Shown here: piece after piece, positions 1-64,000 of the stretch
Position numbering within the stretch: position 1 is the first letter of the stretch
Layout: each line of letters begins with the position of its first letter
Assembly: GCA_028284955.1 (NCBI GenBank)
Contig: JANQQS010000026.1
Coordinates: forward strand, 1 to 64,000
Source of the DNA: Myxococcota bacterium
GTDB lineage: Bacteria > Myxococcota_A > Polyangia > Polyangiales > Houyiibacteriaceae
Direction of reading: 5' to 3'
DNA length: 64,000 bases
Program-made: the position numbers and the translations under genes
Notes under the pieces: model-generated
What the model saw: the letters and a program-made list of their open reading frames with translations, nothing else
Told to the model about the DNA's origin: nothing
The model's database searches: none

Positions 1-107
1 TCGTAATCTCGAGAGAAAAGCTAAGGTGTTCGGGTTCAAACTCTTACCCATCCCACAAACCGAATCGGGGGTTAGTTAGGAGACCCTCAGGCAAACTGAT
101 CAGTGCT

Positions 108-1193
108 CTACAGCGTGCGGGCGAGTTCTTGGATTAACTCCCGCGCCTTCGGCGAAAGCTCTTTGGGCACGTCGACTTGGACCACGCAGATCAAATCGCC
201 GCGACCTCGACCGTCGATGCGGTGCACGCCTTGTCCGCGAAGCGTGACCACGTCGCCAGCTTGGGTGCCGGCGGGAACTCGGACGGATTTGGTGGGCGGC
301 TCCTCGCCTTCGGGGATTCCGCCCGCGGGAGCGAGCATCGGAATCTCAAGCTTAGCCCCGAGCGCGGCTTGCGGAAACGAAACGTGAAGACGATGGATGA
401 GCTCGTAGCCATCGCGCTGGTAGTGCTCATGAGGCTCAATATCGACCGTGACGTAGAGATGGCCGGGAGGCCCCCCGGCGCGACCGGGCTGTCCTTGGCC
501 GGTAAGCCTGAGCGTCTGTCCGGCGTCGATTCCCGCGGGAACGCTGATTTTAACTTGGCGCTCGGAGCGCACTTCGCCGGAGCCTTCGCATTCTGCGCAC
601 GGCGTGCTCGCGAGCTGACCCTGCCCGCGACACGTGGGGCAGGTTTGAGAGAATACAAACGCCCCGCGCGCCTGGCTAATCTGACCGGAACCGCCGCAGG
701 TCTTGCAAAGCTCGACCTTTCCACCTTCCGCCCCCGTCCCTCGGCAAGGCTCACACGGCGTCGGGTGAACGAGGTCGAGGTCTTTCTGCGCGCCGAACAC
801 CGCTTCTTCAAGCGTCAACTGAATGCCCGAACGGAGGTCTGCGCCCCGCGCGGGACCGCCTCGTCGCTCGCGCCGGCCGAAGCCGCCCATGCCAAAAAAA
901 TCACCGAAAACGTCCTGAAATTGACTGAAAATGTCGCCTAGGTCGGAAAACCCCTGGTGCCCCGCGCCGCTCAGGCCATCATGGCCATACTGATCGTAGA
1001 TGCGCCGCTTCTCGGCGTTGCTAAGCACGTCGTAGGCTTCAGAAACCGCCTTGAACTTCTCTTCCGCGTCCGGATTGTCCGGGTTGCGGTCCGGATGAAG
1101 CTTCAGTGCCAGCGCTCGAAAGGCTTTCTTGAGCTCCGCGGGGGACGCGCTGCGTTCTACGCCTAGGGTTTCGTAGTAGTCCTGCTTCGCCAT
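108..1193 (-). CDS. dnaJ: Chaperone DnaJ (Hsp40)
   Basis: Co-chaperone that stimulates the ATPase of DnaK and delivers unfolded clients in the cytoplasm. The domains follow the type I order: a J domain (residues 5-70, HPD at 33-35), a Gly/Phe-rich linker (about 74-118), a zinc-binding region with four CxxCxGxG-type motifs (C147/C150, C163/C166, C185/C188, C199/C202), then the two C-terminal substrate-binding domains. The length of 361 residues is slightly short for the family. No dnaK or grpE is adjacent in this window; the gene is followed upstream by nadA on the same strand. All hallmark residues are intact, so a working DnaJ is expected. Confidence 0.97.
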
Positions 1194-1240
1194 CGTGCCT
1201 CGCGTGCCGACGTTCGGCGCGCAAGTTAAGCATCCTCAGA

Positions 1241-1275
1241 GCAAGGTCAAGGCAATAGAGCGAGGTCAGGGCAAT
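1241..1275. repeat. Imperfect 16-bp direct repeat upstream of dnaJ
   Basis: Two copies of GCRAGGTCARGGCAAT lie 19 bp apart between the dnaJ start and the nadA stop. They could be a paired regulator site for dnaJ or chance similarity. No heat-shock (CIRCE-like) inverted repeat was seen here. Confidence 0.3.
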
Positions 1276-1279
1276 CCAA

Positions 1280-2761
1280 TCATTCCGCGGCACCGGCCGG
1301 CGGCAACACAGAAGACGCATGCCGGTTTTGCACGTCCGCCACCAGCGCATCAGAAAGGCGCCCCGACTGCTGAAACGCGCGCATATGAAGCACGGGCTGG
1401 GTGCCCAGCTCGGTCATCCGAGCGTCGTCAACCCCTGTTTCTGACAGGCGGCGCGCTTCGTTTGCGCGGAGGCTTTTGCCGCGCCCTTCCGAAGCCGAAG
1501 CAGGCGAGTATGCGCGAGCCAGGTTTAACAGCGCGTCGAGGGAATTCATCTTCATAAACGGACACGTCGCGCATCCACCCGCCGTGGAACACCCTTCGCC
1601 AGCCTGAACCCCCGGAACCACGCCCAGCTCGCTATCCGAAGCCTCGGCGATGGCTTCGCTCGCCACGGGAAACACGATCTCCACCGCGCGATGGGGGCTC
1701 GCCCCGGAAACCGAACGCGCGCGTAGCTCAGCCTGTACGCGCCCCACAATCGATGTGATCATGCCCGCTTCGGTGCCGAGCACAAAGCGCAAGGGGCCGG
1801 TCTCCACTTCGCGCACCCGTTCGGTAATGAACTGAAGAATATTCGATGTTGAGCCGACCACGCCTCGGCCCTCGCGTTGCGCAGCCAGCGCGAGGGAAAA
1901 CATTTCTCCCGGCACTTCCAAATGAGCTGTCAGCATCGCGTCGGCGTAGTGGTCCTGAACCTGCTGGCTTACCTCCTCACCAAACATATGGTGAACCACG
2001 CACACGCCCTGTTCGAAGTAGTGGAGCCGCTCGTGCAGCGACTGCAGCGTCGCTCGGCTATGCGCGGGATGCAGGCGAGCGATTTCCTCGTTGCTCAAAC
2101 CGCTATAGACCTCCACCATCTCGCTCAGATTCCGGCCCATATACGTGTCTGGGCCAAACCAAATATTGAGGTCTGAAATCTGGGCGCTCGCCTGAAGCAA
2201 CGTCGACATCACATTGCTCGAGGTGCACGTAATGGTCGGCACGAGCGATTGCGCAATGGCTTTGGTGCGCAAGCTGGTGTTGATGTAAATCACGTGCAGC
2301 GACGTCGGCTGCCGCGCGGCCTGTTCCAAATACGCTTCGTAGGCCGGCTGTTCCGCAGATTCAGCCAGCGAACATCCGATGGTTTCGGCGGCGGCCCGGT
2401 AGACGGGCACATGCTCAAACCCCGCTGCGTCAAGCATGGCGCGAACGTTCTCGCTCATGAAGTCGACGCCGAGCACGACGACCGCATCGATTCCGCTTCG
2501 CGCCATCGCGAGCGCCCGGTCGGCCATGACCAAAGAATCCGAGATGTGAATGTGGGGCCAGGACGACGCGCTGAGCACGCCTTGAAGCTCCGGGTCCATA
2601 TAGAAGTGCGCGACGACGCCGATATTTTTTGCTTCGAGCGCTTCCGTAAGCTCGGCCACGGAGCGCGGGTCAGGCGTCAAATAGAGCGCTTGCGCTTCGG
2701 CAAACGCGCCTTGCGGCTCTAGTTCATTCGCGGAAATGAGAAGCGATGGGAATGGTTGCAC
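1280..2761 (-). CDS. nadA: Quinolinate synthase NadA, long form
   Basis: Condenses iminoaspartate with dihydroxyacetone phosphate to make quinolinate for NAD synthesis, using a 4Fe-4S cluster. The family signatures are visible: HFYMDPELQ near residue 52, the GVDFMSENV segment at 98-106, the CTSSNV motif with C179, GTEAGMI at 329-335, and a C-terminal GC-x5-CATCPFM segment (C391, C397, C400). C130 in GCSLAES is the other likely cluster ligand. At 493 residues it is much longer than the roughly 350-residue E. coli enzyme and resembles the long form of plants and some bacteria, with an insertion around residues 210-285 and a C-terminal tail. It is divergent from hemW with only about 20 bp between the chosen starts, so promoters must overlap coding sequence or the true start is slightly internal. 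No nadB or nadC is next to it. Confidence 0.93.
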   Translation of the reverse strand: MQPFPSLLISANELEPQGAFAEAQALYLTPDPRSVAELTEALEAKNIGVVAHFYMDPELQGVLSASSWPHIHISDSLVMADRALAMARSGIDAVVVLGVDFMSENVRAMLDAAGFEHVPVYRAAAETIGCSLAESAEQPAYEAYLEQAARQPTSLHVIYINTSLRTKAIAQSLVPTITCTSSNVMSTLLQASAQISDLNIWFGPDTYMGRNLSEMVEVYSGLSNEEIARLHPAHSRATLQSLHERLHYFEQGVCVVHHMFGEEVSQQVQDHYADAMLTAHLEVPGEMFSLALAAQREGRGVVGSTSNILQFITERVREVETGPLRFVLGTEAGMITSIVGRVQAELRARSVSGASPHRAVEIVFPVASEAIAEASDSELGVVPGVQAGEGCSTAGGCATCPFMKMNSLDALLNLARAYSPASASEGRGKSLRANEARRLSETGVDDARMTELGTQPVLHMRAFQQSGRLSDALVADVQNRHASSVLPPAGAAE

Positions 2762-2781
2762 ATCGAGAGTATAGAGCCCCT

Positions 2782-3921
2782 ATGCCGCCGGTCGACACGT
2801 CGGTCTATGTGCACTTTCCGTGGTGCGCGAAGAAGTGCCCCTATTGCGACTTTGCCACGCGCGCGATCGAGCCTCGCCTCGTTCCCGGCGAGGCATACGC
2901 GAGCGCAGTGCTCCGCGAGCTCGAGCGCCGACAAGGCGCTCTTTCGCGCCGTCGCCTCTACTCCGTATTCTTCGGCGGCGGCACCCCATCGCTATGGAAG
3001 CCGACCGAGCTCGCGCGCGTGCTTCGAGCGATTCGCGAAGCCTTCCCGTCGGAAACGCGCGACCTTGAAGTCACCGTGGAATGCAATCCGTCGTCGCTGA
3101 CCGACGCGAGCGCGCTGCGCGAAGCGGGGGTTACTCGATTGTCGATCGGCGTGCAGTCGCTTAGCGACGACCGGCTCAAGTTTTTTGGACGCTTACACGA
3201 CGCGAAGCGCGCTCGCGCAGCCATCAAACACGCCCAGCAGGCATTCGAACGCGTCAGCGCAGACCTTATGTTTGGCGCACCCGGTCAAACCGCCTCTGAC
3301 CTCGATACGGAAATCAAAGAGCTCCTCGACCGAGGCCTTGAACATCTCTCGATCTATGCGTTGACCATCGAGCCAGGTACCCAGTTCGGAACGCTCGCCC
3401 GGATGGGACGCTTGCCCATCGCATCCGAAGATAGCTACGCCGAGATGTTCGCCGCCGCTGAAATCGCCTGCGCCACATATGGCCTCGCTCACTACGAAGT
3501 GTCGAACTATGCGCGCCCAGGAGCGGAATCGCGCCACAACCTCCACTACTGGCGCGGAGGAGCGTATCTCGGGCTTGGCGCGGCCGCGGTAGGGTGCCTC
3601 GACCAGGGAACCGGCGCCGCGCATCGCTACCGCAACGAGGCAGACCCCGAAGCATACCTCGTTCGCGCCGACACCGCGTTCGAGGAAGACCTTGGCCCGC
3701 AAGACATCATTCGCGAAGCGTTGATGCTCGGCTTGCGGACAAACGAGGGCGTCGACCTCCGCGCCACATCCGCGCGAGCCGGAGTCGATGCGCGGGCCGG
3801 GCGACAGCGTTCCATCGACAAGCACATTCAGCGAGGCAATCTACGCCTCGAAAACCACCGCCTCACGATCCCTCAAGAGCGATGGATCGCGCTCGACGGA
3901 ATCGTCGCTGACCTGTTCTAG
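2782..3921 (+). CDS. hemW: Radical SAM heme chaperone HemW (coproporphyrinogen oxidase-like)
   Basis: Member of the HemN/HemW radical SAM family. The cluster motif CX3CX2C is at C15, C19 and C22 (CAKKCPYC), followed by the GGGTPSL SAM-binding motif and the HNLHYW segment typical of the family. At 380 residues it matches HemW, which binds heme and hands it to acceptor proteins, rather than true HemN, which is longer and has an N-terminal Cys-rich extension. The start at 2782 (MPPVDTSVYVHFPW) was preferred to an upstream in-frame start at 2746 because it avoids overlapping the divergent nadA start and places the cluster motif at the usual distance. The downstream ccmAB genes also concern heme delivery. 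Confidence 0.93.
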   Translation: MPPVDTSVYVHFPWCAKKCPYCDFATRAIEPRLVPGEAYASAVLRELERRQGALSRRRLYSVFFGGGTPSLWKPTELARVLRAIREAFPSETRDLEVTVECNPSSLTDASALREAGVTRLSIGVQSLSDDRLKFFGRLHDAKRARAAIKHAQQAFERVSADLMFGAPGQTASDLDTEIKELLDRGLEHLSIYALTIEPGTQFGTLARMGRLPIASEDSYAEMFAAAEIACATYGLAHYEVSNYARPGAESRHNLHYWRGGAYLGLGAAAVGCLDQGTGAAHRYRNEADPEAYLVRADTAFEEDLGPQDIIREALMLGLRTNEGVDLRATSARAGVDARAGRQRSIDKHIQRGNLRLENHRLTIPQERWIALDGIVADLF

Positions 3922-4024
3922 CGATTTGCTCAGTTTTGATGCAGTCGCCGCATGTTTGATGAGGTCGCCAGCTTTTTTGCCATAGGCTCGGCTTCCTCGC
4001 GGAGCTCTGGTACCATTCGCGCTC

Positions 4025-4717
4025 GTGCCCGCCGAGTTCGATTCTGCGGTCTTCAGCGGCCTGGTGGCGGAAGGCTTGGTCAAAATGTGGGGCAAAACCG
4101 TGGCGCTAGCCGGGGTTGCGGCGCGGTTTGAAGCCGGCACCGTCACCGTCGTGTCTGGCTCAAACGGCTCGGGTAAAAGCACGCTGCTCCGGGTTCTGGC
4201 CGGGCTTTCTCGTCCCACGCGAGGCGAGGTGCGCTACGAAACGGCCCGCGGTGCGTACCCGCCTTCCTCGCCAAGCGTTCGCCGGGCGATGGGTTTCGTC
4301 GGCCACGAACCAATGGTCTACCCCGAGCTGAGTGGACTCGAAAACCTCGAGTTCTTCGCCGGCCTATATGGCCTCGCGGGGGTTCCCGAACACACTCTCG
4401 GGCAAGCGAAAACACTCGGCATCGCGCCCATGCTCAGCCGTCCCGCCCGCGCACTCTCCCGCGGCCAACTCCAGCGCCTCTGCGTGTTGCGCGCGCTGCT
4501 CCACCAGCCTCAGATGCTTCTGCTCGACGAGCCCGCCAGCGGTCTCGATGCCTCGGGCATGCGCGCGCTCTGCGATCTCATCGCCGACCAGCCGGCCAAT
4601 CGAATCGTCGTCGTCGTAACCCACAACGCGGAGCTCATCCATCATCTCGACGCGCACCGTCTGAGCGCCGGGAACCTCGTATTGGCGCGCGGAAGAGTGC
4701 AGGAGACGCCTTCGTGA
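4025..4717 (+). CDS. ccmA: Heme exporter ATP-binding protein CcmA
   Basis: ABC transporter ATPase of the cytochrome c maturation export complex. It has Walker A GSNGSGKS at residues 45-52, the signature LSRGQLQRL near 143, Walker B LLLDEP near 163 and a downstream switch histidine (VTHNAE). The length of 230 residues is normal for the family. The start is a GTG. The stop overlaps the GTG start of ccmB (GTGA), showing translational coupling. ccmA-type ATPases resemble other small ABC ATPases, but pairing with a clear CcmB supports the call. No ccmC, ccmE or ccmF is nearby. Confidence 0.88.
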   Translation: MPAEFDSAVFSGLVAEGLVKMWGKTVALAGVAARFEAGTVTVVSGSNGSGKSTLLRVLAGLSRPTRGEVRYETARGAYPPSSPSVRRAMGFVGHEPMVYPELSGLENLEFFAGLYGLAGVPEHTLGQAKTLGIAPMLSRPARALSRGQLQRLCVLRALLHQPQMLLLDEPASGLDASGMRALCDLIADQPANRIVVVVTHNAELIHHLDAHRLSAGNLVLARGRVQETPS

Positions 4718-5391
4718 GCGTGTTGCGCGCGGCGGTTCAGTTGGCCCAAAAAGATTTGCGCATCGAGCTGCGCAGCCGAGAAATCCTCGTCACCACCGCG
4801 CTCTTCGCCGTGCTCATCGTCATCATGGCCTCGCTCGCGCTTTACACCGACCCGGTCTCCGCGCCCCAGATTGCGCCGGGCGTTCTCTGGATCGCGATCG
4901 TATTCGCCGGCGTGCTCGCGATGGCGCGAAGCTGGGGGCGCGAACGCGAAGGTTCCCCCATCGACGGCTTGATCGTTGCCCCCATTCCGCGCGCCGCCAT
5001 CTACCTCGGAAAATTCGCCAGCACCTTGGTCTTTCTCGCCTTGGTGCAATGCATTCTGGTGCCGCTGACGGCGCTGCTGTTTCACCTCGACGTGGGCGCG
5101 GTGGTCGGCCGATTGATCGCGCTCTTGGCGCTCGGGTCGATCGGCTTCGCCGCTGCGGGATGCCTGTTTTCGGTGATGAGCGTGCGAACCCGCGCGCGTG
5201 AGCTCATGCTCAGCGTGGTGATTTTCCCCCTGGTGACGCCGGCGCTGCTGTGCGGAGCGGTCGCCACCAAAGAGCTGCTCTCGGGCGCTTCGATGATGCA
5301 AACGCTCGGCTGGTTGCGCATCCTCGCCGCGTTCGATGTACTCTTTCTCACCGCGGGCGTGGTGCTGTTCGAAACTCTTGCTTCGGAATAG
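4714..5391 (+). CDS. ccmB: Heme exporter permease CcmB
   Basis: Integral membrane subunit of the CcmAB transporter, 225 residues with about six hydrophobic helices. It has the characteristic N-terminal segment (QLAQKDLRIELRSRE) and the cytoplasmic segment GREREGSPIDGLI found in CcmB. It overlaps ccmA by 4 bp. In the usual system CcmA and CcmB release holo-CcmE; here the rest of the maturation set is absent from the window, so the complex may work with distant partners. Confidence 0.9.
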   Translation: MSVLRAAVQLAQKDLRIELRSREILVTTALFAVLIVIMASLALYTDPVSAPQIAPGVLWIAIVFAGVLAMARSWGREREGSPIDGLIVAPIPRAAIYLGKFASTLVFLALVQCILVPLTALLFHLDVGAVVGRLIALLALGSIGFAAAGCLFSVMSVRTRARELMLSVVIFPLVTPALLCGAVATKELLSGASMMQTLGWLRILAAFDVLFLTAGVVLFETLASE

Positions 5392-5467
5392 GGCCTCGCA
5401 TTCCAAATGCGCTCTGGCTCCGAAGCCGCCGTAACCGCGAGCGAACTTTGTTCGTACTGAAAGTAGC

Positions 5468-6751
5468 ATGAACGCTCTCCGACGAACCCGAACCTCTTCG
5501 CCATTCTCGACCGCGTGCTTCGTGATGCTCGCCGGGGGATTGGCCTCGCTCACAGCCTGCGGCACCTCCAAGAAAACCGAACATACCTCCCCTTCTCCCG
5601 CCGCATCACGCGCGCCGAAACACGCCTCCCGCCCCGCGTCGCCCTCCGAGAATCCGCCTTCCGAGAATTCGCTTCCCGGGAATCTGCGCCTCGCCACCTT
5701 CGCGGGAGGTTGTTTTTGGTGCATGGAAGGCCCCTTCGAACGAATCGAAGGCGTCGGCCAGGCCGTCGCGGGCTACAGCGGAGGCCCCGAAAAAAAGCCC
5801 ACCTACCGACAGGTATCGGCGGGACAAACCGGTCATACCGAAGCGGTGCAGATTACCTTTGATCCATCGCTCGTACGCTACGCGCAGTTGCTCGAAGTGT
5901 ATTGGAAAAGCATGGACCCCACCGATGCCGGCGGGCAATTCGCAGACCGCGGCCCTCAATATCGACCCACCATATTCGTGCACGACGACGAGCAGCGGCG
6001 CATCGCAGAGAAATCGAAGCGCGCGCTCGCGCAATCGGGCCGCTTCGACAAACCCATCGTCGTTCCCATCGAACGCTACTCGGCGTTCTACGCTGCCGAG
6101 GCGTACCACCAAGACTACTACCGAACGAACCCTCGGCACTACAAGGCCTACTACAAAGGATCTGGCCGCGCGGGTTTTCTCAAGCGCGTGTGGGGCGACG
6201 AACTAGGCCGGATCGTGACGCCATCGCCCTCGAAAACGAAACCTTCTCCCACGAGCGATCGCAAGACCCGAGGCCACTACTCAAAACCTGGCGATAGTGA
6301 ACTCCGAGCGCGCCTCACCCCGCTGCAGTACCGCGTCACTCAGAACAACGGCACCGAACGACCGTTTCGCAATCGGTACTGGAATCACAAAGCGCGCGGG
6401 ATCTACGTCGACATCGTGTCTGGAGAGCCGCTCTTTAGCTCCGCCGACAAGTTCAAATCGGGCACGGGATGGCCATCGTTTACCAAGCCTTTAGTGCCGC
6501 ACCACATTGTCGAACTCACCGACCGAACCCTCCTGATGACGCGCACCGAAGTTCGATCCAAACACGGAGACTCGCACCTCGGACACGTCTTTGATGACGG
6601 CCCGCCTCCAACTGGCAAACGCTACTGCATCAACTCCGCCGCGCTCCGGTTTGTCCCCGCGGACCGATTGCACGCCGAAGGGTACGGCGAGTTCGCGGAC
6701 AACTTTTCCCGCTCAGCGACACGCAGCGGGCAAGGTCAGTCAGCGAAATGA
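5468..6751 (+). CDS. msrAB: Fused peptide methionine sulfoxide reductase MsrA-MsrB, predicted lipoprotein
   Basis: Repairs both stereoisomers of oxidised methionine. A lipoprotein signal peptide ends in a lipobox LTAC (C31), then a Ser/Pro-rich linker leads to an MsrA domain (about residues 74-225, GGCFWC with catalytic C82) and an MsrB domain (about 270-400, SGTGWPSF and RYCIN with catalytic C387). The MsrB part lacks the CxxC zinc ligands and carries VSGEPLFSS, so it is the zinc-free type. The lipobox predicts an envelope-exported enzyme, comparable in idea to secreted PilB/MsrAB proteins. The 3' end overlaps the convergent TlpA-like gene by 12 bp. That neighbour could supply electrons to it (inference). 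Confidence 0.93.
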
Positions 6752-7357
6752 GCTGATCAAATCGAGAATCAGCGGGCGAGACCAATCGAGCGCGCCGTCG
6801 TAGCGAAAACGAATCACGCCTGCGCGGTCCACAACCCAGGTTTCAGGATAGAGCTTGGTGCCGAACTTACCCTGCACCACGGCTCGGTCAGGGTCGAACA
6901 AATGAGTCAACCGGGGCGACGGCGGCAGAATCGATTTCACCGCATCGAACCCCGAATCCGTCGACACCGCGACCACTTCTACGTCGCCCCATTCTTCCGC
7001 GATTTGGGCGAGCACTTCAAGCGTCGGCATTTCCTGCACACACGGGCGACAGGTGATCGACCAGAAGTTCAGCACCACCACCTTGCCCCGATGATCGCGC
7101 AGCGTCCACGGCTTACCTCGCCGGTCCTTGAGCGTGAAATTTGGCGCGGCGAGGTCGTTCCCCAAATAGTGCGGAACTCCGCCTTCCCCGCGGGATAGCG
7201 CTTCGTACCGCTCGCTGCCCATCACCGCGCGAAGTGGCGCCTCGCGATGGCGGGAAAATCCGTCGGCAAGCGAACCCGCGAACAGATAGACCAGCGGCAC
7301 GCCGAGCAGAAGCGTTGCAAGAAGCGCGTAGAGTTCTGGTCGCTGACGATCCGTCAC
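6740..7357 (-). CDS. Membrane-anchored TlpA/ResA-like thioredoxin
   Basis: A single N-terminal membrane segment (residues 9-30) precedes an extracytoplasmic thioredoxin fold of the AhpC/TSA-Redoxin type. The active site is CRPC (C103, C106) in [11 protein letters not shown] later YPETWVVD segment carries the cis-Pro region. It likely reduces disulfides in the periplasm, for example in cytochrome c maturation or MsrAB recycling; its neighbours fit both ideas. It is last in a tight minus-strand cluster and overlaps the upstream DUF1285 gene by 4 bp. Confidence 0.88.
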
Positions 7358-7893
7358 TCCACGACCGTGCCGGCTAGCGAAACAAGCGGGTCGCGTACGG
7401 TTTGCGGGTAGTGCTTCGATCCATCCAGCTCCAGAAACACGCCTCGGTCGTCCTCATCAAGCCACTCTGCGAGCTGTGTCGATGCATGACTATCGAACCG
7501 AGCCGCGCATCGCCCTTCGAGCACGTCGCACCATAACACGTCCTCCGCGCTGCGCCTCAGGGTTGCCGGGACGAGCTGTTCTTGACGCTGGCCTGAGAGA
7601 TGCAGCCACAGCTGTTCCGGTTTGCCTGCCTCGACCGAGCGGTGAACCGAGCGAACAAAGTAAGGCGGTCCCTCGATGCGCACGTAGGCCCAGTTGATGG
7701 AGTTGCGCAGGCATAGACGGCCATCCGCCGCGCGATCAATCCAACCGTCCAAGGCCCGGGTTAGCTTCGGGTGGGCGATGGGCTCGCCGTCATTGTACCA
7801 GCGACCTCGCGCATCGCGATGGATGCGGGTTTCTCGAGAGCGCCCTTGAAGAAACGTCGTGGCATCGCCGGTCGCGTCCATGCCTGGCCTCAC
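7354..7893 (-). CDS. DUF1285-family protein
   Basis: A 179-residue soluble protein. The segment DARGRWYNDGEPIAHPKLTRAL followed by GRLCLRNSINWAYVRIEG, split here across residues 27-75, matches the DUF1285 pattern of an aromatic/DGxPI start and a later xxVRVEDxPF segment (here VRIEGPPYF). The molecular function of DUF1285 is unknown. It overlaps both neighbours by 4 bp (ATGA junctions), so it is co-translated with the DUF1844 and TlpA-like genes. The family call rests on motif resemblance only. Confidence 0.7.
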   Translation of the reverse strand: MRPGMDATGDATTFLQGRSRETRIHRDARGRWYNDGEPIAHPKLTRALDGWIDRAADGRLCLRNSINWAYVRIEGPPYFVRSVHRSVEAGKPEQLWLHLSGQRQEQLVPATLRRSAEDVLWCDVLEGRCAARFDSHASTQLAEWLDEDDRGVFLELDGSKHYPQTVRDPLVSLAGTVVE

Positions 7894-8228
7894 TCGGCCT
7901 TCGCCACCGCAACGTAACGCATCCGCAGATCGTAAAGCACCTGACCAATCAGCCGCTCTTCTTCGCCGCTAAGGTTTCCCCGCGTTTTCTCTTCGAGAAT
8001 CGCGATGCAGTCGATGGTTTGTTTGGCCAGCGCGAGATTCACCACGCTGTCCGAATCCGGCTGGGGGCACTGGCCCAAGTGAAACAGCGCCGATGTGCTT
8101 AGCGACAAGATAAACGTATTGAAGTCGATTTCGGTCCCTGGCTCGCCGGAACCGTCATCCCCGGGCGCGGTCACCTCATCTTGGGTCCCGACCTGCGGCT
8201 CTGCCTCTTCCTTGTCGCTATCGCTCAT
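7890..8228 (-). CDS. DUF1844-family protein
   Basis: A 112-residue protein with an acidic, disordered N-terminus (1-32) and a helical core starting IDFNTFILSLSTSALFHLG, then AKQTIDCIAILEEKT and LLYDLRMRYV-like segment VLYDLRMRYV. These are the conserved blocks of DUF1844, common in Deltaproteobacteria and of unknown function. It is co-directional with DUF1285 (4-bp overlap). Confidence 0.85.
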   Translation of the reverse strand: MSDSDKEEAEPQVGTQDEVTAPGDDGSGEPGTEIDFNTFILSLSTSALFHLGQCPQPDSDSVVNLALAKQTIDCIAILEEKTRGNLSGEEERLIGQVLYDLRMRYVAVAKAE

Positions 8229-8276
8229 ATCGCACCCGTCGGCGTTGTTCCCCCCGGCGCGGATTCGTTCCGAACG

Positions 8277-8849
8277 CTAGAGAGCGGTCGAATCGTCGTC
8301 GGCGCTGTCCGAACCCTCGGATGGTTCTTCAATGCGTTCACCCACGACCACCCCACCAGACTCCTGGCCTACCTCTACCGCCGTCGCTAGGGCAGGTTCG
8401 TCCGCGGTCGAACCCGCCGAACCTCCCAACGGTGGAGCTTCGGCTCGCGGCGCACCGGGAGGCGTCGCCGCAGAGGTCGCTCCTTGACCGGACGCGGAAA
8501 ACGAACCCGTGCTCGATGCGGCGCTGACGCCGCCGAGGCTAGGCGTGCTCGCCGCAGGAGAAGCGGCTGGGCGTTCCGCCGAGGCGGCCCCCAGAACGCT
8601 TCCCGAAGCGCCTGCTGAAACCGGCAAACCAGGGGTCGCCATGCTTCCCTGAACCGAGGCGCGCGGGTCGGCGGCGGGCGGCGCCGCTTGGGGGCCTTCG
8701 TCTTCCTCCAGGTCGACGACCGCGGCATTGTCCGCGACATCGGGAAGGGCAGCGAGCTTGGCGTCGTAGTCAGCGCGCGTCACGAGCTTCTTGGCAACGT
8801 TGCGATCGACGATTCGCTTGTCGAAGAGTTTGTTTGAAAGATCGGCCAT
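8277..8849 (-). CDS. Hypothetical protein with conserved helical N-terminus and Ala/Ser/Pro-rich tail
   Basis: Residues 1-45 (starting MADLSNKLFDKRIVDRNVAK) form a short Lys/Asp-rich helical block ending in a LPDVAD motif. The remaining ~145 residues are low-complexity Ala, Ser, Pro, Gly and Glu and look disordered. I do not recognise a function. It lies 48 bp upstream of the DUF1844 gene on the same strand and is divergent from the clp gene. High GC at third codon positions and the structured N-terminus support a real gene. Confidence 0.6.
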   Translation of the reverse strand: MADLSNKLFDKRIVDRNVAKKLVTRADYDAKLAALPDVADNAAVVDLEEDEGPQAAPPAADPRASVQGSMATPGLPVSAGASGSVLGAASAERPAASPAASTPSLGGVSAASSTGSFSASGQGATSAATPPGAPRAEAPPLGGSAGSTADEPALATAVEVGQESGGVVVGERIEEPSEGSDSADDDSTAL

Positions 8850-8968
8850 GCTTCCTCCGCGCGAAGTGTATGCACGGGCCCTTCCGTGTCAACCAAGAGA
8901 CCAAAACGCTCGCCCATTGACCGCTTGCCCATTGACTCGGACAGCCCGACCATCGAACTTGGACCATC

Positions 8969-11623
8969 ATGAGCACGCTCACCCTTCGCCTCGAAGCGTA
9001 CGATTCCGTCGCCAAGCAACATATCGCGGCCGCACAAAGCCAAGCGGACCAGCGCAGCCATCGAGAAGTCGAGCCGCTGCATCTCCTCTACCAGCTCGTC
9101 GAACGCGAGGCCGTGACCCAGTCGGCGATCGAGCGCGCGGGCGTCGAGCCGACCGACCTGTTGATCGAAGCGGAGCTGTTGCTCCGAAAAATGCCCACCG
9201 TGCAACACGCCCCGGCCTATCTTTCGCCTCGTATGCTGGGCTTGCTCAGCCGCGCGGAAGGCGAAGCGGCGCGCCTTGGAGGCACGCCGGTATCTCCCGC
9301 ACTCCTGACGTTGGCCTGCGCTCAGGAAACGCAGGGGTTCGCGCGCGACGTGTGGAACGCTTGCGGCTTGAGTGCATCGTTGATGCGCGCTGCCTTAGCC
9401 GATACCGCAAACGCCGACGCAACTGGAGTCGGCGCAACCGAGTCCGCCACGAACGGGATCAATCGCGCAGCTTCCCGCAGCACGAAAACCTCTTCGAAGA
9501 GCGTCTCCGGCAACCCGATTGAAGAATTTGGTCTCGACCTCACCCGACGCGCAGCCCAGGGCAAGCTCGACCGCGTGGTCGGCCGCGACGCTGAAATCCG
9601 CCGCATGCTGCAGGTGCTGGCGCGACGACGAGACAATAACCCGTTGCTTGTCGGCGAACCAGGCATCGGAAAAACATCGACCGTGCATAAACTCGCGCTG
9701 CGCATCGCGCATCGCGATGTGCCAAAGATGCTGCTCGACAAACGCATTGTCGCGCTCGACACGGGAACGCTGGTGGCGGGCGCGACGCTGCGCGGGCAGC
9801 TCGAAGAACGCATGCGGAGCCTGCTCGATGCCATCCGCGACGCGAGCGGCGAAGTACTGCTCTTCATCCCCGACCTCAGCGCTCTGATCGGCAAAACCAG
9901 CGGGGCCGGAGAACTGCTCGCCGCCGCGATGGCGCGCCGCGAACTCCGGGTCATCGCGGTGAGCACGCCCGAAGCGCTCCGCAAAGCCGTCGACGAAGGG
10001 TCACCCCTCACCCGGCGATTCGTCGCCATACCGATCGAGCCACCCTCAGACGAAGAAGCCATCGGAATTCTCCGGGGCACCGTAGACCGGTTCGAAGTGG
10101 AACACGGCGTACGCATTCCCGATCCCACGTTGCTTGCCGCGCGCCGATTCGCGAAGCGATACGTGCCCTCGACCCACCTTCCCAAAAGCGCGCTCGACCT
10201 GATCGATGAAGCCGCTGCGCGCGTCCGCGTGGAAATGGAAAGCGTTCCCGAAGCGCTCGACGAACTGAAGCGTCGTCTCGAGGCGATCGAGATTCAGCAG
10301 CGCGCCCTGGCCGATGACACCGATACGAATTCCACCCGCACGCGCGCCCAGCTCCAGGAAGAAGCCGAGCGCATCGCGCCGCAGATCCAGCAGATGCAGG
10401 CCGACTGGGAAAAGGCGCTCGACCACGCGGCCAAGGCGCGCGGTCTCAAAGAAGAGCTCGCCGCGGCGAAACGCGAGCTCGAACAAGCCCGCGGCGCGGG
10501 CGACCCTACGCGAGCAGGAGAGCTTCGCTTTGGCACGATCCCCGAGCTTGAACGACAGCTCGAATCCGAAAAGACGACCGCGCGCGACACCGTCGTCCGC
10601 GACACCGTCACGCCTCAAGACGTAGCCGACGTCGTGGCGACGTGGACCGGAGTTCCCGTATCCAAAATGCTGGAAGAAGAGACCGAAAAACTATTGCGCA
10701 TGGAAACCCATCTCTCCGCGCGCGTGGTTGGCCAAGACCGCGGGGTCACGGCGCTCAGCAAAGCCGTACGGCGCGGACGGGTCGGCCTTCGCGATCCCCG
10801 CCGGCCCATCGGCTCGTTCCTTTTTCTCGGCCCCACCGGGGTAGGAAAGACCGAGCTCGCCAAAACACTGGCCGAGTTTCTCTTTGACGACGACGTCTCA
10901 CTCACCCGGCTCGACATGAGCGAGTTCATGGAAAAACACATGGTCGCCCGCCTCCTCGGCTCTCCTCCAGGATACGTCGACAGCGATCAAGGCGGGTTCC
11001 TCACCGAAGCGGTGCGCCAGCGGCCTTACTCGGTCTTGCTCTTCGACGAAATGGAAAAAGCGCACCCCGACGTCTTCAATATTCTCCTTCAGGTCCTCGA
11101 CGACGGTCGGTTGACCGACAGCAAAGGTCGGCTCGCGCATTTTCAAGACACCGTCATCATCATGACCAGCAATGTAGGGAGCCATTTGATCCTCGACCAC
11201 GAAGGCACCAACGAAGAACTCCGCGACGCGATCGAAGCCGAAATCCACCAGCACTTTCGACCCGAGTTTCTCAACCGCATCGACGACGTGATCATCTTTG
11301 ATCCGCTCGGCAAACCGCAGCTCGCCGACATCGTCGAGATCCAGCTCCGACAAGTCGAAGCATTGCTCGAACCGCGCGGCATCGGCCTTCGGGTAAGCGA
11401 CGCGGCGAAAGCGCGTATCGTCGAGCTCGGCTACGAACCCGCATTCGGCGCACGACCGCTACGCCGTATCATTCTCAAACACATTCAAGATCCCCTCGCC
11501 GAAGCCGTACTACGCGGCGGCTATCAATCTGGCGACACCGTCGAAGTCGACACCCAAAGCCCCAGCGATACCGCCAAAGCTGACCAACAAGCAGTGTTCA
11601 CGTTCACGAAGTACTCAAGTTAA
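8969..11623 (+). CDS. clpB: ClpB-like AAA+ disaggregase with degenerate first ATPase domain
   Basis: An 884-residue Hsp100. Domain order: Clp N domain (about 5-145), a Ser/Thr linker, AAA-1 (about 185-400), a coiled-coil middle domain (about 395-530), AAA-2 (about 560-790) and a C-terminal D2-small domain. AAA-2 looks fully active: GPTGVGKT, LLFDEMEKAH, the pore motif PPGYV and a RPEFLNRID sensor segment. AAA-1 keeps Walker A GEPGIGKT (229-236), but the Walker B FIDE is FIPD (299-302) and the pore tyrosine of the usual YRGEFE loop is Leu (L274, ATLRGQ). The arginine-finger pair R349/R350 remains. AAA-1 may therefore bind but hydrolyse nucleotide poorly. The middle domain makes ClpB more likely than ClpA/ClpC. 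Confidence 0.88.
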   Translation: MSTLTLRLEAYDSVAKQHIAAAQSQADQRSHREVEPLHLLYQLVEREAVTQSAIERAGVEPTDLLIEAELLLRKMPTVQHAPAYLSPRMLGLLSRAEGEAARLGGTPVSPALLTLACAQETQGFARDVWNACGLSASLMRAALADTANADATGVGATESATNGINRAASRSTKTSSKSVSGNPIEEFGLDLTRRAAQGKLDRVVGRDAEIRRMLQVLARRRDNNPLLVGEPGIGKTSTVHKLALRIAHRDVPKMLLDKRIVALDTGTLVAGATLRGQLEERMRSLLDAIRDASGEVLLFIPDLSALIGKTSGAGELLAAAMARRELRVIAVSTPEALRKAVDEGSPLTRRFVAIPIEPPSDEEAIGILRGTVDRFEVEHGVRIPDPTLLAARRFAKRYVPSTHLPKSALDLIDEAAARVRVEMESVPEALDELKRRLEAIEIQQRALADDTDTNSTRTRAQLQEEAERIAPQIQQMQADWEKALDHAAKARGLKEELAAAKRELEQARGAGDPTRAGELRFGTIPELERQLESEKTTARDTVVRDTVTPQDVADVVATWTGVPVSKMLEEETEKLLRMETHLSARVVGQDRGVTALSKAVRRGRVGLRDPRRPIGSFLFLGPTGVGKTELAKTLAEFLFDDDVSLTRLDMSEFMEKHMVARLLGSPPGYVDSDQGGFLTEAVRQRPYSVLLFDEMEKAHPDVFNILLQVLDDGRLTDSKGRLAHFQDTVIIMTSNVGSHLILDHEGTNEELRDAIEAEIHQHFRPEFLNRIDDVIIFDPLGKPQLADIVEIQLRQVEALLEPRGIGLRVSDAAKARIVELGYEPAFGARPLRRIILKHIQDPLAEAVLRGGYQSGDTVEVDTQSPSDTAKADQQAVFTFTKYSS

Positions 11624-11650
11624 CGGAGGGCCGAGGTCTTTTAGGAAAGA

Positions 11651-11803
11651 CTACCTTCGACGATGCTGAGGGCGGCGTACGCGAACAGGAATCATTTGTG
11701 GAGCAGGGCGACCCAGTTCTTGAATCGCGTCCACAAACTCTTCGAACGCTTCCCTGACGCGATCCAGGAAAGTGTCGTGTTCTCTGGTTTCGCGTTCAGT
11801 CAC
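11651..11803 (-). CDS. Putative small charged protein (50 aa)
   Basis: A short open frame with a GTG start encodes a 50-residue product: an amphipathic charged helix (with the run REAFEEFVDAIQELG) followed by PAPQMIPVRVRRPQ and an Arg-rich end. The frame stays open about 11 codons upstream of the GTG. Codon third positions are GC-biased like neighbouring genes, and it is convergent with the clp gene. I do not recognise the family. It could be a real small protein or a gene remnant. Confidence 0.4.
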   Translation of the reverse strand: MTERETREHDTFLDRVREAFEEFVDAIQELGRPAPQMIPVRVRRPQHRRR

Positions 11804-11888
11804 AATTTCATTGTGCGTTTGGAATCGCTCGTGTCAACCGTGTAACAGTCCGCATGCCATTTTTCCTGCTGCGATTCGGGAGAATTCG

Positions 11889-13352
11889 ATGATCCAGTCA
11901 CGCTACATTTCCTCGTCGCCCCCAGACCACATTCACATCATCGGCATTGCCGGCACGGGAATGAGCGCATTGGCTCAACTCCTTGTGGAAGCGGGCTATC
12001 GCGTGACCGGCTCCGATCTACGGTTTGATCCCCCAGCGGGTCCTTTGCTCGAGCGTTTGGGCGTCGAACAGTACGAGGGCTGGGACGCCTGCCATCTTGA
12101 GTCGAACCCTGATTTGGTGGTGGTCGGGAACGTCTGCCGACGCGACAACCCTGAAGCGCAGGCCGCCGAACAACGAGGCCTACGCGTGCAATCGTTTCCC
12201 CAGCTGATGGGCGAAACTTTTCTCACCCATCGCCCAAGCTTCGTCGTCGCAGGCACGCACGGAAAAACGACCACCACCAGCCTGCTCGCGTTCTTGCTGC
12301 ACGCGACGCACAAAGATCCCGGGTTTTTGATCGGAGGCTTGCCGCACGACTTTGGCGTGGCCGCGAAACTCGGCGCAACACGCGCGCCTTTCGTGATTGA
12401 GGGCGACGAATACGACAGCGCCTTCTTCGAAAAGACGCCCAAGTTCTGGCACTACCGACCCCGCGCCGCGATTCTCACGTCGATCGAACACGACCACATC
12501 GACATCTACCCCGATGTCGATGCGTACCGCGCCGCCTTCGCCGAGTTCTTGCGCCGCCTTCCCGAAGACGGGCGGCTCGTCGCCTGGGCCGGTGACCTCG
12601 AAATCCGCGCCCTCGCGCCGAGCGCTCCCTGCCCCGTTCGCTTCTACGCCCTCGAGGGTGATGCATGCGGATCCATCACCCCCGATTGGATGGCGGCTCC
12701 CGTGCGCCCCCAAGACGGCGCCCAACCGTTTGACCTCTATGGCCAAGGATCATTCTGCGGCCGAGTCATCTCCCCGCTCGCCGGTCACCACAACCTTCGC
12801 AACGCGGTTGCCGCGCTCGCCCTCGCAGCGGAAGCAGGCGAAGCGCCACTCAGCGATCTGATCACCGCGCTCCCCCGATTCTCAGGCGTAGCCAGACGCC
12901 AAGACCTAGTCGGCATCGCAAACGATATCCGCGTGTACGACGACTTCGCCCACCACCCCACCGCAGTGCGCGAAACCCTACGCGCGCTACGCGGCCATCA
13001 CCCCCAAGGCGCGCTCATCGCCGCCTACGAACCCGCCAGCGCCACCGCATCGCGCGCGATCCATCGTAACGACTACCCCGCCGCATTCGCCGCCGCCGAC
13101 TTCACCGTACTCGCCCCCGTCGCCCGCGCCGAACTCAAACCGGACGAACGGCTCGACGCCGAAGCCGTCGCCGCAGACATCGCCCGCGCGGGCAAACCCG
13201 CCCACGCCGCCACCACCATCGAAGAACTCATCACCACCATCACCACCCGCGCCCAACCCGGAGACACCATCGTACTCATGTCGAACCGCACCTTCGGCAA
13301 AGCCCACGAACAAATCCTCGCCCGCCTCGCCACCCGCCACCTCAACACATGA
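11889..13352 (+). CDS. mpl: UDP-N-acetylmuramate:L-alanyl-gamma-D-glutamyl-meso-DAP ligase (Mpl)
   Basis: Murein-recycling ligase that attaches recovered tripeptide to UDP-MurNAc in the cytoplasm. Mur ligase features are clear: a Rossmann-like N-terminus IHIIGIAGTGMSALA, the ATP loop GTHGKTT (122-128), EGDEYDSAFF and SIEHDHIDIY, and DDFAHHPTA in the C-terminal domain, which are the Mpl-type forms. At 487 residues it is slightly longer than E. coli Mpl. The start at 11889 was chosen over an earlier in-frame start because GGGAGA lies just upstream and the protein then begins near the nucleotide-binding strand. Confidence 0.95.
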   Translation: MIQSRYISSSPPDHIHIIGIAGTGMSALAQLLVEAGYRVTGSDLRFDPPAGPLLERLGVEQYEGWDACHLESNPDLVVVGNVCRRDNPEAQAAEQRGLRVQSFPQLMGETFLTHRPSFVVAGTHGKTTTTSLLAFLLHATHKDPGFLIGGLPHDFGVAAKLGATRAPFVIEGDEYDSAFFEKTPKFWHYRPRAAILTSIEHDHIDIYPDVDAYRAAFAEFLRRLPEDGRLVAWAGDLEIRALAPSAPCPVRFYALEGDACGSITPDWMAAPVRPQDGAQPFDLYGQGSFCGRVISPLAGHHNLRNAVAALALAAEAGEAPLSDLITALPRFSGVARRQDLVGIANDIRVYDDFAHHPTAVRETLRALRGHHPQGALIAAYEPASATASRAIHRNDYPAAFAAADFTVLAPVARAELKPDERLDAEAVAADIARAGKPAHAATTIEELITTITTRAQPGDTIVLMSNRTFGKAHEQILARLATRHLNT

Positions 13353-13387
13353 ATGGCGTATTTTCAGCATGAATGACGTAAAAATAG
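13348..13387. repeat. Two tandem 20-bp units at the mpl 3' end
   Basis: The units CATGAATGRCGTAWWWWYAG repeat at 13348 and 13368, with a decayed third start at 13388. The first unit includes the mpl stop codon. The stretch is AT-rich compared with its surroundings and lies before the Rpn-like gene, where it could hold that gene's promoter or mark an insertion point. Confidence 0.5.
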
Positions 13388-13467
13388 CATAAAACGCACA
13401 GCACAAAACAAATCCGCGCGCCCCCAAGAACGTATGCAGCAACGATCACCCGTGCTAGTGACTCGTC

Positions 13468-14373
13468 ATGCCGAGCATGCTGCACGAATCGCTGGTGATG
13501 TTGCTCCACAACCAACCTCGGCTCGCCCCCGAACTTCTCACAACCGTTCTTGGCGTCCCTCTTCCCGCCCACTCCGACGTGCAAGTCGCCTCGGCTTCGC
13601 TCGCCGAACTCGTGCCCACAGAGTATCACGCAGACCTCGTCCTACTTCTCGTCGAAGGCCAACCCGTCATGGCCATCGTGGTGGAAGTTCAACTCAGCAA
13701 AAAGCCTCGCAAGCGCTTCACATGGCCTATGTACCTGATGGGCCTTCGCGCACGCTATGAGTGCGACGCCTGTCTATTCGTTCTTTGCGCGGACGACGAC
13801 GTCGCCCGATGGTGCGCTCAGCCCATCCTGTGCGGCCCCGGGAGCGTCGTTCAGCCACACGTCATTGGCCCTCAAGGCGTCCCCGTGGTCACCGACACAA
13901 ACCAGGCGGGAGCAGCTCCCGAGCTCGCGGTACTGTCCAGCATGGCGCACGGAAACGGATCGGTGCACACCGCCGTCGAAATCGCTACCGCCGCGATGAT
14001 CGCCGTGAGCAAGCTCGACGACGACCACACCGTGCTATACTCGGACCTAATCCTCGCATCACTCAGCGAAGCAGCCAGAAAGGCTTTGGAAACCATGCTT
14101 CCCAAAGGCTACGAACTACAAAGCGAATTCGCGCGCAAACACTTCGCCGAAGGCAAAGCTGAAGGAATCGCTGAAGGCAAGGCCGAAGGAATTGCCGAGG
14201 GCAAAGCCGAGGGGATCGCCGAAGGCGTGCTGGTCGTGCTCGAAGCCCGCAAAGTCCCCGTTTCTGAACAAGAGCGCCAACAGATCCTCGAATGCACCGA
14301 CCCGGAGCTCCTCAGGCGTTGGCTACGAAAAGTCGCCATCGTCCAATCCGTCGCGGAACTCTTCGACGCTTAG
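13468..14373 (+). CDS. Rpn/PD-(D/E)XK-family nuclease-like protein with EGKAEGIA repeats
   Basis: A 301-residue protein with an N-terminal restriction-endonuclease-like core: YHADLVLLL supplies the Asp (about residue 54), then EVQLSKK supplies the E-x-Q-x-x-K catalytic segment (about 74-80). This layout matches Rpn (recombination-promoting nuclease) and related transposase-like families. The C-terminal third has three 8-residue repeats AEGKAEGI followed by a helical tail, a common feature of these proteins. Expected activity is Mg-dependent DNA cleavage. It sits at the left edge of the accessory island next to mpl. Confidence 0.7.
   Translation: MPSMLHESLVMLLHNQPRLAPELLTTVLGVPLPAHSDVQVASASLAELVPTEYHADLVLLLVEGQPVMAIVVEVQLSKKPRKRFTWPMYLMGLRARYECDACLFVLCADDDVARWCAQPILCGPGSVVQPHVIGPQGVPVVTDTNQAGAAPELAVLSSMAHGNGSVHTAVEIATAAMIAVSKLDDDHTVLYSDLILASLSEAARKALETMLPKGYELQSEFARKHFAEGKAEGIAEGKAEGIAEGKAEGIAEGVLVVLEARKVPVSEQERQQILECTDPELLRRWLRKVAIVQSVAELFDA
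14146..14217 (+). repeat. Three in-frame 24-bp tandem repeats in the Rpn-like gene
   Basis: Units begin at 14146, 14170 and 14194 and encode AEGKAEGI. They differ mostly at third codon positions. Such repeats change copy number by slippage and here extend a charged helix. Confidence 0.85.
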
Positions 14374-14532
14374 CAGCGAATAGCTCTGGAAAGCGGTACT
14401 CGCGTCAGTCTGTACACAAGACCGCAACGGAGAACATAGCCCACGCTGAGGACAGCGGTTGTGCTCGCGAATCCCGGATGTCGTCCAGATCTGATCTCCA
14501 AGTACGTGCACCCGCGAAGCTACCGGTCTTCG

Positions 14533-16284
14533 CTAGTCGTAAACGTTCGGCGTCACGGGCGGTCGTGCGTAGGTCAGGTTCCTGAGATGGGCATCCGCAT
14601 CCGACGCGGCGGCAGGTGTGACTTCCATCCCACTCGCATGCGATTCGAGTTCCTTGTAAGTGGCCCACTTTAGCCGTTCGCTAGCCGACTGAGCTTCGGA
14701 CCGCTCAACTTCGAACGTCGTCTCGAGCAGCTTGATTCGATCCTCCTTTGCCGGAGGGTAGAGCGGAAGAATCGCGTCGAAACGGCCCGCTCGCACGGCG
14801 GCTGGGTCGAGCGACCCCACAAAATTCGTCGCCAAGAAGAAGAGGCATCGTTTCGAGTCGCGCAAATCGGCAAGCAGCGGCAACATGCTTGTAGTGATCA
14901 GGGTCGCCCAGTCCCCAGAGTCTCGTCCATCACGGGATGCGATGAAAGCGTCGAACTCATCGAACATGATCACCAGCTCCTCGACCTCGCGAAGACCCCG
15001 AAAGAGCGAGCGAGCACGCGCGATGATTCGGTCGGGACCTTCTTGAGCCAGATCCGCGGGCGTTACATACAAAAAGCCGAAGCCCATTTCCTTAGCGATC
15101 GCTTTCACCAACGAAGTCTTTCCTGTGCCGGGTGGTCCGAACAACACGGCCGACGCCGACGAACGGGTTTCGATATAGTGTTTTTTGAGCTTTCCGGTCA
15201 GATCGAACGGCGCAATATCGTAGTTTGAGAACGCGACATCAGCTGCGAACTCCCGCTCTACGACCAACCCGTAGTCTTTGCACAGTCGCACTGCGACGAT
15301 CTCTCGAAGAAGCCGCATTGCACTGAGTCCAAATTCGAACACGGAAAGCGTAGGCCAGGCTTCGCCCGTGTTGGTCAATCCAGGTTTTGCCCACCCTCGC
15401 ACGTCGGGATCATGCAAGCTAAGAAGTCTTTCTACCTGGTCGCTGATAAGAGTTGAGAGGCGATCGAGCCAGGCCGGAAGCCGATCCCACGCTCGCAGTC
15501 GTTCACTTGCCATAGCGCACAGGGCCGACAGGACCTCGGTCTCCAGAGGTGTAAAAAACTGGTCGCGACTGACGACCCGATAGGCACCGAGCCGAGGAGA
15601 TGATCGAGCGCTCCAACTGGAAAGAGCCACATCAATCCCTGCGTCGAAGAGTGGCCAGCTCGACTGGACGACGCACCCCTCAAGGCCAAAGACCAACTCG
15701 CCAGCATCAACTTCATGCGGCGGACCTGCAACGCTCCAGGCAATCTGCTTCACGACCGCCTCTTGATTTCGCGCCGCGATCTCCTTCTTCATCTCGACCG
15801 CTTTCGTCCACCAGCCGGTTTCATCCCAGCGGGACCAGCGTCGAATCAAGCGGGAGAACGTCGAAGAAAAGAGTGCGTGAGGACGGTCTGGGGAATGCGG
15901 TTTTCGGTAGTGCTGTGAGTCCTCGAAGGCTTCCACAACTCGGTCGGAAATGGGCGTGGCCTCCTCCAGCGTGTCGTCCTTTCGCATTACTCCAAGGCCA
16001 CGCAGCAGATCGTAGGTGCCCGCCTCCTGATCGTTGCGGAGGTTGGTCAACTGATCAGTGCGCTGTTGTTCGATCTTCGTTTGAACCTCTTTGAGGTTCG
16101 GATCGGTAGCGAACTGGTAGAAGATCTCGCAAGCCCTCAGCGTCGTCTTCCGAGCAACATCCTGACTCTTCTCGGGGTTGTGAACTAGGCCCCCGGCTTC
16201 TCCGACGAAGTGCTCTAGATCCGCACTGCTCTGCCTGACCAGGTCGCCGCAACGACGCAAACTAAGTTCTAAATCAGAACTCAC
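14533..16284 (-). CDS. AAA+ ATPase partner of the ThiC-like/nucleotidyltransferase protein
   Basis: A 583-residue protein. The C-terminal third is a classical AAA+ module: Walker A GPPGTGKT (383-390), Walker B VIMFDEFD (438-445), a sensor-1 ATN segment and RAGRFD arginine-finger region near 478-496. The first ~370 residues are mainly helical, Trp-rich in places (for example around 150-160), and show no domain I recognise; they may bind a substrate or partner. Its start overlaps the 3' end of the upstream ThiC-like/nucleotidyltransferase gene by 11 bp, so the two are made together. Codon use is less GC3-biased than in gyrB, suggesting horizontal transfer. A remodelling or regulatory ATPase role is inferred; the substrate is unknown. 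Confidence 0.8.
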   Translation of the reverse strand: MSSDLELSLRRCGDLVRQSSADLEHFVGEAGGLVHNPEKSQDVARKTTLRACEIFYQFATDPNLKEVQTKIEQQRTDQLTNLRNDQEAGTYDLLRGLGVMRKDDTLEEATPISDRVVEAFEDSQHYRKPHSPDRPHALFSSTFSRLIRRWSRWDETGWWTKAVEMKKEIAARNQEAVVKQIAWSVAGPPHEVDAGELVFGLEGCVVQSSWPLFDAGIDVALSSWSARSSPRLGAYRVVSRDQFFTPLETEVLSALCAMASERLRAWDRLPAWLDRLSTLISDQVERLLSLHDPDVRGWAKPGLTNTGEAWPTLSVFEFGLSAMRLLREIVAVRLCKDYGLVVEREFAADVAFSNYDIAPFDLTGKLKKHYIETRSSASAVLFGPPGTGKTSLVKAIAKEMGFGFLYVTPADLAQEGPDRIIARARSLFRGLREVEELVIMFDEFDAFIASRDGRDSGDWATLITTSMLPLLADLRDSKRCLFFLATNFVGSLDPAAVRAGRFDAILPLYPPAKEDRIKLLETTFEVERSEAQSASERLKWATYKELESHASGMEVTPAAASDADAHLRNLTYARPPVTPNVYD

Positions 16285-18394
16285 CGTATCCCCCTCCCGA
16301 CTTTCCGTGGAGATGCCATCGGCACTTCATTTCAAAGACCGCTGCGCTGGCCTGGTCGCGTCGATCACTACTTAGGAGCGCCATCACACCATCAACGCTA
16401 TCAGGTTGCTCCAGGAGTCCCTCGCAAGCTGAAATCAAGTTCCGAACCTTCTCTGCGTCCGCTAGGTCGCGAACGCGCGAGTGGTTGAGAACCGGATTGA
16501 TGAGAGACTCAATCTGAGTCCACCCGCGGTCCGCATTTGCTATTGCCTCGCCAGTTTGTTCGCTCCGGTCAGCGCGTGCGGCCTCGAGTGCGTCTGCGTA
16601 GGTTTGCGACCAAGTCTCTGGAACCCGTCTAAGGGATATCTCATCCGCGCACGTAGCCGTGAACGGAAGGCCCGCGAGTGTTGTGTATGCTGGCGCCAGT
16701 TTACAGACAAGACTCGCCAGGATCGCCTGTTGCCACCATTGACGGTCTTCGAGAGGGATCACCAAGCGGCCAAGATGGGTCACTCGCAGCACGTACCACT
16801 CTAGAGCACTTTGGAGAGAGGCTAGGACAAGCGGATCGATTCTCGAAACTTCGATCTCAGAGGCCACAACGCCAGAAAGTTCTTTGCCAGCAATCAGGGA
16901 GTAGCAGTACAGCTCGCGCAGAATGGCGGAATCATATTCGAGGTCGTCGGCGAGGGTTTCGGCCGCCCGAACGCGGACATCGACGTCGAATAGTGGTTGG
17001 TCCGGAAAGTTCTCCATCGCAGAGTAGCAGGCCCTCAATGCTGCTTCGCGATCTTCGCGAGAGGGAGCTGCCTTCACTACGTTGAGTTCGATGTCGCTCT
17101 GCAGGCGAATTCCGTCGCTACAGCGCGCATATGAGAACGTTCCTCGCGCGGTACTCCCAAAGAGGAGGACGGTGCCTCCCAGGGCTCGAAGGTTGTCGAT
17201 CAGGTCGCGCGCAACACCAACGACTTCCGCAGGGAGCAAATAGGGCAAGGCCGTCGTCAACGGATCGTCCGCGATCGCACCGCCGAGTTGAGTGAGCGGG
17301 CACTCGTGGACACAGCGGCTGCACCCAGCACGAACTGAACGTCGCACGACAGTCCCGGTCTTGCCGGATACATCCCCAACGCACGACTGAGAGTGCATCC
17401 GGTGCATCGCAACGCTCCGCGTCCGGCCACCGTACCCGCGATCAAGGTTCACAGCGTCGATAGCGACTTGCGCAATCTCCAACGCCTCTGCAGCACTCTC
17501 TAGGTTTGGAACCCCGCCGCCGTGTTCATCCCGCGTTACCGTTTGCGCGATTGCAAACTGCGGAAGCCCGGCCAATGCGGTGATCCCACACGCAGCGGCG
17601 ACCGGGTCAAGCCTACCAGCGTGATCGACCGGTGTGGGACCGAGAGCAACCAGTGGCAGCGGGAGACTCCGCCGCAAAAGCTCCGCAAACCGGCCGAGAT
17701 CCGCAATCGAAGCATGGCCGATGCCCTCCCGCATTACTTGGATACCCTCGCCAAGGAGGCGTGCACCAAGTTCGTCTTGGGCAAGAAGCTCTCGCTGATG
17801 AACGCGGTCCAATGCTTCTCCACACCAAGCCGGGCGAAAGGTTGAACCGAGGCTCAGCGCCATCTCTCTCCGGCGTAGGATGTCGACGATGGTTTCGATT
17901 CTCTCACCGAGCACATCACGTCCTGTGGATTCCAGGTTCGCGAGGACGAGCGCGCCGCCCCGGCTTGTGCTCGGCAGCACACGAGTCGCGCGCGCCTCGG
18001 CCAACATTTCCAAACCTGCCGAGAGGTGGAGTGTGATGTGCGTCACCCCGGACTGGGATGCACGTTCGATCTCGGCGACGACGCAGTCACCATCCAGCCG
18101 CCGCGAGATTGGATCGAAGTGCAGGTAGTGGGGCAACAGACCGATTGGCCCGTCGAATACTTCGGAGACTCGCTCATAGAGTCGTGGAGCGACCGGCACT
18201 GTGCTCAGATCCACCACGATATCCGGCCGTCGGTTGGCACGCGAGAGCAAGCCGCGGAGCTTCTCAATCTCGCGTTCTACCTCTCTCGGGGAGTTCGCGC
18301 CTATCGCCACCGCAGTTCTGACTGGCAGTCCCCCGCCCACGGCTAGGTAGCCTCGATTTGTCCGCAGGCGTACGTGTCCAGGCTCGCGCCTCAT
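16274..18394 (-). CDS. ThiC-like radical SAM domain fused to a nucleotidyltransferase domain
   Basis: A 706-residue two-part protein. Residues ~25-370 align by motif with the ThiC/BzaF core: VDLST (61-65), TLHLS at 121-125, SRGG (144-147), LSLGSTFRP (181-188 region), EGIGH ending in H227, LGPTPVD (251-257) and RDEHGG with H291. H227 and H291 are 64 residues apart, as are the two metal-binding histidines of E. coli ThiC. The cluster motif is CX2CX3C (C358, C361, C365) where ThiC has CX2CX4C. The ThiC N-terminal domain is missing, as in short BzaF-like proteins. Residues ~395-480 form a minimal nucleotidyltransferase: GSTARG (413-418), SDIEL (D434, E436) and FDVDV (470-472). A helical C-terminus follows. 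The known ThiC family rearranges aminoimidazole ribotide by radical chemistry; the product here is unknown. It overlaps the AAA+ gene by 11 bp. Confidence 0.78.
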   Translation of the reverse strand: MRREPGHVRLRTNRGYLAVGGGLPVRTAVAIGANSPREVEREIEKLRGLLSRANRRPDIVVDLSTVPVAPRLYERVSEVFDGPIGLLPHYLHFDPISRRLDGDCVVAEIERASQSGVTHITLHLSAGLEMLAEARATRVLPSTSRGGALVLANLESTGRDVLGERIETIVDILRRREMALSLGSTFRPAWCGEALDRVHQRELLAQDELGARLLGEGIQVMREGIGHASIADLGRFAELLRRSLPLPLVALGPTPVDHAGRLDPVAAACGITALAGLPQFAIAQTVTRDEHGGGVPNLESAAEALEIAQVAIDAVNLDRGYGGRTRSVAMHRMHSQSCVGDVSGKTGTVVRRSVRAGCSRCVHECPLTQLGGAIADDPLTTALPYLLPAEVVGVARDLIDNLRALGGTVLLFGSTARGTFSYARCSDGIRLQSDIELNVVKAAPSREDREAALRACYSAMENFPDQPLFDVDVRVRAAETLADDLEYDSAILRELYCYSLIAGKELSGVVASEIEVSRIDPLVLASLQSALEWYVLRVTHLGRLVIPLEDRQWWQQAILASLVCKLAPAYTTLAGLPFTATCADEISLRRVPETWSQTYADALEAARADRSEQTGEAIANADRGWTQIESLINPVLNHSRVRDLADAEKVRNLISACEGLLEQPDSVDGVMALLSSDRRDQASAAVFEMKCRWHLHGKSGGGYGEF

Positions 18395-18537
18395 CTATTC
18401 GAGTCTCGCAGCTCAAGCGGGAACTGCCAACCAACGGGCAGATACAGAAATTGCGCACAGTGCATCAACCAACGGGAGGCGGCGATTTGCCATCGAATCG
18501 GATAATGACCGACTGGCGGTGTGGTCCGCGGACGAGG

Positions 18538-18867
18538 CTAACACCGAACTGCGACCTTCAGCCAACTCCCTCTGACATGGGTGATGTCGAAGCAGCCCTC
18601 TCTAACTTGCAGCACGAACAGGGTCTCATTCACCGTGTTCTCGCCACCCTTGATCAGATTGAGCTGGCGGCGATAGACCTGCACGCCCATGCCGCTGCCA
18701 CAACCGCGCTGGCCACCCTCAACGAACTTCCTAAAGTCGCGATGGAGGGCAGAAGGATCTTCGGAGACACCTTGACGCACTCCAAGGAATGAGTCGGTAT
18801 AGCACTCGGTGAGTAGTTTCGAGCACGGCGGCATCCTGAAAACTTGCTCGCCGAGAATGTCCGTCAT
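18538..18867 (-). CDS. Small hypothetical protein coupled to the XRE gene
   Basis: A 109-residue frame whose ATG overlaps the TGA of the ancestral XRE reading frame (ATGA at 18864-18867), the usual sign of translational coupling. The product has a Cys-containing N-terminus and a strand-rich end (VLQVREGCFDITHV). In this position, after an XRE regulator, an ImmA/IrrE-type partner would be common, but I see no HExxH motif. A 144-residue frame on the opposite strand (18358-18792) overlaps it and cannot be fully excluded. Confidence 0.42.
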   Translation of the reverse strand: MTDILGEQVFRMPPCSKLLTECYTDSFLGVRQGVSEDPSALHRDFRKFVEGGQRGCGSGMGVQVYRRQLNLIKGGENTVNETLFVLQVREGCFDITHVRGSWLKVAVRC

Positions 18868-19223
18868 CGGGAGCCTCGCGCAGGAGATCGGGGGAGCACC
18901 TGCAGGTCGTTGGTGTTAGGTCCTGGCGTTCGATCCGGCGGGCGAGGGCAAGACCTAGGTTCTGGTACTGAGGCGGTGCGCCCGCGAGCTCCAGTTGAAC
19001 ACCCTTGCTGAGTACCGACTGCCGTCGCAGCTCATCGGTAGTTACGCCGAGGAAGCGTCTCAGCCAGGCGCGGCCACCATTTCTCTCCGAAAGGTGCCCG
19101 CACGCCGCGCTCGACCTCACCGAGGTAGACATGTGAACAGCCCAGGGCGTCGGCCAGCTGTCGAAGGCTCCAACCTACCTCGCGCCGCTTCCTTCTGATG
19201 TACTGGCCGAACTGTGAATTCAT
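18864..19223 (-). pseudogene. XRE-family regulator with two compensating frameshifts
   Basis: The start at 19223 has GGAGAACCT immediately upstream. Residues 1-55 form a helix-turn-helix: FGQYIRRKRREVG, SLRQLADALG, HVYLGEVERG. The intact frame stops at 19032. An extra base near 19050-19055 shifts the reading to a second frame that continues sensibly (GVTTDELRRQ, then ELAGAPPQYQNLGLALARR). A second indel near 18905-18917 returns to the first frame (NDLQVLP) and reaches a TGA overlapping the next start. The two shifts cancel. This is either a decayed regulator, a truncated 63-residue DNA-binding protein, or an assembly error. It likely controlled the ThiC-like operon downstream. Confidence 0.65.
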
Positions 19224-19235
19224 AGGTTCTCCGTG

Positions 19236-19265
19236 TTGTAAGGCGCACTTAACTCCCCCGGTCAA
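19236..19265 (-). promoter_or_regulatory. Possible sigma-70-type promoter for the XRE gene
   Basis: On the minus strand TTGACC (19265-19260) and TTACAA (19241-19236) are separated by 18 bp and end 13 bp before the chosen ATG. The match is moderate and the spacing to the start is short. Confidence 0.35.
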
Positions 19266-19490
19266 GGCGGTCGCGTCAACGCCCCGGGATGATCGGCCGA
19301 ACCAGCCGACTCACGATGCTCGGAAGTCGGTCCCGTACCCCGACGACTACTTCATTTGGCTGTCGACACGGTGCTCAAAGAGCGGACCATCTCGCTCCCT
19401 CATGTCCTCATGAGCTCCTCGCACGGTTGGCCAAAAGCCGAAACGCCAGAACTCCGCCTTCGGATAAGGCGCTCAAGATACTTCCCAGTA

Positions 19491-19674
19491 GGCTCGCAGA
19501 TGGCCTTGGGGTCGCCGGGGCGTCGTCCGTGCCAACCGGCCAGTAGGCCGAAACCCCGGTTGGCGCGGACGCCGAGGGGGACTTGCGCGGCGTAAGGAAT
19601 ACGCCACCAGTCTTGAGACGGCGCCGCATCTGCAAGTCCCCCGTCCCCGGCGACCCCAAGGCCATCTGCGAGCC
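19491..19674. repeat. Nested inverted-repeat element (about 184 bp)
   Basis: The outer arms at 19491-19520 and 19645-19674 are perfect 30-bp reverse complements. Inside are further perfect inverted pairs: 19531-19539 with 19556-19564 (9 bp), 19576-19586 with 19632-19642 (11 bp), and 19589-19594 with 19600-19605 (6 bp, 5-nt loop). The whole can fold into one long branched hairpin. It lies 41 bp past the gyrB stop and 268 bp upstream of the XRE start. It could be a structured non-coding RNA, a bidirectional terminator, or a small non-autonomous mobile element. Confidence 0.85.
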
Positions 19675-19714
19675 GGGTGCACTAAGAGCACGTGCGCCCT
19701 GGACCCTCAAAAAA

Positions 19715-22189
<2,475 letters not shown>

Positions 22190-22271
22190 TTAGAGCCTAG
22201 CCTCCGCGGAGGTTTGGCGCAAGACTGAGACCAAGGCACAACCCATTGAAAACAAAAGGAAAATAACGACC

Positions 22272-23492
22272 CTATCCCGGCTCTCGAGCCGCCGCGGAAA
22301 CCGCCTCCAAACGCGCCCGAACCTGCGCCGGATTCAGGGTCGAACGGTACACATAGAGCGCGCCCGGCAAGTCGTCCTCAAGAACCGATTCACTCACCCG
22401 CAGCCGCTTGGGCACCGCAAACACAATCGGTTGTTTCAGGCCTTCGGTAACCAGCTCCACCCGCTTCCACACCGCGTCGCGGCTCCAAAACCCGAGCACT
22501 TCAAGATAGACTCGGTCTTCGTCTCGCGTGAACACCAAGTCGGGCACGCAGAGGCCAATGCCGGGCAAGTGCAGAATGTCGCCGCAAGACTGCGCGCTCC
22601 ACCCTCCGAGAGAACTTTGTTCAAACTTCGCGCGAAGCGTTTCAACTTCTTCCGGCAACGAGGCTTCGGTGTTCTCGCGTTCGTGGTGTGACCCGCTCAG
22701 CTCGAAGGTAAGGCGCTCTCTCGTCTTTCCCCAACGAACCACGGCACGAAGAGAAAACCGAGTGCACGCCCGCAGCGACGGCAAGAGCAGCGCCAGTTGA
22801 AGGCCATACTTCGTGACGGAGGCGAACAAACTGTAGGGGCCATCGATCTCGATGCGGTACCCCGTATCCACCTCGTGCACCGAATAAAGCAGGCGCAAGA
22901 ATTTCATCTTTCGGAATAGATCGCGAAGCGCGGCTGCTGAGTCGCACTGCACATCTACTGTCACGCGTTCCGCGCGAAGGAGCACCGCCTGGGCTTGCGC
23001 CGAATCGTATTCGTCGATCAACGCCTCTGCCGAAAGCGCTTGAAAATCACGCAGCCGATGAGCCGTTTTGAGATCGGAATAGAGTCCTTCTTCCAGGTCG
23101 CTCGCGGAGATACCCATTTCGTCGGCGCACTGCGCAATCATCTCGTCGCGATCAAAAGGCTGGCCCGCGTCGAGCTCCGCGCGCGCTCGGCTCGCCTTCG
23201 AAAACACCGAGGCGCGAAGTTCTCGAGCCCTCGACTCGAGCCCGGAGTCAAAGTCGCAGCGGTCCAACACAAGCTTGCGCAGCCCTAGCGCGACGCGTTT
23301 CTCGCGAGCCGAATAAGAAACGCCGCCAAACGCCCGCTCCACCTCGCCGCGAGTGTTCCCGACGCTCTGCACCGCGATGTCGATATACTGCGCGCCGATC
23401 GCAAGCGCGCGATCTCGGGCTCCGGACGCCCACTTGGTAAGGCAGAGCTTGTCCCCGCGCTTTCGTGCACGGACGAGATCAGCGGTAAGCAC
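22272..23492 (-). CDS. DUF790 nuclease (Bax1-like), partner of XPB helicase
   Basis: A 406-residue protein matching DUF790, the family of archaeal Bax1, an XPB-dependent structure-specific nuclease. The C-terminal half carries a restriction-endonuclease-like core: PDLVFTRDEDRVYLEVLGFWS, seen at about residues 325-345 with Asp and Glu-x-x-Gly-Phe-Trp positions conserved. The start overlaps the end of the XPB-type helicase gene by 14 bp. The archaeal pair acts in DNA repair by unwinding and cutting bubbles and forks; the same role is inferred here. Confidence 0.85.
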   Translation of the reverse strand: MLTADLVRARKRGDKLCLTKWASGARDRALAIGAQYIDIAVQSVGNTRGEVERAFGGVSYSAREKRVALGLRKLVLDRCDFDSGLESRARELRASVFSKASRARAELDAGQPFDRDEMIAQCADEMGISASDLEEGLYSDLKTAHRLRDFQALSAEALIDEYDSAQAQAVLLRAERVTVDVQCDSAAALRDLFRKMKFLRLLYSVHEVDTGYRIEIDGPYSLFASVTKYGLQLALLLPSLRACTRFSLRAVVRWGKTRERLTFELSGSHHERENTEASLPEEVETLRAKFEQSSLGGWSAQSCGDILHLPGIGLCVPDLVFTRDEDRVYLEVLGFWSRDAVWKRVELVTEGLKQPIVFAVPKRLRVSESVLEDDLPGALYVYRSTLNPAQVRARLEAVSAAAREPG

Positions 23493-24846
23493 TGTGTTCT
23501 CGCCGTCTCTGGCTCACGTCTTGCTCGGTCGTGCGAGCCGTCACGAGTTCATACAAGCGGGCTTGTTTTCCATCCTTCTTGCGGAGGATTCGACCCAAAC
23601 GCTGAACGTGTTCGCGCACCGATCCGCTCCCCGACACCACGATCGCGACGTTGGCATCAGGAACGTCGACGCCCTCGTTGAGCACTTTCGAGGTTGCCAC
23701 CGCGCGGTAGGTTCCTTCCGCGAATCGTTTTAGTATTTCGCTGCGCTCGCTGACTTTGGTTTGGTGGGTAATCACTGGAACCAGCATGCGGCGAGAGATC
23801 TCATAGGCCGTGCGGTTGTCTTGCGTGAACACAATCGTTCGGTCGATACGATGACGATGCAATAGATGCTCTACGTAGGCGAGCTTGGCCGGAGCGCCAA
23901 ACGCGATGTTCCGCTGTTTTTGATAGCTCTCCATGGCCCGGCGGCCTTCGTCGCTCCACGCGCTTCGCTTGATAAACTCGCCCCAGCCGCTGGGCGAACC
24001 GAGACGAATTCCTTGGCTCATGATGAACTGACGATACGTACGTCGCGCATCGTCGTATTCACGACGCTCCTCGTCCGATAGCTCCACCGAAATCGAAATC
24101 GTTTCGTAGTCGGCGAGGTATTCGCCCGACATCTCCACAATGTCATGTCGACATACGGTCGGCCCGATCAGCGAAGCAAGCCGATGATCAAGCCCATCCG
24201 CGCGCTCGGGTGTCGCGGTAAGTCCCAGCCGAAACGGCGCAATGCTCAGCTGGGCGCTCAGCGCATACGTCTCGCTCGGCAGATGGTGGCATTCGTCAAA
24301 GATCACCGTTCCGAATCGACGCCCAAGATGCTCCATATGGAGATAGGCGGAGTCATAGGTTGTGACAGTGATGGGTTCGACTCGATACTCGCCGCCGCCA
24401 ATGACGCCAATCTCTCTGCCAAACCTGGTGCTGAGCACGTCGTGCCACTGCCGAACCAAGTCGAGCGTTGGCGCAATAACCAGCGCGTCGCGCCGTTTGC
24501 GATCGATCGCCATGACGCCGACCAAGGTTTTTCCTGCGCCCGTCGGAAGCACCACGACACCTCGACCGCGCGCGGCAAGCCATGCATCGAGGGCTTCCTT
24601 CTGGTACGGCCGCGGTTTTTGGGTGACGACAAGGCCGCGGTCGAGTTCCCCATACGCCGGAACGTCGTCACGATAGGGAATCTCCTGACGAACCAATTCT
24701 CGCACGATGGGCGCATAGGCCATGCCCGGAGCCCGAAACGCGCGGACCCGTTCATCCCAGGTGCATGGCTCAGCGAGCGGGGTCTCTTCGGATGCGTTGC
24801 GAATCTCGATGGTTCCGGACACAAAGGTGAGCGCGACCGGTTCCAC
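23479..24846 (-). CDS. XPB-like DEAD/DEAH superfamily 2 DNA helicase
   Basis: A 455-residue SF2 helicase with the XPB/RAD25 layout: RPYQKEALDAWL (motif Q-like), LPTGAGKT (motif I), IFDECHH (motif II), GLTATPER (motif III) and, in RecA-2, RLGRILRKK (motif VI). The N-terminal ~90 residues resemble the short damage-recognition region of archaeal XPB. It is transcribed ahead of and overlaps the DUF790 nuclease gene. Together they form a compact XPB-Bax1-type repair unit. Confidence 0.9.
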   Translation of the reverse strand: MEPVALTFVSGTIEIRNASEETPLAEPCTWDERVRAFRAPGMAYAPIVRELVRQEIPYRDDVPAYGELDRGLVVTQKPRPYQKEALDAWLAARGRGVVVLPTGAGKTLVGVMAIDRKRRDALVIAPTLDLVRQWHDVLSTRFGREIGVIGGGEYRVEPITVTTYDSAYLHMEHLGRRFGTVIFDECHHLPSETYALSAQLSIAPFRLGLTATPERADGLDHRLASLIGPTVCRHDIVEMSGEYLADYETISISVELSDEERREYDDARRTYRQFIMSQGIRLGSPSGWGEFIKRSAWSDEGRRAMESYQKQRNIAFGAPAKLAYVEHLLHRHRIDRTIVFTQDNRTAYEISRRMLVPVITHQTKVSERSEILKRFAEGTYRAVATSKVLNEGVDVPDANVAIVVSGSGSVREHVQRLGRILRKKDGKQARLYELVTARTTEQDVSQRRREHSAYR

Positions 24847-24910
24847 ATCGACTCCTCAGTGGATGTCCCTCGGGCGGCAACTCAATGCTTGCTCGGAAGC
24901 AAGATCGAAC

Positions 24911-26110
24911 TCAATGCGCGTGTCCAGCATGCGGATCCGCGGGCGCGGCACCAGGCGAAGCTGCGCCAGCCCCCGATGGTTTGGCACCGGGCGGATTGGC
25001 ACCGGGCGGATTGGCACCGGGCGGATTGGCACCGGGCGGACGGGCACCGGGCGGGGCGCTGGTACCAGAGGACTGGGCGGGCGAAACACCGGCCGGCGAT
25101 TCGTCTTTCTTAGGTTCGGCGGCGGGCGCTGGCTGCAACCCGAGCACTACGCGGAGATCGTCTTCTACCTGCTTGGCCGTCGACGCGACGATCCGCGCCC
25201 AGGTTCGAGTCACTCCGCTGCGCGCGTAGTAGGCCGGTTGCCCTGCTTCCGCTTTGACCATCTCGATCTTCTCGAGCACTTTCCCGCGCGGATTCGAAAA
25301 CTCGACCGTCATGATCGGCGTGAGCGCCGCGCTCTCTCCCTCGATGTCGCTCCCTGGAGCCGCTTTTTCATCCAGATATTTCTGCACGCGAAGCGCGTCC
25401 ACGCGTTCCAGCCAGTTGGAGTAAAGCTCATTGCGCCGATCCGGCGCCTCTGCATCGACCCATTCTGCTTTGTCGGGGTCGAGGCGATTGCGGTGCTCAA
25501 GTTTTTTGTTTCGCTCGAACCCTTTCACCGATGCGGAGGCGAGTTTGGTCTTCTCCACGTCCATCAGCTCGCGCTGCATCAGGCGGAATTCGGCCGACTC
25601 GATATCTTTGAGAATCGCCGAGTTCAGAAGGTATACCGACCCGCCACCCTTGGCACGTGCGTAGCGGTCGCCGACGCCAAACGCCGAACCGCCGATCTCG
25701 AACGTTCGCTTTTTCCCGCCGCAGCGCATCACGAGCTGGCTCTGCGGCTTGTCGAGCTCGATTTCCTTGAGCTGTTTCTTCTTGAGCTTTCCGAGCGACC
25801 GCTGCGCGACAAAGGGGGCAACCGTTTTGAGGTAGTCTTTGACCGCTTTGCTGCCTACGAATCGCTTGGTGTCTGGCTTGCCCTTTTCCGGCGTTTTCTT
25901 CACCGTGATCCAGAAGTATCCAGAGCGGCGCGCAATGATGGTTTCTTGCGTCTTTTTCTTTAGACGAACTTCTTTGACGTCGCCCGCATCGCAGTCCCAC
26001 ACCGTAACCGCATCCGCGGCGCGTTCCGGCGCGTCGCCTTCCGTCCACACGCTGTAGGCGAGCCAAAGGCCGCCAAGCGCCAGCACTGCGTGCGCGATCA
26101 CGCTCTTCAT
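24911..26110 (-). CDS. DUF4340-domain protein of a Gld-like ABC system
   Basis: A 399-residue protein with one N-terminal membrane segment (residues 3-22) and an extracytoplasmic DUF4340-type region of repeated beta-rich blocks (for example KEVRLKKK, FWITVKK, YLLNSAILKDIE, LVMRCGGK). The last ~60 residues are Pro/Gly/Ala-rich and contain PPGAN repeats, ending in a His-rich tip. DUF4340 proteins commonly follow GldG-like genes. It overlaps that gene by 4 bp. Confidence 0.82.
   Translation of the reverse strand: MKSVIAHAVLALGGLWLAYSVWTEGDAPERAADAVTVWDCDAGDVKEVRLKKKTQETIIARRSGYFWITVKKTPEKGKPDTKRFVGSKAVKDYLKTVAPFVAQRSLGKLKKKQLKEIELDKPQSQLVMRCGGKKRTFEIGGSAFGVGDRYARAKGGGSVYLLNSAILKDIESAEFRLMQRELMDVEKTKLASASVKGFERNKKLEHRNRLDPDKAEWVDAEAPDRRNELYSNWLERVDALRVQKYLDEKAAPGSDIEGESAALTPIMTVEFSNPRGKVLEKIEMVKAEAGQPAYYARSGVTRTWARIVASTAKQVEDDLRVVLGLQPAPAAEPKKDESPAGVSPAQSSGTSAPPGARPPGANPPGANPPGANPPGAKPSGAGAASPGAAPADPHAGHAH
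24983..25057 (-). repeat. Five in-frame 15-bp tandem repeats in the DUF4340 gene
   Basis: Units of GGCACCGGGCGGATT, with the last two diverged, encode repeats of PPGAN/PPGAR in the flexible C-terminal tail. The near-identity of the middle copies indicates recent slippage. Confidence 0.9.
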
Positions 26111-28005
26111 GATGCGCTCCCTCGATTACCCTTCGGTCCTCCCGAAGAGGTTTCTTTCTTTTTCGATTTCTTCGGGCGGTAGCGCCGATACGCCACGATA
26201 AACCCGATGAGGAGAATCGGCACCGGCGCGCCAAAGCTGGTCGCATAAAACCAGACCTTGTCCTCGTCGCGGGTATGCTCGATCTTCACGTCTTCCTCGG
26301 ACGCGGTTTCGCCGACGATCTGGTCTTGTCCGAGAAGCCACTGCATGACGTCGGAGAAAATCAGTGCGTTTCCGGGATTGCGAATCACCTGGTCAGTGAC
26401 GAAATCGGCGTCGGCGATCACCACTGCGCGACCCTCTTCGCCTTTAGGATTCTTGACTGTGATCGCAGCCATCACGTTGGCCTCTTCAAGCGCCTCGTCT
26501 GGGCCGCGCTGAAAATCGCCATCGAGGTCGCGCCACACATCACGCGCGGTGCGCACCGGGAACACGACTTGCACACCCTTCGGAGTAGACTTGGCGGTCT
26601 CGAGAGATCCACCTTGCACGAGCACCGCCGCGAGCTGCGCGGAGTGACGGCTCGCAAGGGTCACCGTGGGGTGGGAGCTGAACCGGTTGGTGAAGACCAG
26701 CGTGCGGTCGGCGAGGGTGTGGGTTCGGCGAACGTGGTTGCGCTCGCTTGCGAGCGTGCCGGGTTTGATATTGATGCCCAGCCCAGCGAGAAGTGGCTCG
26801 AGGCCGTGATTGTCGCCCGGATCCACCAGCACCACCAGGCGCCCTCCGCCAGTACGCAGGTACTCGAGCAAAGCCGCGTTCTCTTCTGGAAGAAGCGGCT
26901 CTCGAGGGCCGACTACCGCCACGGCAGGCGCGCCCGCGGGCACGGCATTGGCGAGCCCTTGCGCCATCCCCAGCGGGGTCGTGGTGATGTTCGAGCGACC
27001 AAGCGCGTTCATGAGCTCGCTGAGCCGCAGCGGTACCGGATCTCCATCCGCTCCCATGCGCGAACGCTCTCGGTGACCCGCTGTCATGTGAAGTTCGCGA
27101 CGCTGGCGAGTCAGCTTCACAAACGACTCTTGGAACGTCCCGTCCAGCGTTCGCAATCGGCTGCGAGCTGCACCGAGCTCGAGGCCGACTTCAAAGTTCT
27201 CTGCTTGCTGCGTTTTTTCTTTGCCTTTGAGCAGCACAACGAAACCATTGCCGCGAACTCGATGTTTTTTGGCTAGCGCGGGAACTAGAGCATGGTCGAC
27301 ACGCCGTACGGAGAGCTCCTTCCCCGCTTTATCGATTTCATCGAAGTAGGGCCTCAGCTTTTCATAAACGTCGTTGACCCGGGGATAGAACAGGAGCACC
27401 TGGATCGGTTCGCCGAGTTTCTTGACCATCTTGGTCGTCGCGTCGCTCGGCCGCGTTGTCTTGAGGTACGACACGTCCTTTTTGACGTCTCGCTTGGTCG
27501 TCGCGTAGTTGACGCTGACCAAGAACACGAGCGATAGCGCGAGGCTCACGCCGGAAAGCGCTGCGGCTCGGAATCGACGCATCTCCACCGATTGGCTGAT
27601 CGGCATGCTCTGGAGCGCTGTTTCCATGAACAGCAACGCACAAAACGCGGTTCCCAGCACCGCCGGCCACAAGATTTTCAGTAGCGGCCCAATGCGATCC
27701 TCTGGACCGGTGTCGATCCCGAGCAGCTCGAGACCCCAATCGGTCGACAGGGCGTAGAGACCGAGCGCGATGACGATCGCGATATACGACCCGATGACCG
27801 CCAGCTCCGGACCGCGCGCAGCTTCTGCCACCTGCGAGCGCGCTACGAAGCGGTACGCGAGCGCTCCGAGCGCCCCGAGCCCGCCCAGAGCGAGCACCGC
27901 GTTGCGCGCGGTACCTTCTCCGAACAGCCGCTCCGCCAGAAATACAAGCACCACCGAACCGAGGATGCTCAGCGACGCGATGAGTCGACCGGCCTTCATC
28001 GCCAC
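26107..28005 (-). CDS. GldG-like ABC transporter auxiliary protein
   Basis: A 632-residue membrane protein: about four N-terminal hydrophobic helices (residues 8-30, 37-55, 68-90, 110-130), one more near 150-168, a large extracytoplasmic GldG/IFT52-like region and a C-terminal helix near 595-615 followed by a Lys/Ser-rich tail. In the middle, VLLFYPRVNDVYEKLRPYF and VVVGPREPLLPEEN-like text (here VAVVGPREPLLPEENA) match the family. It overlaps the permease upstream and the DUF4340 gene downstream. A second start at 27999 is also possible. Confidence 0.85.
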   Translation of the reverse strand: MAMKAGRLIASLSILGSVVLVFLAERLFGEGTARNAVLALGGLGALGALAYRFVARSQVAEAARGPELAVIGSYIAIVIALGLYALSTDWGLELLGIDTGPEDRIGPLLKILWPAVLGTAFCALLFMETALQSMPISQSVEMRRFRAAALSGVSLALSLVFLVSVNYATTKRDVKKDVSYLKTTRPSDATTKMVKKLGEPIQVLLFYPRVNDVYEKLRPYFDEIDKAGKELSVRRVDHALVPALAKKHRVRGNGFVVLLKGKEKTQQAENFEVGLELGAARSRLRTLDGTFQESFVKLTRQRRELHMTAGHRERSRMGADGDPVPLRLSELMNALGRSNITTTPLGMAQGLANAVPAGAPAVAVVGPREPLLPEENAALLEYLRTGGGRLVVLVDPGDNHGLEPLLAGLGINIKPGTLASERNHVRRTHTLADRTLVFTNRFSSHPTVTLASRHSAQLAAVLVQGGSLETAKSTPKGVQVVFPVRTARDVWRDLDGDFQRGPDEALEEANVMAAITVKNPKGEEGRAVVIADADFVTDQVIRNPGNALIFSDVMQWLLGQDQIVGETASEEDVKIEHTRDEDKVWFYATSFGAPVPILLIGFIVAYRRYRPKKSKKKETSSGGPKGNRGSAS

Positions 28006-28721
28006 CTCTGACTCTGCAAGACGCGCGTCGCGGCAAGCAGCGAAATATAAATCATGGATAGGTAAAACACGATGTCGCTAAGCTGAATCAAGCCCTGACG
28101 GAAGCTCGTGTAGTGCTTCCACACTGGAGCGAGATGCGCGATGACGTCCTGTAGTGGGGGATCCGAAATCCGCGCGATGAACCAGCTCAGCTCGAGGATG
28201 CCGACAAAGAATGCGGCCACGAGCACGCTGACGAAGGGATGCGGGGACAGCGCGGAAGCGAGCATTCCCACCGCCAGGATGGCCGCGCCGAGCAAGATCA
28301 TGCCTCCGTAGCCGCCTGCGATGTGGCCGATCGATACCTTGCCGTTGACGAAAATCAGCGCCGGCAAGTAGAGGCTCAAGAGCACCACGATGCTCAAGAA
28401 CACCAGCGACGAGAGAAACTTTCCGATCACGATTTCGCCTTCGCGAATCGGCGAGGTAAAGAGCAGCGTCTGAACGCCGTTGCTGCGCTCTTCGGCCAGC
28501 ATGCGCATGGAAAACAGCACCGCGGTGGCCTCGGTGATGAACGCAGCGTTGAATAGAAATGTCTCGAGAACGATGGCCGAATATTGAGGCGAATCACCAA
28601 CCGCGACCGAGTTGAACTGCAACGCATTAAGCAGAAGGGCGAACGCTGCGATCAGATAACCGCTCGGGGTGCGCATATACGCGCCGAGCTCGCGACCCAT
28701 AATCAGGAGAATATTGCTCAT
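27996..28721 (-). CDS. ABC-2 type permease, GldF-like
   Basis: A 241-residue permease with about six membrane helices. The N-terminal segment MGRELGAYMRTPSGYLI is typical of GldF/NosY-like permeases that begin with a cytoplasmic amphipathic helix and SPxxY. ERSNGVQTLLFTSP is the conserved cytoplasmic loop. It overlaps the ATPase gene by 4 bp (ATGA) and forms the membrane channel of the complex. Confidence 0.88.
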   Translation of the reverse strand: MSNILLIMGRELGAYMRTPSGYLIAAFALLLNALQFNSVAVGDSPQYSAIVLETFLFNAAFITEATAVLFSMRMLAEERSNGVQTLLFTSPIREGEIVIGKFLSSLVFLSIVVLLSLYLPALIFVNGKVSIGHIAGGYGGMILLGAAILAVGMLASALSPHPFVSVLVAAFFVGILELSWFIARISDPPLQDVIAHLAPVWKHYTSFRQGLIQLSDIVFYLSMIYISLLAATRVLQSQRWR

Positions 28722-29851
28722 GATTCGACCTTCTCAGAGGTTTCGCTCGAGGAGGAGGATTCGTCGGACGAAGATCCGCTGGGCTTTGCCTCTTCGCTGG
28801 GCTTCGCAGCTTCGGCGGATTTGGCTGGTTCGGTGGCCACCTTGCTACCTTTGGCAGGTCCGCCCTTCGACGAGGCCGACTTTTTCGACCCGAGAATCGC
28901 GTCGACAGCGGCGGACGCATCGGACGTTTCCGACTTGCTGAGTTGAACGAAAATCGCCTCGAGGCCCGTCGACAAACGCTCCATCCGCAAGAGCCCGGCT
29001 CCCGACTCGACGACTGCGCGCGCAAGAGCCTCGCGCACATCGCCCCGCGCACGGACGCGAAGATTGACGATGCCGTTGTCTTGGTCGCCCGGCTCGATAT
29101 CCGTGACCTCGTCCACCGCGTTCAGCGCGCGATGAACATCGACGTCTCCCGGCCGGACCTCGAGCGCAATCAGAGATCGGTCGCCGTGGCTCGACACCAA
29201 GTCTTCCTCGCTGCCCTGCGCGGCGATCCGGCCGCGGTGGAGCATGAGGATGCGGTCACAGGTTTGCTCGATTTCGGACAGGATGTGCGTGCTGAGCAAA
29301 ATCGTATGCTGGCCGCGCAAACTCTTTATCATTTCGCGCATTTCGACAATTTGAACGGGGTCCAAGCCCTGAATCGGTTCGTCCAAAATGAGCAGCGCCG
29401 GCCGATGGACAATCGCTTGGGCGATGCCCACTCGCTGGCGGTAGCCGTGGGAGAGCGTGCCGATGGATTGATCCGCCACGTCTCGAAGCGCGCAGGTGTC
29501 AATGACGCGGGGGAGCCGCTTTTTGATCTCTGCGCCCGACATGCCGCGGAGCTTTCCCGCAAAGCGGAGATAGCTCGCCACCGTCATCTCGGTGTAGACG
29601 GGAGGCGTGTCGGGGAGAAACCCGATGAGCTTCCGGATTTCGTGGGGTTGTTCTTCGGCGTCCAGCCCGCGGATGGTGACTCGCCCCGAGGTAGGTAGGA
29701 GCAAGCAGCTCAGCAACCTCAGGATCGTGGTCTTTCCGGCCCCGTTGAGGCCCAAAAAGCCAACGCACTCCCCTTCCTCGATCCGGAAGTCCAAGTCCTG
29801 AACCGCGGGATGAGAGCCGTAATACTTGGTGACTTGGTCAACGACAATCAT
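28718..29851 (-). CDS. ABC transporter ATPase, GldA-like
   Basis: Complete ABC ATPase in residues 1-~230: Walker A GLNGAGKT near 34-41, signature LSHGYRQRVG, Walker B LLILDEP and switch His in STHILSE. A regulatory region with strand-helix repeats follows, and the last ~80 residues are a Ser/Lys/Glu/Ala-rich disordered tail. It is the first gene of the four-gene operon ATPase-permease-GldG-like-DUF4340. In Bacteroidetes GldA/F/G support gliding; in other phyla the same set occurs without known motility, so the substrate is unknown. Confidence 0.88.
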   Translation of the reverse strand: MIVVDQVTKYYGSHPAVQDLDFRIEEGECVGFLGLNGAGKTTILRLLSCLLLPTSGRVTIRGLDAEEQPHEIRKLIGFLPDTPPVYTEMTVASYLRFAGKLRGMSGAEIKKRLPRVIDTCALRDVADQSIGTLSHGYRQRVGIAQAIVHRPALLILDEPIQGLDPVQIVEMREMIKSLRGQHTILLSTHILSEIEQTCDRILMLHRGRIAAQGSEEDLVSSHGDRSLIALEVRPGDVDVHRALNAVDEVTDIEPGDQDNGIVNLRVRARGDVREALARAVVESGAGLLRMERLSTGLEAIFVQLSKSETSDASAAVDAILGSKKSASSKGGPAKGSKVATEPAKSAEAAKPSEEAKPSGSSSDESSSSSETSEKVES

Positions 29852-29935
29852 CGGTTTGGGCGTCGATTCGTATCATGCATTCTGCGTTCGTCAATATCCG
29901 AACGGGGCTACCCAAACAAGCGGGAAACCTACGAT

Positions 29936-30505
29936 CTACTCAGTCAGGGGAACATCGATGCTTTCGCAGCCCGAAACCCCGCAACTCATATTCGCCGGAC
30001 ACTGCACATCGATGCAGGCGCGGACGAGCAGTAACTCGAGCCGGAGGCTTTGCATGTCTTCGAACTCGAACCGCGCATCCCGCAGCACGACGGCTCCACC
30101 ATTTTTTCGGGCCACCGCGTCGACCCGAAAGGGCCCGAGGCGACCTCCGCGATGAATCAAACCCAGAAATCGCGGTAGACCGAGCTCGCTCTGATTCAGA
30201 AAGGCTTCGGAACGCTGGCGTTCCCCGAGAGGCCCGGTGACTTCGATCTCGATCTCGTCGATTTCGTCCGGCGAATTAAGATCGCTATCCACCACCACGA
30301 CCACCTCGGTCACTCCCGACGCGTCGCTGCTGCATCCCGAAAGCCCGAGACCGAGAAGGCCCAAACCGACCAAGCCCCGGCCGAAAAACGCCAATCCATC
30401 GAGCGCCGAAATCGCGAGGTTGATTTGCCGCCACTGTTTCGCCGTCAGCCAATGTTTCGCTGTCAGCCAATGTTTCGCTGTCAACCAATGTTTCGCCGCC
30501 ATCAT
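29936..30505 (-). CDS. Predicted lipoprotein with a repeat-extended N-terminus
   Basis: A 189-residue protein. Residues 3-23 are three copies of AKHWLT, then a hydrophobic stretch (about 38-57) leads to a lipobox LGLSGC with C58. The mature part is beta-rich (VTEVVVVVDSDL, DEIDEIEIEVTGP) and ends in a short Cys cluster (CIDVQCPANMSCGVSGC). This Cys pattern is common in myxobacterial lipoproteins. The start overlaps the stop of the TPR-PEGA gene, supporting one operon. Function unknown. Confidence 0.7.
   Translation of the reverse strand: MMAAKHWLTAKHWLTAKHWLTAKQWRQINLAISALDGLAFFGRGLVGLGLLGLGLSGCSSDASGVTEVVVVVDSDLNSPDEIDEIEIEVTGPLGERQRSEAFLNQSELGLPRFLGLIHRGGRLGPFRVDAVARKNGGAVVLRDARFEFEDMQSLRLELLLVRACIDVQCPANMSCGVSGCESIDVPLTE
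30435..30494 (-). repeat. 18-bp tandem repeats at the 5' end of the lipoprotein gene
   Basis: Three copies of TGTTTCGCYGTCARCCAA start at 30435, 30453 and 30471, with a partial fourth at 30489. They encode AKHWLT in the n-region of the signal peptide. The copies are almost identical at all codon positions. Confidence 0.9.
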
Positions 30506-31371
30506 CGAAACTCCAGTACGGGGGGATTGAAGTCGCCTTGCGCTGCCGCCGCCGAAGTCTCGTCGTCGCGAAGCAAAACATAGGTGACGCCCGCCGCGGC
30601 ACCCGCCACGAGCACAGCACCCAAAACGGTCCAGAACTTCCAGTTCCGTCGCAACGGAACGGAGTCGTCTTTTTCGGGAGGGGGGCGGGTATGTGCCACT
30701 CCAGAACGCGTCTCTTTCGGTTTCGGCTCGACCGACACGTTCGGCGCAGCGCCCACTGGCGGAACCACCACGCGAACGGATTGGGCGCCGCGTTCGGTGA
30801 CGGTGACTTCAGCCCGCGCGACCTCTTTGCCGCCCCGCTCCGCAACGATGACATGGCTCCCCGGGCGCACGTGAATGTTGGTCCCGAGGCGCTCCTCCGA
30901 TAGCTCGCGCCCGTCCAGCGTGACGTACGCGCCATGGGTCACCCCGGCGAGCTCAACCTTGAGGGTTCCCGAGCGTGCCTCGATCTTGCGAAGCAAGGCT
31001 TCGACTTGCTTCTTGGTCTCCTGGGTCTGTGGGCCCGGGTCGTCAAACGTAATGCCCTGTAGGATGTCCTCGGCCTCGGCGTACTCCTGAAGCTCGACCA
31101 GAGCCACGCCCAGATTGTATCGGACCGCCGCGGTGTCGCGAACCCCGATCACTTGCCGAAATTTGTCCGCGGCCTCCCGCCAACGACGCAAGTCTGCGAG
31201 TTCTATGCCTTGTGCGAACGCCGCGCGGGCCCGACTCACCTGCTCCGCGGACGGCGTCGGGGCTGGCTCCGATTGAGCGCGGGCCTCTGCCGAAGAACCA
31301 GCCCAGGCTGCCAACACGAGGGCGACCCCGAACCAATCTCGGGCAAAGCAAAACATGGGATGTCCATACAT
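30502..31371 (-). CDS. TPR and PEGA-domain exported protein
   Basis: A 289-residue envelope protein: signal peptide ending near AEARA, TPR-like helices (about 40-125, including AVRYNLGVALVELQEYAEAE), a PEGA-type beta domain (about 130-200, with AYVTLDGREL and RPGSHVIVAERGG), a Pro-rich linker and one membrane helix near 247-266. A second ATG at 31356 would give a better signal peptide. Such TPR-PEGA proteins are frequent in Myxococcota near Ser/Thr kinases, as here with the divergent kinase-like gene 26 bp away. Confidence 0.8.
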   Translation of the reverse strand: MYGHPMFCFARDWFGVALVLAAWAGSSAEARAQSEPAPTPSAEQVSRARAAFAQGIELADLRRWREAADKFRQVIGVRDTAAVRYNLGVALVELQEYAEAEDILQGITFDDPGPQTQETKKQVEALLRKIEARSGTLKVELAGVTHGAYVTLDGRELSEERLGTNIHVRPGSHVIVAERGGKEVARAEVTVTERGAQSVRVVVPPVGAAPNVSVEPKPKETRSGVAHTRPPPEKDDSVPLRRNWKFWTVLGAVLVAGAAAGVTYVLLRDDETSAAAAQGDFNPPVLEFR

Positions 31372-31397
31372 GGCTCAACATCCTACAATGAACAGGC

Positions 31398-33644
31398 ATG
31401 GCTGCATACTTGGAGGACCGCTACGAGTTCGGGGACGAGCTCGATCGCTTGCCGCTCGGTCGTAGGTTCAAGGCCAAGGATCGACGTTTCGGAGAACCCG
31501 TCGCGGTCTCCGTGCTGGAGGTCGAGGGAGAAGGCGCGGATGCCACGCGCGCGCAGTTCACGAAAGACGCCGACGCGCTCGAACGACTGAGACATCCGCA
31601 CGTGGTGCGCGTTCGGGATGTCGGCCGCTCTCGCGCGGGTCACCCCTACATGGCCACCGAGCCGTCGGTCGGTCAGTCGATCGGAACACGACTGGAGGAA
31701 ACCCCATCACTTCTCATTACCGATTTGCTCCGAATCATCGCCGGAGCGCTCGACGGGCTCGCCGCGGTGCACGCAATCGGCACGACACACGGAGACATTG
31801 AGCTCGCGCACATTTGTCTCTTTCAGGGAGGGAGCCCCAAACTTACGGGTTTTGGACTGAACTGCGCCTGGGACCGCACCGGCCTCGTCTCGGCACAAGA
31901 CCGCGACGCGCGCGTCCAGCGCTCGCTCGCGTACATGGCGCCCGAGCAGGCCCGCGGTGAAGCACCAACTCCTCAGAGCGACATCTTCAGCATGGGCGTG
32001 GTGTTGTATGATGCAATTGCGGGCGCATTGCCATGGCCCACGACCGAACGAGACGCCGTGCGTGAAACCATCGCGGAAGGCATCTTCGTTCCGCTAAGCG
32101 AACGCCGACCGGAAGTGACCGGCCCGCTGGTTCGCACGATCGAACGCGCCCTGCAGTTGAACCCTCACGAACGTTTCGAGAGCGCGACGAGTATGCGCAA
32201 GTCTTTGATGTCGGCGATGATCGCGTCGCCCGAAGTCTGTCAGCTTTCGCTCCCCATCGCGCCTCGCGGTCAGCTCGAAGCTTCTGAAGAAGCAAGCCAG
32301 GTCCACGTACGCGCGCCGGGGCCCATGTTCCAGTTGGACCTGCCCGACCAGCCGGCCAAACCGAAGCGATCAGAGGAAATCGACCGCGCGGTAGACGAAG
32401 CAATCAACGATTTTGAGCGGAGGGAGCGAGAGGAACAGCGCCCCGACGTACCAGCGCCGATCGATCCTGCGCTGGAAGTCGCCGACACCACCAAGCACGC
32501 CGCGGTAGAATCGCTCTCGGCCGCGCCAGAAGCCAGAGAGCTCCTCGAAGACGAGACAGTCGGCGAGGGAGACCGCGACAGCGCTACGGAAGTCCTTGAA
32601 GTGGGCGAGCTGCTGGAAATTCTTCCTTCCGCAGAGCTTGCCACCAAAGGCAACACAACTTCATCGTCATCACCACGACCGGTCACCGTTCCGCCGCCGG
32701 TGCCCATTCCTCTGCTGACGAAAAAGGCTGCCCGCAATTCCAACCCTATCGCCCCCGTCGCGCAGTCCGCGGGACGCAACGGCTCATCGTCTCGCGCTTT
32801 GGCGGTGAGCCGCGCCCCAGACATTGAGTTTCCTCCCGACGTGGACATCTCCGAAGACGAATCACCGGGCGCCGATTCGCTGGTCCCCGAGTCCTTCGCG
32901 TCTTCGCCGCAGCCGGCGCTCGCAAACCCGAGACCTGAGGTTGATCTTAGAGGTGAATCGACCGTGCCCGATTTGCCGCTCGAACGCCGAACCACCACGT
33001 GGCGACCGGGGAAACGGGGTCGCACTGGACGATGGTTGTTCCCGGTTCTCGCGGTGGGCGGCTTGGCGATCGGCTGGTTCGCTTGGACGCGAACGCAGCG
33101 GGAACCTGTACGCGACGCGGAAGTTGCTCCAGAACAGTACGCGACAAACGAAGTCAACGCGAACGACGAAGCGAACCGGGATCAACCCATCAGCACGGAT
33201 ATCCCCGGCGGCTTGAGCCAGACACCATCAAGCGAAGTGAACCAAGACGACGAACTCGAGGCGTCAAGCGAGGAAGCTGACAAGAAAACTGTCGCGGTAA
33301 CCCTCACGCCGCTCCCCGACAACGCCGTCATAACGGTCGATGGAGAAACCCGCCGCCCACCCATTGAGGTACCGAACGACGGGAAGCCCCACGCCATCGC
33401 GGTTGATGTTCCCGGTTATCAAACGTGGCGCGAACAGGTATCAGCAGACGGAAACCTCACCTTTTATTTGAAGCTCGAGCGCATCACGGTTCCGTCGACC
33501 GTCGCAAAACCATCCGAAGAACCCAAACACGCCAGCCGCCGAATCGCTGCCGCGAAACCCGCGCGAGCCAGAAAACCGCGACGACCGCGCAAGACCCAGG
33601 GCCCCCCCGAGCAACCCAACGTCATCCGAGATCCCGGGTTCTAG
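31398..33644 (+). CDS. Ser/Thr pseudokinase with membrane helix and PEGA domain
   Basis: A 748-residue protein. Residues ~10-270 have a kinase fold (PTPQSDIFSMGVVLYDAIAG is the conserved helix F region) but lack key residues: no glycine-rich loop, S38 in place of the VAIK lysine, HGDIELAH (132-139) in place of HRDLKPEN so the catalytic Asp stays but Lys and Asn are lost, and GFG (152-154) in place of DFG. APE is kept. A long acidic, Ser/Pro-rich linker follows, then a membrane helix (FPVLAVGGLAIGWFAW, about 543-558) and an exported PEGA domain (about 625-690). It likely signals by binding rather than phosphorylating. The 5' end is divergent from the TPR-PEGA gene. Confidence 0.85.
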   Translation: MAAYLEDRYEFGDELDRLPLGRRFKAKDRRFGEPVAVSVLEVEGEGADATRAQFTKDADALERLRHPHVVRVRDVGRSRAGHPYMATEPSVGQSIGTRLEETPSLLITDLLRIIAGALDGLAAVHAIGTTHGDIELAHICLFQGGSPKLTGFGLNCAWDRTGLVSAQDRDARVQRSLAYMAPEQARGEAPTPQSDIFSMGVVLYDAIAGALPWPTTERDAVRETIAEGIFVPLSERRPEVTGPLVRTIERALQLNPHERFESATSMRKSLMSAMIASPEVCQLSLPIAPRGQLEASEEASQVHVRAPGPMFQLDLPDQPAKPKRSEEIDRAVDEAINDFERREREEQRPDVPAPIDPALEVADTTKHAAVESLSAAPEARELLEDETVGEGDRDSATEVLEVGELLEILPSAELATKGNTTSSSSPRPVTVPPPVPIPLLTKKAARNSNPIAPVAQSAGRNGSSSRALAVSRAPDIEFPPDVDISEDESPGADSLVPESFASSPQPALANPRPEVDLRGESTVPDLPLERRTTTWRPGKRGRTGRWLFPVLAVGGLAIGWFAWTRTQREPVRDAEVAPEQYATNEVNANDEANRDQPISTDIPGGLSQTPSSEVNQDDELEASSEEADKKTVAVTLTPLPDNAVITVDGETRRPPIEVPNDGKPHAIAVDVPGYQTWREQVSADGNLTFYLKLERITVPSTVAKPSEEPKHASRRIAAAKPARARKPRRPRKTQGPPEQPNVIRDPGF

Positions 33645-33649
33645 CCCAG

Positions 33650-34262
33650 CTGTGTTCTCTGGAGGGGCTGGCCACAGCCGCTGTGTTCTCTGGAGGGGCT
33701 GGTCGCAGCCCCTCCCCCCACGAAATACGATTCCGCGGGGGCCCCTCCCGACGCCGGCCGCTCACGCGGCCGCCCCATCGCTCCGCGACGGGGCCCCGGT
33801 CGCGTCGAGCTTCAGCCCGTGCGACAAGACTTGCGGACGACTACACCTTGGTCCTCCCGCAGTTCTCCACCACGAAACACAGCACATGCAGCCTGGCGGG
33901 GGAGTTTGGGTGACTGTGTGGTTCGGAGGGTTTGAGGCAAACCCTCCCCCCACGAAATACGATTCCGCGGGGCCCCCCTCCCGACGCCGGCCGCTGTCGC
34001 GGCCGCCCCACCGCGGAGCGGCGGGGCCCCAGCAGTTTGACCCCACACAACCAGGTCACGTGCAGCCTGGCGGGGGAGAGGGTCTGGGTGCCAGACCCTC
34101 AGAAAACACAGCCTGGCGGGGGAGTTTGGGTGAATCGGCGGGGTCGTACCCCGGCGAGAGGGTCTGGGTGCCAGACCCTCAGAAAACACAGCCTGGCGGG
34201 AGAGTTTGGGTGAATCGGCGGGGTCGTACCCCGGCGAGAGGGTCTGGGTGCCAGACCCTAAT
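33650..34262. repeat. Modular hairpin repeat cluster, copy 1
   Basis: This 613-bp gap between convergent genes has no credible CDS and is filled by hairpin modules. Stems: A at 33692-33715 and 33925-33947 (10 bp each), C' at 33755-33772, C at 33772-33794 and 34005-34027, D twice near 34139 and 34219, and E at 34079-34099, 34159-34179 and 34239-34259. The A, B, C', C order occurs twice and the D-E block is tandemly repeated with a period of 80 bp. The right edge contains the stop codon of the minus-strand lipoprotein gene. Confidence 0.9.
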
Positions 34263-34851
34263 TTAATTGATAGCCAAGGAGCGTGGCGCGAACCGACGCT
34301 TTCATTTGCGTCACGTTGGTGACAAGGCTCGCGTGTACCGCTACGGGGCCTACGTCCGGGCAGTATGTCGTGACCACCTTTCGGCCATCTGCTCCTCCAG
34401 TTTCTTCGACCCGGACGCAGCGCCTGAACGTGCCCGCTTGGGTGTTCATTGACATATCCACATCACGAATCCGGGCGGTTCGACCCGAGGCGGCGTCCCA
34501 CTCGCGTCCGACGGCAATCGGGCCGCGCAAAAGCCATGCTTCGTGAGCCGGCTGGTAGATCCCTTCGGCCCGTACCTCGTACTTCACGGATGGGCTTCGA
34601 TTATTGCTGACTTCGTACTGATTTCCGGCAGAGGACACTACGCGAGAGATACTCAGCACGCGCTCGTGTCCCGTGTCCACCGAGTATGACCACACGTTGC
34701 CCTTCGCCAGTGGGTAAAGCTGTTGCGGCGTTGGCGGCGCGGCATCTCCGGCTCTCCCTGACTGGGCTCCGCCGCACCCGACAGCAAGAGACAAAACCGT
34801 CCACGCGACCAAGGCAGGGATGATTAGAGGACGTACTTGAATGAAACCCAT
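34258..34851 (-). CDS. Predicted lipoprotein, unknown function
   Basis: A lipoprotein of about 198 residues with lipobox SLAVGC (C26 from the start at 34851). The mature part begins QLYPLAKGNVWSYSVDTG, a pattern found in beta-rich exported proteins of deltaproteobacteria. An alternative TTG start lies 18 bp upstream. The gene overlaps the end of the small upstream membrane-protein gene by 28 bp. Its TAG stop lies inside the terminal sequence of repeat cluster 1. Confidence 0.7.
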   Translation of the reverse strand: MGFIQVRPLIIPALVAWTVLSLAVGCGGAQSGRAGDAAPPTPQQLYPLAKGNVWSYSVDTGHERVLSISRVVSSAGNQYEVSNNRSPSVKYEVRAEGIYQPAHEAWLLRGPIAVGREWDAASGRTARIRDVDMSMNTQAGTFRRCVRVEETGGADGRKVVTTYCPDVGPVAVHASLVTNVTQMKASVRATLLGYQLN

Positions 34852-35135
34852 ATCAGCAAAAGCAAACAACCGACGAGCACCGCCATTGATACCGGATCGA
34901 TCGTAACCCGAGCGTACAGCGCCCGTGCTTCTTCAGCCACTTCTCGCTGCCGAAGAGCAGCCAGCGACGCACACAGCCGGCGAACAGATCGATAGTCTCC
35001 CGCGGCAAACGCCGCGTTGGCTTGCTCCAGGGTGCGCTCTGGATCCTGGCCCGACTCAGAATCACCTACCTCGCCGCCGGCATCTTTCACCCCGGAAGGG
35101 TAGCATCTATTGACTTCTGGAGCGGTTTCGCCCAT
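34824..35135 (-). CDS. Small tail-anchored membrane protein
   Basis: A 103-residue protein with an acidic N-terminus, a TPR-like helical pair (EQANAAFAAGDYRSVRRLC, about 37-55) and a C-terminal membrane helix (VSMAVLVGCLLLLIWVSF). The tail is at the extreme C-terminus, so the helical part should face the cytoplasm. It precedes and overlaps the lipoprotein gene. Function unknown. Confidence 0.6.
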   Translation of the reverse strand: MGETAPEVNRCYPSGVKDAGGEVGDSESGQDPERTLEQANAAFAAGDYRSVRRLCASLAALRQREVAEEARALYARVTIDPVSMAVLVGCLLLLIWVSFKYVL

Positions 35136-35145
35136 TCACTCGTGC

Positions 35146-35556
35146 GTGGACTCTTCAGGGAACGACGAACGGCAACGCCCTCCAGACGGCAACGCCGTGC
35201 TGGTTATCGATGACGATCCCGACCTTCGATTGATCATTCAAAAGCTGATTGAGGGCGACGGTCATCGCGTGCACACCGTGTCGGATGGAGCCGCCGCGCT
35301 CGAATTCTGCGCCTCGGATGTGCCACAGCTGATCATTGCCGACCTCATGCTGCCCAAAATGGATGGCGAAGAGTTTTTGCGTCGTTTCAAAAACCAGTTT
35401 CCCGATCAAGACGTGCCCGTCATCCTGGTCTCGGCGAGCGCGATTCGTCAGGAAGTCGCCAAACGAACGAACGTGGCAGCGTCGCTCCCCAAACCCTTCG
35501 ATGGCGACGAGTTGCTCGAGCTGGTTCGCAAATACCTAGGGACCGCGCCGCGGTAG
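35146..35556 (+). CDS. Single-domain response regulator (CheY-like)
   Basis: A receiver domain with no output domain: acidic pocket DDD in VLVIDDDPDLR, phospho-acceptor Asp in LIIADLMLPKMDG, Thr/Ser switch in VILVSAS, and the conserved Lys in SLPKPF. A GTG at 35146 was chosen because the upstream TTG start at 35110 would overlap the divergent gene; the exact start is uncertain. No histidine kinase is adjacent, but the chemoreceptor at 36.9 kb is nearby. Confidence 0.85.
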   Translation: MDSSGNDERQRPPDGNAVLVIDDDPDLRLIIQKLIEGDGHRVHTVSDGAAALEFCASDVPQLIIADLMLPKMDGEEFLRRFKNQFPDQDVPVILVSASAIRQEVAKRTNVAASLPKPFDGDELLELVRKYLGTAPR

Positions 35557-35571
35557 ATCGCTACGCGTGGC

Positions 35572-36360
35572 TCACGTCGAGCCAGCTTGTCCCCGGGTTC
35601 GTCGGTAGGTAATGAGAAACGCCACCCCGACGGAAAGAAAGTAGAGCACCACCAGGGGAACCAACATCATGAGTTGTGATCCGACATCGGGCGGAGTGAG
35701 AAACGCAGCCAGGAGCGTCGCGATCAGCACCCACCACCGACCGAACTTGAGCAACTGTTTCCAGTCGACGATGCCCGCAGCCGCCAAAAAGGTCACCACC
35801 ACGGGCACCTCGAATACGACTCCGAACGCGAGCAACATTCGCGTGCAAAACGTCAAATAGTCGTTGATCATCAGCGTCGGCGTGACCGTCAGGTTGTGGC
35901 TCGGAAGCACTCCCGCAAACCCCAGCAGCGTCTCGAATGCCATCGGGAAGACGACGAGGTAGCCAAACGCCGCGCCTCCCGCGAAACAGATCGTGGACGC
36001 GATGACGAAGGGGATCGCGAGCAATTTCTCCCGCCGATAGAGCCCCGGCGCGACAAAACCCCAGACCTGCCAAAACAGCCATGGCGCCGACGCGAGCAGA
36101 CCCGCGACCACGGCAATTTTTAGATAAGCAACGAAGACGTCGACGGGGCTCGAAAAATGGATTTGAGGCGGCCCGAGTTTGAGCCTGCCAAACGCGTGGA
36201 CGAGAGGTCGCACCAGAAGATCGAGCAGTTCCTCACGAAAGATCCACGCGACCCCCATTCCCGGAAGAATTCCCCAAATGGCGCGGATGATACGGGTTCG
36301 AAGTTCGCCGAGATGATCGAAAAAGCCCATCTCAACATCGTCTTCCGGGAGGTCAGTCAT
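35572..36360 (-). CDS. tatC: Sec-independent protein translocase TatC
   Basis: Six-helix receptor of the twin-arginine translocase. Conserved segments seen: FFDHLGELRTRI at the N-terminus, a loop-1 SPVDVFVAYLK block, FWQVWGFVAPGLYRREK and FPMAFETLLGF. The C-terminal half includes LTPPDVGSQLMM. The length of 262 residues is normal. Overlaps tatB by 4 bp, so the two are a unit. Confidence 0.95.
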   Translation of the reverse strand: MTDLPEDDVEMGFFDHLGELRTRIIRAIWGILPGMGVAWIFREELLDLLVRPLVHAFGRLKLGPPQIHFSSPVDVFVAYLKIAVVAGLLASAPWLFWQVWGFVAPGLYRREKLLAIPFVIASTICFAGGAAFGYLVVFPMAFETLLGFAGVLPSHNLTVTPTLMINDYLTFCTRMLLAFGVVFEVPVVVTFLAAAGIVDWKQLLKFGRWWVLIATLLAAFLTPPDVGSQLMMLVPLVVLYFLSVGVAFLITYRRTRGQAGST

Positions 36361-36848
36361 GCGCGCTCCGGCTCCTTATCCTCCGTCGGAGATGGGCTAT
36401 CCGTTCGAGGCTGGCCTTCCGTAGATGACTGGGCTTCGACAGGCGACTGCGTTTCTACGGGCGACTGCGTTTCTACGGGCGACTGCGCCTCAGCGGGTGA
36501 GGGAGCACCGTGAGCGTCTTCACGCGCAACCGCGCCGGCGGGCATCTGAGTGGCTGGGGCAGAGGTCGCGTCCGGGCTTTCTGAGTTCGCGTGATCGGCC
36601 CGAGGGCGGGTCACCGGAGGTCGAACGGGTGGCTTCGTGCCAATGGGATTGCGAAAGTCGTCGTCTCGAAGCAGCTCATCGATTCCCGCCTGCCGTCGAA
36701 GATCCTGCGCGGCTCGACGGAACTCGCGCAAAACCCGTCCCACCGCGCGCATAAAGGTAGGCAACCGATCCGGCCCCACTGCAATGAGGAGCACGATGAG
36801 AATCACCGCCCATTCGCCTGCACCTATCCCAAACACGCCCGCGAGCAT
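36357..36848 (-). CDS. tatB: Sec-independent translocase subunit TatB
   Basis: A 163-residue protein with the TatA/B layout: a short membrane helix (residues 8-23, GEWAVILIVLLIAVGPDRLP), an amphipathic helix (about 30-60) and a disordered tail. Glu near position 12 and the GPDRLP hinge are TatB-like. The tail contains SPVETQ repeats and is highly Pro/Glu/Ser-rich. No separate tatA is next to it. Confidence 0.88.
   Translation of the reverse strand: MLAGVFGIGAGEWAVILIVLLIAVGPDRLPTFMRAVGRVLREFRRAAQDLRRQAGIDELLRDDDFRNPIGTKPPVRPPVTRPRADHANSESPDATSAPATQMPAGAVAREDAHGAPSPAEAQSPVETQSPVETQSPVEAQSSTEGQPRTDSPSPTEDKEPERA
36427..36498 (-). repeat. Four in-frame 18-bp tandem repeats in tatB
   Basis: Units start at 36427, 36445, 36463 and 36481; the two central ones are identical. 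They encode SPVETQ-like hexapeptides in the disordered tail. Confidence 0.9.
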
Positions 36849-36893
36849 GAATCGCGGACGACCGGTCAGGCAAGCGATGATTTTGCGAAATAC

Positions 36894-38570
36894 TCAGGCA
36901 CGAAGCTTGCGTAGCCGCTCCGCTGCGCCGTTCATATTGCGCACGTAGCGCTCGTAGTTGCCCGTTAACTGCTCAATGCGGGCGGCCGCCGCCAAGGTCT
37001 CTTCCGAGCCTTGAGCCTGCCGACGATGTGACTGGTGCAGATGGTTGACCATGTTGGAGATATTTTCAATGGCCTGGCTGATCTGGCGACCACCTCGCGC
37101 TTGCTCCTGGCTGCTCCGCTCCATGTGCTGGGTAATCAGTCTCATCTTCTCGGCGCTCTTCATGATGAGCTCTGAGCCGCGAGCTTGCTCCGCGGTCGCG
37201 GCGGCGATCTGCTGCACGGTTTCGGCGATTCGACCGATCGAATCGGTCACCTGCTTGCTTCCTTTGGCCTGCTCGACCGTGGCACGGGCAATGGCGCGGA
37301 CCATCGTTGTCGATTTCTGAGACGACTCGAGAATCTTCTTGAGCGCGCGTTCGGCCTCTGCGCTCACCGTAACGCCCGAATCCACGGTGCTCGCGCCTCG
37401 CTCCACGGCTTGAATCGCGTTGCGCGACTCGATTTGAATCGTCTTGATGAGCTCTGCGATCTCTTTGGTGGAAGCGCCGGCTCGTTCGGCCAAGTCTTTG
37501 ATCTCGTCGGCCACGACGGCGAACCCTTTGCCGTGCTCACCAGCCTGGGCAGCAATAATCGCCGCATTGAGCGCGAGAAGGTTGGTTTGCTCGGCAACGT
37601 CGTCAATGACGTTCAGGATGTCGCCAATCGCCTCGATACGACTGCCAAGGTTCGAAATCACCGCCACGGCTTCGGAAGACGTCTCCTTAATGCGGTTGAT
37701 TTCGGTAATGATCGACTGAATAGATTCTGCGCCGGTTTCCGCGTCGGTAGCCACGTCTTCAGAAAGACGCGCGGTTTCGTTGGCGTTTGATTGTACCTGG
37801 TCAATCGAGACATCCATCTCGTTCATCGATGATGACGTCTCCTCGGCGGTCAACGAAAGCGCATCGACATTCCGAGCGACTTCCTTGATCGAGTAGGCCA
37901 TCTCTTCGATGGAGGAGACCGTTTCTCGCACGCTCGATGCCAGATTCGCCATGTTCTCCGCCACCTCGTCGTTGGTAGCAGTCATCTCGAGAATGCTGGA
38001 GGAGCTCTCTTGTGCGTTCGAGGCGAGTGTCTCGACGTGCTCGGAGATGTCTTGCAGCGAGAGAGCCATGGATTTCATGGACGTCGTGGTCTGTTCCACA
38101 GCCGCCATTTGCTCGCCCAACCCGCTTGACAGCTCTTCCACGTTGACCGAAATCACTTCTTCGACGTCTTGAATGTCACCGAATGCACGTTCGAGATCGT
38201 TGCGGGCAGCTCGCTCTTCTTCGCGCAAACTATCGAGCTCTCGCTGCGCGGAATGCGCGCGTTCAAACTCGGTCAACAAATCGTCGAGTGCATCAAAAAG
38301 CGCAGCCACATTCGCCGAAGCGCGAGCCGGGCGTTGCGGCGAACGCCCTCGCCCAAGGCCTCGCACTGCCTCGAGCAAGTTGGAGGCGTCCGGCTGAGAA
38401 GGCAGGCCTCGGATGATGATGCCCGCCGCTACTAGGCCAAGCACCACGCCAACCACGCCCGGGAGCATGTGCTCGACGGTTTGTGACCACCATCCGCAAA
38501 GCGCCGCTCCCGCCAGCGCGACCAAGATTCCCGGACCAAAATATCGACTCTGCACGATGCGTTCGCTCAT
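36894..38570 (-). CDS. Methyl-accepting chemotaxis-like protein without a ligand domain
   Basis: A chemoreceptor of about 558 residues from the start at 38570 ([14 protein letters not shown]). The N-terminus has two close membrane helices (about 9-26 and 36-56) with no sensor domain between them, followed by a long helical coiled-coil. The signalling tip carries the conserved block [22 protein letters not shown] (seen in pieces) with [19 protein letters not shown] before it. An earlier in-frame ATG at 38663 is less likely. It may sense membrane or cytoplasmic cues. No che genes are adjacent. Confidence 0.88.
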
Positions 38571-38712
38571 CAACCGGTCGGCTTCGCAGGCCCCCCCACG
38601 GCAGAGGCATAAGCTAGGATATTCGCTAGGTTGCCTCGGACGCAAGTTCTCTCTTAGCGACACTCCAGTCTTTGTGAGGTCTCGTCACAGCCCCCTGCTC
38701 TGGAAGAGGCTA

Positions 38713-39291
38713 CTACGACGGAGGCATCAGCTGCATCGCGAGCTGCAGCGCTGGACCGTAGTTTCCCTCGAGCCGTATCCGGCCTGCCAAGAACAGTTCC
38801 GGTAGGGTCGCCGCGCCCGAGGTAAGCTGGCCCAGCTCGTTCGCACCCACATGTACGGAAAAATCTGCTTGCTCTCGCGCGTCTCGACCAATTCCGATCG
38901 AAACCGAATGAGCCCTCTGGTCATGCTCGAGCACAACCGTAACTGCTAGCGCTTGATCAGCAAAAGCCTGCTCGAGCCGGCTCCGAGCGGCGATCGCATT
39001 CGCCTGCGCATCAGCTTGGCCCGGTTCTGGTTGCGGCAGTTCCAGCGATCCGTCAGGCGACATGACTCGAATCAAAGCGCCCAAGTCATCGGCGGTGGCG
39101 GCGATCGCGACCGCCACAGGCATCGCCGGAGATTCCTCTCTCAACTCGCACACACCGCGTTCCCAACAAAACCAGCGCGTCGTCTCGTCGAGATCAACTC
39201 GGACCGCAAAATCGCCACCGCCAACCCCTCCGAAATACCGATTCACAAACCCCGGAACCTCAGAAAACAAGCTCATTAGCTCCGCGCTCAT
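38713..39291 (-). CDS. SCP2-like sterol-carrier-fold protein
   Basis: A protein of about 192 residues that ends in LFLAGRIRLEGNYGPALQLAMQL, the typical C-terminal helix and GxxxxxGD/NxxxAxxL block of SCP2 domains; earlier VDLDETTRWFCW and AAIAATADDLGALI fit the fold. The start at 39291 (MSAELMSLFSEV) was chosen because the upstream in-frame extension runs into the repeat cluster. SCP2 proteins bind hydrophobic ligands; the ligand here is unknown. Confidence 0.7.
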   Translation of the reverse strand: MSAELMSLFSEVPGFVNRYFGGVGGGDFAVRVDLDETTRWFCWERGVCELREESPAMPVAVAIAATADDLGALIRVMSPDGSLELPQPEPGQADAQANAIAARSRLEQAFADQALAVTVVLEHDQRAHSVSIGIGRDAREQADFSVHVGANELGQLTSGAATLPELFLAGRIRLEGNYGPALQLAMQLMPPS

Positions 39292-39344
39292 TGAACAGAC
39301 TCCATGGATATCGGAGACATGATACCGCAGACGCCGCGTCGTCA

Positions 39345-39778
39345 GGAGACGATTCCGCGGCTGCCCCACCGCGGAGCGGCGGGGCCCGTCAGTTTTCTCT
39401 GGAGGGTTTGAAGCAAACCCTCCCCCACGCGGGTACGACCGGCGCGGGTCCCCCTCCTGACTCCGGACGCTGCGCGTCCGCCCCATCGCTTCGCGATGGG
39501 GCCCCGGTCGCGTTTGGCTTCAGCCGTGGGATCAAGACTGCGGTCGTCAACAACACCTCGGTGGTGAACTGTGATCGTCTGGTGAGCCGCTCCAAACTGT
39601 GGCGTTAGAAGGCGCAGCTACGTCCACTGTCCGGCCGCTTCCGCGGCCGCCCCACCGCGAAGCGGCGGGGCCCCAGCAGTTCAACCCCACGTACCAGGTC
39701 ACGTGCCTCCTGGCGGGGGAGTTTGGGTGAATCGGCGGGGTCGCACCCCGACGAGAGGGTCTGGGTGCCAGACCCTAA
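39345..39778. repeat. Modular hairpin repeat cluster, copy 2
   Basis: About 430 bp of intergenic sequence with no CDS. Modules: C at 39363-39385, 39480-39502 and 39649-39671, A at 39401-39423, C' at 39464-39480 and near 39632, D near 39736-39750 and E at 39756-39776. The right edge contains the stop codon of the minus-strand lipoprotein gene that follows. The part from 39503 to 39630 is unlike the other copies except for the GGTCGCGTYKRGCTTCAG segment shared with copy 1. Confidence 0.88.
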
Positions 39779-41865
39779 TTAAGAATCGGCGGGCAGCTCT
39801 GCGTGACATCAAACGATTCCACGCGTGGAGTGATCACCTCGGTGCTGCTGCTGCGGTCCGCGATGAGGACGACTTCAACCATCAAGAACGCCTTCGATCC
39901 AACCCCCGCTGCGTCGAGCGCAGTGCCGATGGCCGCGGGAGGATCATCACCCGGAACCGCCGCTACCGAAATCCAGTTCGACTCTGTACCTGCCAAAGTA
40001 TCGAGCTCGGCTCGCGTATCCGCCGTCACCACCCGGAAGACGACCCGTGTGCCGGCCGGTGTCTCCGCCATCCATCGCAGCACACCCCAAGCCGCGGTCT
40101 CTCCCTCGCAGAGCTCGAGCACGTGCCGGTAGAATCCGCGAGGGTTCGTCGCCAGCCGCAGCTGCAAACCGGTCATATCCGAATACGTGTAGGGATCGAC
40201 GATCGACCGGGCGACATCGGAATCGACCGTCGCTTCCGTAAGGCCAGCGCCGGGGTCGATGACCACCGCGCGGTCGCTGCGGGTGATGGACCAAATCTTT
40301 CCATCCGAATCCACGGCCATTCCCTTGTTGCTGAACCCGGTGGTCCCCTCGACGGCGACCCACGACTGGTCCTCGCCCATGGCGGGTTCGTCCGCGTTTA
40401 CGCGAATCACGCCGCTGCCTTGGCCGGCGCCCCAAATCCACCCTTGCGCGTCAGCCGCAATCCCGTGAATCGCGATTCCGCCCGAGCCGTACCCCACGCG
40501 CACCCAACGATTGCCAACCGGCGCAGAGGGGTCGTATCGCTCGATATCGCCGCCGCCAATCCACACTCGCTGCTTGAAATCGACCGTGATTCCGTAGGGA
40601 GTGTGCTGGGTGCCGTCGATCCGCTGTTTGGCGCAATCGTCAAATCCGGCGCCTTCGCCCACGCAGATGTCTTCATCACATCCCGCGAGATTGGTTTCTG
40701 AGCACATCGTGGTATCGAGTCGTCCGATACGCCGACCTTCCCGCGTCGACATCCAGAGATTGCCTGCGGCGTCGATCGCAAACCCGTAGGGACGAACCGG
40801 CGCTTCGGTCACCAAGAGCACCTCGCCGGTCACACCGTCGAGCTTAGCGATCCGGTCGGTCGCGTATCCCCCGATCCATACGTACTGGAGCAGCTCACCA
40901 TCGGGGCCTTCCACGTCCTGGGCCGCGACCGCGCGGATCTGCCGCACGTCGTACTCAGAGTCTGCGAGGTCGCGATGCCAGAGCACGCAATCGTCTTCGC
41001 CCCACGGAAGCATGGTGGTGGGCGCTACGCCGCCGAAACCAGACGTCGTAATCTCTCCATCTCCATTGGTATCCGGGCAATCTTCCCCGAGCACCGAGAT
41101 GCGCGTTACGCTGCCGTTCACCCCCGAGGAACCGCCGCCGTAGGTTCGCCATTCACGGTTGCCCACATATACGTCGCCCAGCGTGTTCACCGACGTTCGC
41201 GACGGATCCATCTGCAGACGCGAACGCGTCGTCGGAACGCCAGGCCCCGATACGTCACGGTCGTCGCCGGTAATGTATCGTCCGACCTCCAGATAATCGC
41301 CGTTTTCGTCCGGCGTGGTGCTGAACCGCGATACCGAACCCTCTTCTGTGTTCGCGATCCAGATAAAGTCCGTATTGATTTCTTCCGAGTTGAGAATCAA
41401 CGCGCCGTCCGGATCCACGCCGACTCCTTGCGACGGATCCGTCGATGGATCGAAAGGATTTTCCGTGCCCGTGCCGATGCCGCCCCGTGTGCAGAAGGGG
41501 TCGCAATCGCCACACGCGGAAAGCACGCCGTTGTCTGCTTCCCCGTCGCAATCGTTGTCGCGGCCGTCACAAACCTCGGTACCGGTTTGCGTCGCATCCT
41601 GGTCGTCGCAGTCAGGTCCGCGCGCACACCCCTGACCATACCCATCACCGTCTTCATCCACTTCGCAACTCGACGGGTTTCCTCCCGAGCTATCGGGCGC
41701 CGTCGCGACAACCTGACAAGTACCATCCACGCACATTTGGTCGTCGCGGCAGTCCTCAGGGAGATCGCAAGGCGCACCACTGGCCGAATCACCACTGCAA
41801 TTGCATGAGGCAAACAACATCGCGGAGGGCACCAGGGCGTAAAAAAACAGTCGTTGAACGCGCAT
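39775..41865 (-). CDS. Cys-rich (MopE-like) lipoprotein with a beta-propeller
   Basis: A 696-residue lipoprotein (lipobox LFASC, C21). Residues ~25-130 are Cys/Asp-rich: a DGDGYG...DCDD motif and EVCDGRDNDCDGEADN, typical of putative metal-binding MopE-like domains in myxobacteria. From about 150 to 560 come repeated blades with conserved LWMSTREGRRIGRLD and IWGAGQGSGVIRV-type segments, resembling NHL/Vgb-lyase propellers. A beta-sandwich-like end follows. It is exported and anchored to a membrane. The TAG stop is inside repeat cluster 2. Confidence 0.82.
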   Translation of the reverse strand: MRVQRLFFYALVPSAMLFASCNCSGDSASGAPCDLPEDCRDDQMCVDGTCQVVATAPDSSGGNPSSCEVDEDGDGYGQGCARGPDCDDQDATQTGTEVCDGRDNDCDGEADNGVLSACGDCDPFCTRGGIGTGTENPFDPSTDPSQGVGVDPDGALILNSEEINTDFIWIANTEEGSVSRFSTTPDENGDYLEVGRYITGDDRDVSGPGVPTTRSRLQMDPSRTSVNTLGDVYVGNREWRTYGGGSSGVNGSVTRISVLGEDCPDTNGDGEITTSGFGGVAPTTMLPWGEDDCVLWHRDLADSEYDVRQIRAVAAQDVEGPDGELLQYVWIGGYATDRIAKLDGVTGEVLLVTEAPVRPYGFAIDAAGNLWMSTREGRRIGRLDTTMCSETNLAGCDEDICVGEGAGFDDCAKQRIDGTQHTPYGITVDFKQRVWIGGGDIERYDPSAPVGNRWVRVGYGSGGIAIHGIAADAQGWIWGAGQGSGVIRVNADEPAMGEDQSWVAVEGTTGFSNKGMAVDSDGKIWSITRSDRAVVIDPGAGLTEATVDSDVARSIVDPYTYSDMTGLQLRLATNPRGFYRHVLELCEGETAAWGVLRWMAETPAGTRVVFRVVTADTRAELDTLAGTESNWISVAAVPGDDPPAAIGTALDAAGVGSKAFLMVEVVLIADRSSSTEVITPRVESFDVTQSCPPILN

Positions 41866-41956
41866 CGGAACTTCCTTTAAATGAAGGCAAAGCAGGCCAG
41901 AACGTCGGCCTTTTGAAACCGCGTAGCGAGGGGCACCACTATTTATGAGCTTGACA

Positions 41957-41972
41957 TTGATCTACGGATCAA
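41957..41972. promoter_or_regulatory. Short palindrome in the gap upstream of the MopE-like lipoprotein gene
   Basis: TTGATC-TACG-GATCAA is a perfect 6-bp inverted repeat in the 256-bp intergenic region 41866-42121. It may be an operator or the hairpin of a weak terminator for the upstream helicase gene. Nothing else is seen in this gap; a 60-residue frame on the minus strand (41943-42125) is not convincing. Confidence 0.3.
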
Positions 41973-42121
41973 AGCAAGTACGTGCGCGGTGTTTTCCGCC
42001 CTTAAGGAGGCAAGCTTATCTGCGCGGTTCGCACACGGTGTAGGCCGCTGTACGGAGAGATGACCAACGTCCGCAGAGCACCTCCGATTGCCATCATGCG
42101 AACCACGGTCATCCGCATTGT

Positions 42122-44680
<2,559 letters not shown>

Positions 44681-44736
44681 CGTGAAATTGCGTTTAGCTC
44701 AGGAATACGCTCGAAAGTACGGTACAATTTCTCTGA

Positions 44737-46881
44737 ATGGAGCGACCACCCCACAGCGTTGCCGGGGATCGCGCCTCCGGCCAGCCCGTCGGGACCGCGC
44801 GCACAGTTCACTCGGAATCCGAGCAACTCGCAAACCACGTGGCCGACGCGCTACTCGGATCCGAGGCATCCAAGCCGCAGAACACGAGCGCCCCCGAAAC
44901 GCGTGAAGCATTGCGGGAACTTCGAGTTCTGATCCTGGATACCGACCAGACCCGAGCCGAAACATGGGCGGCAGCCGCGCGCGCACAGGATGCTCTGGTG
45001 ACCGTTGCAGAACCTTCGGAGGATGGGCTCCGAAGTATGCGAGGCACGGATGCAGACGTCGTTCTGCTCGATTCGCTCGCGATCGACCGCGGCGGCTTTG
45101 AAGTCGTGCGCCATATGCGACGTGATCCGCAACTGAAGTGGGCAGCGTTGTTTGTAGCTCGCTGGCAAGAGATTTGGCAGGATCCCTCCACACCGCCAGA
45201 CCTCGATGCGCTGATCGCGCGCATCGAACCCCTTATCGAGCCGGCGCAATCGCTCAGACAGCTCTTGGGAAACCGCGACTGCGTGGATACTCGGTTGGAG
45301 CTGCTCGGGCCGGCCCGGCTGCTTCGCCTGGTCGCGCGTGTGGGGGGCACATGGCACCTCACCATTCGGTCGATGCACGGTCAATTTGATGTCGACGTGT
45401 CCGACGACCTCGTGGTGGGCGTCGTGGGGAAAGAAATCGGCTCCGAGCGCGTCACACGCGTTGGTCCGACAGCGATGGAAGCGCTACTCGGCCTCGACAA
45501 AGCTCGGGTACGGATCGAGCGCCGAGGCCATCCCAAGAACGCGAATATGATGGCGCCGATCGATGAGGCACTTACCGGCGCGATGCAAGAAGTCGCCGAG
45601 CGTACAGTCAAGCTTGCCGCCGTTCCCGAAGAGGCCGCACTCCGCCAAACAACACCCGACCGGGCTGCTCCTCGCGAGCCTACAGCCCGAGAGCCGGTCG
45701 CCGGCGAGGAGCCGATCACGGGGAGTCGTCCCGTGGTGGCTCCGCCAGTCTCGCCGGCGGCACGGGCGAGCATGCGACCCACTGCCCCGCCTCGCTATCG
45801 CGCAGTCTCTGCCTCCACCGAATCCGCCCCCACCACGTCGGATATTCCTTTCCTCGATGTCGAAATGGCGCCGTTGGACGGGTCGATTCCCGCCCCGGCG
45901 TCACCGCCGAACGCCGGCGAAGCACCTGCAGATAGTTCTAACGCCCCTGAAGCAAAAGCAAGCGAAGCTATGGGAAGTGCGGATACCATGCCGGCTCCCG
46001 CGCTGCTTTCGACGCCACCAGCAGACGCCGAACGTCTGGAATCCGGCCACCGTCTCTGGGCGCAACAAGCGGCCGCACCGCAGAGCGAGTGGCCTGTCGA
46101 TCCACCGACAGTCACAAAAACTCGCAGCCGCGCCGCTCTGGGGGTCGCCGCTGCAGTGATCGCGGTAAGCGCATTCGCTGCCATCGCGATTCTAGGATAT
46201 CGCTGGTATTCCGCATCCTCCGGAGAACGACACGCGGCATCGGAGTACGGCACCGAAATCGAGCGCAGCACGGAGGCCGCGCGCGGCACCAAGGTCGAAC
46301 GCGAGACCAAGGTCGAACGCGGAACCAAGATCGAACACAGCGCAAATCTTCGGCCAGATGTCGCTCCGTCAAAACCAGCTCCGCCTTCGCATGCGCAGCC
46401 TGCCGCCCAAGAAAAACTGGAAGCTTCCGCGAAGCCCGATGAATCAGCGGAAGCAACCGGCCAGCACACCGAGGAACAAACCGAAGCATCTCCCCCGAAC
46501 CCATCGCCGGCAATCGACGAGGTCAACGCAGATGACGCAGCCAACTCGGATGCGCTGGTGCGGAGCGCGCGCCGTTCCATCAGCCGCGGCGACCTTGTCC
46601 AAGCCGAGCAGGCGCTCAACCAAGCGACCACGCTCGATCCCAAAAATCCGCGCGCCATGGCCGGATGGGCCAAGTACTACTTGGTCCGCAAACAGCCCGC
46701 CAAAGCGCTCGAATGGATCGAGCAGGCGGTTAAACGGAGGTCGCGTCGAGTCGCGTATCATCTGCTCCACGGCGATATTCTCAAGGCCGCGGGCCGACCT
46801 GCCGACGCACGACGAGCGTGGCAACGAGTGCTTGAACGCGAACCTGACCACCGCGAAGCCAAGGCGCGTCTGGGACTGTAG
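44737..46881 (+). CDS. Receiver-like, PATAN/DUF4388-like, membrane and TPR-domain protein
   Basis: A 714-residue protein. Residues ~62-165 look like a receiver domain (VLILDTDQTRAE, DVVLLDS) but the conserved Lys is replaced, so phosphorylation is doubtful. A DUF4388/PATAN-like block follows (LLRLVARVGGTWHLTIRS, about 187-205). Then comes a long Pro/Ala/Glu-rich linker, a membrane helix (VAAAVIAVSAFAAIAILGYRWY, split at about 469-490), short ERGTKVE-type repeats, and C-terminal TPRs (about 605-714). Probably a membrane signalling scaffold. Confidence 0.72.
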   Translation: MERPPHSVAGDRASGQPVGTARTVHSESEQLANHVADALLGSEASKPQNTSAPETREALRELRVLILDTDQTRAETWAAAARAQDALVTVAEPSEDGLRSMRGTDADVVLLDSLAIDRGGFEVVRHMRRDPQLKWAALFVARWQEIWQDPSTPPDLDALIARIEPLIEPAQSLRQLLGNRDCVDTRLELLGPARLLRLVARVGGTWHLTIRSMHGQFDVDVSDDLVVGVVGKEIGSERVTRVGPTAMEALLGLDKARVRIERRGHPKNANMMAPIDEALTGAMQEVAERTVKLAAVPEEAALRQTTPDRAAPREPTAREPVAGEEPITGSRPVVAPPVSPAARASMRPTAPPRYRAVSASTESAPTTSDIPFLDVEMAPLDGSIPAPASPPNAGEAPADSSNAPEAKASEAMGSADTMPAPALLSTPPADAERLESGHRLWAQQAAAPQSEWPVDPPTVTKTRSRAALGVAAAVIAVSAFAAIAILGYRWYSASSGERHAASEYGTEIERSTEAARGTKVERETKVERGTKIEHSANLRPDVAPSKPAPPSHAQPAAQEKLEASAKPDESAEATGQHTEEQTEASPPNPSPAIDEVNADDAANSDALVRSARRSISRGDLVQAEQALNQATTLDPKNPRAMAGWAKYYLVRKQPAKALEWIEQAVKRRSRRVAYHLLHGDILKAAGRPADARRAWQRVLEREPDHREAKARLGL

Positions 46882-46996
46882 GGGAGCCGAGGAAGCTCAG
46901 CCATTCAGCGACCGAGTGCGCACGTGTCTCATCGGTGCTAACCCAATCTAGACGCTGGTTCGCCGTAATCATCGAGCCAGCATCAGGTTGGGCACA

Positions 46997-48139
46997 ATGT
47001 TTTACGGGATTCTTAGGGCTTTTTCGTTATTCGCGTTTTTTCTAGTATTGGGCGGTTGCTCGGACGATCCAGGCACCGTGACCCCGATGACAGATGAGTC
47101 GACGCCGCAGCTATGTGCGGACGGGGTCGACAACGACAGCGACGGACTTATCGACTGCAACGACCTAGGCTGCGAACCGCTCTCGGTTTGTGCTTCTCGC
47201 TCAACTGGCACCGTCGACATCGCAGGGTGCTCGGCCAACACGTTTCGCGCCAACACCCAGGTGCCGCAGACCGATGTCATATGGGCGATCGACAGCTCTC
47301 GCAGCATGTCGGAAGAGCTCTCTGAAATCGAGACCAAGTTTAACCAGCTCGCGACCGACTTGATTCAAGCGCAGATCGATGTGCGCTGGACGGTGATTAC
47401 CGCCGCAGGAACCCTCCAACCGCCGACTGTCTTCGCGGCCAATCCAGATGCTTTTCAGGTCCTCGGGCGCGCGGTGGGTCCGGAACAGGCGCTTCAGGTG
47501 TTGCTGTCTGCGTATGGCGAATATTCGCCACGGCTCCGACCTGGCGCCGCGCTCCACTTTGTCGCGGTATCGAACAACGACTCATCTTTGGCGGCGAGCG
47601 CTTTCGAATCCCAAATGCAGGCGCTATCGAACCGAGTCTTCCGCGCGCATGCGATTGCCTCGCCACCAGGATCTATGTACTGCCCGTTCGGCAACTGCGA
47701 GAACGGGCAGTTTGACGGATGCTCGGGCCCATTTGGAAACGCAGTGCGCAACGGCAACGAATACTGGGCGCTCGCCGCCTCGACGGGAGGCGAACAGCTT
47801 TCCATTTGCCTCGACGATTGGACGTCACTCTTTTCGCGCCTATCCGCTGCGGTTGCCAATCAGCCCGCGACGTCGTGCGATTTTCGCGTGCCGGCAGTGG
47901 GAGAAACCTTCAACGCTCAGAAAACCAACTTCATCATCCGCACCGCGGATGGAAACACACAGACAGTTCCATTCGTCGACAATGCAACGGCGTGCACCGC
48001 CGCCGGCTGGTATTTCTCCACCGATGAGACGACCACCAGCAGCGTAATCACCACCTGCCCAGCCACCTGCGACCTGATCCGCAGCAACCCCAACGCACAA
48101 ATCGACGTCGCCATCGGCTGCGACCGAGTCCTGCAGTAG
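46997..48139 (+). CDS. vWA-domain lipoprotein
   Basis: A 380-residue lipoprotein: signal peptide with lipobox VLGGC (C21), an N-terminal DGVDNDSDGLIDCND calcium-type motif, and a von Willebrand A domain with MIDAS DSSRSMS near residue 96-102 and surrounding strands (TDVIWAID, RWTVITAAG). Paired Cys late in the protein suggest disulfides. The ATG at 46997 gives a proper signal peptide; the frame stays open 9 bp upstream to a TTG. Function is probably adhesion or a metal-dependent binding role. Confidence 0.8.
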   Translation: MFYGILRAFSLFAFFLVLGGCSDDPGTVTPMTDESTPQLCADGVDNDSDGLIDCNDLGCEPLSVCASRSTGTVDIAGCSANTFRANTQVPQTDVIWAIDSSRSMSEELSEIETKFNQLATDLIQAQIDVRWTVITAAGTLQPPTVFAANPDAFQVLGRAVGPEQALQVLLSAYGEYSPRLRPGAALHFVAVSNNDSSLAASAFESQMQALSNRVFRAHAIASPPGSMYCPFGNCENGQFDGCSGPFGNAVRNGNEYWALAASTGGEQLSICLDDWTSLFSRLSAAVANQPATSCDFRVPAVGETFNAQKTNFIIRTADGNTQTVPFVDNATACTAAGWYFSTDETTTSSVITTCPATCDLIRSNPNAQIDVAIGCDRVLQ

Positions 48140-48154
48140 CGGCGGCCGCCTAGT

Positions 48155-48375
48155 TGTTTGGAGGGTTTGGTGCAAACCCTCCCCCACGCGGGTACAACCC
48201 GCGCGGGACCCCCTCCCGACTCCGGCCGCTTCGCGTCCGCCCCACCGCGTAACGGCGGGGCCCCAGCAGTAAACCCATTACGTAAGCAGGTCACGTGGTT
48301 CCTGGCGGGGGAGTTTGGGTGAATCGTCCGGGATTGTATCCCGGGCGAGAGGGTTTGGGTGCCAAACCCTAATTG
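48155..48375. repeat. Modular hairpin repeat cluster, copy 3
   Basis: The shortest and cleanest copy, between the convergent vWA lipoprotein gene and the DUF6812-like gene: A at 48160-48182, B from 48185, C' near 48223, C at 48239-48261, D around 48329-48345 and E at 48350-48370, then AATTGAATCAG including the stop codon of the minus-strand gene. D and E stems carry paired substitutions relative to copies 1 and 2. Confidence 0.9.
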
Positions 48376-48377
48376 AA

Positions 48378-48869
48378 TCAGCGCATTTCTGAGACGCCAA
48401 TGATTCTTGGGGCGTTGACCATGACCACTGACGCGGCTTCGACGCTCGGACCCTTCGCGTCTAGTCCCAGCGTGCACTCGTTCATCACGAAGAATCCCTT
48501 GAACTCCATCAGTCGATCCGATACGCGCACGCCCTGCGGGAGGGTAAGCGCCCCCATAAGAAGGCCGCCTTCGAAAAGACACGACACACGACGAGGTTCG
48601 CCCTCGGATCCTTCCTCCGTGGGCTTCAGTCGTTCGTCGGCGCCAGCGACCACGAGCACTACCGCGCTGCGCTGAAGCGCAAGGAAGGGAACTTCGGTGC
48701 GCTGCTGTGGCAGCATGACGTCAGTCAGCCGAAAAAACCCATCGACGGTGTTCAGAAACTTGAGGAACGACATCTCCGGCGGCACATGAAATGTGCCGAC
48801 GACCCAACCGCCTGACACGAAGATCCGCGCTGGGACTTTACGTCGTTTCGGATTGGCGAGCGCACCCAC
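48378..48869 (-). CDS. Protein of two related beta-domains (DUF6812-like)
   Basis: A 163-residue protein made of two similar units: residues ~14-72 (ARIFVSGGWVVGTFHVP, LKFLNTVDGFFRLTD) and ~93-140 (VSCLFEGGLLMGALTLP, SDRLMEFKGFFVMNE). Each has strand-GG/G-strand, then a helix and an FF-x-x-T/N segment. The pattern resembles DUF6812, but this identification is tentative. No signal peptide is seen. Confidence 0.6.
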   Translation of the reverse strand: MGALANPKRRKVPARIFVSGGWVVGTFHVPPEMSFLKFLNTVDGFFRLTDVMLPQQRTEVPFLALQRSAVVLVVAGADERLKPTEEGSEGEPRRVSCLFEGGLLMGALTLPQGVRVSDRLMEFKGFFVMNECTLGLDAKGPSVEAASVVMVNAPRIIGVSEMR

Positions 48870-48993
48870 ACCGTTAGCCTACCCAATGAGGCGGGACTTG
48901 CCTAGAAAACACCTTCGCCCTTAGAGCGCGGTTGCCTTCAAACCACGGTTGCTTGTGGAATGCGGTGCGACACAGTAGGAACGGCAATCAAGC

Positions 48994-49548
48994 ATGGCGC
49001 GTGACCTCCCCATCGCTGGCGATACCCGGCTGGGCCAGCCCACCGTGATGGACCGGGGTTTGGCAGCCAAGTACGGCACTCGCTACGTCCACCTGACTGC
49101 CTTTGCAATCGATGTAGACAGACTGCGCGCGCACATCGAAGAAGAGGCGGATCCCGAATCACTATGGCCGTTTGGCTGGGAAGTCTTTCTCACGGAAATG
49201 TATATGCTTGCCGTGCTGGACCCCGCAGCCCGCGAAGACTACGGACTCATTGAAGACGTGTGTGTCCACATCTTCGAGCTTGGTCCGCAGCAGCAAGCTC
49301 TCGGGGCGCAGATTCCTTTTGCGGTATTTGATGCGGTGAATCGCGGAGCGTGGCCAGACTCGCTCCTCCCACTTTTTGTGGATTGGGACCGGTCCGCGAA
49401 CAACCTCGTTCAAGATCTCAAACCTCTTTGGGAGCATGCTGAAGACGAAGCAGCCGACCTCGCAGATGCATGTTTGCGAGCACCGATGCAGCCGCCGTTC
49501 GCCCCGCCCACCAAGCACGCGCTGGCCACCTGGCTCGAGGTCGGCTGA
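48994..49548 (+). CDS. Hypothetical protein upstream of the Lgt-like gene
   Basis: A 184-residue soluble protein with Trp/Leu-rich helices (for example WPFGWEVFLTEMYMLAVLD and LPLFVDWDRSANNLVQDL, each within about residues 55-150). No family recognised. Its TGA overlaps the ATG of the Lgt-like gene (TGATG), so it is translationally coupled and probably functions with it. Confidence 0.6.
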   Translation: MARDLPIAGDTRLGQPTVMDRGLAAKYGTRYVHLTAFAIDVDRLRAHIEEEADPESLWPFGWEVFLTEMYMLAVLDPAAREDYGLIEDVCVHIFELGPQQQALGAQIPFAVFDAVNRGAWPDSLLPLFVDWDRSANNLVQDLKPLWEHAEDEAADLADACLRAPMQPPFAPPTKHALATWLEVG

Positions 49549-50504
49549 TGGCGCCAGTGGTGTTTCATCTCGCCACACCATTTGGTTTCGTGCCGGTGTA
49601 CTCCTACGGAATCCTGCTTGGGCTCAGCCTGATCGCGATCTGGTATTTTCTTCTCTATGTGGGCGTGCGCAAAGAGCACTTCAATCGCAGCCTCGCTGCA
49701 ACATCCCTAGTCGCCGCAACGTGCGGCGCATTGGTGGGTGCACGCGTGCTCTATTGGGCGCTCAATGGTGAGGCCGATGGGGTGTCGGCGTGGGCGCTTG
49801 GAAGCGGAGGGCTCCATGGCTTGGGAGGCATCGGAGGTGGATTGCTCGGCGCATATCTCTACCTTCGTCGCCGCGGAGTTCCGGTTCTCGCGTGGGCCGA
49901 CGCGGTAGCGCCATCGCTCGGGCTTGGTGCGTTCCTGACCGAGATCGGCTGCTGGCTTCACGGCTCGGGGTTCGGCACCGTTCTCGCAACGAGCGCTCCG
50001 AGGTGGCTCAAGCGCTTGGGCACATATCCGCGATGGGGCTCGGAGCTGTTTCGGGGCGCCGAAGCGCACCGGGAAGGCGCGGCCGCGTTCTATCACCATG
50101 TGAGCGTCCCCGAGTACGCCGCGCGTCTATCAGCGGACGCCGATGCATCTCTTCCCGTACATCCGACGCAGCTCTATGCGGCTTTGGCCGGGCTCGTGCT
50201 GTTCGGGCTTGGATGGAAGATTTTTCGGACGCGCGTGTTTCGTGGTCAGGTGATCCTAGCTATTGTTGCCGGTCTCGCTGCGACAACGTTTTTCTTCGAT
50301 TTCTGGGTGGCCGATCCATCGCGCGCTCACCAACTTGGGCTGTCGCCGACTCAGTGGGTTGCGCTCGGCGCCACGAGCGGGTGCGCGATCTCCTACGCAT
50401 GGCTGAGGAGACGTTTTCGGCGCGACGGAGACCCCCGGCTCCCTGAGTTTGCCGTCGAAAAAACCAGCCCTGCAGCACCCTTCGTGCGCCAAGCGGGCGC
50501 GTAG
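49548..50504 (+). CDS. Prolipoprotein diacylglyceryl transferase (Lgt) paralogue lacking catalytic arginines
   Basis: A 318-residue, about seven-helix protein with the Lgt layout: an N-terminal PVYSYGILLGL helix, GARVLYW (64-70), LRRRGVPVLAWADAVAP, and HPTQLYAAL in the later half. The strongly conserved GR-x-GNF/C segment is instead TEIGCWLHG (E132 in place of the arginine equivalent to E. coli R143), and the later FGxxRFxxEF region reads GLAATTFFFDF, with Thr in place of the arginine equivalent to R239. It may bind prolipoproteins or lipid without transferase activity, or have a different activity. The start at 49548 gives the TGATG overlap with the upstream gene. Confidence 0.75.
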   Translation: MAPVVFHLATPFGFVPVYSYGILLGLSLIAIWYFLLYVGVRKEHFNRSLAATSLVAATCGALVGARVLYWALNGEADGVSAWALGSGGLHGLGGIGGGLLGAYLYLRRRGVPVLAWADAVAPSLGLGAFLTEIGCWLHGSGFGTVLATSAPRWLKRLGTYPRWGSELFRGAEAHREGAAAFYHHVSVPEYAARLSADADASLPVHPTQLYAALAGLVLFGLGWKIFRTRVFRGQVILAIVAGLAATTFFFDFWVADPSRAHQLGLSPTQWVALGATSGCAISYAWLRRRFRRDGDPRLPEFAVEKTSPAAPFVRQAGA

Positions 50505-50543
50505 AACCAGGTGGCGTAGAATCGGGTGGAGTCCCGCTCAAGA

Positions 50544-51554
50544 CTATCGGACAGCTTGCTTTTTGATCGGCTTCGCGGGCGGTCGATTTCTCTGTTTTTG
50601 CGCCCGCATGAATACACGCATGACGGTCGGCGACGTGCGTACCGAATCGAGTTCTAGATCGGGCTGCCGTTCGAGGGCGGCGCGAAACGATTTCAGCGCC
50701 AAGTCCTCTCGCCCGAGTGCGACATATGCGGTGCCAAGCACCTTCTGAATCGTCACCACTTGATTGCCGGTGAGCGCCCGTGAGCCGAGCAGTCGATTTC
50801 CGAGAGCCACTGCGTCTGTGAACTGACCTCGCTCTACATGGCCAAGCAACGCCGGCAGTTTGTCGCTGATGCGCGACTGCAGCGTTCGCGTCTCGCCCGC
50901 GCTCGTGGCGCGACCGGTTTGTTTTTCGAACGCGCGCCGCCCCTCTTCGGAAAGCACGAGCTCCGAAATCGGGACCAGTACGATCTGCCCCCGCGACAGT
51001 CGGTTCGCTCGAATACGGTTGAAGCGACGCAACAGTTTGATGGGTCCCGTGCCGGGACCGTAGTAGAGGCGCGCCACGCGAGTGAGCGTATCGTTTTGGG
51101 TCGCGACATGCCGCAGCGGATACGGAATGAGCAGCTCCGCTCCTTCGTCAGGTTGAACAGCTGCGTTTCCTCGATTGGCTTCCACGAGCGCAAACAGACG
51201 ACGCCGGTCTCCGTAAAACCGGGAAGCCAGCTCAGCCCACGTTTCCCCTGCGCGTACGCGATGGTAACTGACCCACGGAATACGCAGCCGGAGTCCCGTC
51301 ACGATGGCTTGCCCCCCTTGCGAGCTGAGACCGTTTTCCGCCACGATCACGCTTTCTCGTCGTGGCTCCCCATAATAAAGCTGCGCGATCGATGCGAGCG
51401 TCTCGCCCGGCATCACGACATGAGACAAACCATCGGCGCGGATCACGTCGGGATTCTGTGCATCCCACACCAAAATACCGAGCACCCCGAGTGTGATCGC
51501 GGCAACTCGACGCATCAACCCGGGGGCCGCGCGGCTATGGGTTTTCCGCGACAT
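50544..51554 (-). CDS. LysM-repeat and TPR envelope protein
   Basis: A protein of about 336 residues with a signal anchor (VAAITLGVLGILVW), three LysM-like domains (about 46-92, 97-143 and 150-198; motifs PGETLASIAQLYYG, RAGETWAELASRFYG and QNDTLTRVARLYYG) and TPR-like helices at the C-terminus. It should bind peptidoglycan. The start at 51554 was preferred to one at 51611 because it leaves only a 20-bp overlap with the upstream kinase gene and has GGAACAGGCGG before it; a start at 51515 is also possible. Confidence 0.8.
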   Translation of the reverse strand: MSRKTHSRAAPGLMRRVAAITLGVLGILVWDAQNPDVIRADGLSHVVMPGETLASIAQLYYGEPRRESVIVAENGLSSQGGQAIVTGLRLRIPWVSYHRVRAGETWAELASRFYGDRRRLFALVEANRGNAAVQPDEGAELLIPYPLRHVATQNDTLTRVARLYYGPGTGPIKLLRRFNRIRANRLSRGQIVLVPISELVLSEEGRRAFEKQTGRATSAGETRTLQSRISDKLPALLGHVERGQFTDAVALGNRLLGSRALTGNQVVTIQKVLGTAYVALGREDLALKSFRAALERQPDLELDSVRTSPTVMRVFMRAQKQRNRPPAKPIKKQAVR

Positions 51555-52875
51555 CCGCCTGTTCCGAATCAACGAGCGCTTCGAGCGATTCCGAAAGCAC
51601 GCGCGTTTCACCCGTTCGAATATCTACCTCCCGCGAAAGCTCGCGAAAAAACGGGTTCACCAGGCGCACGAAATGCGAACCGGCGCTCAGCGGAATTTTT
51701 TGGGCCGAAGGAGTCGTCATGACTTTCTGACCATCGACGTATACCGTAGCCCAGGGATCCACAACGACTTTCAGATACCCGGCGCGCTCGGGAACCACCG
51801 CGCCGCGCGCCCGAGTGGCGAAGCTCTTTGGGCTCCATGTCAGGTTGCCCGCAGCGGCCTGAATCGCCCCCCCGCCAGCCAATACTCCTGCCAACATAAG
51901 CCCCTGAATCAACGCCACATGTGGCAGTAGCGATCGGTCCTTGGGCCCTCGCCAGATGCCCCGCGGCCCTCCCGCGTTGAGAATCGCATCGGCCTCTTGG
52001 TCGGTCATGACGCCCACATCTCGAAGATACATCACGACTCGAGCGTTGTAATTCATAGGAACCCGAGGCGCGAGAAACTCCATCAAATCATCGATGAGTG
52101 CCTGCGTCGATGAATAGCGATTGGCGATCATCTTTTCCATACAGCGCGCCAAGATGCGCTCCAGCTGACGCGGTACCGTGCTGTTGATCTTTCGAGGGGA
52201 AACGTATCGATCGAGGCGAATCTTCTGCATCACCGTGCGCGTATCGTCTTCTACAAACGGTTTGAGGCCCGTGATCATCTGATACAGCACGATACCGACC
52301 GAAAACACATCGCTCCTGAAATCCAGCTTGTCGCCAAGGATTTGCTCCGGACTCATGTAGCTCGGCGTTCCGAGCCCCGTTCCTGTTTCGGTAAGATCGC
52401 TCAGCTTGTCGTCGCGCGCGATGCCGAAATCCATGAGTTTTACTTCACCCTGTTTGGAAATCATGATGTTCGCGGGCTTGATGTCGCGGTGAATGATTCC
52501 CCGAAAATGCGCATAATCGAGTGCCCGGGTGACTTGCAGAGCGATGATCGCGGCTACCTCGATAGGAAGCGTAGGCGTGTGCTCAAGCAGATCGTACAGA
52601 TCGATGCCCTGCACGTACTCCATGACGATGTACATGGAGCGGCCGTCCTTAACAAAATCGATGACGTGTAGAATGTTTTCATGCTGAAGCGACGCCATGA
52701 AATGCGCTTCTCGCTCGAAGCGCTTGGCAAACTGACTATCCATCGCGATGGAAGGCTTCAAAGCCTTGATCGCGACAAGTCGACCCAGCGGTTCCTGAAC
52801 GGCCTTGTACACCACCGCCATTCCCCCGCTACCGATCTCTCCCAAGATACGGCAGTTGGCTATTCGATCGGTCAT
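51535..52875 (-). CDS. Ser/Thr protein kinase with C-terminal PEGA domain
   Basis: A 446-residue Hanks-type kinase. The catalytic domain (about 8-265) is complete: G-loop GEIGSGGMA, VAIK with K37, HRDIKPAN, DFG in LMDFGIA, and SPEQ/APE-type SYMSPEQI. A helix region (about 318-340) may cross the membrane, followed by a PEGA-like beta domain (about 365-425, with VYVDGQKV). It overlaps the LysM protein gene. Contrast with the pseudokinase at 31.4 kb, which has the same outline without the catalytic set. Confidence 0.93.
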   Translation of the reverse strand: MTDRIANCRILGEIGSGGMAVVYKAVQEPLGRLVAIKALKPSIAMDSQFAKRFEREAHFMASLQHENILHVIDFVKDGRSMYIVMEYVQGIDLYDLLEHTPTLPIEVAAIIALQVTRALDYAHFRGIIHRDIKPANIMISKQGEVKLMDFGIARDDKLSDLTETGTGLGTPSYMSPEQILGDKLDFRSDVFSVGIVLYQMITGLKPFVEDDTRTVMQKIRLDRYVSPRKINSTVPRQLERILARCMEKMIANRYSSTQALIDDLMEFLAPRVPMNYNARVVMYLRDVGVMTDQEADAILNAGGPRGIWRGPKDRSLLPHVALIQGLMLAGVLAGGGAIQAAAGNLTWSPKSFATRARGAVVPERAGYLKVVVDPWATVYVDGQKVMTTPSAQKIPLSAGSHFVRLVNPFFRELSREVDIRTGETRVLSESLEALVDSEQADVAENP

Positions 52876-52998
52876 CGGACGCGTCGATGGTAAGAAGCCG
52901 GTTCGGCCTTGTCAAAGGAAACCGCTGAAATTGCGGTGTGTTTCCGTGCTCACAGTTGACCTGGGAGTCGTACCTCGGCACGATAATCGCGGAGCGAG

Positions 52999-54495
52999 AT
53001 GTCGACGACTGTCCCCCCGAGGCGAGCCCCTGAACGCGGTCTGATCGAACGCTGTGCAGCTGGAGAAGACGATGCGTGGCGGGAACTGATCACGACCCAT
53101 GCTGCGTTGATCGAAGCGGTGGTGGTGTGCGCTTTGCACGACTCTCAGCTAGCAAAGCTCGATGAATCGCAGGCTCTCACGGCTCAGTTCTGGGAAGATT
53201 TGCGAGCGAACGACGCGGAAATCCTACGTGACTGGAACGGTACGAGCCTTCGGCACTATCTCGCACTGGTAGCAAGACGCACCGCCGAGTCTTACTTGCA
53301 CAGCACCACCACCACCGCGCAATTGGTGACGAGCGACTTTGCTCACGCAACGCTCACCGACAGTTCCGCACCCGACCTCGTACCAAGTGCCGAACCTGCG
53401 CCGTTCGACAAACTCTCCCTGCAATTTCAGGCAATGATCCGGCTGCGGCGGCTCGGACTAGATCTCGACTCCATCGCCGCTGTGTTGGGCATGTCTCAGG
53501 CATCGGTGACCCAAAATATGCAGCGAGCCGCCCACAAACTCACACAGCTACAAACCGCAACCCCGTCTCAAGCGCAACTTCCAACTTCGCAAACGAACCA
53601 AACAGACCTGGAGCTAGCTTGGCGCCTCGTGCTGGGATGCGCGCCAACTTCTGAGCGAGTCGATGCCGCGCTGCGAAGCGAACAAGAGCCAGCCCTCCGT
53701 GCAATTCGTGATCGCGTTCAAATCACGTTTGCGCAAGCCCACGACATGACCGCTGCACGGCCATGCGACTCAGGAAAAAGCTGTCTTTCCGAGCTCGACC
53801 TTGTCTACCTCGTGGACGGAACGATGCGTGGTTCGGCGAAGGCCGCTGCCGAATCCCAACTTTCGTCCTGCATGCTATGCCTTTACGCCGTTGCGAATCT
53901 GACCCTCGACATGAGGATGGCCAGAATTTTTCGAGACGCGAAAGGAACGCATCGGGCGCTGCAGGTTGCCGCCGCGTGCATTGCCACCGAACGAGCCTCC
54001 GCCGCAGAAATCAAAGCTCGAGAAGCGCTCGATGAAGGCGCGCTTCGCGCCGCGGAGCTCATCCGTGTGGCCCTCGTCGCCCACAACCTGCCCGGCCGCG
54101 AAGCCATCTCCCGCGAAACCAGCCGGGTCGTCACCGCGCCGCAAATACCGACCGATCTAGAAGCTCCCATTATGGGTATCGAAGCGCTCGTGTCGGGGGA
54201 CGTGACCGGGGCGTACCGCGCTGTCGACGAGCACGGGGCGAAACAAAATATCGGAGCGCGTCTCCGGCTGCTCGCTGCCGCGGCGGGTCACGACCTCCCC
54301 GAGGCACACGAGCGCGCCGAGGAAATCTTGTCGCGAACCAGCGCCGATCCTGGCTTGCGCCGAGACGCCGAAGCCGTCGCGGCTCTGCCGGACCACCGGG
54401 CGCTGCCGCGAGAAATCTTGCTGGAACGTCTCGCGGACGCGCTTCCCGATCTCGCTCGCTTTTTGATCACCCATTCCGGCGACGCGCCCGTCTAA
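52999..54495 (+). CDS. ECF-like sigma factor fused to an anti-sigma-like zinc-finger domain
   Basis: A 498-residue protein. Residues ~14-100 resemble sigma region 2 ([28 protein letters not shown]), and ~140-182 resemble region 4 with a helix-turn-helix ([20 protein letters not shown]). Residues ~255-305 recall the anti-sigma ZAS domain: a helical pair and QLSSCMLC (Q287, C291, C294) where the usual motif is HxxxCxxC, so the histidine ligand is missing. A helical ~190-residue region follows. The stop overlaps the stop of the convergent Ig/TSP3 gene by 2 bp. A self-regulated transcription factor is inferred; the sigma regions are divergent. Confidence 0.62.
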
Positions 54496-57400
54496 GCTTC
54501 GATTTCGCGTCGCGCTGAGCGTGCCGACGGAGTGCCCTTCCGCTTTCGTCGTCGCCGCGCCACGCAGACTGCCATACCGATCAGAATGAGCGCCGCCGGA
54601 ATGTGTGACGTTTGTCCGGACCGCATAGCACAGAGCGCACCTCCAGAGAGCCCCGATCCTTCGGGCGCCGTCGCGGCGTTTTCGTCGAAATCGAGATAGT
54701 CCGGAATCCCATCGCCGTCGCTGTCCACGACGCCTTCGTCTTCGTCGCGCCGACCGTCGTTATCCGAATTCGTGTCGAGATAGTTCGGTGTTCCGTCGTC
54801 GTCTACGTCCTCTCCGAACATCTCAGCGTCGGCGCGCTCTCGGGCGGTTGGAATCATGTCGCCGTCGTCGTCGGCATCGAGATAGTCGGGTTCTCCGTCT
54901 CGATCGGTATCTACCGCCACACCACCCGGAGTTTCGTCTGCCGTCGAGACGCCATCGCCGTCGTCGTCGGTATCGAGGTGGTCGGGAACGGAATCAAGAT
55001 CGGTATCCATCACCTGCCCCTCAGAGACCTCGACCAGCGTCAATCGGCCATCCCCATCGTCATCGAAATCCAGGTAGTTGGGCTGGCCATCGCCATCAGT
55101 GTCGGTATCTTGGCCTTCCACGCGCTCAAGCGCAGTGGGGATTCCGTCGCCGTCGTCGTCCGGATCTTCAAAGTTTGGAATGCCGTCACCATCGCTATCG
55201 ATCGGCACTCCATCCGGCCGTTCTGCTTCGTTGGAAAGACCATCCCCATCCGCATCGCCCGTGGGATCGTCGATCACGAATGCTTGGCTGGTGGTTGCGG
55301 TGTTTCCGAGCGCGTCGGTCGCCACCGCAGTCACACGGTGAGCTCCCGCATCAATGTCGGAAGTGGGGGTGGCCACCCAGTCGCCCGTCACAGCATCGGC
55401 AGTGGCAGTGGCCACCGGATTTCCGTCAAGTGCCACTTCAACGGTGGCTCCTGGTTCGGCGCTTCCCGTGATCATCGGCCGCGGGCCACCCACGACAGCT
55501 CCCTCAGCCGGCATCGTAATGCTCACAAACGTTTCTGTATCGACCGTGATCGACCGCGCATCAGCCCCGCGAATGCCGCTGCTGTCGGTGACCACCGCTT
55601 CGAATACGTGCAGACCATCGGTGAGCGCGTCGGTCGGGGTGTACGACCAGTCCCCCGACGCATCTGCGTCCACGGTATCGACCGTGGTTCCGTCAATCAC
55701 GATCTCCACCGAAGCGTTCATCGGCGCAGTGCCGCGGATCTCAGGGGTCGCATCTGAAATCATCGACGAACTTGGTTCCACAATCTCGACCTCGGGCGCA
55801 TTGCCCACAGTGAACTGATGGCTGTCGCTTGCGGTGTTGCCCGCATCGTCTGTCGATTCGACCCGCACCGTATGCATACCCAGCGATAGCGGAGACGAGC
55901 CTGTGAGCCCCCAGCGACCGTCCGCGGCTGCGGTTGCGGTGCCAATCATCACGCTGTCCACGATCACGATCACCGAGGCCCCGGGATCGGAAATCCCTGA
56001 AATAAGTGGGGTTGTGTCGGTCGTGCCTGTTTGGTCAGCGGGCGTCACCAAGATCAATGTGGGGAGCGCCGTGTCGACGACGAAAGAGCTGCGGGCGATC
56101 GCGACGTTTCCTGCGGCGTCTGTGACACTCATCACAATATCGTGAGAGCCATCCTCCAGGTCGCTGCTCAGGCTCACCACAAAACGGCCGCTGGCGTCCA
56201 CCACCACGCTACCCACCAATACCGAGTCAACCAGCACCTGTACGGTCGCGCCCGGCTCTGCCGTACCTTCGATATCCGGCCGCGCGGTGCCAATCGTGCC
56301 CGCAGGACCGGAGACGCTCACCATCGTCGTGGTATCGATCTCAAAACTCGTAGTCGCTCGACCCATGCCCATGCCATCAAGATTGGTGACCTCAGCGACG
56401 TACGATCCATCCATGAACGCAGTGGCCGCGTCGCACGACCAGTCCCCCGACGCGTCGACGGTCGCGGAGCACACCACCGCCGAGTCAACTTCCACCTGAA
56501 TCGACAGCCCTGCTTCCCCAGTGCCTGAAAACGAAGGAGTCGAATCTCGACTCACGCTCCCGTTCGCCGGCGCATCGATGGTCAGCGCGGTGCACGTCGC
56601 GCCATCTCCAGTAAAGCCTGCTGCACAGGAGCACACAAACGATCCTTCCGTGTTCATACACACCGCGTTGGCTCCGCACGCAGCCATGCCGGTCGAGCAT
56701 TCATCCACATCCGAACACGTCGAAGCGCGAGACCCCAGCGCAAGATAGCGAGCCCCACGCTGCGAAAAGTTGTAGATCCCGAGCGCGCCATCGGGAAACG
56801 TCTCCCCCATGGGAGGCTCGACATTGAACTGCTCCACGCCATCCACTCGTACGATCAAGCGGTCGTCGCGGTACGTAATATCGAACCGATAGGTCGTACT
56901 CGTGACCCACCCTGTCGACCCAAGCGAGGAAGCGCGCCCCAGCTCGGTGACCGCGCCCACGTGGTCCCATAGATCGGTATCCACCGTGGTCGGCGTTTGA
57001 TCAGGTTCGCCTTGTATCCGGGAAAGAGCGAGCCCTTCCGCTGCTCCGCTTTGCGCAGCGCCCTTCCAGTCGACGAGCAAATAGTCGGCGGATGAGCTGG
57101 TGGTATCTCCCGGTTCAAAGCCGATCACAAAACCGACGAAATCATCGTCAGAGCCAGATTCGACGCGCACCTCGAAGCTGTATGTCTGCGCCTTCGCGTC
57201 GGTGGCTCCGATCACAATCGTCGGTGACGAATTCGAATCCTGAAAGGCAGAGGAGCCATCTGCCGCGATCGTCCAATCGGGCGTATCTCCGCTCGCGTAC
57301 GATTCCTCGGTCGTTGCGTCAAAGGTGGGCGGCCGCAAACAAACGTATCCATCTTCCGTGCCGCACATAGCGTCGCAACCGTCACCGATGATGCTATTGC

Positions 57401-57548
57401 CATCGTCACATTCCTCGGCGTCCACCACCACGCCATCGGGAGCGCCACCCACGCACTGGGCGTGCGCGAGTTCCGCTCCGGACCACCAAGTCACGAGGCC
57501 GGCTAGTGCAACCATTGAGCTCAACGATGAGTAGGCTAGTCGCCGCAT
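54492..57548 (-). CDS. Large exported Ig-like/TSP3-repeat surface protein with EGF domain
   Basis: A protein of about 1018 residues from the start at 57548, which has GAGGAG just upstream. Order: signal peptide ending AELAHA; a Cys motif [18 protein letters not shown] (DUF4215-like); a thrombospondin-C-like beta sandwich (about 95-265); a calcium-type EGF module (DVDECSTG... ending [14 protein letters not shown]); five Ig-like repeats of about 90 residues each; then seven or so Asp-rich TSP3-type calcium repeats ([18 protein letters not shown]) and a C-terminal helix followed by RRRRKRK, which resembles MYXO-CTERM-type sorting tails. Probably a cell-surface adhesin. Confidence 0.88.
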
Positions 57549-57661
57549 GTTCGTTCTCCTCGGGGGCGCTGTTGGCGCCGCGGGGTTCATGAAACGGTAC
57601 CGTGTCCCCCGCTTGCGAGGCCAAAAAAACACCGACGTTTCGTTTCAAGCCAGCTGTGCGC

Positions 57662-58687
57662 TCAGAACAAGTCTCGCTGCGAAGACGGCGCGCTCTTTCC
57701 CAAGTGCGAAAATGCTTTTCGCGTGGCGGTACGACCTCTGGCGGTTCGCGCAATGAAGCCTTGCTGCAATAGGTATGGCTCGTAGACGTCTTCGAGCGTG
57801 TCCCGTGGTTCGCTCAGCGCAGCGGCAAGCGTTTCAATCCCCACCGGGCCTCCGTCGTAGTGCTCGATGATCACCCGCATGTACTTCCGGTCCATATCGT
57901 CTAATCCAGCACGGTCGACGTCCAGCCGGTCGAGGCTCTCCCGTGCCGTTTCGAGGTCCAGCGCGCCGTTCGAAAGCACTTCCGCAAAATCACGACCGCG
58001 CCGGAGCAGCCGATTGGCAATCCGAGGCGTGCCTCGAGACCGCGCGGCGATTTCTTGCGACGCGTCCGGCGTGATCTCGATTCCCAGTAAACCCGCGCTT
58101 CGCGTCACGATTTTCGAGAGCTCGTCTGGCGCATAGTATTCGAGGCGTGCGGGATACCCAAAGCGAGAGCGCATCGGGTTAGAAAGCAAGCCTGTGCGCG
58201 TGGTGGCTCCCACCAAGGTAAACGGGTGAAGGCGAAGCTGGAGCGACTGCGCGTAGGGCCCATCGCCGTGAACCACGTCGATACGAAAATCTTCCACCGC
58301 GGTATAGAGATTTTCTTCCACCGCGGGGGTCAAGCGATGGATCTCGTCAATAAACAGAATGTCGTTTGGCTCAAGTTTCGTCAGCAACGCCGCGAGCTGC
58401 CCTTTGTGTTCAATGGCCGGGCCCGAGGTCATATGCAGATGGACTCCTCGCTCCTCGGCGAGAATCAGCGCGAGGGTCGTTTTGCCGAGCCCCGGTGGAC
58501 CACAGAGCAATACATGATCGACCGGTTCTCCTCGGCGGCGAGCCGCTTCGACGAATACACGAAGGTTGCTGCGAATCTTTTCCTGACCCACAAAATCATC
58601 GAAGCGAGCCGGTCGAAGCGCGACTTCGTAGGGTCTGTCGGGCTCTTGCGCCTCCGCGCTGATGCTTCGTTCTGCCGCTTCAACCAC
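57662..58687 (-). CDS. ruvB: Holliday junction branch-migration ATPase RuvB
   Basis: A 341-residue AAA+ motor. Walker A GPPGLGKT at residues 63-70, Walker [29 protein letters not shown] sensor/arginine-finger region and a winged-helix C-terminus ([18 protein letters not shown]). It drives branch migration with RuvA. It begins 38 bp after the ruvA stop. Confidence 0.97.
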
Positions 58688-58725
58688 GCTTGTCTCCAGA
58701 TTCGTTTACGTTCCCACGATAGAGG

Positions 58726-59331
58726 TCACGAAAGCCGTGCGAGCGCTTCGCGGAGCAGGCTCTCCACCGAGCTATCCGGCGAAGCATCGCCGAGCCCCGT
58801 CAGCGCTTGTTCCGCGTCGTTCTTTCGATATCCGAGCTGGATCAACGCAGACACCACGGCGTCACCGTTTTGGTATTCAGTCGTCGCTGTCACCGGGGCT
58901 GATCGGGCAGGACCGGCAATCGGCATATCGCGCAGCTTATCTTTGAGATCGATCAAGATGCGTTCGATAGTTTTGCGACCGACTCCGGGAATCCCCTTAA
59001 ACGCAGCTTTGTCGTCGCGCGCCACGGCCGCCGCAAGGTCACCCGGACTCAACCGACCAAGGATGGCCAAAGCAAGCTTAGGGCCAATGCTGGAGACGCT
59101 GAGCAACGCGCGAAACACCCGTCGCTGCTGTTGCGACTCGAACCCGAAAAGCGTGATGGCATCCTCGCGCACATGGGTATGCACGCTCAACGTGACCTCC
59201 GATCCGTCTGCGACCACTCGTCCATGCGCGCCAGCAGGAACGAATAGTTCGTATCCGACGCCTCGCACATCGAGCACAATCGACCCTTCTGGGTCTCGCT
59301 CTACGACTTCACCTTTGAGCCTTCCAATCAC
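58726..59331 (-). CDS. ruvA: Holliday junction DNA-binding protein RuvA
   Basis: A 201-residue protein with the OB-fold N-terminus (MIGRLKGEVV, VDVRGVGYELFVP-like LDVRGVGYELFVP), tandem helix-hairpin-helix motifs (VSSIGPKLALAIL, IPGVGRKTIERIL) and a C-terminal RuvB-binding three-helix domain. First gene of the ruvAB pair. Confidence 0.96.
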   Translation of the reverse strand: MIGRLKGEVVERDPEGSIVLDVRGVGYELFVPAGAHGRVVADGSEVTLSVHTHVREDAITLFGFESQQQRRVFRALLSVSSIGPKLALAILGRLSPGDLAAAVARDDKAAFKGIPGVGRKTIERILIDLKDKLRDMPIAGPARSAPVTATTEYQNGDAVVSALIQLGYRKNDAEQALTGLGDASPDSSVESLLREALARLS

Positions 59332-59440
59332 AGACCCTCGTTTGTGGTATTGATGAACGTGTTCTTTGCCGTCGCTGCCCGCAATCGCGCCGACGACATG
59401 TGTAGCAGGTTGCGATCCTCGTCACAAAGCCAGACCCCGC

Positions 59441-59480
59441 TCCGCCTGATTCGACTCCGCCCGATTCGACTCCGCCCGAC
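59441..59480. repeat. 15-bp tandem repeats in the ruvA / LTA-synthase-like divergent promoter region
   Basis: Units TCCGCCYGATTCGAC begin at 59441 and 59456, with a partial third at 59471, in the 169-bp gap between divergent starts. They could be repeated binding sites for a regulator, or slippage. Confidence 0.45.
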
Positions 59481-59500
59481 AGACCTCGACCCTGCACACC

Positions 59501-62284
59501 ATGCGCGCCGATTCATCCCCTGATTGTAGGTCGCCCTCCTCATCCGCCCCCCCTCACCGAGCGGCTCCGTTGTACCGAGTATGTGCTTTCGCCTTGTTGT
59601 ACACGGCCGCGGTGATCGTGCTTCGGGTAGCGGTTCACGTCGCGGAGTCTCCTTTTCGAGCCGACGTCTGGTATCGCCTGGGAGTACTTGCGGGAAGCGG
59701 CACGCAACTCCTGCTCGGCGTCGCCGCGGGCTCAGCGTTGTGGTTTCGTTCGAGCCGCGCCGCAATCATGGCAAGCTCCGCGATAGCGGGGGGCTTGCTC
59801 GCGGCGCACGCTGCGGCAGCCCACTACCACGCGACCTTTCATCGCCTGCCCTCTGAGCGCGCGCTCTCGGTGCTGGAGCACTCTGTATTCGAACGTGGAA
59901 GCGCGCTCGCGGAATCGGTCGCCGCGCATGCGCCCTTTTGGCTGGTCGCGGCCGAAGCGGGGGTGCTCGCGGCGGCGGTCGGACTTTCGACATCGCGGTT
60001 TGCTGGCTATCTCCGAATGCGGTTCGGCCAACGCGCCCGGTCCGTATATCAAGCCGTGGGTGCCGCTTTTGTTCTCCTGATTGGAATCGCGATCGCCACA
60101 ACCACAAAAGGCACCGGCCAACTCTATTTTGGAGCCGCCGATCCCATCATTCATTTGGCGTTCCACGGTCACCAACCAAATCTTCCCTCGCCGCGATACG
60201 CGCCCCGCGCAGAGGTCATGAGATTTCTACAAACGGAGCTGGGTGTGGAAGCGCCAACTCCCATTGCCGACCCGCGTTTCCCATATTGCCGCGACGAAAT
60301 CGCATCCCGCGACGGATCGTCAAATGACGAACCGCGCGACATGCGCGGAAGACGGCAAAGCATCGTGATGCTGATCCTTGAGAGCGTCGGCGCGCGTGAA
60401 TTGCAGCTTAAACACCAAGGACAACCGCTGATGCCCAATCTCGCGCGCATGGCCATGGAGGGCGTGTCGTTTCAGCGCTTCTTCGCGTCTGGAGATCGGA
60501 GCGCTCAAGCACTGGTATCGATGTTCTCGGGAATACCGCCGGCAACCTATCGACGGATTCTCGCCCACGCCCCGCTGGCTCCTTTACCCGGCGTGGCGCG
60601 AGATCTGAAAAAGGCCGGTTTTGAAACGCGCTACTACCACGGCAGCGATCTCTCGTTTGAGCAACAGCGCATGTATCTCCGGCGCGCCGGCTTCGATGCA
60701 ATCGTGGAGCCGCATCCCGCCGAAGAGCGGATCGGATGGGGTCTTCCGGACGGAACTATGTTTCAGAGAATGCAGTCTGATCTCGAACAGCGATCCAGGG
60801 AGCAACCACATTTCTCAGTGCTGTTCACGCTAAGCACGCACGACCCCTACGCCATACCCGACGACTTTGTCGCGCCCGTCACGCAAAGCGACCGCTGGAG
60901 CCGATTTGCTAGCAGTCTGGCCTACCTCGACCACGAGCTCGGTCTGTTTTACGAATGGTTTCTTCGCCATGAAGCTCCGTCGGGTGCCTTGTTGATCGTC
61001 GTCGGCGACCACACGCCCCGTCTCCCTCATCCTACAGACCCGACAAGCACCACAACAGGCGAGTTCGAATATCGTTTCCGAGTTCCGTTGATCTTGTTGG
61101 GTTTGAAACCCGAGACACTCGCGCGAGCTCGTCAAAGAACCAGGGTCACGTCCGGCCACGTGGACCTCCCGCAGACTATTCTAGGACTCGCTCGCGTGGC
61201 CCGACGCGGTTGCTATCAAGGCCGGAATCTGCTCGGAAGAACGCCATGGCCAAAGGCCCGCAAGGTCGTCTCCCTGGCCGGCGAAGAACTCGAGTTCATG
61301 TACGTCCACGAGCAATCGCAGCGCTGGATGTTTCATCTCAAAACGCAAGTTGCGCGCCTCTACGATATAGAACGCGATCCAAATCTCAAACGCGACCTGT
61401 ACCGTCCACAGCACGAACAATCAATTAGACTCGGAAACCTCGTGCGCGCCTACCATGAAGTAGGTCGCTATCTCAGCGAGCATGCACGCTACGCTCCATC
61501 TCACGATGCGCTGCGACAGCGCCAAAACGCCGGAATGAAGCCTGCCTCAAAAGGGCAATCCGAAGAGCGCTTGCGACTAGTCTCGCACCGCGGAAACACC
61601 ATCGACAACCAGGAGCATTCCTCTGCGAAGGAAAACACGCTCGACGCGATCGCGGCAGCCATCGAGGCTGGATTTGAATGGGTGGAAGTCGACGTCCAAG
61701 TGACGCGGGATGGTGTTCCCGTTTTGGCCCACGATGCGGCGGTGCACGTCGCTCTGAGCTCAAATCGCGCTCCCGCGGCAAAGGATATCGCCGCGCTGGA
61801 ATACGCCGAGCTCGAACGCTTGGGTGACGCGCGCCCACCCTCGCTCGAGGAAGCGCTCACGCGGTTTGGCACACGGGTCGGCTTTTGTCTCGAACTCAAA
61901 CCACAACGCGACGTCTTTCGTCAGATGGACCTTGTCCACGGCGTAGTTCGGCTACTCGATACCATTCCCCACCAGCCTGTAATGGTGGATAGTTTCGCGC
62001 GAACGATGCTCACAAGCATGCGAGAGTTTTCGGACGTAGAAATCGGTTACGACTTGCCTCAGCAACCGGTCGAACAAGAATGGCTGGCCTACGCCGCCCA
62101 AGCGCGTTTCGACTGGGTCTACATTCGTGCCGACCTCATCACCGAGGAAGTGTTGTCAGAAGCCCGTCGCATGGGATTGCGGGTCATGGCCTACACCGTC
62201 AATCAAGTGGGCACTCTTCGAGGAATGAATGTCGACGGTATCATGACCGACCATGTGTCGGTCTTGCGCGCCTTTTCGCGCTAG
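59501..62284 (+). CDS. LTA-synthase-like sulfatase fused to a glycerophosphodiester phosphodiesterase (GDPD)
   Basis: A 927-residue protein. Residues 1-210 have four or five membrane helices. Residues ~285-580 form an alkaline-phosphatase/sulfatase fold of the LtaS/MdoB type: LILESVGARE (metal Glu), GDRSAQALVSMFSG (nucleophile region), THDPY and VVGDHTPR. Residues ~690-925 are a GDPD domain: HRGN, KENT, WVEVDVQVTRDGVPVLAHD, which keep the catalytic His, Glu, Asp and His. LtaS-type enzymes transfer glycerol-phosphate from phosphatidylglycerol, and GDPDs hydrolyse glycerophosphodiesters, so one protein holds opposing or sequential chemistries. Confidence 0.87.
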   Translation: MRADSSPDCRSPSSSAPPHRAAPLYRVCAFALLYTAAVIVLRVAVHVAESPFRADVWYRLGVLAGSGTQLLLGVAAGSALWFRSSRAAIMASSAIAGGLLAAHAAAAHYHATFHRLPSERALSVLEHSVFERGSALAESVAAHAPFWLVAAEAGVLAAAVGLSTSRFAGYLRMRFGQRARSVYQAVGAAFVLLIGIAIATTTKGTGQLYFGAADPIIHLAFHGHQPNLPSPRYAPRAEVMRFLQTELGVEAPTPIADPRFPYCRDEIASRDGSSNDEPRDMRGRRQSIVMLILESVGARELQLKHQGQPLMPNLARMAMEGVSFQRFFASGDRSAQALVSMFSGIPPATYRRILAHAPLAPLPGVARDLKKAGFETRYYHGSDLSFEQQRMYLRRAGFDAIVEPHPAEERIGWGLPDGTMFQRMQSDLEQRSREQPHFSVLFTLSTHDPYAIPDDFVAPVTQSDRWSRFASSLAYLDHELGLFYEWFLRHEAPSGALLIVVGDHTPRLPHPTDPTSTTTGEFEYRFRVPLILLGLKPETLARARQRTRVTSGHVDLPQTILGLARVARRGCYQGRNLLGRTPWPKARKVVSLAGEELEFMYVHEQSQRWMFHLKTQVARLYDIERDPNLKRDLYRPQHEQSIRLGNLVRAYHEVGRYLSEHARYAPSHDALRQRQNAGMKPASKGQSEERLRLVSHRGNTIDNQEHSSAKENTLDAIAAAIEAGFEWVEVDVQVTRDGVPVLAHDAAVHVALSSNRAPAAKDIAALEYAELERLGDARPPSLEEALTRFGTRVGFCLELKPQRDVFRQMDLVHGVVRLLDTIPHQPVMVDSFARTMLTSMREFSDVEIGYDLPQQPVEQEWLAYAAQARFDWVYIRADLITEEVLSEARRMGLRVMAYTVNQVGTLRGMNVDGIMTDHVSVLRAFSR

Positions 62285-62319
62285 CAAGGCAGGCGCTTTC
62301 GGATGTGGGTCGTTGCTGG

Positions 62320-63249
62320 CTACGGTAGCTCTGGTTCGCGGTCCTCGAGCAAGGTTGTGCGCACGGCGTGAATGCTCGCGATTCGGTCTGATTCGGTTCG
62401 CCAAGCGAGGTAGATCGGCTTTCGATACCTCGGTTCTAGTTCAGGAGAGATACCCTGGAGAGGCAAGGGAACCAACTGCCCCGTTTCCAGCGCGCCCCCG
62501 CAAAGATACGTTGGCAAGATCGCGACTCCAAACCCTTGAAGCGCAAAGAACATCGTTTCTTCCATATCGCTCGACGAAAAACGAACGCGCTTGGGCGGCG
62601 GGCACGAAGTACCGAAAATCGCTCTCCACCAAGGTTCGAACACCGAAATCGGATTGACCATGTGTACGTGTCGGGTTCTCAGCTCCTGAATCGACGTCGG
62701 TGGTCCGACGCGTTGCAGATAGGTCGGTGCAACCACTGCAACGAGCTCCTCCTCCGCGATGGGGACACAATCGAATTGTCGCGTGCGCCATTTTCGAAGA
62801 CTGAAATATACCGCGACGTCGAGCTTGCCGGCCTGGAGCAGCGGCTCGAGATCATAGGATTCGCCCGTCACCAACTCGAGCTCGATTTGTGGAAAGCGTT
62901 CGAGGACCTTGGCAATCCGGGCGCGCAACCAAAACTTGGCGAACGGGCCCGGAGCACCGATGCGGACTTGGCCCTCAAGCTTTTCGTCCGCATGGGTGGC
63001 TACGTCGACCGCGAGATCGATCTGTGAAAAACGGATGGCAATCGATTCATATAAATCGCGGCCCGAACGAGTAAGCTGCGCTCGTCGGCCAACTTTTTCA
63101 AAAAGGACAATGCCGAGCTGGTTTTCCAAGCTCTTCATCTGCTGACTGATTGCGGATTGAGTCACTCGACGTCGTTTTGCGGCTTCCACGAAGCTGGGCG
63201 ATTTCGCGACCTCAACGAAACTTCTGAGCAAGTCGTAGTCCACCGCCAC
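62320..63249 (-). CDS. LysR-family transcriptional regulator
   Basis: A 309-residue LTTR from the GTG start at 63249, which has AGGGAG 8 bp upstream and follows the ruvC stop by 13 bp. The winged helix-turn-helix (SFVEAAKRRRVTQSAISQQMK) and substrate-binding domain (VRIGAPGPFAKFWL, GVAILPTYLC) are clear. A longer frame would overlap ruvC by 56 bp. It probably responds to a small ligand; the targets are unknown. It interrupts the usual ruv gene order. Confidence 0.9.
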   Translation of the reverse strand: MAVDYDLLRSFVEVAKSPSFVEAAKRRRVTQSAISQQMKSLENQLGIVLFEKVGRRAQLTRSGRDLYESIAIRFSQIDLAVDVATHADEKLEGQVRIGAPGPFAKFWLRARIAKVLERFPQIELELVTGESYDLEPLLQAGKLDVAVYFSLRKWRTRQFDCVPIAEEELVAVVAPTYLQRVGPPTSIQELRTRHVHMVNPISVFEPWWRAIFGTSCPPPKRVRFSSSDMEETMFFALQGFGVAILPTYLCGGALETGQLVPLPLQGISPELEPRYRKPIYLAWRTESDRIASIHAVRTTLLEDREPELP

Positions 63250-63262
63250 TGGTGCGCTCCCT

Positions 63263-63772
63263 TTAGACGACCCGGGGGCTCGCGGGTCGCTGAACACGCG
63301 ACTCCACCGTGGACGCATGCAGATGGGTCAGCGCGATCGCGAGCGCATCCGTCGCGTCGGGAGGAGGTTCCTCGCGGAGCCCGAGGATAGATCGCATCAA
63401 TCGAGCGACTTGCGCTTTGTCGGCCGCTCCACGACCCGCAATCGAACGTTTGACCACGGCGGGGGGATAGGAACTCACCGCGAGATCCGCTTCCGCGACG
63501 GCAAGCAAAGCCACACCGCGAGCGTGTCCGAGTTTCAGCGCAGCACTTGGATGTTTTGCAAAAAAAATGTCCTCCACCGCAACGGCCTCCGGTTGGTGCT
63601 GAGCAATAACCTCCCGCAGTCCATCATGGATGCCACGCAGCCGCAGGGGGAGCGAGTCGTTCTTTGCGGGCGCGATGACGCCAAAACCGCACGCCGTCAC
63701 CCCTTGGCGGGAACGCGTTACCACCCCCCAACCGGTCTTTCGGGTCCCGGGATCAATGCCAAGCACGCGCAA
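63263..63772 (-). CDS. ruvC: Crossover junction endodeoxyribonuclease RuvC
   Basis: Holliday junction resolvase, 169 residues from a TTG at 63772 with GGAG 7 nt upstream and 1 nt after the yebC stop. Catalytic acidic residues: Asp in LGIDPG, Glu in AVEDIFF, and the Asp pair in PDATDALAIAL. A longer frame to 63847 adds a non-conserved Cys/Thr-rich start and overlaps yebC, so it was rejected. Confidence 0.93.
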   Translation of the reverse strand: MRVLGIDPGTRKTGWGVVTRSRQGVTACGFGVIAPAKNDSLPLRLRGIHDGLREVIAQHQPEAVAVEDIFFAKHPSAALKLGHARGVALLAVAEADLAVSSYPPAVVKRSIAGRGAADKAQVARLMRSILGLREEPPPDATDALAIALTHLHASTVESRVQRPASPRVV

Positions 63773-63773
63773 A

Positions 63774-64000
63774 CTATGGCTCCGAGGAGCTGAGTTGAAA
63801 GTCGGCGAACACGTTCTGCACATCCTCGTGGTCGTCCAACACGTCAAACAACTGAAGCAGGCTATCCGCTTCTTTTCCCTCGACCTCCTTCGGTGTTTTG
63901 GGAATGTACGCGAGCGCGGCTTCCAATACGTTGATTCCTGCTTGCTCTACCGCCTCGCGCACCGCGTCGAGTTCTGTGCGGCCGCACGTGATCATCCAGT
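63774..64000 (-). CDS. yebC: YebC/PmpR family transcriptional regulator, 3' part
   Basis: The last ~75 residues of a YebC protein run off the right edge. Visible: AVREAVEQAGINVLEAALAYIP and the C-terminal LFDVLDDHEDVQNVFADF, which are family hallmarks. YebC factors regulate transcription or help ribosomes at proline stretches. It leads a tight yebC-ruvC-lysR unit. Confidence 0.88.
   Translation of the reverse strand, partial: WMITCGRTELDAVREAVEQAGINVLEAALAYIPKTPKEVEGKEADSLLQLFDVLDDHEDVQNVFADFQLSSSEP

Follow-up and report, generated by a model that had tools for sequence, protein, structure and literature searches.

The window analysed here is a stretch of 64,000 nucleotides of contig JANQQS010000026.1 from a Myxococcota bacterium; positions below refer to it, and features lie on the minus strand unless stated otherwise. 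The locus contains P0001 (16274..18394), a 706-aa bifunctional protein with a ThiC-family radical-SAM half and a nucleotidyltransferase (NTase)-like half, whose ATG is directly preceded by an in-frame stop codon, and P0002 (14533..16284), a 583-aa AAA+ ATPase with an N-terminal region of about 370 residues. Direct reading of the minus strand over 14300-19500 showed that the two genes overlap by 11 bp, as the preliminary description of this DNA had reported. The GTG start of P0002 sits within the last codons of P0001 and is preceded by a Shine–Dalgarno-like GGGAGGGGG box; together, the overlap and the box suggest that translation of the two genes is likely to be coupled. An XRE-family helix-turn-helix regulator (19032..19223; HTH_31, E = 1.1e-10) starts at ATG 19223 and is cut short after 63 aa. 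Its C-terminal part runs on in another frame (18917..19048; GVTTDELRRQS...ALARRIERQDL, read within ORF 18731-19132), pointing to the frameshift already suspected for this gene. A coupled small ORF had also been assigned to the cassette. The minus-strand ORF 18538-18867 matched no family and had a codon score of 0.05, compared to 0.26 for a 71-aa ORF on the plus strand (18577-18792; MGDVEAALSNLQHEQGL...), and this gene is therefore not supported as part of the cassette.

The surroundings of the cassette were also inspected. GC3 of the cassette was 0.63-0.64, lower than that of the clpB-like, mpl and gyrB genes (0.73-0.75), in line with the reported drop in GC3, although the neighbouring XPB gene had a value of 0.66. 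Beside the cassette lies a gene on the plus strand (window 13468-14373) that encodes a 301-aa protein with EGKAEGIAEG repeats. The label Rpn-like given to this neighbour is weak, its match to TIGR01784 (NCBIfam, E = 9e-4) being below the cut-off. In ten relatives, neither the cassette nor mpl was found around gyrB, indicating that the locus is a synteny break, which is not the same as a proven clean insertion. The interval that separates the XRE gene from the 3′ end of gyrB holds a 184-nt palindrome (window 19491-19674), present as a single copy in the window. It has perfect arms of 30 nt with two further stems inside, and its predicted fold as DNA has an energy of −95 kcal/mol (z −11.9).

The N-terminal half of P0001 matches the Pfam family ThiC_Rad_SAM (PF01964) over residues 15-326 (17417..18352; E = 3.1e-33; score 115.6 bits, cut-off 25), and a sequence search of the PDB returned ThiC alone at significant E-values. 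An AlphaFold (AF2) model built from a seven-sequence alignment, good for the ThiC half only, had a pLDDT mostly of 65-93 over residues 1-320 but dipped around residues 253-262; a single-sequence model (pLDDT 35) was set aside. Foldseek comparison of the barrel model with the PDB showed that the top thirteen matches were all ThiC structures (E = 6e-18). Together with the presence of the metal-binding histidines and a C-terminal CX2CX3C motif, these results identify the N-terminal half as a barrel of the ThiC family rather than the unrelated TIM barrel that had been raised as a possibility earlier. The barrel is without the N-terminal stretch of about 45 residues found in short ThiC, its identity to ThiC is about 25-33%, its branch in the tree is very long (2.85 substitutions per site), and its score of 112.8 bits misses the NCBIfam ThiC equivalog cut-off of 410 bits. 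The candidate [4Fe-4S] site, C358-x2-C361-x3-C365 (CSRCVHEC; 17300..17323), aligns with CSMCGKFC of two ThiC relatives (L072 and L073), and by its sequence is compatible with cluster binding. The ThiC motif is CX2CX4C, compared to CX2CX3C in P0001. As the shorter spacing also occurs in several relatives (L040, L042, L045 and L049 among them), and the one of these that was scanned is labelled ThiC by NCBIfam, it was not considered a peculiarity of P0001.

To compare the active sites, P0001 was aligned with Arabidopsis ThiC (AtThiC; PDB 4s25), in which the chain index plus 68 gives the published numbering; this offset was checked on E422, H426, Y449, E489, H490, S342, D383 and R386. The roles of the AtThiC residues were taken from the structure paper (PMC4389238). 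In that structure, the substrate phosphate is held by the side chains of Y286, H322, S342 and R386 and the backbone of R343 and G344, the metal is bound by H426 and H490, SAM is contacted by L259, E489, R343, R386 and G230, the ribose is contacted by E422 and N228, and the imidazole ring is touched by D383 and Y449 (PMC4389238). The alignment showed that P0001 retains G230, L259, Y286, H322, S342, R343, G344, R386, E422, H426, E489 and H490 (AtThiC numbering), so that none of the residues that hold the phosphate of the substrate, SAM or the extra metal is replaced. H490 is the histidine of the EH motif, which is kept, and it is the GYDH histidine that is missing from P0001. Three residues are replaced: N228, which lies in NANIG of AtThiC, by alanine (A30), D383 by serine (S184) and Y449 by valine (V249). 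P0001 thus matches 12 of the 15 active-site residues, compared to 48 of the 101 near-invariant columns of the family (hypergeometric P = 0.006), making functional selection on the phosphate, SAM and metal site likely. Such a pattern is what would be expected of an enzyme whose substrate has changed while its machinery for the radical and the phosphate was retained. Since the residues reading the base (D383 and Y449) and one contacting the ribose (N228) are replaced, the substrate of P0001 is likely to be a phosphorylated compound other than aminoimidazole ribotide (AIR), the substrate to which the preliminary description had pointed. A nucleotide-like phosphorylated substrate would fit the conserved phosphate clamp.

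The C-terminal half of P0001 (residues 390-706; 16274..17227) appears to consist of an NTase core and a helical tail, and is modelled with low confidence. It contains the GS and three-carboxylate signature of pol-beta NTases, LFGSTARG...SDIE...LFDVDVRV (residues 411-475; 16970..17164), and none of 200,000 shuffles of this half gave the signature (GS-x-ARG ... SDIE ... FDVDV). However, no match was found to any Pfam (PF01909 included), NCBIfam, PHROG or PADLOC model; in particular, no PADLOC model, and hence no CD-NTase/CBASS model, matched P0001. Among the inspected matches to the C-terminal half in the phylum, only one protein (L024) was NTase-like, and the remaining ones look like chance. 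L024, a pol-beta NTase with an insert before its SD motif, shares with P0001 the layout GS...G...DG...L.SD(I/L)(E/D)L...(L/I)FDVD(V/I), but is not fused to ThiC and is 30% identical over the core only; its contig also carries glycosyltransferase-like and DUF362-like ORFs. Because the signature is present, no profile matches and L024 is the sole look-alike, the C-terminal half is called NTase-like, and its assignment as a pol-beta-type nucleotidyltransferase domain is made with good, though not full, confidence. Of the fusion originally described, the combination of a Pfam-recognized ThiC domain with an NTase signature in one ORF therefore stands, while its NTase half is recognized by no profile.

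The identification of P0002 as an AAA+ ATPase was borne out by a PF00004 match (E = 4.8e-23). Its AAA module (residues 380-506; 14767..15147) has all the classical AAA+ features: Walker A (GPPGTGKT), Walker B (IMFDEFDAF), sensor 1 (ATN) and the arginine-finger region (RAGRFD). Relatives in the phylum (L096 and L097) are 46-48% identical to P0002 in this module and stand without a ThiC or NTase gene, and relatives on rhizobial plasmids (L030 and L038) adjoin DUF4406 genes instead. FtsH-like AAA matches on plasmids were dropped as paralogues. The hhalign match of P0002 (to A10 and A11) with the phylum and rhizobial groups reaches upstream of the AAA module (352-382 columns), but most of it comes from the AAA part, and for the region beyond the module confidence is moderate. 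As its relatives are found beside different enzymes, this family looks like a portable ATPase, sharing an AAA module and an upstream region with P0002 but in no case adjoining a ThiC/NTase gene. The two rhizobial loci have an arrangement of their own, in which an AAA ATPase with a long N-terminal region is directly followed by the DUF4406 gene and, in L030, by a DUF4062 gene next. We take DUF4406 to be nucleoside-processing-like, which is suggestive only, and the pair is possibly an undescribed module.

The distribution of the fusion was determined by several searches. No orthologue of full-length P0001 was found in 317 genomes of the class, and none of its C-terminal half in 377 genomes of the phylum or in 72,556 plasmids. 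The fusion was likewise not found in viral contigs, or by exact or degenerate motif patterns in 84,980 genomes; the latter, for which artificial rows steered the choice of motifs, is weak evidence, since only one or two patterns of limited sensitivity were scanned. The literature that was searched contained no report of ThiC fused to an NTase and nothing relevant on ThiC with anti-phage activity. The linkage of ThiC, NTase and AAA genes has thus been seen in one instance only. Within the reach of these searches, the idea that it is a general association was not upheld, as the fusion had no orthologue and the AAA proteins closest to P0002 are without ThiC/NTase.

The host genome, which is 96.55% complete, was then considered for thiamine and cobamide genes. 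No second ThiC, ThiG, ThiE or TPP riboswitch was found in it (all of these searches had working positive controls), and a ThiC match was present in 40 of the 56 relatives searched alongside. The host looks like a thiamine auxotroph, and the absence of ThiE, ThiG and a TPP riboswitch makes a thiamine role for P0001, which had been considered at the outset, unlikely. A CobT gene was found (E = 1e-115), which leaves room in the genome context for a role in making a cobamide ligand.

Taken together, domain identity, the retained and lost residues, the gene overlap and the missing thiamine genes suggest that the locus comprises a ThiC-family enzyme that has been repurposed and carries a fused NTase, together with a coupled AAA+ ATPase and an XRE regulator, acting outside thiamine synthesis; we give this reading about an even chance of being correct. 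P0001 would probably make or attach a nucleotide-like product. For the chemistry, the substrate, the direction of the NTase, the role of the ATPase and the biological purpose, we infer the following scheme. The barrel would bind a small molecule through its 5′-phosphate in the ThiC phosphate clamp; SAM, anchored on the His227/His291 metal site, would be cleaved by the C358-C361-C365 cluster; and the resulting 5′-deoxyadenosyl radical would rearrange or modify the phosphorylated substrate. The C-terminal NTase may then add a nucleotide to the radical product, or link that product to a target, and the AAA+ protein may gate, assemble or remodel the enzyme or its target. Against this reading, P0001 is a singleton, its NTase half is matched by no profile, the ThiC N-terminal stretch is missing and the AAA relatives are without the fusion.

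Two reactions have been linked to ThiC-family enzymes, which convert AIR either to the pyrimidine for thiamine or to the hydroxybenzimidazole for cobamides. ThiC itself (PF01964; AtThiC 4s25 and CcThiC 3epm) has in common with P0001 the barrel fold, the phosphate clamp (Y286/H322/S342/R343/R386), H426/H490, E489 and a C-terminal cysteine motif; P0001 differs in the replaced N228, D383 and Y449, the missing N-terminal stretch, the fused NTase and the lack of detectable thiamine pathway genes in its host. The 5-hydroxybenzimidazole synthases BzaA/BzaB/BzaF (TIGR04386) are ThiC-family relatives with a non-thiamine product, as is proposed for P0001, but P0001 scores far under the TIGR04386 cut-off, has lost the AIR contacts and has no recognized cobamide gene alongside. 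P0001 belongs to the family by its domain, lies outside ThiC and BzaB by the membership features tested, and is regarded here as a new, repurposed branch with a putative function. A more specific and more doubtful form of this proposal is that P0001 represents a third functional class, which would rearrange a phosphorylated compound (a nucleotide or metabolite, but not AIR) and pass it to its own NTase under a dedicated AAA+ gate, in a new system of signalling, modification or defence based on nucleotides. As a family member in which the radical and phosphate machinery is retained and the AIR-reading residues are gone, fused to an NTase and coupled to an AAA+ ATPase in a host lacking a detectable thiamine pathway, P0001 would carry a radical rearrangement that ranks among the most unusual known into new chemistry. 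The reading yields directly testable predictions on substrate and product, and with orthologues or activity P0001 could become a new class.

Other explanations of the locus were weighed. By analogy with QueC-fold enzymes, which Qat and CBASS systems have taken up, the cassette might be an anti-phage conflict module in which the AAA+ protein senses infection and the fused enzyme produces a modified nucleotide or attaches one. The patchy distribution and the XRE regulator agree with this, as do the resemblance of the AAA domain to the IetA/TRIP13 defence ATPases (PADLOC; IetA-like, E = 2e-14) and the reuse of the QueC fold in QatC/Cap9, in which a base-biosynthesis enzyme was recruited into anti-phage systems (PMC13329287). 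However, the resemblance to the defence ATPases is confined to the AAA domain, QatC/Cap9 has a different fold and different genes and serves as an analogy only, and the fusion had no PADLOC match, nor was any defence model matched as a whole. For IetAS, which pairs an IetA-like ATPase with the protease IetS, a full-length IetA-like match was absent, the coupled partner of P0002 is the ThiC-NTase protein and no tested neighbour matched an Iet partner model; nor did the cassette genes match QatB, a QueC-like QatC or a TatD-like QatD. Scanning of ten other window proteins gave two PADLOC matches (kinase-like and helicase-like), of partial length only, and no tRNA was seen. A conflict module is accordingly judged unlikely, and the mobile-defence reading of the locus is only a suggestion.

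Less likely still, P0001 may make a benzimidazole-type lower ligand for cobamides, as BzaF does, with the NTase helping to attach or activate the ligand. BzaF-type enzymes are relatives of ThiC, CobT is encoded in the genome and the CX2CX3C spacing would agree, but the TIGR04386 (BzaB) score of 86.6 bits against a cut-off of 700 and the loss of the AIR contacts speak against it. In addition, no recognized cobamide gene adjoins P0001, and nucleotide activation in this pathway is normally the job of CobU, not of a pol-beta NTase.

Just below this in probability, the locus could be a degenerating, horizontally acquired remnant without present function. Decay would also agree with the long branch and the frameshifted XRE gene, and the absence of orthologues and the lower GC3 point the same way, but the two long ORFs (706 and 583 codons) are still open and overlap neatly, and the catalytic residues are retained more often than other positions of the family. 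That P0001 is simply the ThiC (HMP-P synthase) of this host, evolving fast and extended by a domain, which its status as the only ThiC-family protein in the genome and its mostly retained catalytic site would allow, is the least probable explanation, given the missing ThiE, ThiG and TPP riboswitch, the replaced AIR-reading D383 and Y449, the equivalog score (113 against 410 bits) and the far shorter distance of the relatives' ordinary ThiC.

Two further ThiC-like proteins were noted during the searches. The sole genome match of the pattern scans (L051, 8776-10044), from a Mycobacterium MAG, is an ordinary ThiC and was rejected as a fusion; EGPGH reads EGAGH in this ORF, its frame lacks the cysteine motif at the C-terminus, and it is perhaps a decaying copy. 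The other, on an IMG/VR contig (L075, 1995-3317), has SKGG instead of SRGG and SLGNG instead of SLGDG, and is a divergent and perhaps non-thiamine member of the ThiC family.

What the first reader, a model, noticed from the sequence alone, without database searches (positions are those of the whole stretch)
33650..34262. Modular hairpin repeat family with compensating base changes between copies
Three intergenic clusters (33.65, 39.35 and 48.16 kb) share stem modules. Between copies the stems mutate in pairs. Stem A is GGGGCTG/CAGCCCC at 33692 but GGGTTTG/CAAACCC elsewhere. Stem E is GGTCTGG/CCAGACC in copies 1-2 but GGTTTGG/CCAAACC in copy 3. Stem D changes GGGGT/ACCCC to GGGAT/ATCCC. Stem C changes TCGC/GCGA to CCGC/GCGG. 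Stem C' changes CGGCCGC/GCGGCCG to CGGACGC/GCGTCCG at 39464. Such paired changes are the signature of selection on a fold rather than on sequence.
Basis: seen in the sequence. Interest (0 to 1): 0.82.

Follow-up and report, generated by a model that had tools for sequence, protein, structure and literature searches.

The report
Mobile hairpin repeats behind stop codons
The three clusters are copies of a short, hairpin-forming DNA repeat that has spread through one bacterial genome and usually sits just behind the stop codons of genes, much like the REP repeats of E. coli; the stems do change in pairs, but the copies descend from a few founder versions, so this alone does not prove an RNA function.

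Summary
In detail: the three clusters share hairpin modules, and every paired change listed is in the sequence. They belong to a genome-wide family: 240 exact matches to the core pattern in 6.07 Mb. It is a REP/BIME-like intergenic mosaic repeat of a myxobacterial lineage. Two homologous end modules (A-B, and E-D with a GGGTGAA tag) read inward from gene ends. Of 1126 sampled stop codons, 64 have a module within 30 nt: 63 in sense, 1 antisense or solo. Positions are not shared with the neighbouring genus (0 of 14 informative ortholog pairs), so the family has spread separately. An IS110-family element sits in the E hairpin at 12 of 12 left and 5 of 5 right junctions. Stem pairs lead the covariation ranking, but a tree-aware test passes only 1 of 19 pairs, intermediates are almost absent, and G·U is not favoured over A·C in E and D: mostly founder variants, amplified. 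No GTAG/CGTC tag and no nearby RAYT were found, so it works like a REP but is not a tested member of a named REP superfamily. Similar two-hairpin modules occur in two other families of the order.

The parts
33649..34260 (.). Cluster 1: two A-B-C'-C units followed by three E modules (two complete E-D, 80-nt period) between two convergent genes (31398-33644 + and 34258-34869 -)
39350..39777 (.). Cluster 2: C'/C fragment, A-B-C'-C unit, second C'-C, one complete E-D module; its E end overlaps the TAG stop of gene 39775-41661 (-)
48145..48371 (.). Cluster 3: one full-length element A-B-C'-C-spacer-D-E that fills the gap between two convergent genes
   Evidence: RNA fold of the minus strand z = -4.8, plus strand -3.7
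33692..33715 (+). Hairpin A, GGAGGGGCTG/CAGCCCCTCC
33661..33679 (+). Degenerate first copy of hairpin A (stem broken)
33925..33947 (+). Hairpin A, GGAGGGTTTG/CAAACCCTCC
39401..39423 (+). Hairpin A, GGAGGGTTTG/CAAACCCTCC
48160..48182 (+). Hairpin A, GGAGGGTTTG/CAAACCCTCC
48187..48203 (+). Hairpin B (TACRA loop; homologous to D read on the other strand)
33755..33772 (.). Hairpin C' CGGCCGC/GCGGCCG (also 33988-34005 and 39632-39649)
39464..39480 (.). Hairpin C' with the paired change CGGACGC/GCGTCCG
   Evidence: read directly
48223..48239 (.). Hairpin C' with an uncompensated C·T pair (CGGCCGC/GCGTCCG)
   Evidence: read directly
33772..33794 (.). Hairpin C (also 34005-34027, 39480-39502, 39649-39671)
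34113..34179 (-). End module E-D with GGGTGAA tag, on the strand of the gene to its right
   Evidence: covariance model R1, 99.3 bits
34193..34259 (-). End module E-D; E overlaps the stop codon of gene 34258-34869 (-)
   Evidence: 96.7 bits
39710..39776 (-). End module E-D; E overlaps the stop codon of gene 39775-41661 (-)
   Evidence: 97.2 bits
48302..48370 (-). End module E-D, 7 nt behind the TGA of the gene that ends at 48378 (-)
   Evidence: 90.2 bits
33893..33945 (-). Partial module (tail next to hairpin A of the following unit)
   Evidence: 38.5 bits
34067..34099 (-). Partial module (E hairpin fused to the tail, D missing)
   Evidence: 32.1 bits

Best explanation
This is a high-copy REP/BIME-like family of intergenic palindromic mosaic repeats. 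SHOWN: a full element has two inward-reading, homologous end modules. One is hairpin A plus a hairpin B with a TACGA loop. The other is hairpin E plus hairpin D, followed by ATTCACCC (the tag GGGTGAA at the foot of D on the other strand). Between them lie hairpins C', C and a spacer. Tandem and half copies are common. End modules sit in sense orientation right behind stop codons, most often at 7-8 or 20 nt, with a leader that belongs to the element. INFERRED: the family spreads as non-autonomous mobile DNA by an unidentified enzyme that acts on the hairpins and prefers a CT at the junction, as the HuH enzymes of REP systems do. Insertions behind stop codons survive because coding sequence is untouched. 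The transcribed hairpins then act on the upstream mRNA, most likely as a 3' barrier to exonucleases and, within 15 nt of the stop, as a brake on translation, as reported for E. coli REPs. Stems stay paired because copying or recognition needs them; the paired alternatives seen here are mostly a few founder variants that were amplified and recombined.
For: Copy number: 240 exact, 267 at up to 2 mismatches with 0 in the reversed control. Polarity: of 1126 stops, 49 E sense, 14 A sense, 0 E antisense, 1 A antisense/solo within 30 nt. E within 30 nt of a sense stop in 31 of 65 copies against mean 2.9, maximum 11 in 2000 random placements; neighbouring genus 10 of 20 against mean 1.4, maximum 6. 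Element-free stops have no hairpin excess: 2.1% of 606 against 1.5% shuffled; element-adjacent stops 72% of 85. Stops look native: ATP synthase gamma and ArgJ reach the profile end, and one ortholog pair ends within 2 residues. Positions differ between genera: 0 of 14 informative reciprocal-best pairs share an element. An IS110-family element sits in the E hairpin at 12 of 12 left and 5 of 5 right junctions. Base C before the stop: 29 of 38 (21 of 30 at 5-14 nt, 8 of 8 type II) against 32.5% background, binomial 3.9e-8; the other distance groups (12, 12 and 3 stops) were not in that test. Literature: REPs lie under 20 bp from the 3' ends of flanking ORFs (PMC3733652, section read), IS110 elements target REPs (PMC1525189, passages), TnpAREP cleaves at CT (PMC8266576, passages), REPs within 15 nt of a stop act on translation (PMC12306157, passages).
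Against: No mobilising enzyme was identified. None of the 3 Y1-transposase genes of the genome has a module in the stretch fetched around it, nor do the 4 loci of the neighbouring genus, which show only weak tail-like matches, or 13 loci in G025. No target-site duplication and no empty site was shown. No GTAG or CGTC tag. There are no transcript data, so any RNA effect is untested. A second repeat family without these hairpins shows the same stop-codon polarity, so the polarity need not depend on the hairpins. For convergent gaps, adjacency at both ends partly reflects that such gaps are short anyway (38% of 144 element-free gaps are at most 25 nt; residual at most 25 nt in 45% of 29 with an element). 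Genes were called with a home-made codon scorer.
Confidence: 0.72

Rival explanations
1. A family of functional 3'-end RNA elements (terminators or mRNA stabilisers) kept by selection on the fold; copies are homogenised by gene conversion rather than being mobile.
For: Sense polarity at stops, 7-8 nt spacing, strong fold on the sense strand (z -4.8), paired changes above shuffles, architecture kept in other families of the order with different stems.
Against: Only 64 of 1126 stops carry one and other stops have no comparable hairpin. No T-run behind the E or D hairpin on the sense strand, and terminator-like sites in the region are at chance level, 17 against 14.1. Positions are not conserved. 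No G·U preference in E and D.
Confidence: 0.15
2. MITEs of a classical DNA transposon that targets CTAG or TA; stop codons are hit because TAG lies in CTAG, and insertion there keeps the stop.
For: Type II copies start at TAG-AGCAGTG and end in CACTGCTCTA; the base before the stop is C in 8 of 8 of them. In G025 the related module lies between CTAG motifs in a composite repeat.
Against: Type I copies also follow TGA and TAA stops. Orientation at stops is one-sided (type II E end 8, other end 1), which symmetric insertion would not give. No transposase with these ends was found, though it was not searched for exhaustively.
Confidence: 0.2
3. The paired changes are only a by-product: few founder hairpins amplified, or arms corrected against each other by template switching, with no function of the fold. 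This can be true together with the best explanation's mobility.
For: One of 19 stem pairs significant with the tree kept; intermediates about 1-2 in 101 at E pair 6 and D pair 2; common mismatches at C', C and D.
Against: Hairpin architecture with different stem letters recurs in other genera and families, and the IS110 element is found only in the E hairpin.
Confidence: 0.3

Closest known systems
REP / BIME elements (repetitive extragenic palindromes, bacterial interspersed mosaic elements)
   Same: Hundreds of copies, intergenic, palindromic, mosaic and tandem, inverted pairs, mostly a few nt behind the 3' ends of tandem and convergent genes, stop codon sometimes overlapping the repeat, landing site of an IS110-family element.
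   Different: Two hairpins per end module instead of one; tag GGGTGAA instead of GTAG or CGTC; no RAYT found near copies; lineage not named in the one REP survey checked for it.
REPINs with RAYT (TnpAREP)
   Same: Inverted end modules; a CT-like junction preference.
   Different: None of the 3 Y1 genes of the genome is near a copy; Y1 relatives are found in 28 of 37 genomes whether or not the repeat is there.
MITEs
   Same: Short non-autonomous units with inverted ends, some nested.
   Different: No transposase or target duplication shown; one-sided orientation at stop codons.
IS621 / IS110 bridge-RNA elements in E. coli REP
   Same: The IS110-family element here inserts at one point of the repeat hairpin; its 187-nt leader holds GGGTGCCAG (same as the left target) and GGGTC (part of the expected right-target guide), read by eye.
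   Different: The bridge RNA was not modelled; a different element and target.

Membership tests
REP in general | High-copy short palindromes, intergenic, near 3' ends of genes | tested here: met
GTAG REP superfamily | GTAG (or close variant) at the foot of the palindrome | tested here: not met
   The foot of D reads GGGTGAA in own and g8 copies and in the G025 and G024 hits
GTAG REP superfamily | RAYT gene flanked by the repeats | tested here: not met
   3 of 3 Y1 loci of the genome, 4 of G007/G014, 13 of G025 and 5 of 8 of G024: no module nearby; 3 of the 8 G024 places were not examined
CGTC REP superfamily | Unpaired CGTC tag, 8-9 bp stem beginning with A-T pairs, CCA tail (PMC3733652) | tested here: not met
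   CGTC occurs in part of the copies but inside the D stem of the own copies and is not conserved
BIME | Mosaic of palindromic units in opposite orientation with spacers | tested here: met
   A-B and E-D face each other; R1 finds A-B on the opposite strand at 22.9 and 18.8 bits
Intrinsic terminator | Hairpin followed by a T-run | tested here: not met
   Sense strand: E is followed by CTC and D by GATTCACCC; scan at chance level, although one + strand hit at 34239-34259 is listed there with tail AATTTAATTG
Rfam RNA family | Match to a covariance model | tested here: not met
   no match
MITE | Terminal inverted repeats and target-site duplication | tested here: inconclusive
   Inverted ends seen in type II; no empty site available for a duplication

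The most novel reading that the evidence does not exclude
A further, so far unnamed superfamily of REP-like repeats, with the tag GGGTGAA at the foot of a two-hairpin module, present as separate repeat families in at least three families of one myxobacterial order, and dispersed by an enzyme that does not depend on a linked RAYT and that leaves the module in sense orientation behind stop codons.
Probability: 0.3. Interest if true: 0.6.

Novelty: new variant of a known kind. Interest (0 to 1): 0.42.

Why it matters
It shows that repeats with the positional habits of proteobacterial REPs (behind stop codons, hit by IS110 elements) also occur in a myxobacterial lineage with a different tag and a two-hairpin module, apparently without a linked RAYT. 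That makes it a test case for how such repeats spread and why they sit at stop codons. It is also a caution: paired changes between paralogous repeat copies are weak evidence for selection on an RNA fold unless the tree of copies is taken into account.

Tried and rejected
Rfam: nothing. tRNA/tmRNA scan: nothing. Viral contigs: 0 matches to the core. Intrinsic terminators: not above chance. RAYT as the linked mobiliser: not near any copy examined, and RAYT-like genes are in 28 of 37 genomes without tracking the repeat. General terminator architecture of the genome: rejected, since stops without the element lack hairpins. Stop codon created by the insertion: considered for type I and judged unlikely, since conserved proteins end where expected. 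Integron attC and DNA uptake sequences were considered from memory and dropped (dispersed housekeeping genes, too few copies); not tested by a tool. Twenty stretches taken from long contigs away from listed copies gave only 5 blocks in 397 kb; long contigs are poor in copies, so this is not an unbiased density. First gene calls in the neighbouring genus were poor and were redone. Pair tallies for hairpin A are misaligned and not used. The patterns for the far ends of type II and of the second repeat were too loose and are not used. Calibration of model R1 was short, so E-values of remote hits are rough.

Papers: search listings; passages of PMC8266576, PMC1525189, PMC11208160 and PMC12306157; abstract, sections 6 and 15 and a term search of PMC3733652, which has 0 mentions of the myxobacterial terms searched. 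No description of this family was seen in those searches; that is not a claim that none exists.

Full report
1. WHAT IS THERE. The window is contig C213 of a 6,069,039-base draft genome in 223 contigs. Clusters 1 and 3 lie between convergent genes, cluster 2 between two genes on the minus strand. At 34258 and 39775 the stop codon overlaps the outer end of hairpin E.

2. IT IS A GENOME-WIDE FAMILY. The core GGCGGGGGAGTTTGGGTGA has 267 matches at up to 2 mismatches in the genome and 0 for the reversed control. The two-part pattern for E plus the tail has 240 exact matches. Among the 183 genomes of the order searched, five have any match: this one, two of a neighbouring genus (14 and 4) and two with a single match that looks like chance. 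Many contigs end at copies, as expected of a repeat that breaks assemblies.

3. ANATOMY. Read from the gene, the end module is: stop codon, T-rich leader of about 8 nt, hairpin E (AGGGTYTGG-CAC-CCARACCCT), CTC, hairpin D (loop TACGA or TACAA), GATTCACCCAARCTCCCCCGCC. At the other end of a full element hairpins A and B, the latter with the same TACGA loop, form a homologous module that reads inward from the other side; the covariance model built from E-D copies finds A-B on the opposite strand at 22.9 and 18.8 bits. Hairpins C' and C and a spacer lie between. Tandem E-D copies occur at a period of 80 nt. A second form ('type II') has a 20-nt leader TAGAGCAGTGRTCAGTTTGCCTG and ends in CTGACCACTGCTCTA.

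4. POSITION. I called genes with a codon scorer written here. Of 1126 stop codons in the sampled stretches, 64 have a module within 30 nt: 49 E in sense, 14 A in sense, 0 E antisense, 1 A antisense or solo. Distances peak at 7-8 and at 20 nt. E lies within 30 nt of a sense stop in 31 of 65 copies in closed gaps; 2000 random placements give a mean of 2.9 and a maximum of 11. In the neighbouring genus it is 10 of 20 against a mean of 1.4 and a maximum of 6. Stops without the element show no hairpin excess (2.1% of 606 against 1.5% shuffled; 72% of 85 with the element), and their first bases are not T-rich, so the hairpin and the leader come with the element. The base before the stop is C in 29 of 38 cases (groups 5-14 nt and type II) against 32.5%; three further groups of 12, 12 and 3 stops were not in that test (C in 4, 4 and 2). 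Because both end modules read inward, an intact element next to a stop is in sense whichever way round it lies; the E-D tail, which belongs to one end only, shows polarity of its own (first tail motif in sense behind 44 stops, antisense behind 4, of 1105).

5. MOBILITY. Stops are native: ATP synthase gamma and ArgJ match their Pfam profiles to the end. Of 87 reciprocal best pairs between sampled genes of this genome and G007/G014, 14 have a module behind the gene in one genome and none in both; about 0.5 shared would be expected by chance, so this shows lack of strong conservation, not avoidance. Copies arose separately behind intact genes. The enzyme is unknown. The genome has 3 Y1-transposase relatives and none has a module in the stretch fetched around it.

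6. PAIRED CHANGES. On 63 distinct copies (52 of this genome, 11 of the neighbouring genus; 98 matches before identical ones were merged), 95.0% of cells pair and 76 cells change on both sides against 20.0 in shuffles, with 0 of 500 shuffles reaching it; but the number of further pair types is lower than shuffled (11 against 13.4), and the number of pairs with such a change is not unusual, 6 against 4.8. I wrote a test in the manner of R-scape that keeps the tree of copies (97 of 101 rows, 58 distinct): the three best column pairs are stem pairs, but only one pair of D passes E<0.05 (0.01), with E pair 6 at 0.31; adding the neighbouring genus, none passes (best 0.067). Intermediates are rare: E pair 6 is C-G 86, T-A 13, T-G 1, G-G 1; D pair 2 is G-C 59, A-T 41, G-T 1. 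In E plus D, G·U counts 7 and A·C 16 on the sense strand; in B and C, A·C 38 and 83 against G·U 1 and 3 in the A-first orientation, which means G·U on the strand read from the E end, at a few founder positions. Paired change is real, but most of it is amplification of a few founder versions.

7. AN IS110-FAMILY ELEMENT USES THE HAIRPIN. A 483-aa transposase (PF01548, PF02371) lies in an element whose 12 readable left junctions all read AGGGTCT-C-CTAACTAACC and whose 5 right junctions all continue GGCACCCARACCC, i.e. it sits in the middle of hairpin E. Its 187-nt leader contains GGGTGCCAG, identical to the left target as seen from the element, and GGGTC, part of the expected right-target guide (read by eye; roles as described in PMC11208160, passages). 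I did not model the bridge RNA.

8. RELATIVES FURTHER OUT. Model R1 found 37 hits in G025 (family f3), 2 in G015 (f1) and 1 in G024 (f2). The G025 and G024 hits show a G-rich first hairpin, a second hairpin and then TTCACCC, with different stem letters; the G015 hits resemble the A-B end. The 37 G025 hits are near-identical copies of one composite repeat whose parts are bounded by CTAG, so they count once. E-values are 1.5e-5 to 4.6e-4 with a rough calibration.

9. WHAT IT IS. The positional habits are those of REP/BIME elements: PMC3733652 (section read) reports most convergent REPs under 20 bp from both flanking 3' ends and REP termini that provide the stop codon; PMC1525189 (passages) reports IS110 elements in REPs; PMC12306157 (passages) reports that REPs within 15 nt of a stop act on translation. 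In the present set 30 of 49 E and 12 of 14 A modules lie within 15 nt (counted). It fails the tag and RAYT tests of the named superfamilies, so I file it as a REP-like variant, not as a member of either superfamily. Steps shown: family, anatomy, position, lineage-specific sites, IS110 target. Steps inferred: mobilisation by a CT-cleaving enzyme, effect on mRNA.

Noticed in passing
window 1-97 (minus strand); L091 1-1528, L097 1-1660; junctions in L085-L096 and L163-L167: IS110-family element inserted in the middle of hairpin E at 12 of 12 left and 5 of 5 right junctions; its leader holds guide-like matches to both halves of the target.
   Followed up: partly
L002, L004, L020, L023, L033, L036, L046, L052 and others; 68 near ends counted: A second repeat with ends TAGAGCAGTGGCCTTTTG also starts at stop codons in one orientation: 28 of 68 within 10 nt behind a sense stop, 1 behind an antisense start.
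   Followed up: partly
L168, L171, L173-L197 (G025): A composite repeat in another family of the order, built of modules bounded by CTAG, one of which has the same two-hairpin plus TTCACCC plan.
   Followed up: partly
L170 (G024), flanks of the hit: Further hairpins with a TCGTA loop (CTTGGGTCGTACCCAAG) around the single G024 hit suggest another repeat family of the same kind.
   Followed up: no
L169, L172 (G015): Two hits resembling the A-B end module in another genus of the same family.
   Followed up: no
L047 9667-9890: Four E-D modules in tandem at a period of 66-68 nt behind one stop codon.
   Followed up: no
window 33652-34266 (+): A 204-aa open frame runs through cluster 1; it looks like a by-product of the repeats and an annotation trap.
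   Followed up: no
L021 1432-2340; G000 C146:42457-43329 and C159:9881-10300: Three Y1-transposase (RAYT-like) genes in the genome, none near a copy of the repeat; relatives of the L021 protein in 28 of 37 genomes.
   Followed up: partly

Follow-up and report, generated by a model that had tools for sequence, protein, structure and literature searches.

Most Gram-negative bacteria cannot live without Lgt, which is an antibiotic target, and proteins of the PF01790 (LGT) family tend to be annotated as diacylglyceryl transferases. The closest described system to the locus analysed here is Lgt of Escherichia coli (structures 5azb and 5azc). The accessible part of one mutational study reports that E. 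coli Lgt carrying R143A, R143E or R143K is inactive (Mao et al. 2016, PMC4728403). The accessible text of a later paper (mBio 2026, PMC13251419) lists Y26, H103, R143, N146, G154 and R239 as required in Lgt, and cites G99, G142, G145, Y235 and R246 as essential. Homologues that lack R143 and R239 are already known, Myxococcales included: the same text describes an Lgt subgroup with neither arginine, and suggests a different substrate or mechanism for it. A literature search that covered few subscription papers turned up no account of an Lgt pseudoenzyme, nor of the gene pair described below.

The gene under study lies in a 64 000 nt stretch of myxobacterial DNA, hereafter the window, and belongs to a second Lgt clade that is widespread in the myxobacterial order of the window. 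We coined the name Lgt2 for this clade, and use Up for the conserved protein encoded immediately upstream. The relevant features of the window are as follows:

49548..50504, + strand: Lgt2-clade protein of 318 aa, without equivalents of R143, R239, H103, E202, Y235 and R246 (ORF, PF01790 match and alignment)
49941..49943, + strand: codon of Glu132, at the position of E. coli R143 (alignment; coordinate computed from the ORF start)
50286..50288, + strand: codon of Thr247, at the position of E. coli R239 (alignment; coordinate computed from the ORF start)
48994..49548, + strand: Up, an upstream conserved protein of 184 aa, all-helical in its AlphaFold2 model, without a Pfam or NCBIfam family
49546..49550, + strand: TGATG, in which the stop of Up and the start of the Lgt2 gene overlap (sequence)
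50544..51611, − strand: LysM/TPR protein, convergent; a like gene also follows at the G003, G012 and G039 loci
51535..52875, − strand: Ser/Thr kinase with a PEGA domain, the next gene; the G039 locus has a counterpart of its C-terminal part

On the other side of Up, a DUF6812 protein is encoded divergently (48378-48869, − strand). An acidic double-disulfide repeat protein, which may be a lipoprotein, is encoded at 46988-48139 (+ strand) and scores 38.1 bits against NF033662, just below the cut-off of 41.

The 318-codon ORF contains no internal stop, and its product scores 95.7 bits against PF01790 (cut-off 24.9), which makes it a member of the family. Against the Lgt equivalog model TIGR00544 it scores 45.9 bits, far under the cut-off of 118.9. 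An AlphaFold2 model based on an alignment of nine rows (mean pLDDT 68.6, pTM 0.67) matches E. coli Lgt 5azb with Z 19.4 over 227 aligned residues (rmsd 3.1), and the next-best structural match has Z 7.6; as modelled, the protein retains the Lgt fold. The initial annotation had called the gene an Lgt paralogue with the Lgt layout, and both the family score and the predicted fold bear this out. The genome carries five PF01790 genes (six matches, two of them within one gene), and the other four retain both arginines. One of these, the C39 gene, is a canonical lgt, retaining the key residues and scoring 137.2 bits against TIGR00544, above the 118.9 cut-off. Because four paralogues keep the arginines and one passes the equivalog cut-off, the window gene is probably dispensable for ordinary Lgt activity in the cell. 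In the C102 gene (L004 406-2448, − strand), an Lgt domain is fused to an FGE-sulfatase (formylglycine-generating enzyme-like) domain in one frame of 681 codons.

A first contig scan with the Lgt protein as query yielded no confirmed match; an ortholog search of 57 genomes, comprising the genome itself and its relatives, had hits within the family and the order of the window. The Lgt2 profile, built from Arg-bearing orthologs and the G040 ortholog (which has R143 only), gives the window protein 288.7 bits and its own-genome paralogues at most 133.7. In a maximum-likelihood tree, from which near-identical sequences of genus g2 were omitted, the window protein groups with the Lgt2 proteins of its own family (support 95/99), beside that of G008, and the group persists with fewer outgroup rows (91/98). 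The end branch of the window protein measures 1.46, against 0.33 for its sister G008. At a threshold of E 1e-20, 172 of the 183 genomes in the order have Lgt2-type matches, which include some other paralogues. The window protein is thus a homologue of Lgt that belongs to the Lgt2 clade, and it shares its length with the Lgt2 orthologs of the order. Since its closest relatives in the tree keep the arginines, these were most likely lost in its own lineage. It shares the lack of both arginines with the subgroup of the mBio 2026 paper (PMC13251419), which includes Myxococcales, and may belong to it; its own closest relatives retain them.

The catalytic residues were located in an alignment of E. 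coli lgt (NC_000913.3), the window protein, four paralogues from its own genome and 26 orthologs. R143 corresponds to Glu132 and R239 to Thr247, and a phmmer match to PDB 5azb gives an identical register, but is weak (E 1). The initial annotation had named these two replacements; they stand, and the loss of catalytic residues is wider than it claimed. In E. coli numbering, H103 is replaced by Leu (Leu92, neither His nor the Y, W or F found in some other Lgts), E202 by Ala, Y235 by Leu, R246 by Val and E243 by Asp, and Ser occupies the E151 position. The window protein therefore differs from E. coli Lgt in these residues and resembles it in fold, layout, Y26, G104, D129, G154 and the HP-Q-LY motif, which reads HPTQLY. 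It is very improbable that the arginines are present and only displaced by misalignment. The phmmer match is consistent with the multiple alignments, and the ortholog profile aligns without gaps through both the R143 motif (ltRiGcYlyG against LTEIGCWLHG) and the R239 motif (lwrfLleylRdDpeRG against ATTFFFDFWVADPSRA), neither of which has an arginine at the catalytic position in the window protein. We found nothing that supported displacement, and rejected it on the combined evidence of the alignments and the gap-free register with the orthologs. Judged from the E. coli mutants, the window protein is likely to be dead as an Lgt.

To place this loss, active sites were compared in 144 distinct Lgt2-type genes among the matches listed (147 rows, including three repeats, from G068, G177 and G179). 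Fragments, the N-terminally cut G016 and matches resembling other paralogues were omitted, and the three shortened Lgt2 copies described below lie outside the count. Twenty of the genes were mostly chosen deliberately from the low-scoring tail, and the weakest of them may fall outside Lgt2 proper. Among the matches listed, R143 is present in 139 of the 144 genes and R239 in 141, and 137 keep both. At least one arginine is missing in the remaining seven, which come from six genera, a count of genera showing a loss and not of losses mapped on the tree. These are the window gene (R143E and R239T), G040 (R239T, R143 kept), G071 (R143S), G103 and G104 of a single genus (R143P), G098 (R143H) and G100 (R239H). 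The window gene is the only one of the 144 without both arginines, and the only one without R246. Cysteine occupies E. coli positions 146 and 151 in 143 and 141, respectively, of the 147 Lgt2 rows among the matches listed. One or both of these cysteines are absent in the window gene, G040, G070, G098, G103 and G104, five of which also lack an active-site arginine.

Up and the Lgt2 gene share a nucleotide: the stop TGA of Up (49546-49548) overlaps the start ATG of Lgt2 (49548-49550), as expected from the initial annotation, which had described a TGATG coupling to an unknown upstream protein. Up indeed matches no Pfam or NCBIfam family, yet it represents a conserved helical family, present in 24 of the 183 genomes of the order. 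Its AlphaFold2 model is a confident helical fold (pLDDT 88.9, pTM 0.86) with no convincing match among PDB structures (best Z 4.7) and no PDB sequence match. No Pfam family is common to the Up members; there were six weak matches, each in one of 18 members, with a best E of 0.0035. The 17 named Up loci come from Sandaracinaceae/Sandaracinus (eight), Myxococcales/Polyangia (four), Deltaproteobacteria (three), Proteobacteria (one) and an uncultured bacterium (one).

Eight of these 17 loci carry an Arg-bearing Lgt2 just downstream of Up on the same strand, the likely Lgt2 start lying approximately 10 nt or more past the Up stop; within the order, Lgt2 orthologs from two further families share the position of the window gene directly after Up. 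Three loci carry a degraded Lgt2 downstream of Up (L053, L058 and L068), and five have no same-strand Lgt2 beside Up (L054, L055, L062, L064 and L065, with L062 at a contig end). At the remaining locus, L067 of G040, the R239T Lgt2 is downstream of Up with one gene between them. In this part of the locus (L067 4305-5285 and 5393-6241), we take the gene that separates Up from the R143-keeping Lgt2 to resemble a TSUP-type permease. Lgt2 without Up is common, and no match to Up was obtained in G008 or genus g2, the members of the window's family whose Lgt2 bears the arginines. The Up–Lgt2 pair is not obligate, because each gene occurs without the other beside it.

Within the family of the window, Up was found in four genomes (the window genome, G003, G005 and G012), and in all four a degraded Lgt2 follows directly. 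The lengths of these copies are 318 codons in the window, 229 in G012, 206 in G003 and 156 in G005. Their starts overlap the Up stop in three genomes and abut it in G005, and neither the window gene nor the three shorter remnants contain stops or frameshifts. The remnants align in register with the N-terminal region of Lgt2. Pairwise BLAST matches are weak (best E 0.002-0.015 for window-G003, window-G005, window-G012 and G003-G005, and 0.24 for G012-G005), and the Lgt2 profile alone matches the remnants at E 0.0005-0.013 in a set of eight sequences. In profile-to-profile comparison with Lgt2, the G003/G012 profile reaches 40.4 and the G005 profile 28.8, whereas the best of 100 column-shuffled versions reached 23.4 and 24.7, respectively; two unrelated membrane proteins used as controls score 15.7 and 18.6. 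Sub-cut-off matches to Pfam LGT, at profile positions 4-62, occur in G012 (E 0.0029) and in G003 (E 0.01); the G005 remnant has none. Position, profile comparison and the sub-cut-off Pfam matches point to homology of the remnants with Lgt2, G005 being the weakest case. The G003 and G012 remnants share 40% identity, with dN 0.63 and dS 1.12, the latter near saturation (dN/dS ~0.56). For the same genomes, Up gives dN 0.36 and dS 0.93 (0.39), and the LysM gene dN 0.42 and dS 1.02. These values suggest that constraint on the remnants is weaker than on Up, but not absent.

We next considered whether the changes in the window gene are distributed as expected of decay. A set of 20 Arg-bearing Lgt2 proteins shares 58 invariant columns, 22 of which are altered in the window protein. 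The alterations fall on seven of nine columns in the polar active-site set against 15 of the other 49 (Fisher p 0.011), and on eight of 14 in a wider pocket set against 14 of 44 elsewhere (p 0.084), both residue sets being our own choice. Invariant glycines are kept at 13 of 14 positions, compared with 23 of 44 for the other invariant residues (p 0.005). In a neutral simulation the G008 gene was randomly mutated to 42% identity in 300 runs, with all change on one branch. A frame free of stops survived in one of the 300 runs, and at most 12 of the 14 glycines were kept. Up to 27 of the 44 non-glycine invariants were retained, so the 23 kept in the window protein lie within the neutral range. 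Taken together, the stop-free frame, the kept structural glycines and the lost polar active-site residues appear more consistent with a maintained pseudoenzyme than with simple decay.

A similar pattern of change is found in G040, where 11 of the 12 changed invariant columns are also altered in the window protein (hypergeometric p 2.9e-5). At E. coli positions 102, 151, 239 and 247 the replacement is identical in the two proteins, and both have Ala at position 202, which is not among the 58 columns. The tree separates the two, but the AU test does not reject a topology that joins them in one clade (p 0.085), and for this reason we do not claim that their changes are independent.

These observations lead us to propose, with a probability of roughly 0.55, that the window gene encodes a catalytically dead Lgt2 whose fold is under selection as a membrane or lipid-binding partner of Up. 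A vertically inherited Lgt2 would have lost its active site while selection kept its membrane fold, and the protein would no longer transfer diacylglycerol. It would be made together with Up by translational coupling, and would most likely act as a membrane-embedded anchor or regulator of Up, perhaps binding lipid or prolipoprotein. A non-catalytic role with Up is favoured because frame, fold and coupling are all retained. Selection on the window gene, the one representative of its genus among the genomes compared, is supported indirectly; that its product is a partner of Up, and anchors or regulates it, is inferred. The main rival is slow stepwise decay of a dispensable Lgt2, redundant with the canonical Lgt and three paralogues, in which the window gene would be an early stage and active site, then length, then the gene itself would be lost. 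The shrinking series of copies at the same place (318, 229, 206 and 156 codons), the Up loci without any adjoining Lgt2, the long branch of the window protein and the loss of at least one arginine in seven of the 144 genes among the matches listed, from six genera, are all as such decay predicts. We regard it as less likely, given that none of the four copies has a stop or frameshift, that 13 of 14 invariant glycines remain in the window protein, that an open frame is rare under neutrality at this divergence, and that the G003 and G012 remnants are still 40% identical with a dN/dS of ~0.56.

The initial annotation had suggested a regulatory or alternative lipid-transfer role. A non-catalytic role, regulatory for example, fits the data; an altered transfer chemistry is favoured by little beyond the fold. 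An active enzyme whose chemistry or lipid donor has changed, with other residues standing in for the arginines, would account for the retention of Y26, G104, D129, G154 and the HPTQLY motif, and the accessible text of the mBio 2026 paper (PMC13251419) proposes as much for homologues without both arginines. We consider this improbable for the window protein. Alternative transfer chemistry is poorly supported because the polar network around the arginines is mostly gone, the H103, E202, Y235 and R246 positions having changed as well, and because R143E, like R143A and R143K, is inactive in E. coli according to the accessible part of the mutational study (PMC4728403). Moreover, the replacements differ by lineage (E, P, S or H at 143; T or H at 239), and form no single new set.

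Three points go beyond the initial annotation: most orthologs keep the arginines, losses recur in relatives, and Up is conserved. Tentatively, the second Lgt of myxobacteria may have been converted repeatedly to a non-catalytic membrane protein with a dedicated soluble partner, Up, halved in some lineages and possibly sensing lipid or prolipoprotein load. If true, this would constitute an Lgt pseudoenzyme system in myxobacteria. A lineage-specific loss beside Arg-bearing orthologs offers natural pairs for testing which residues are needed in catalysis, and suggests that the Lgt fold can persist without its chemistry.
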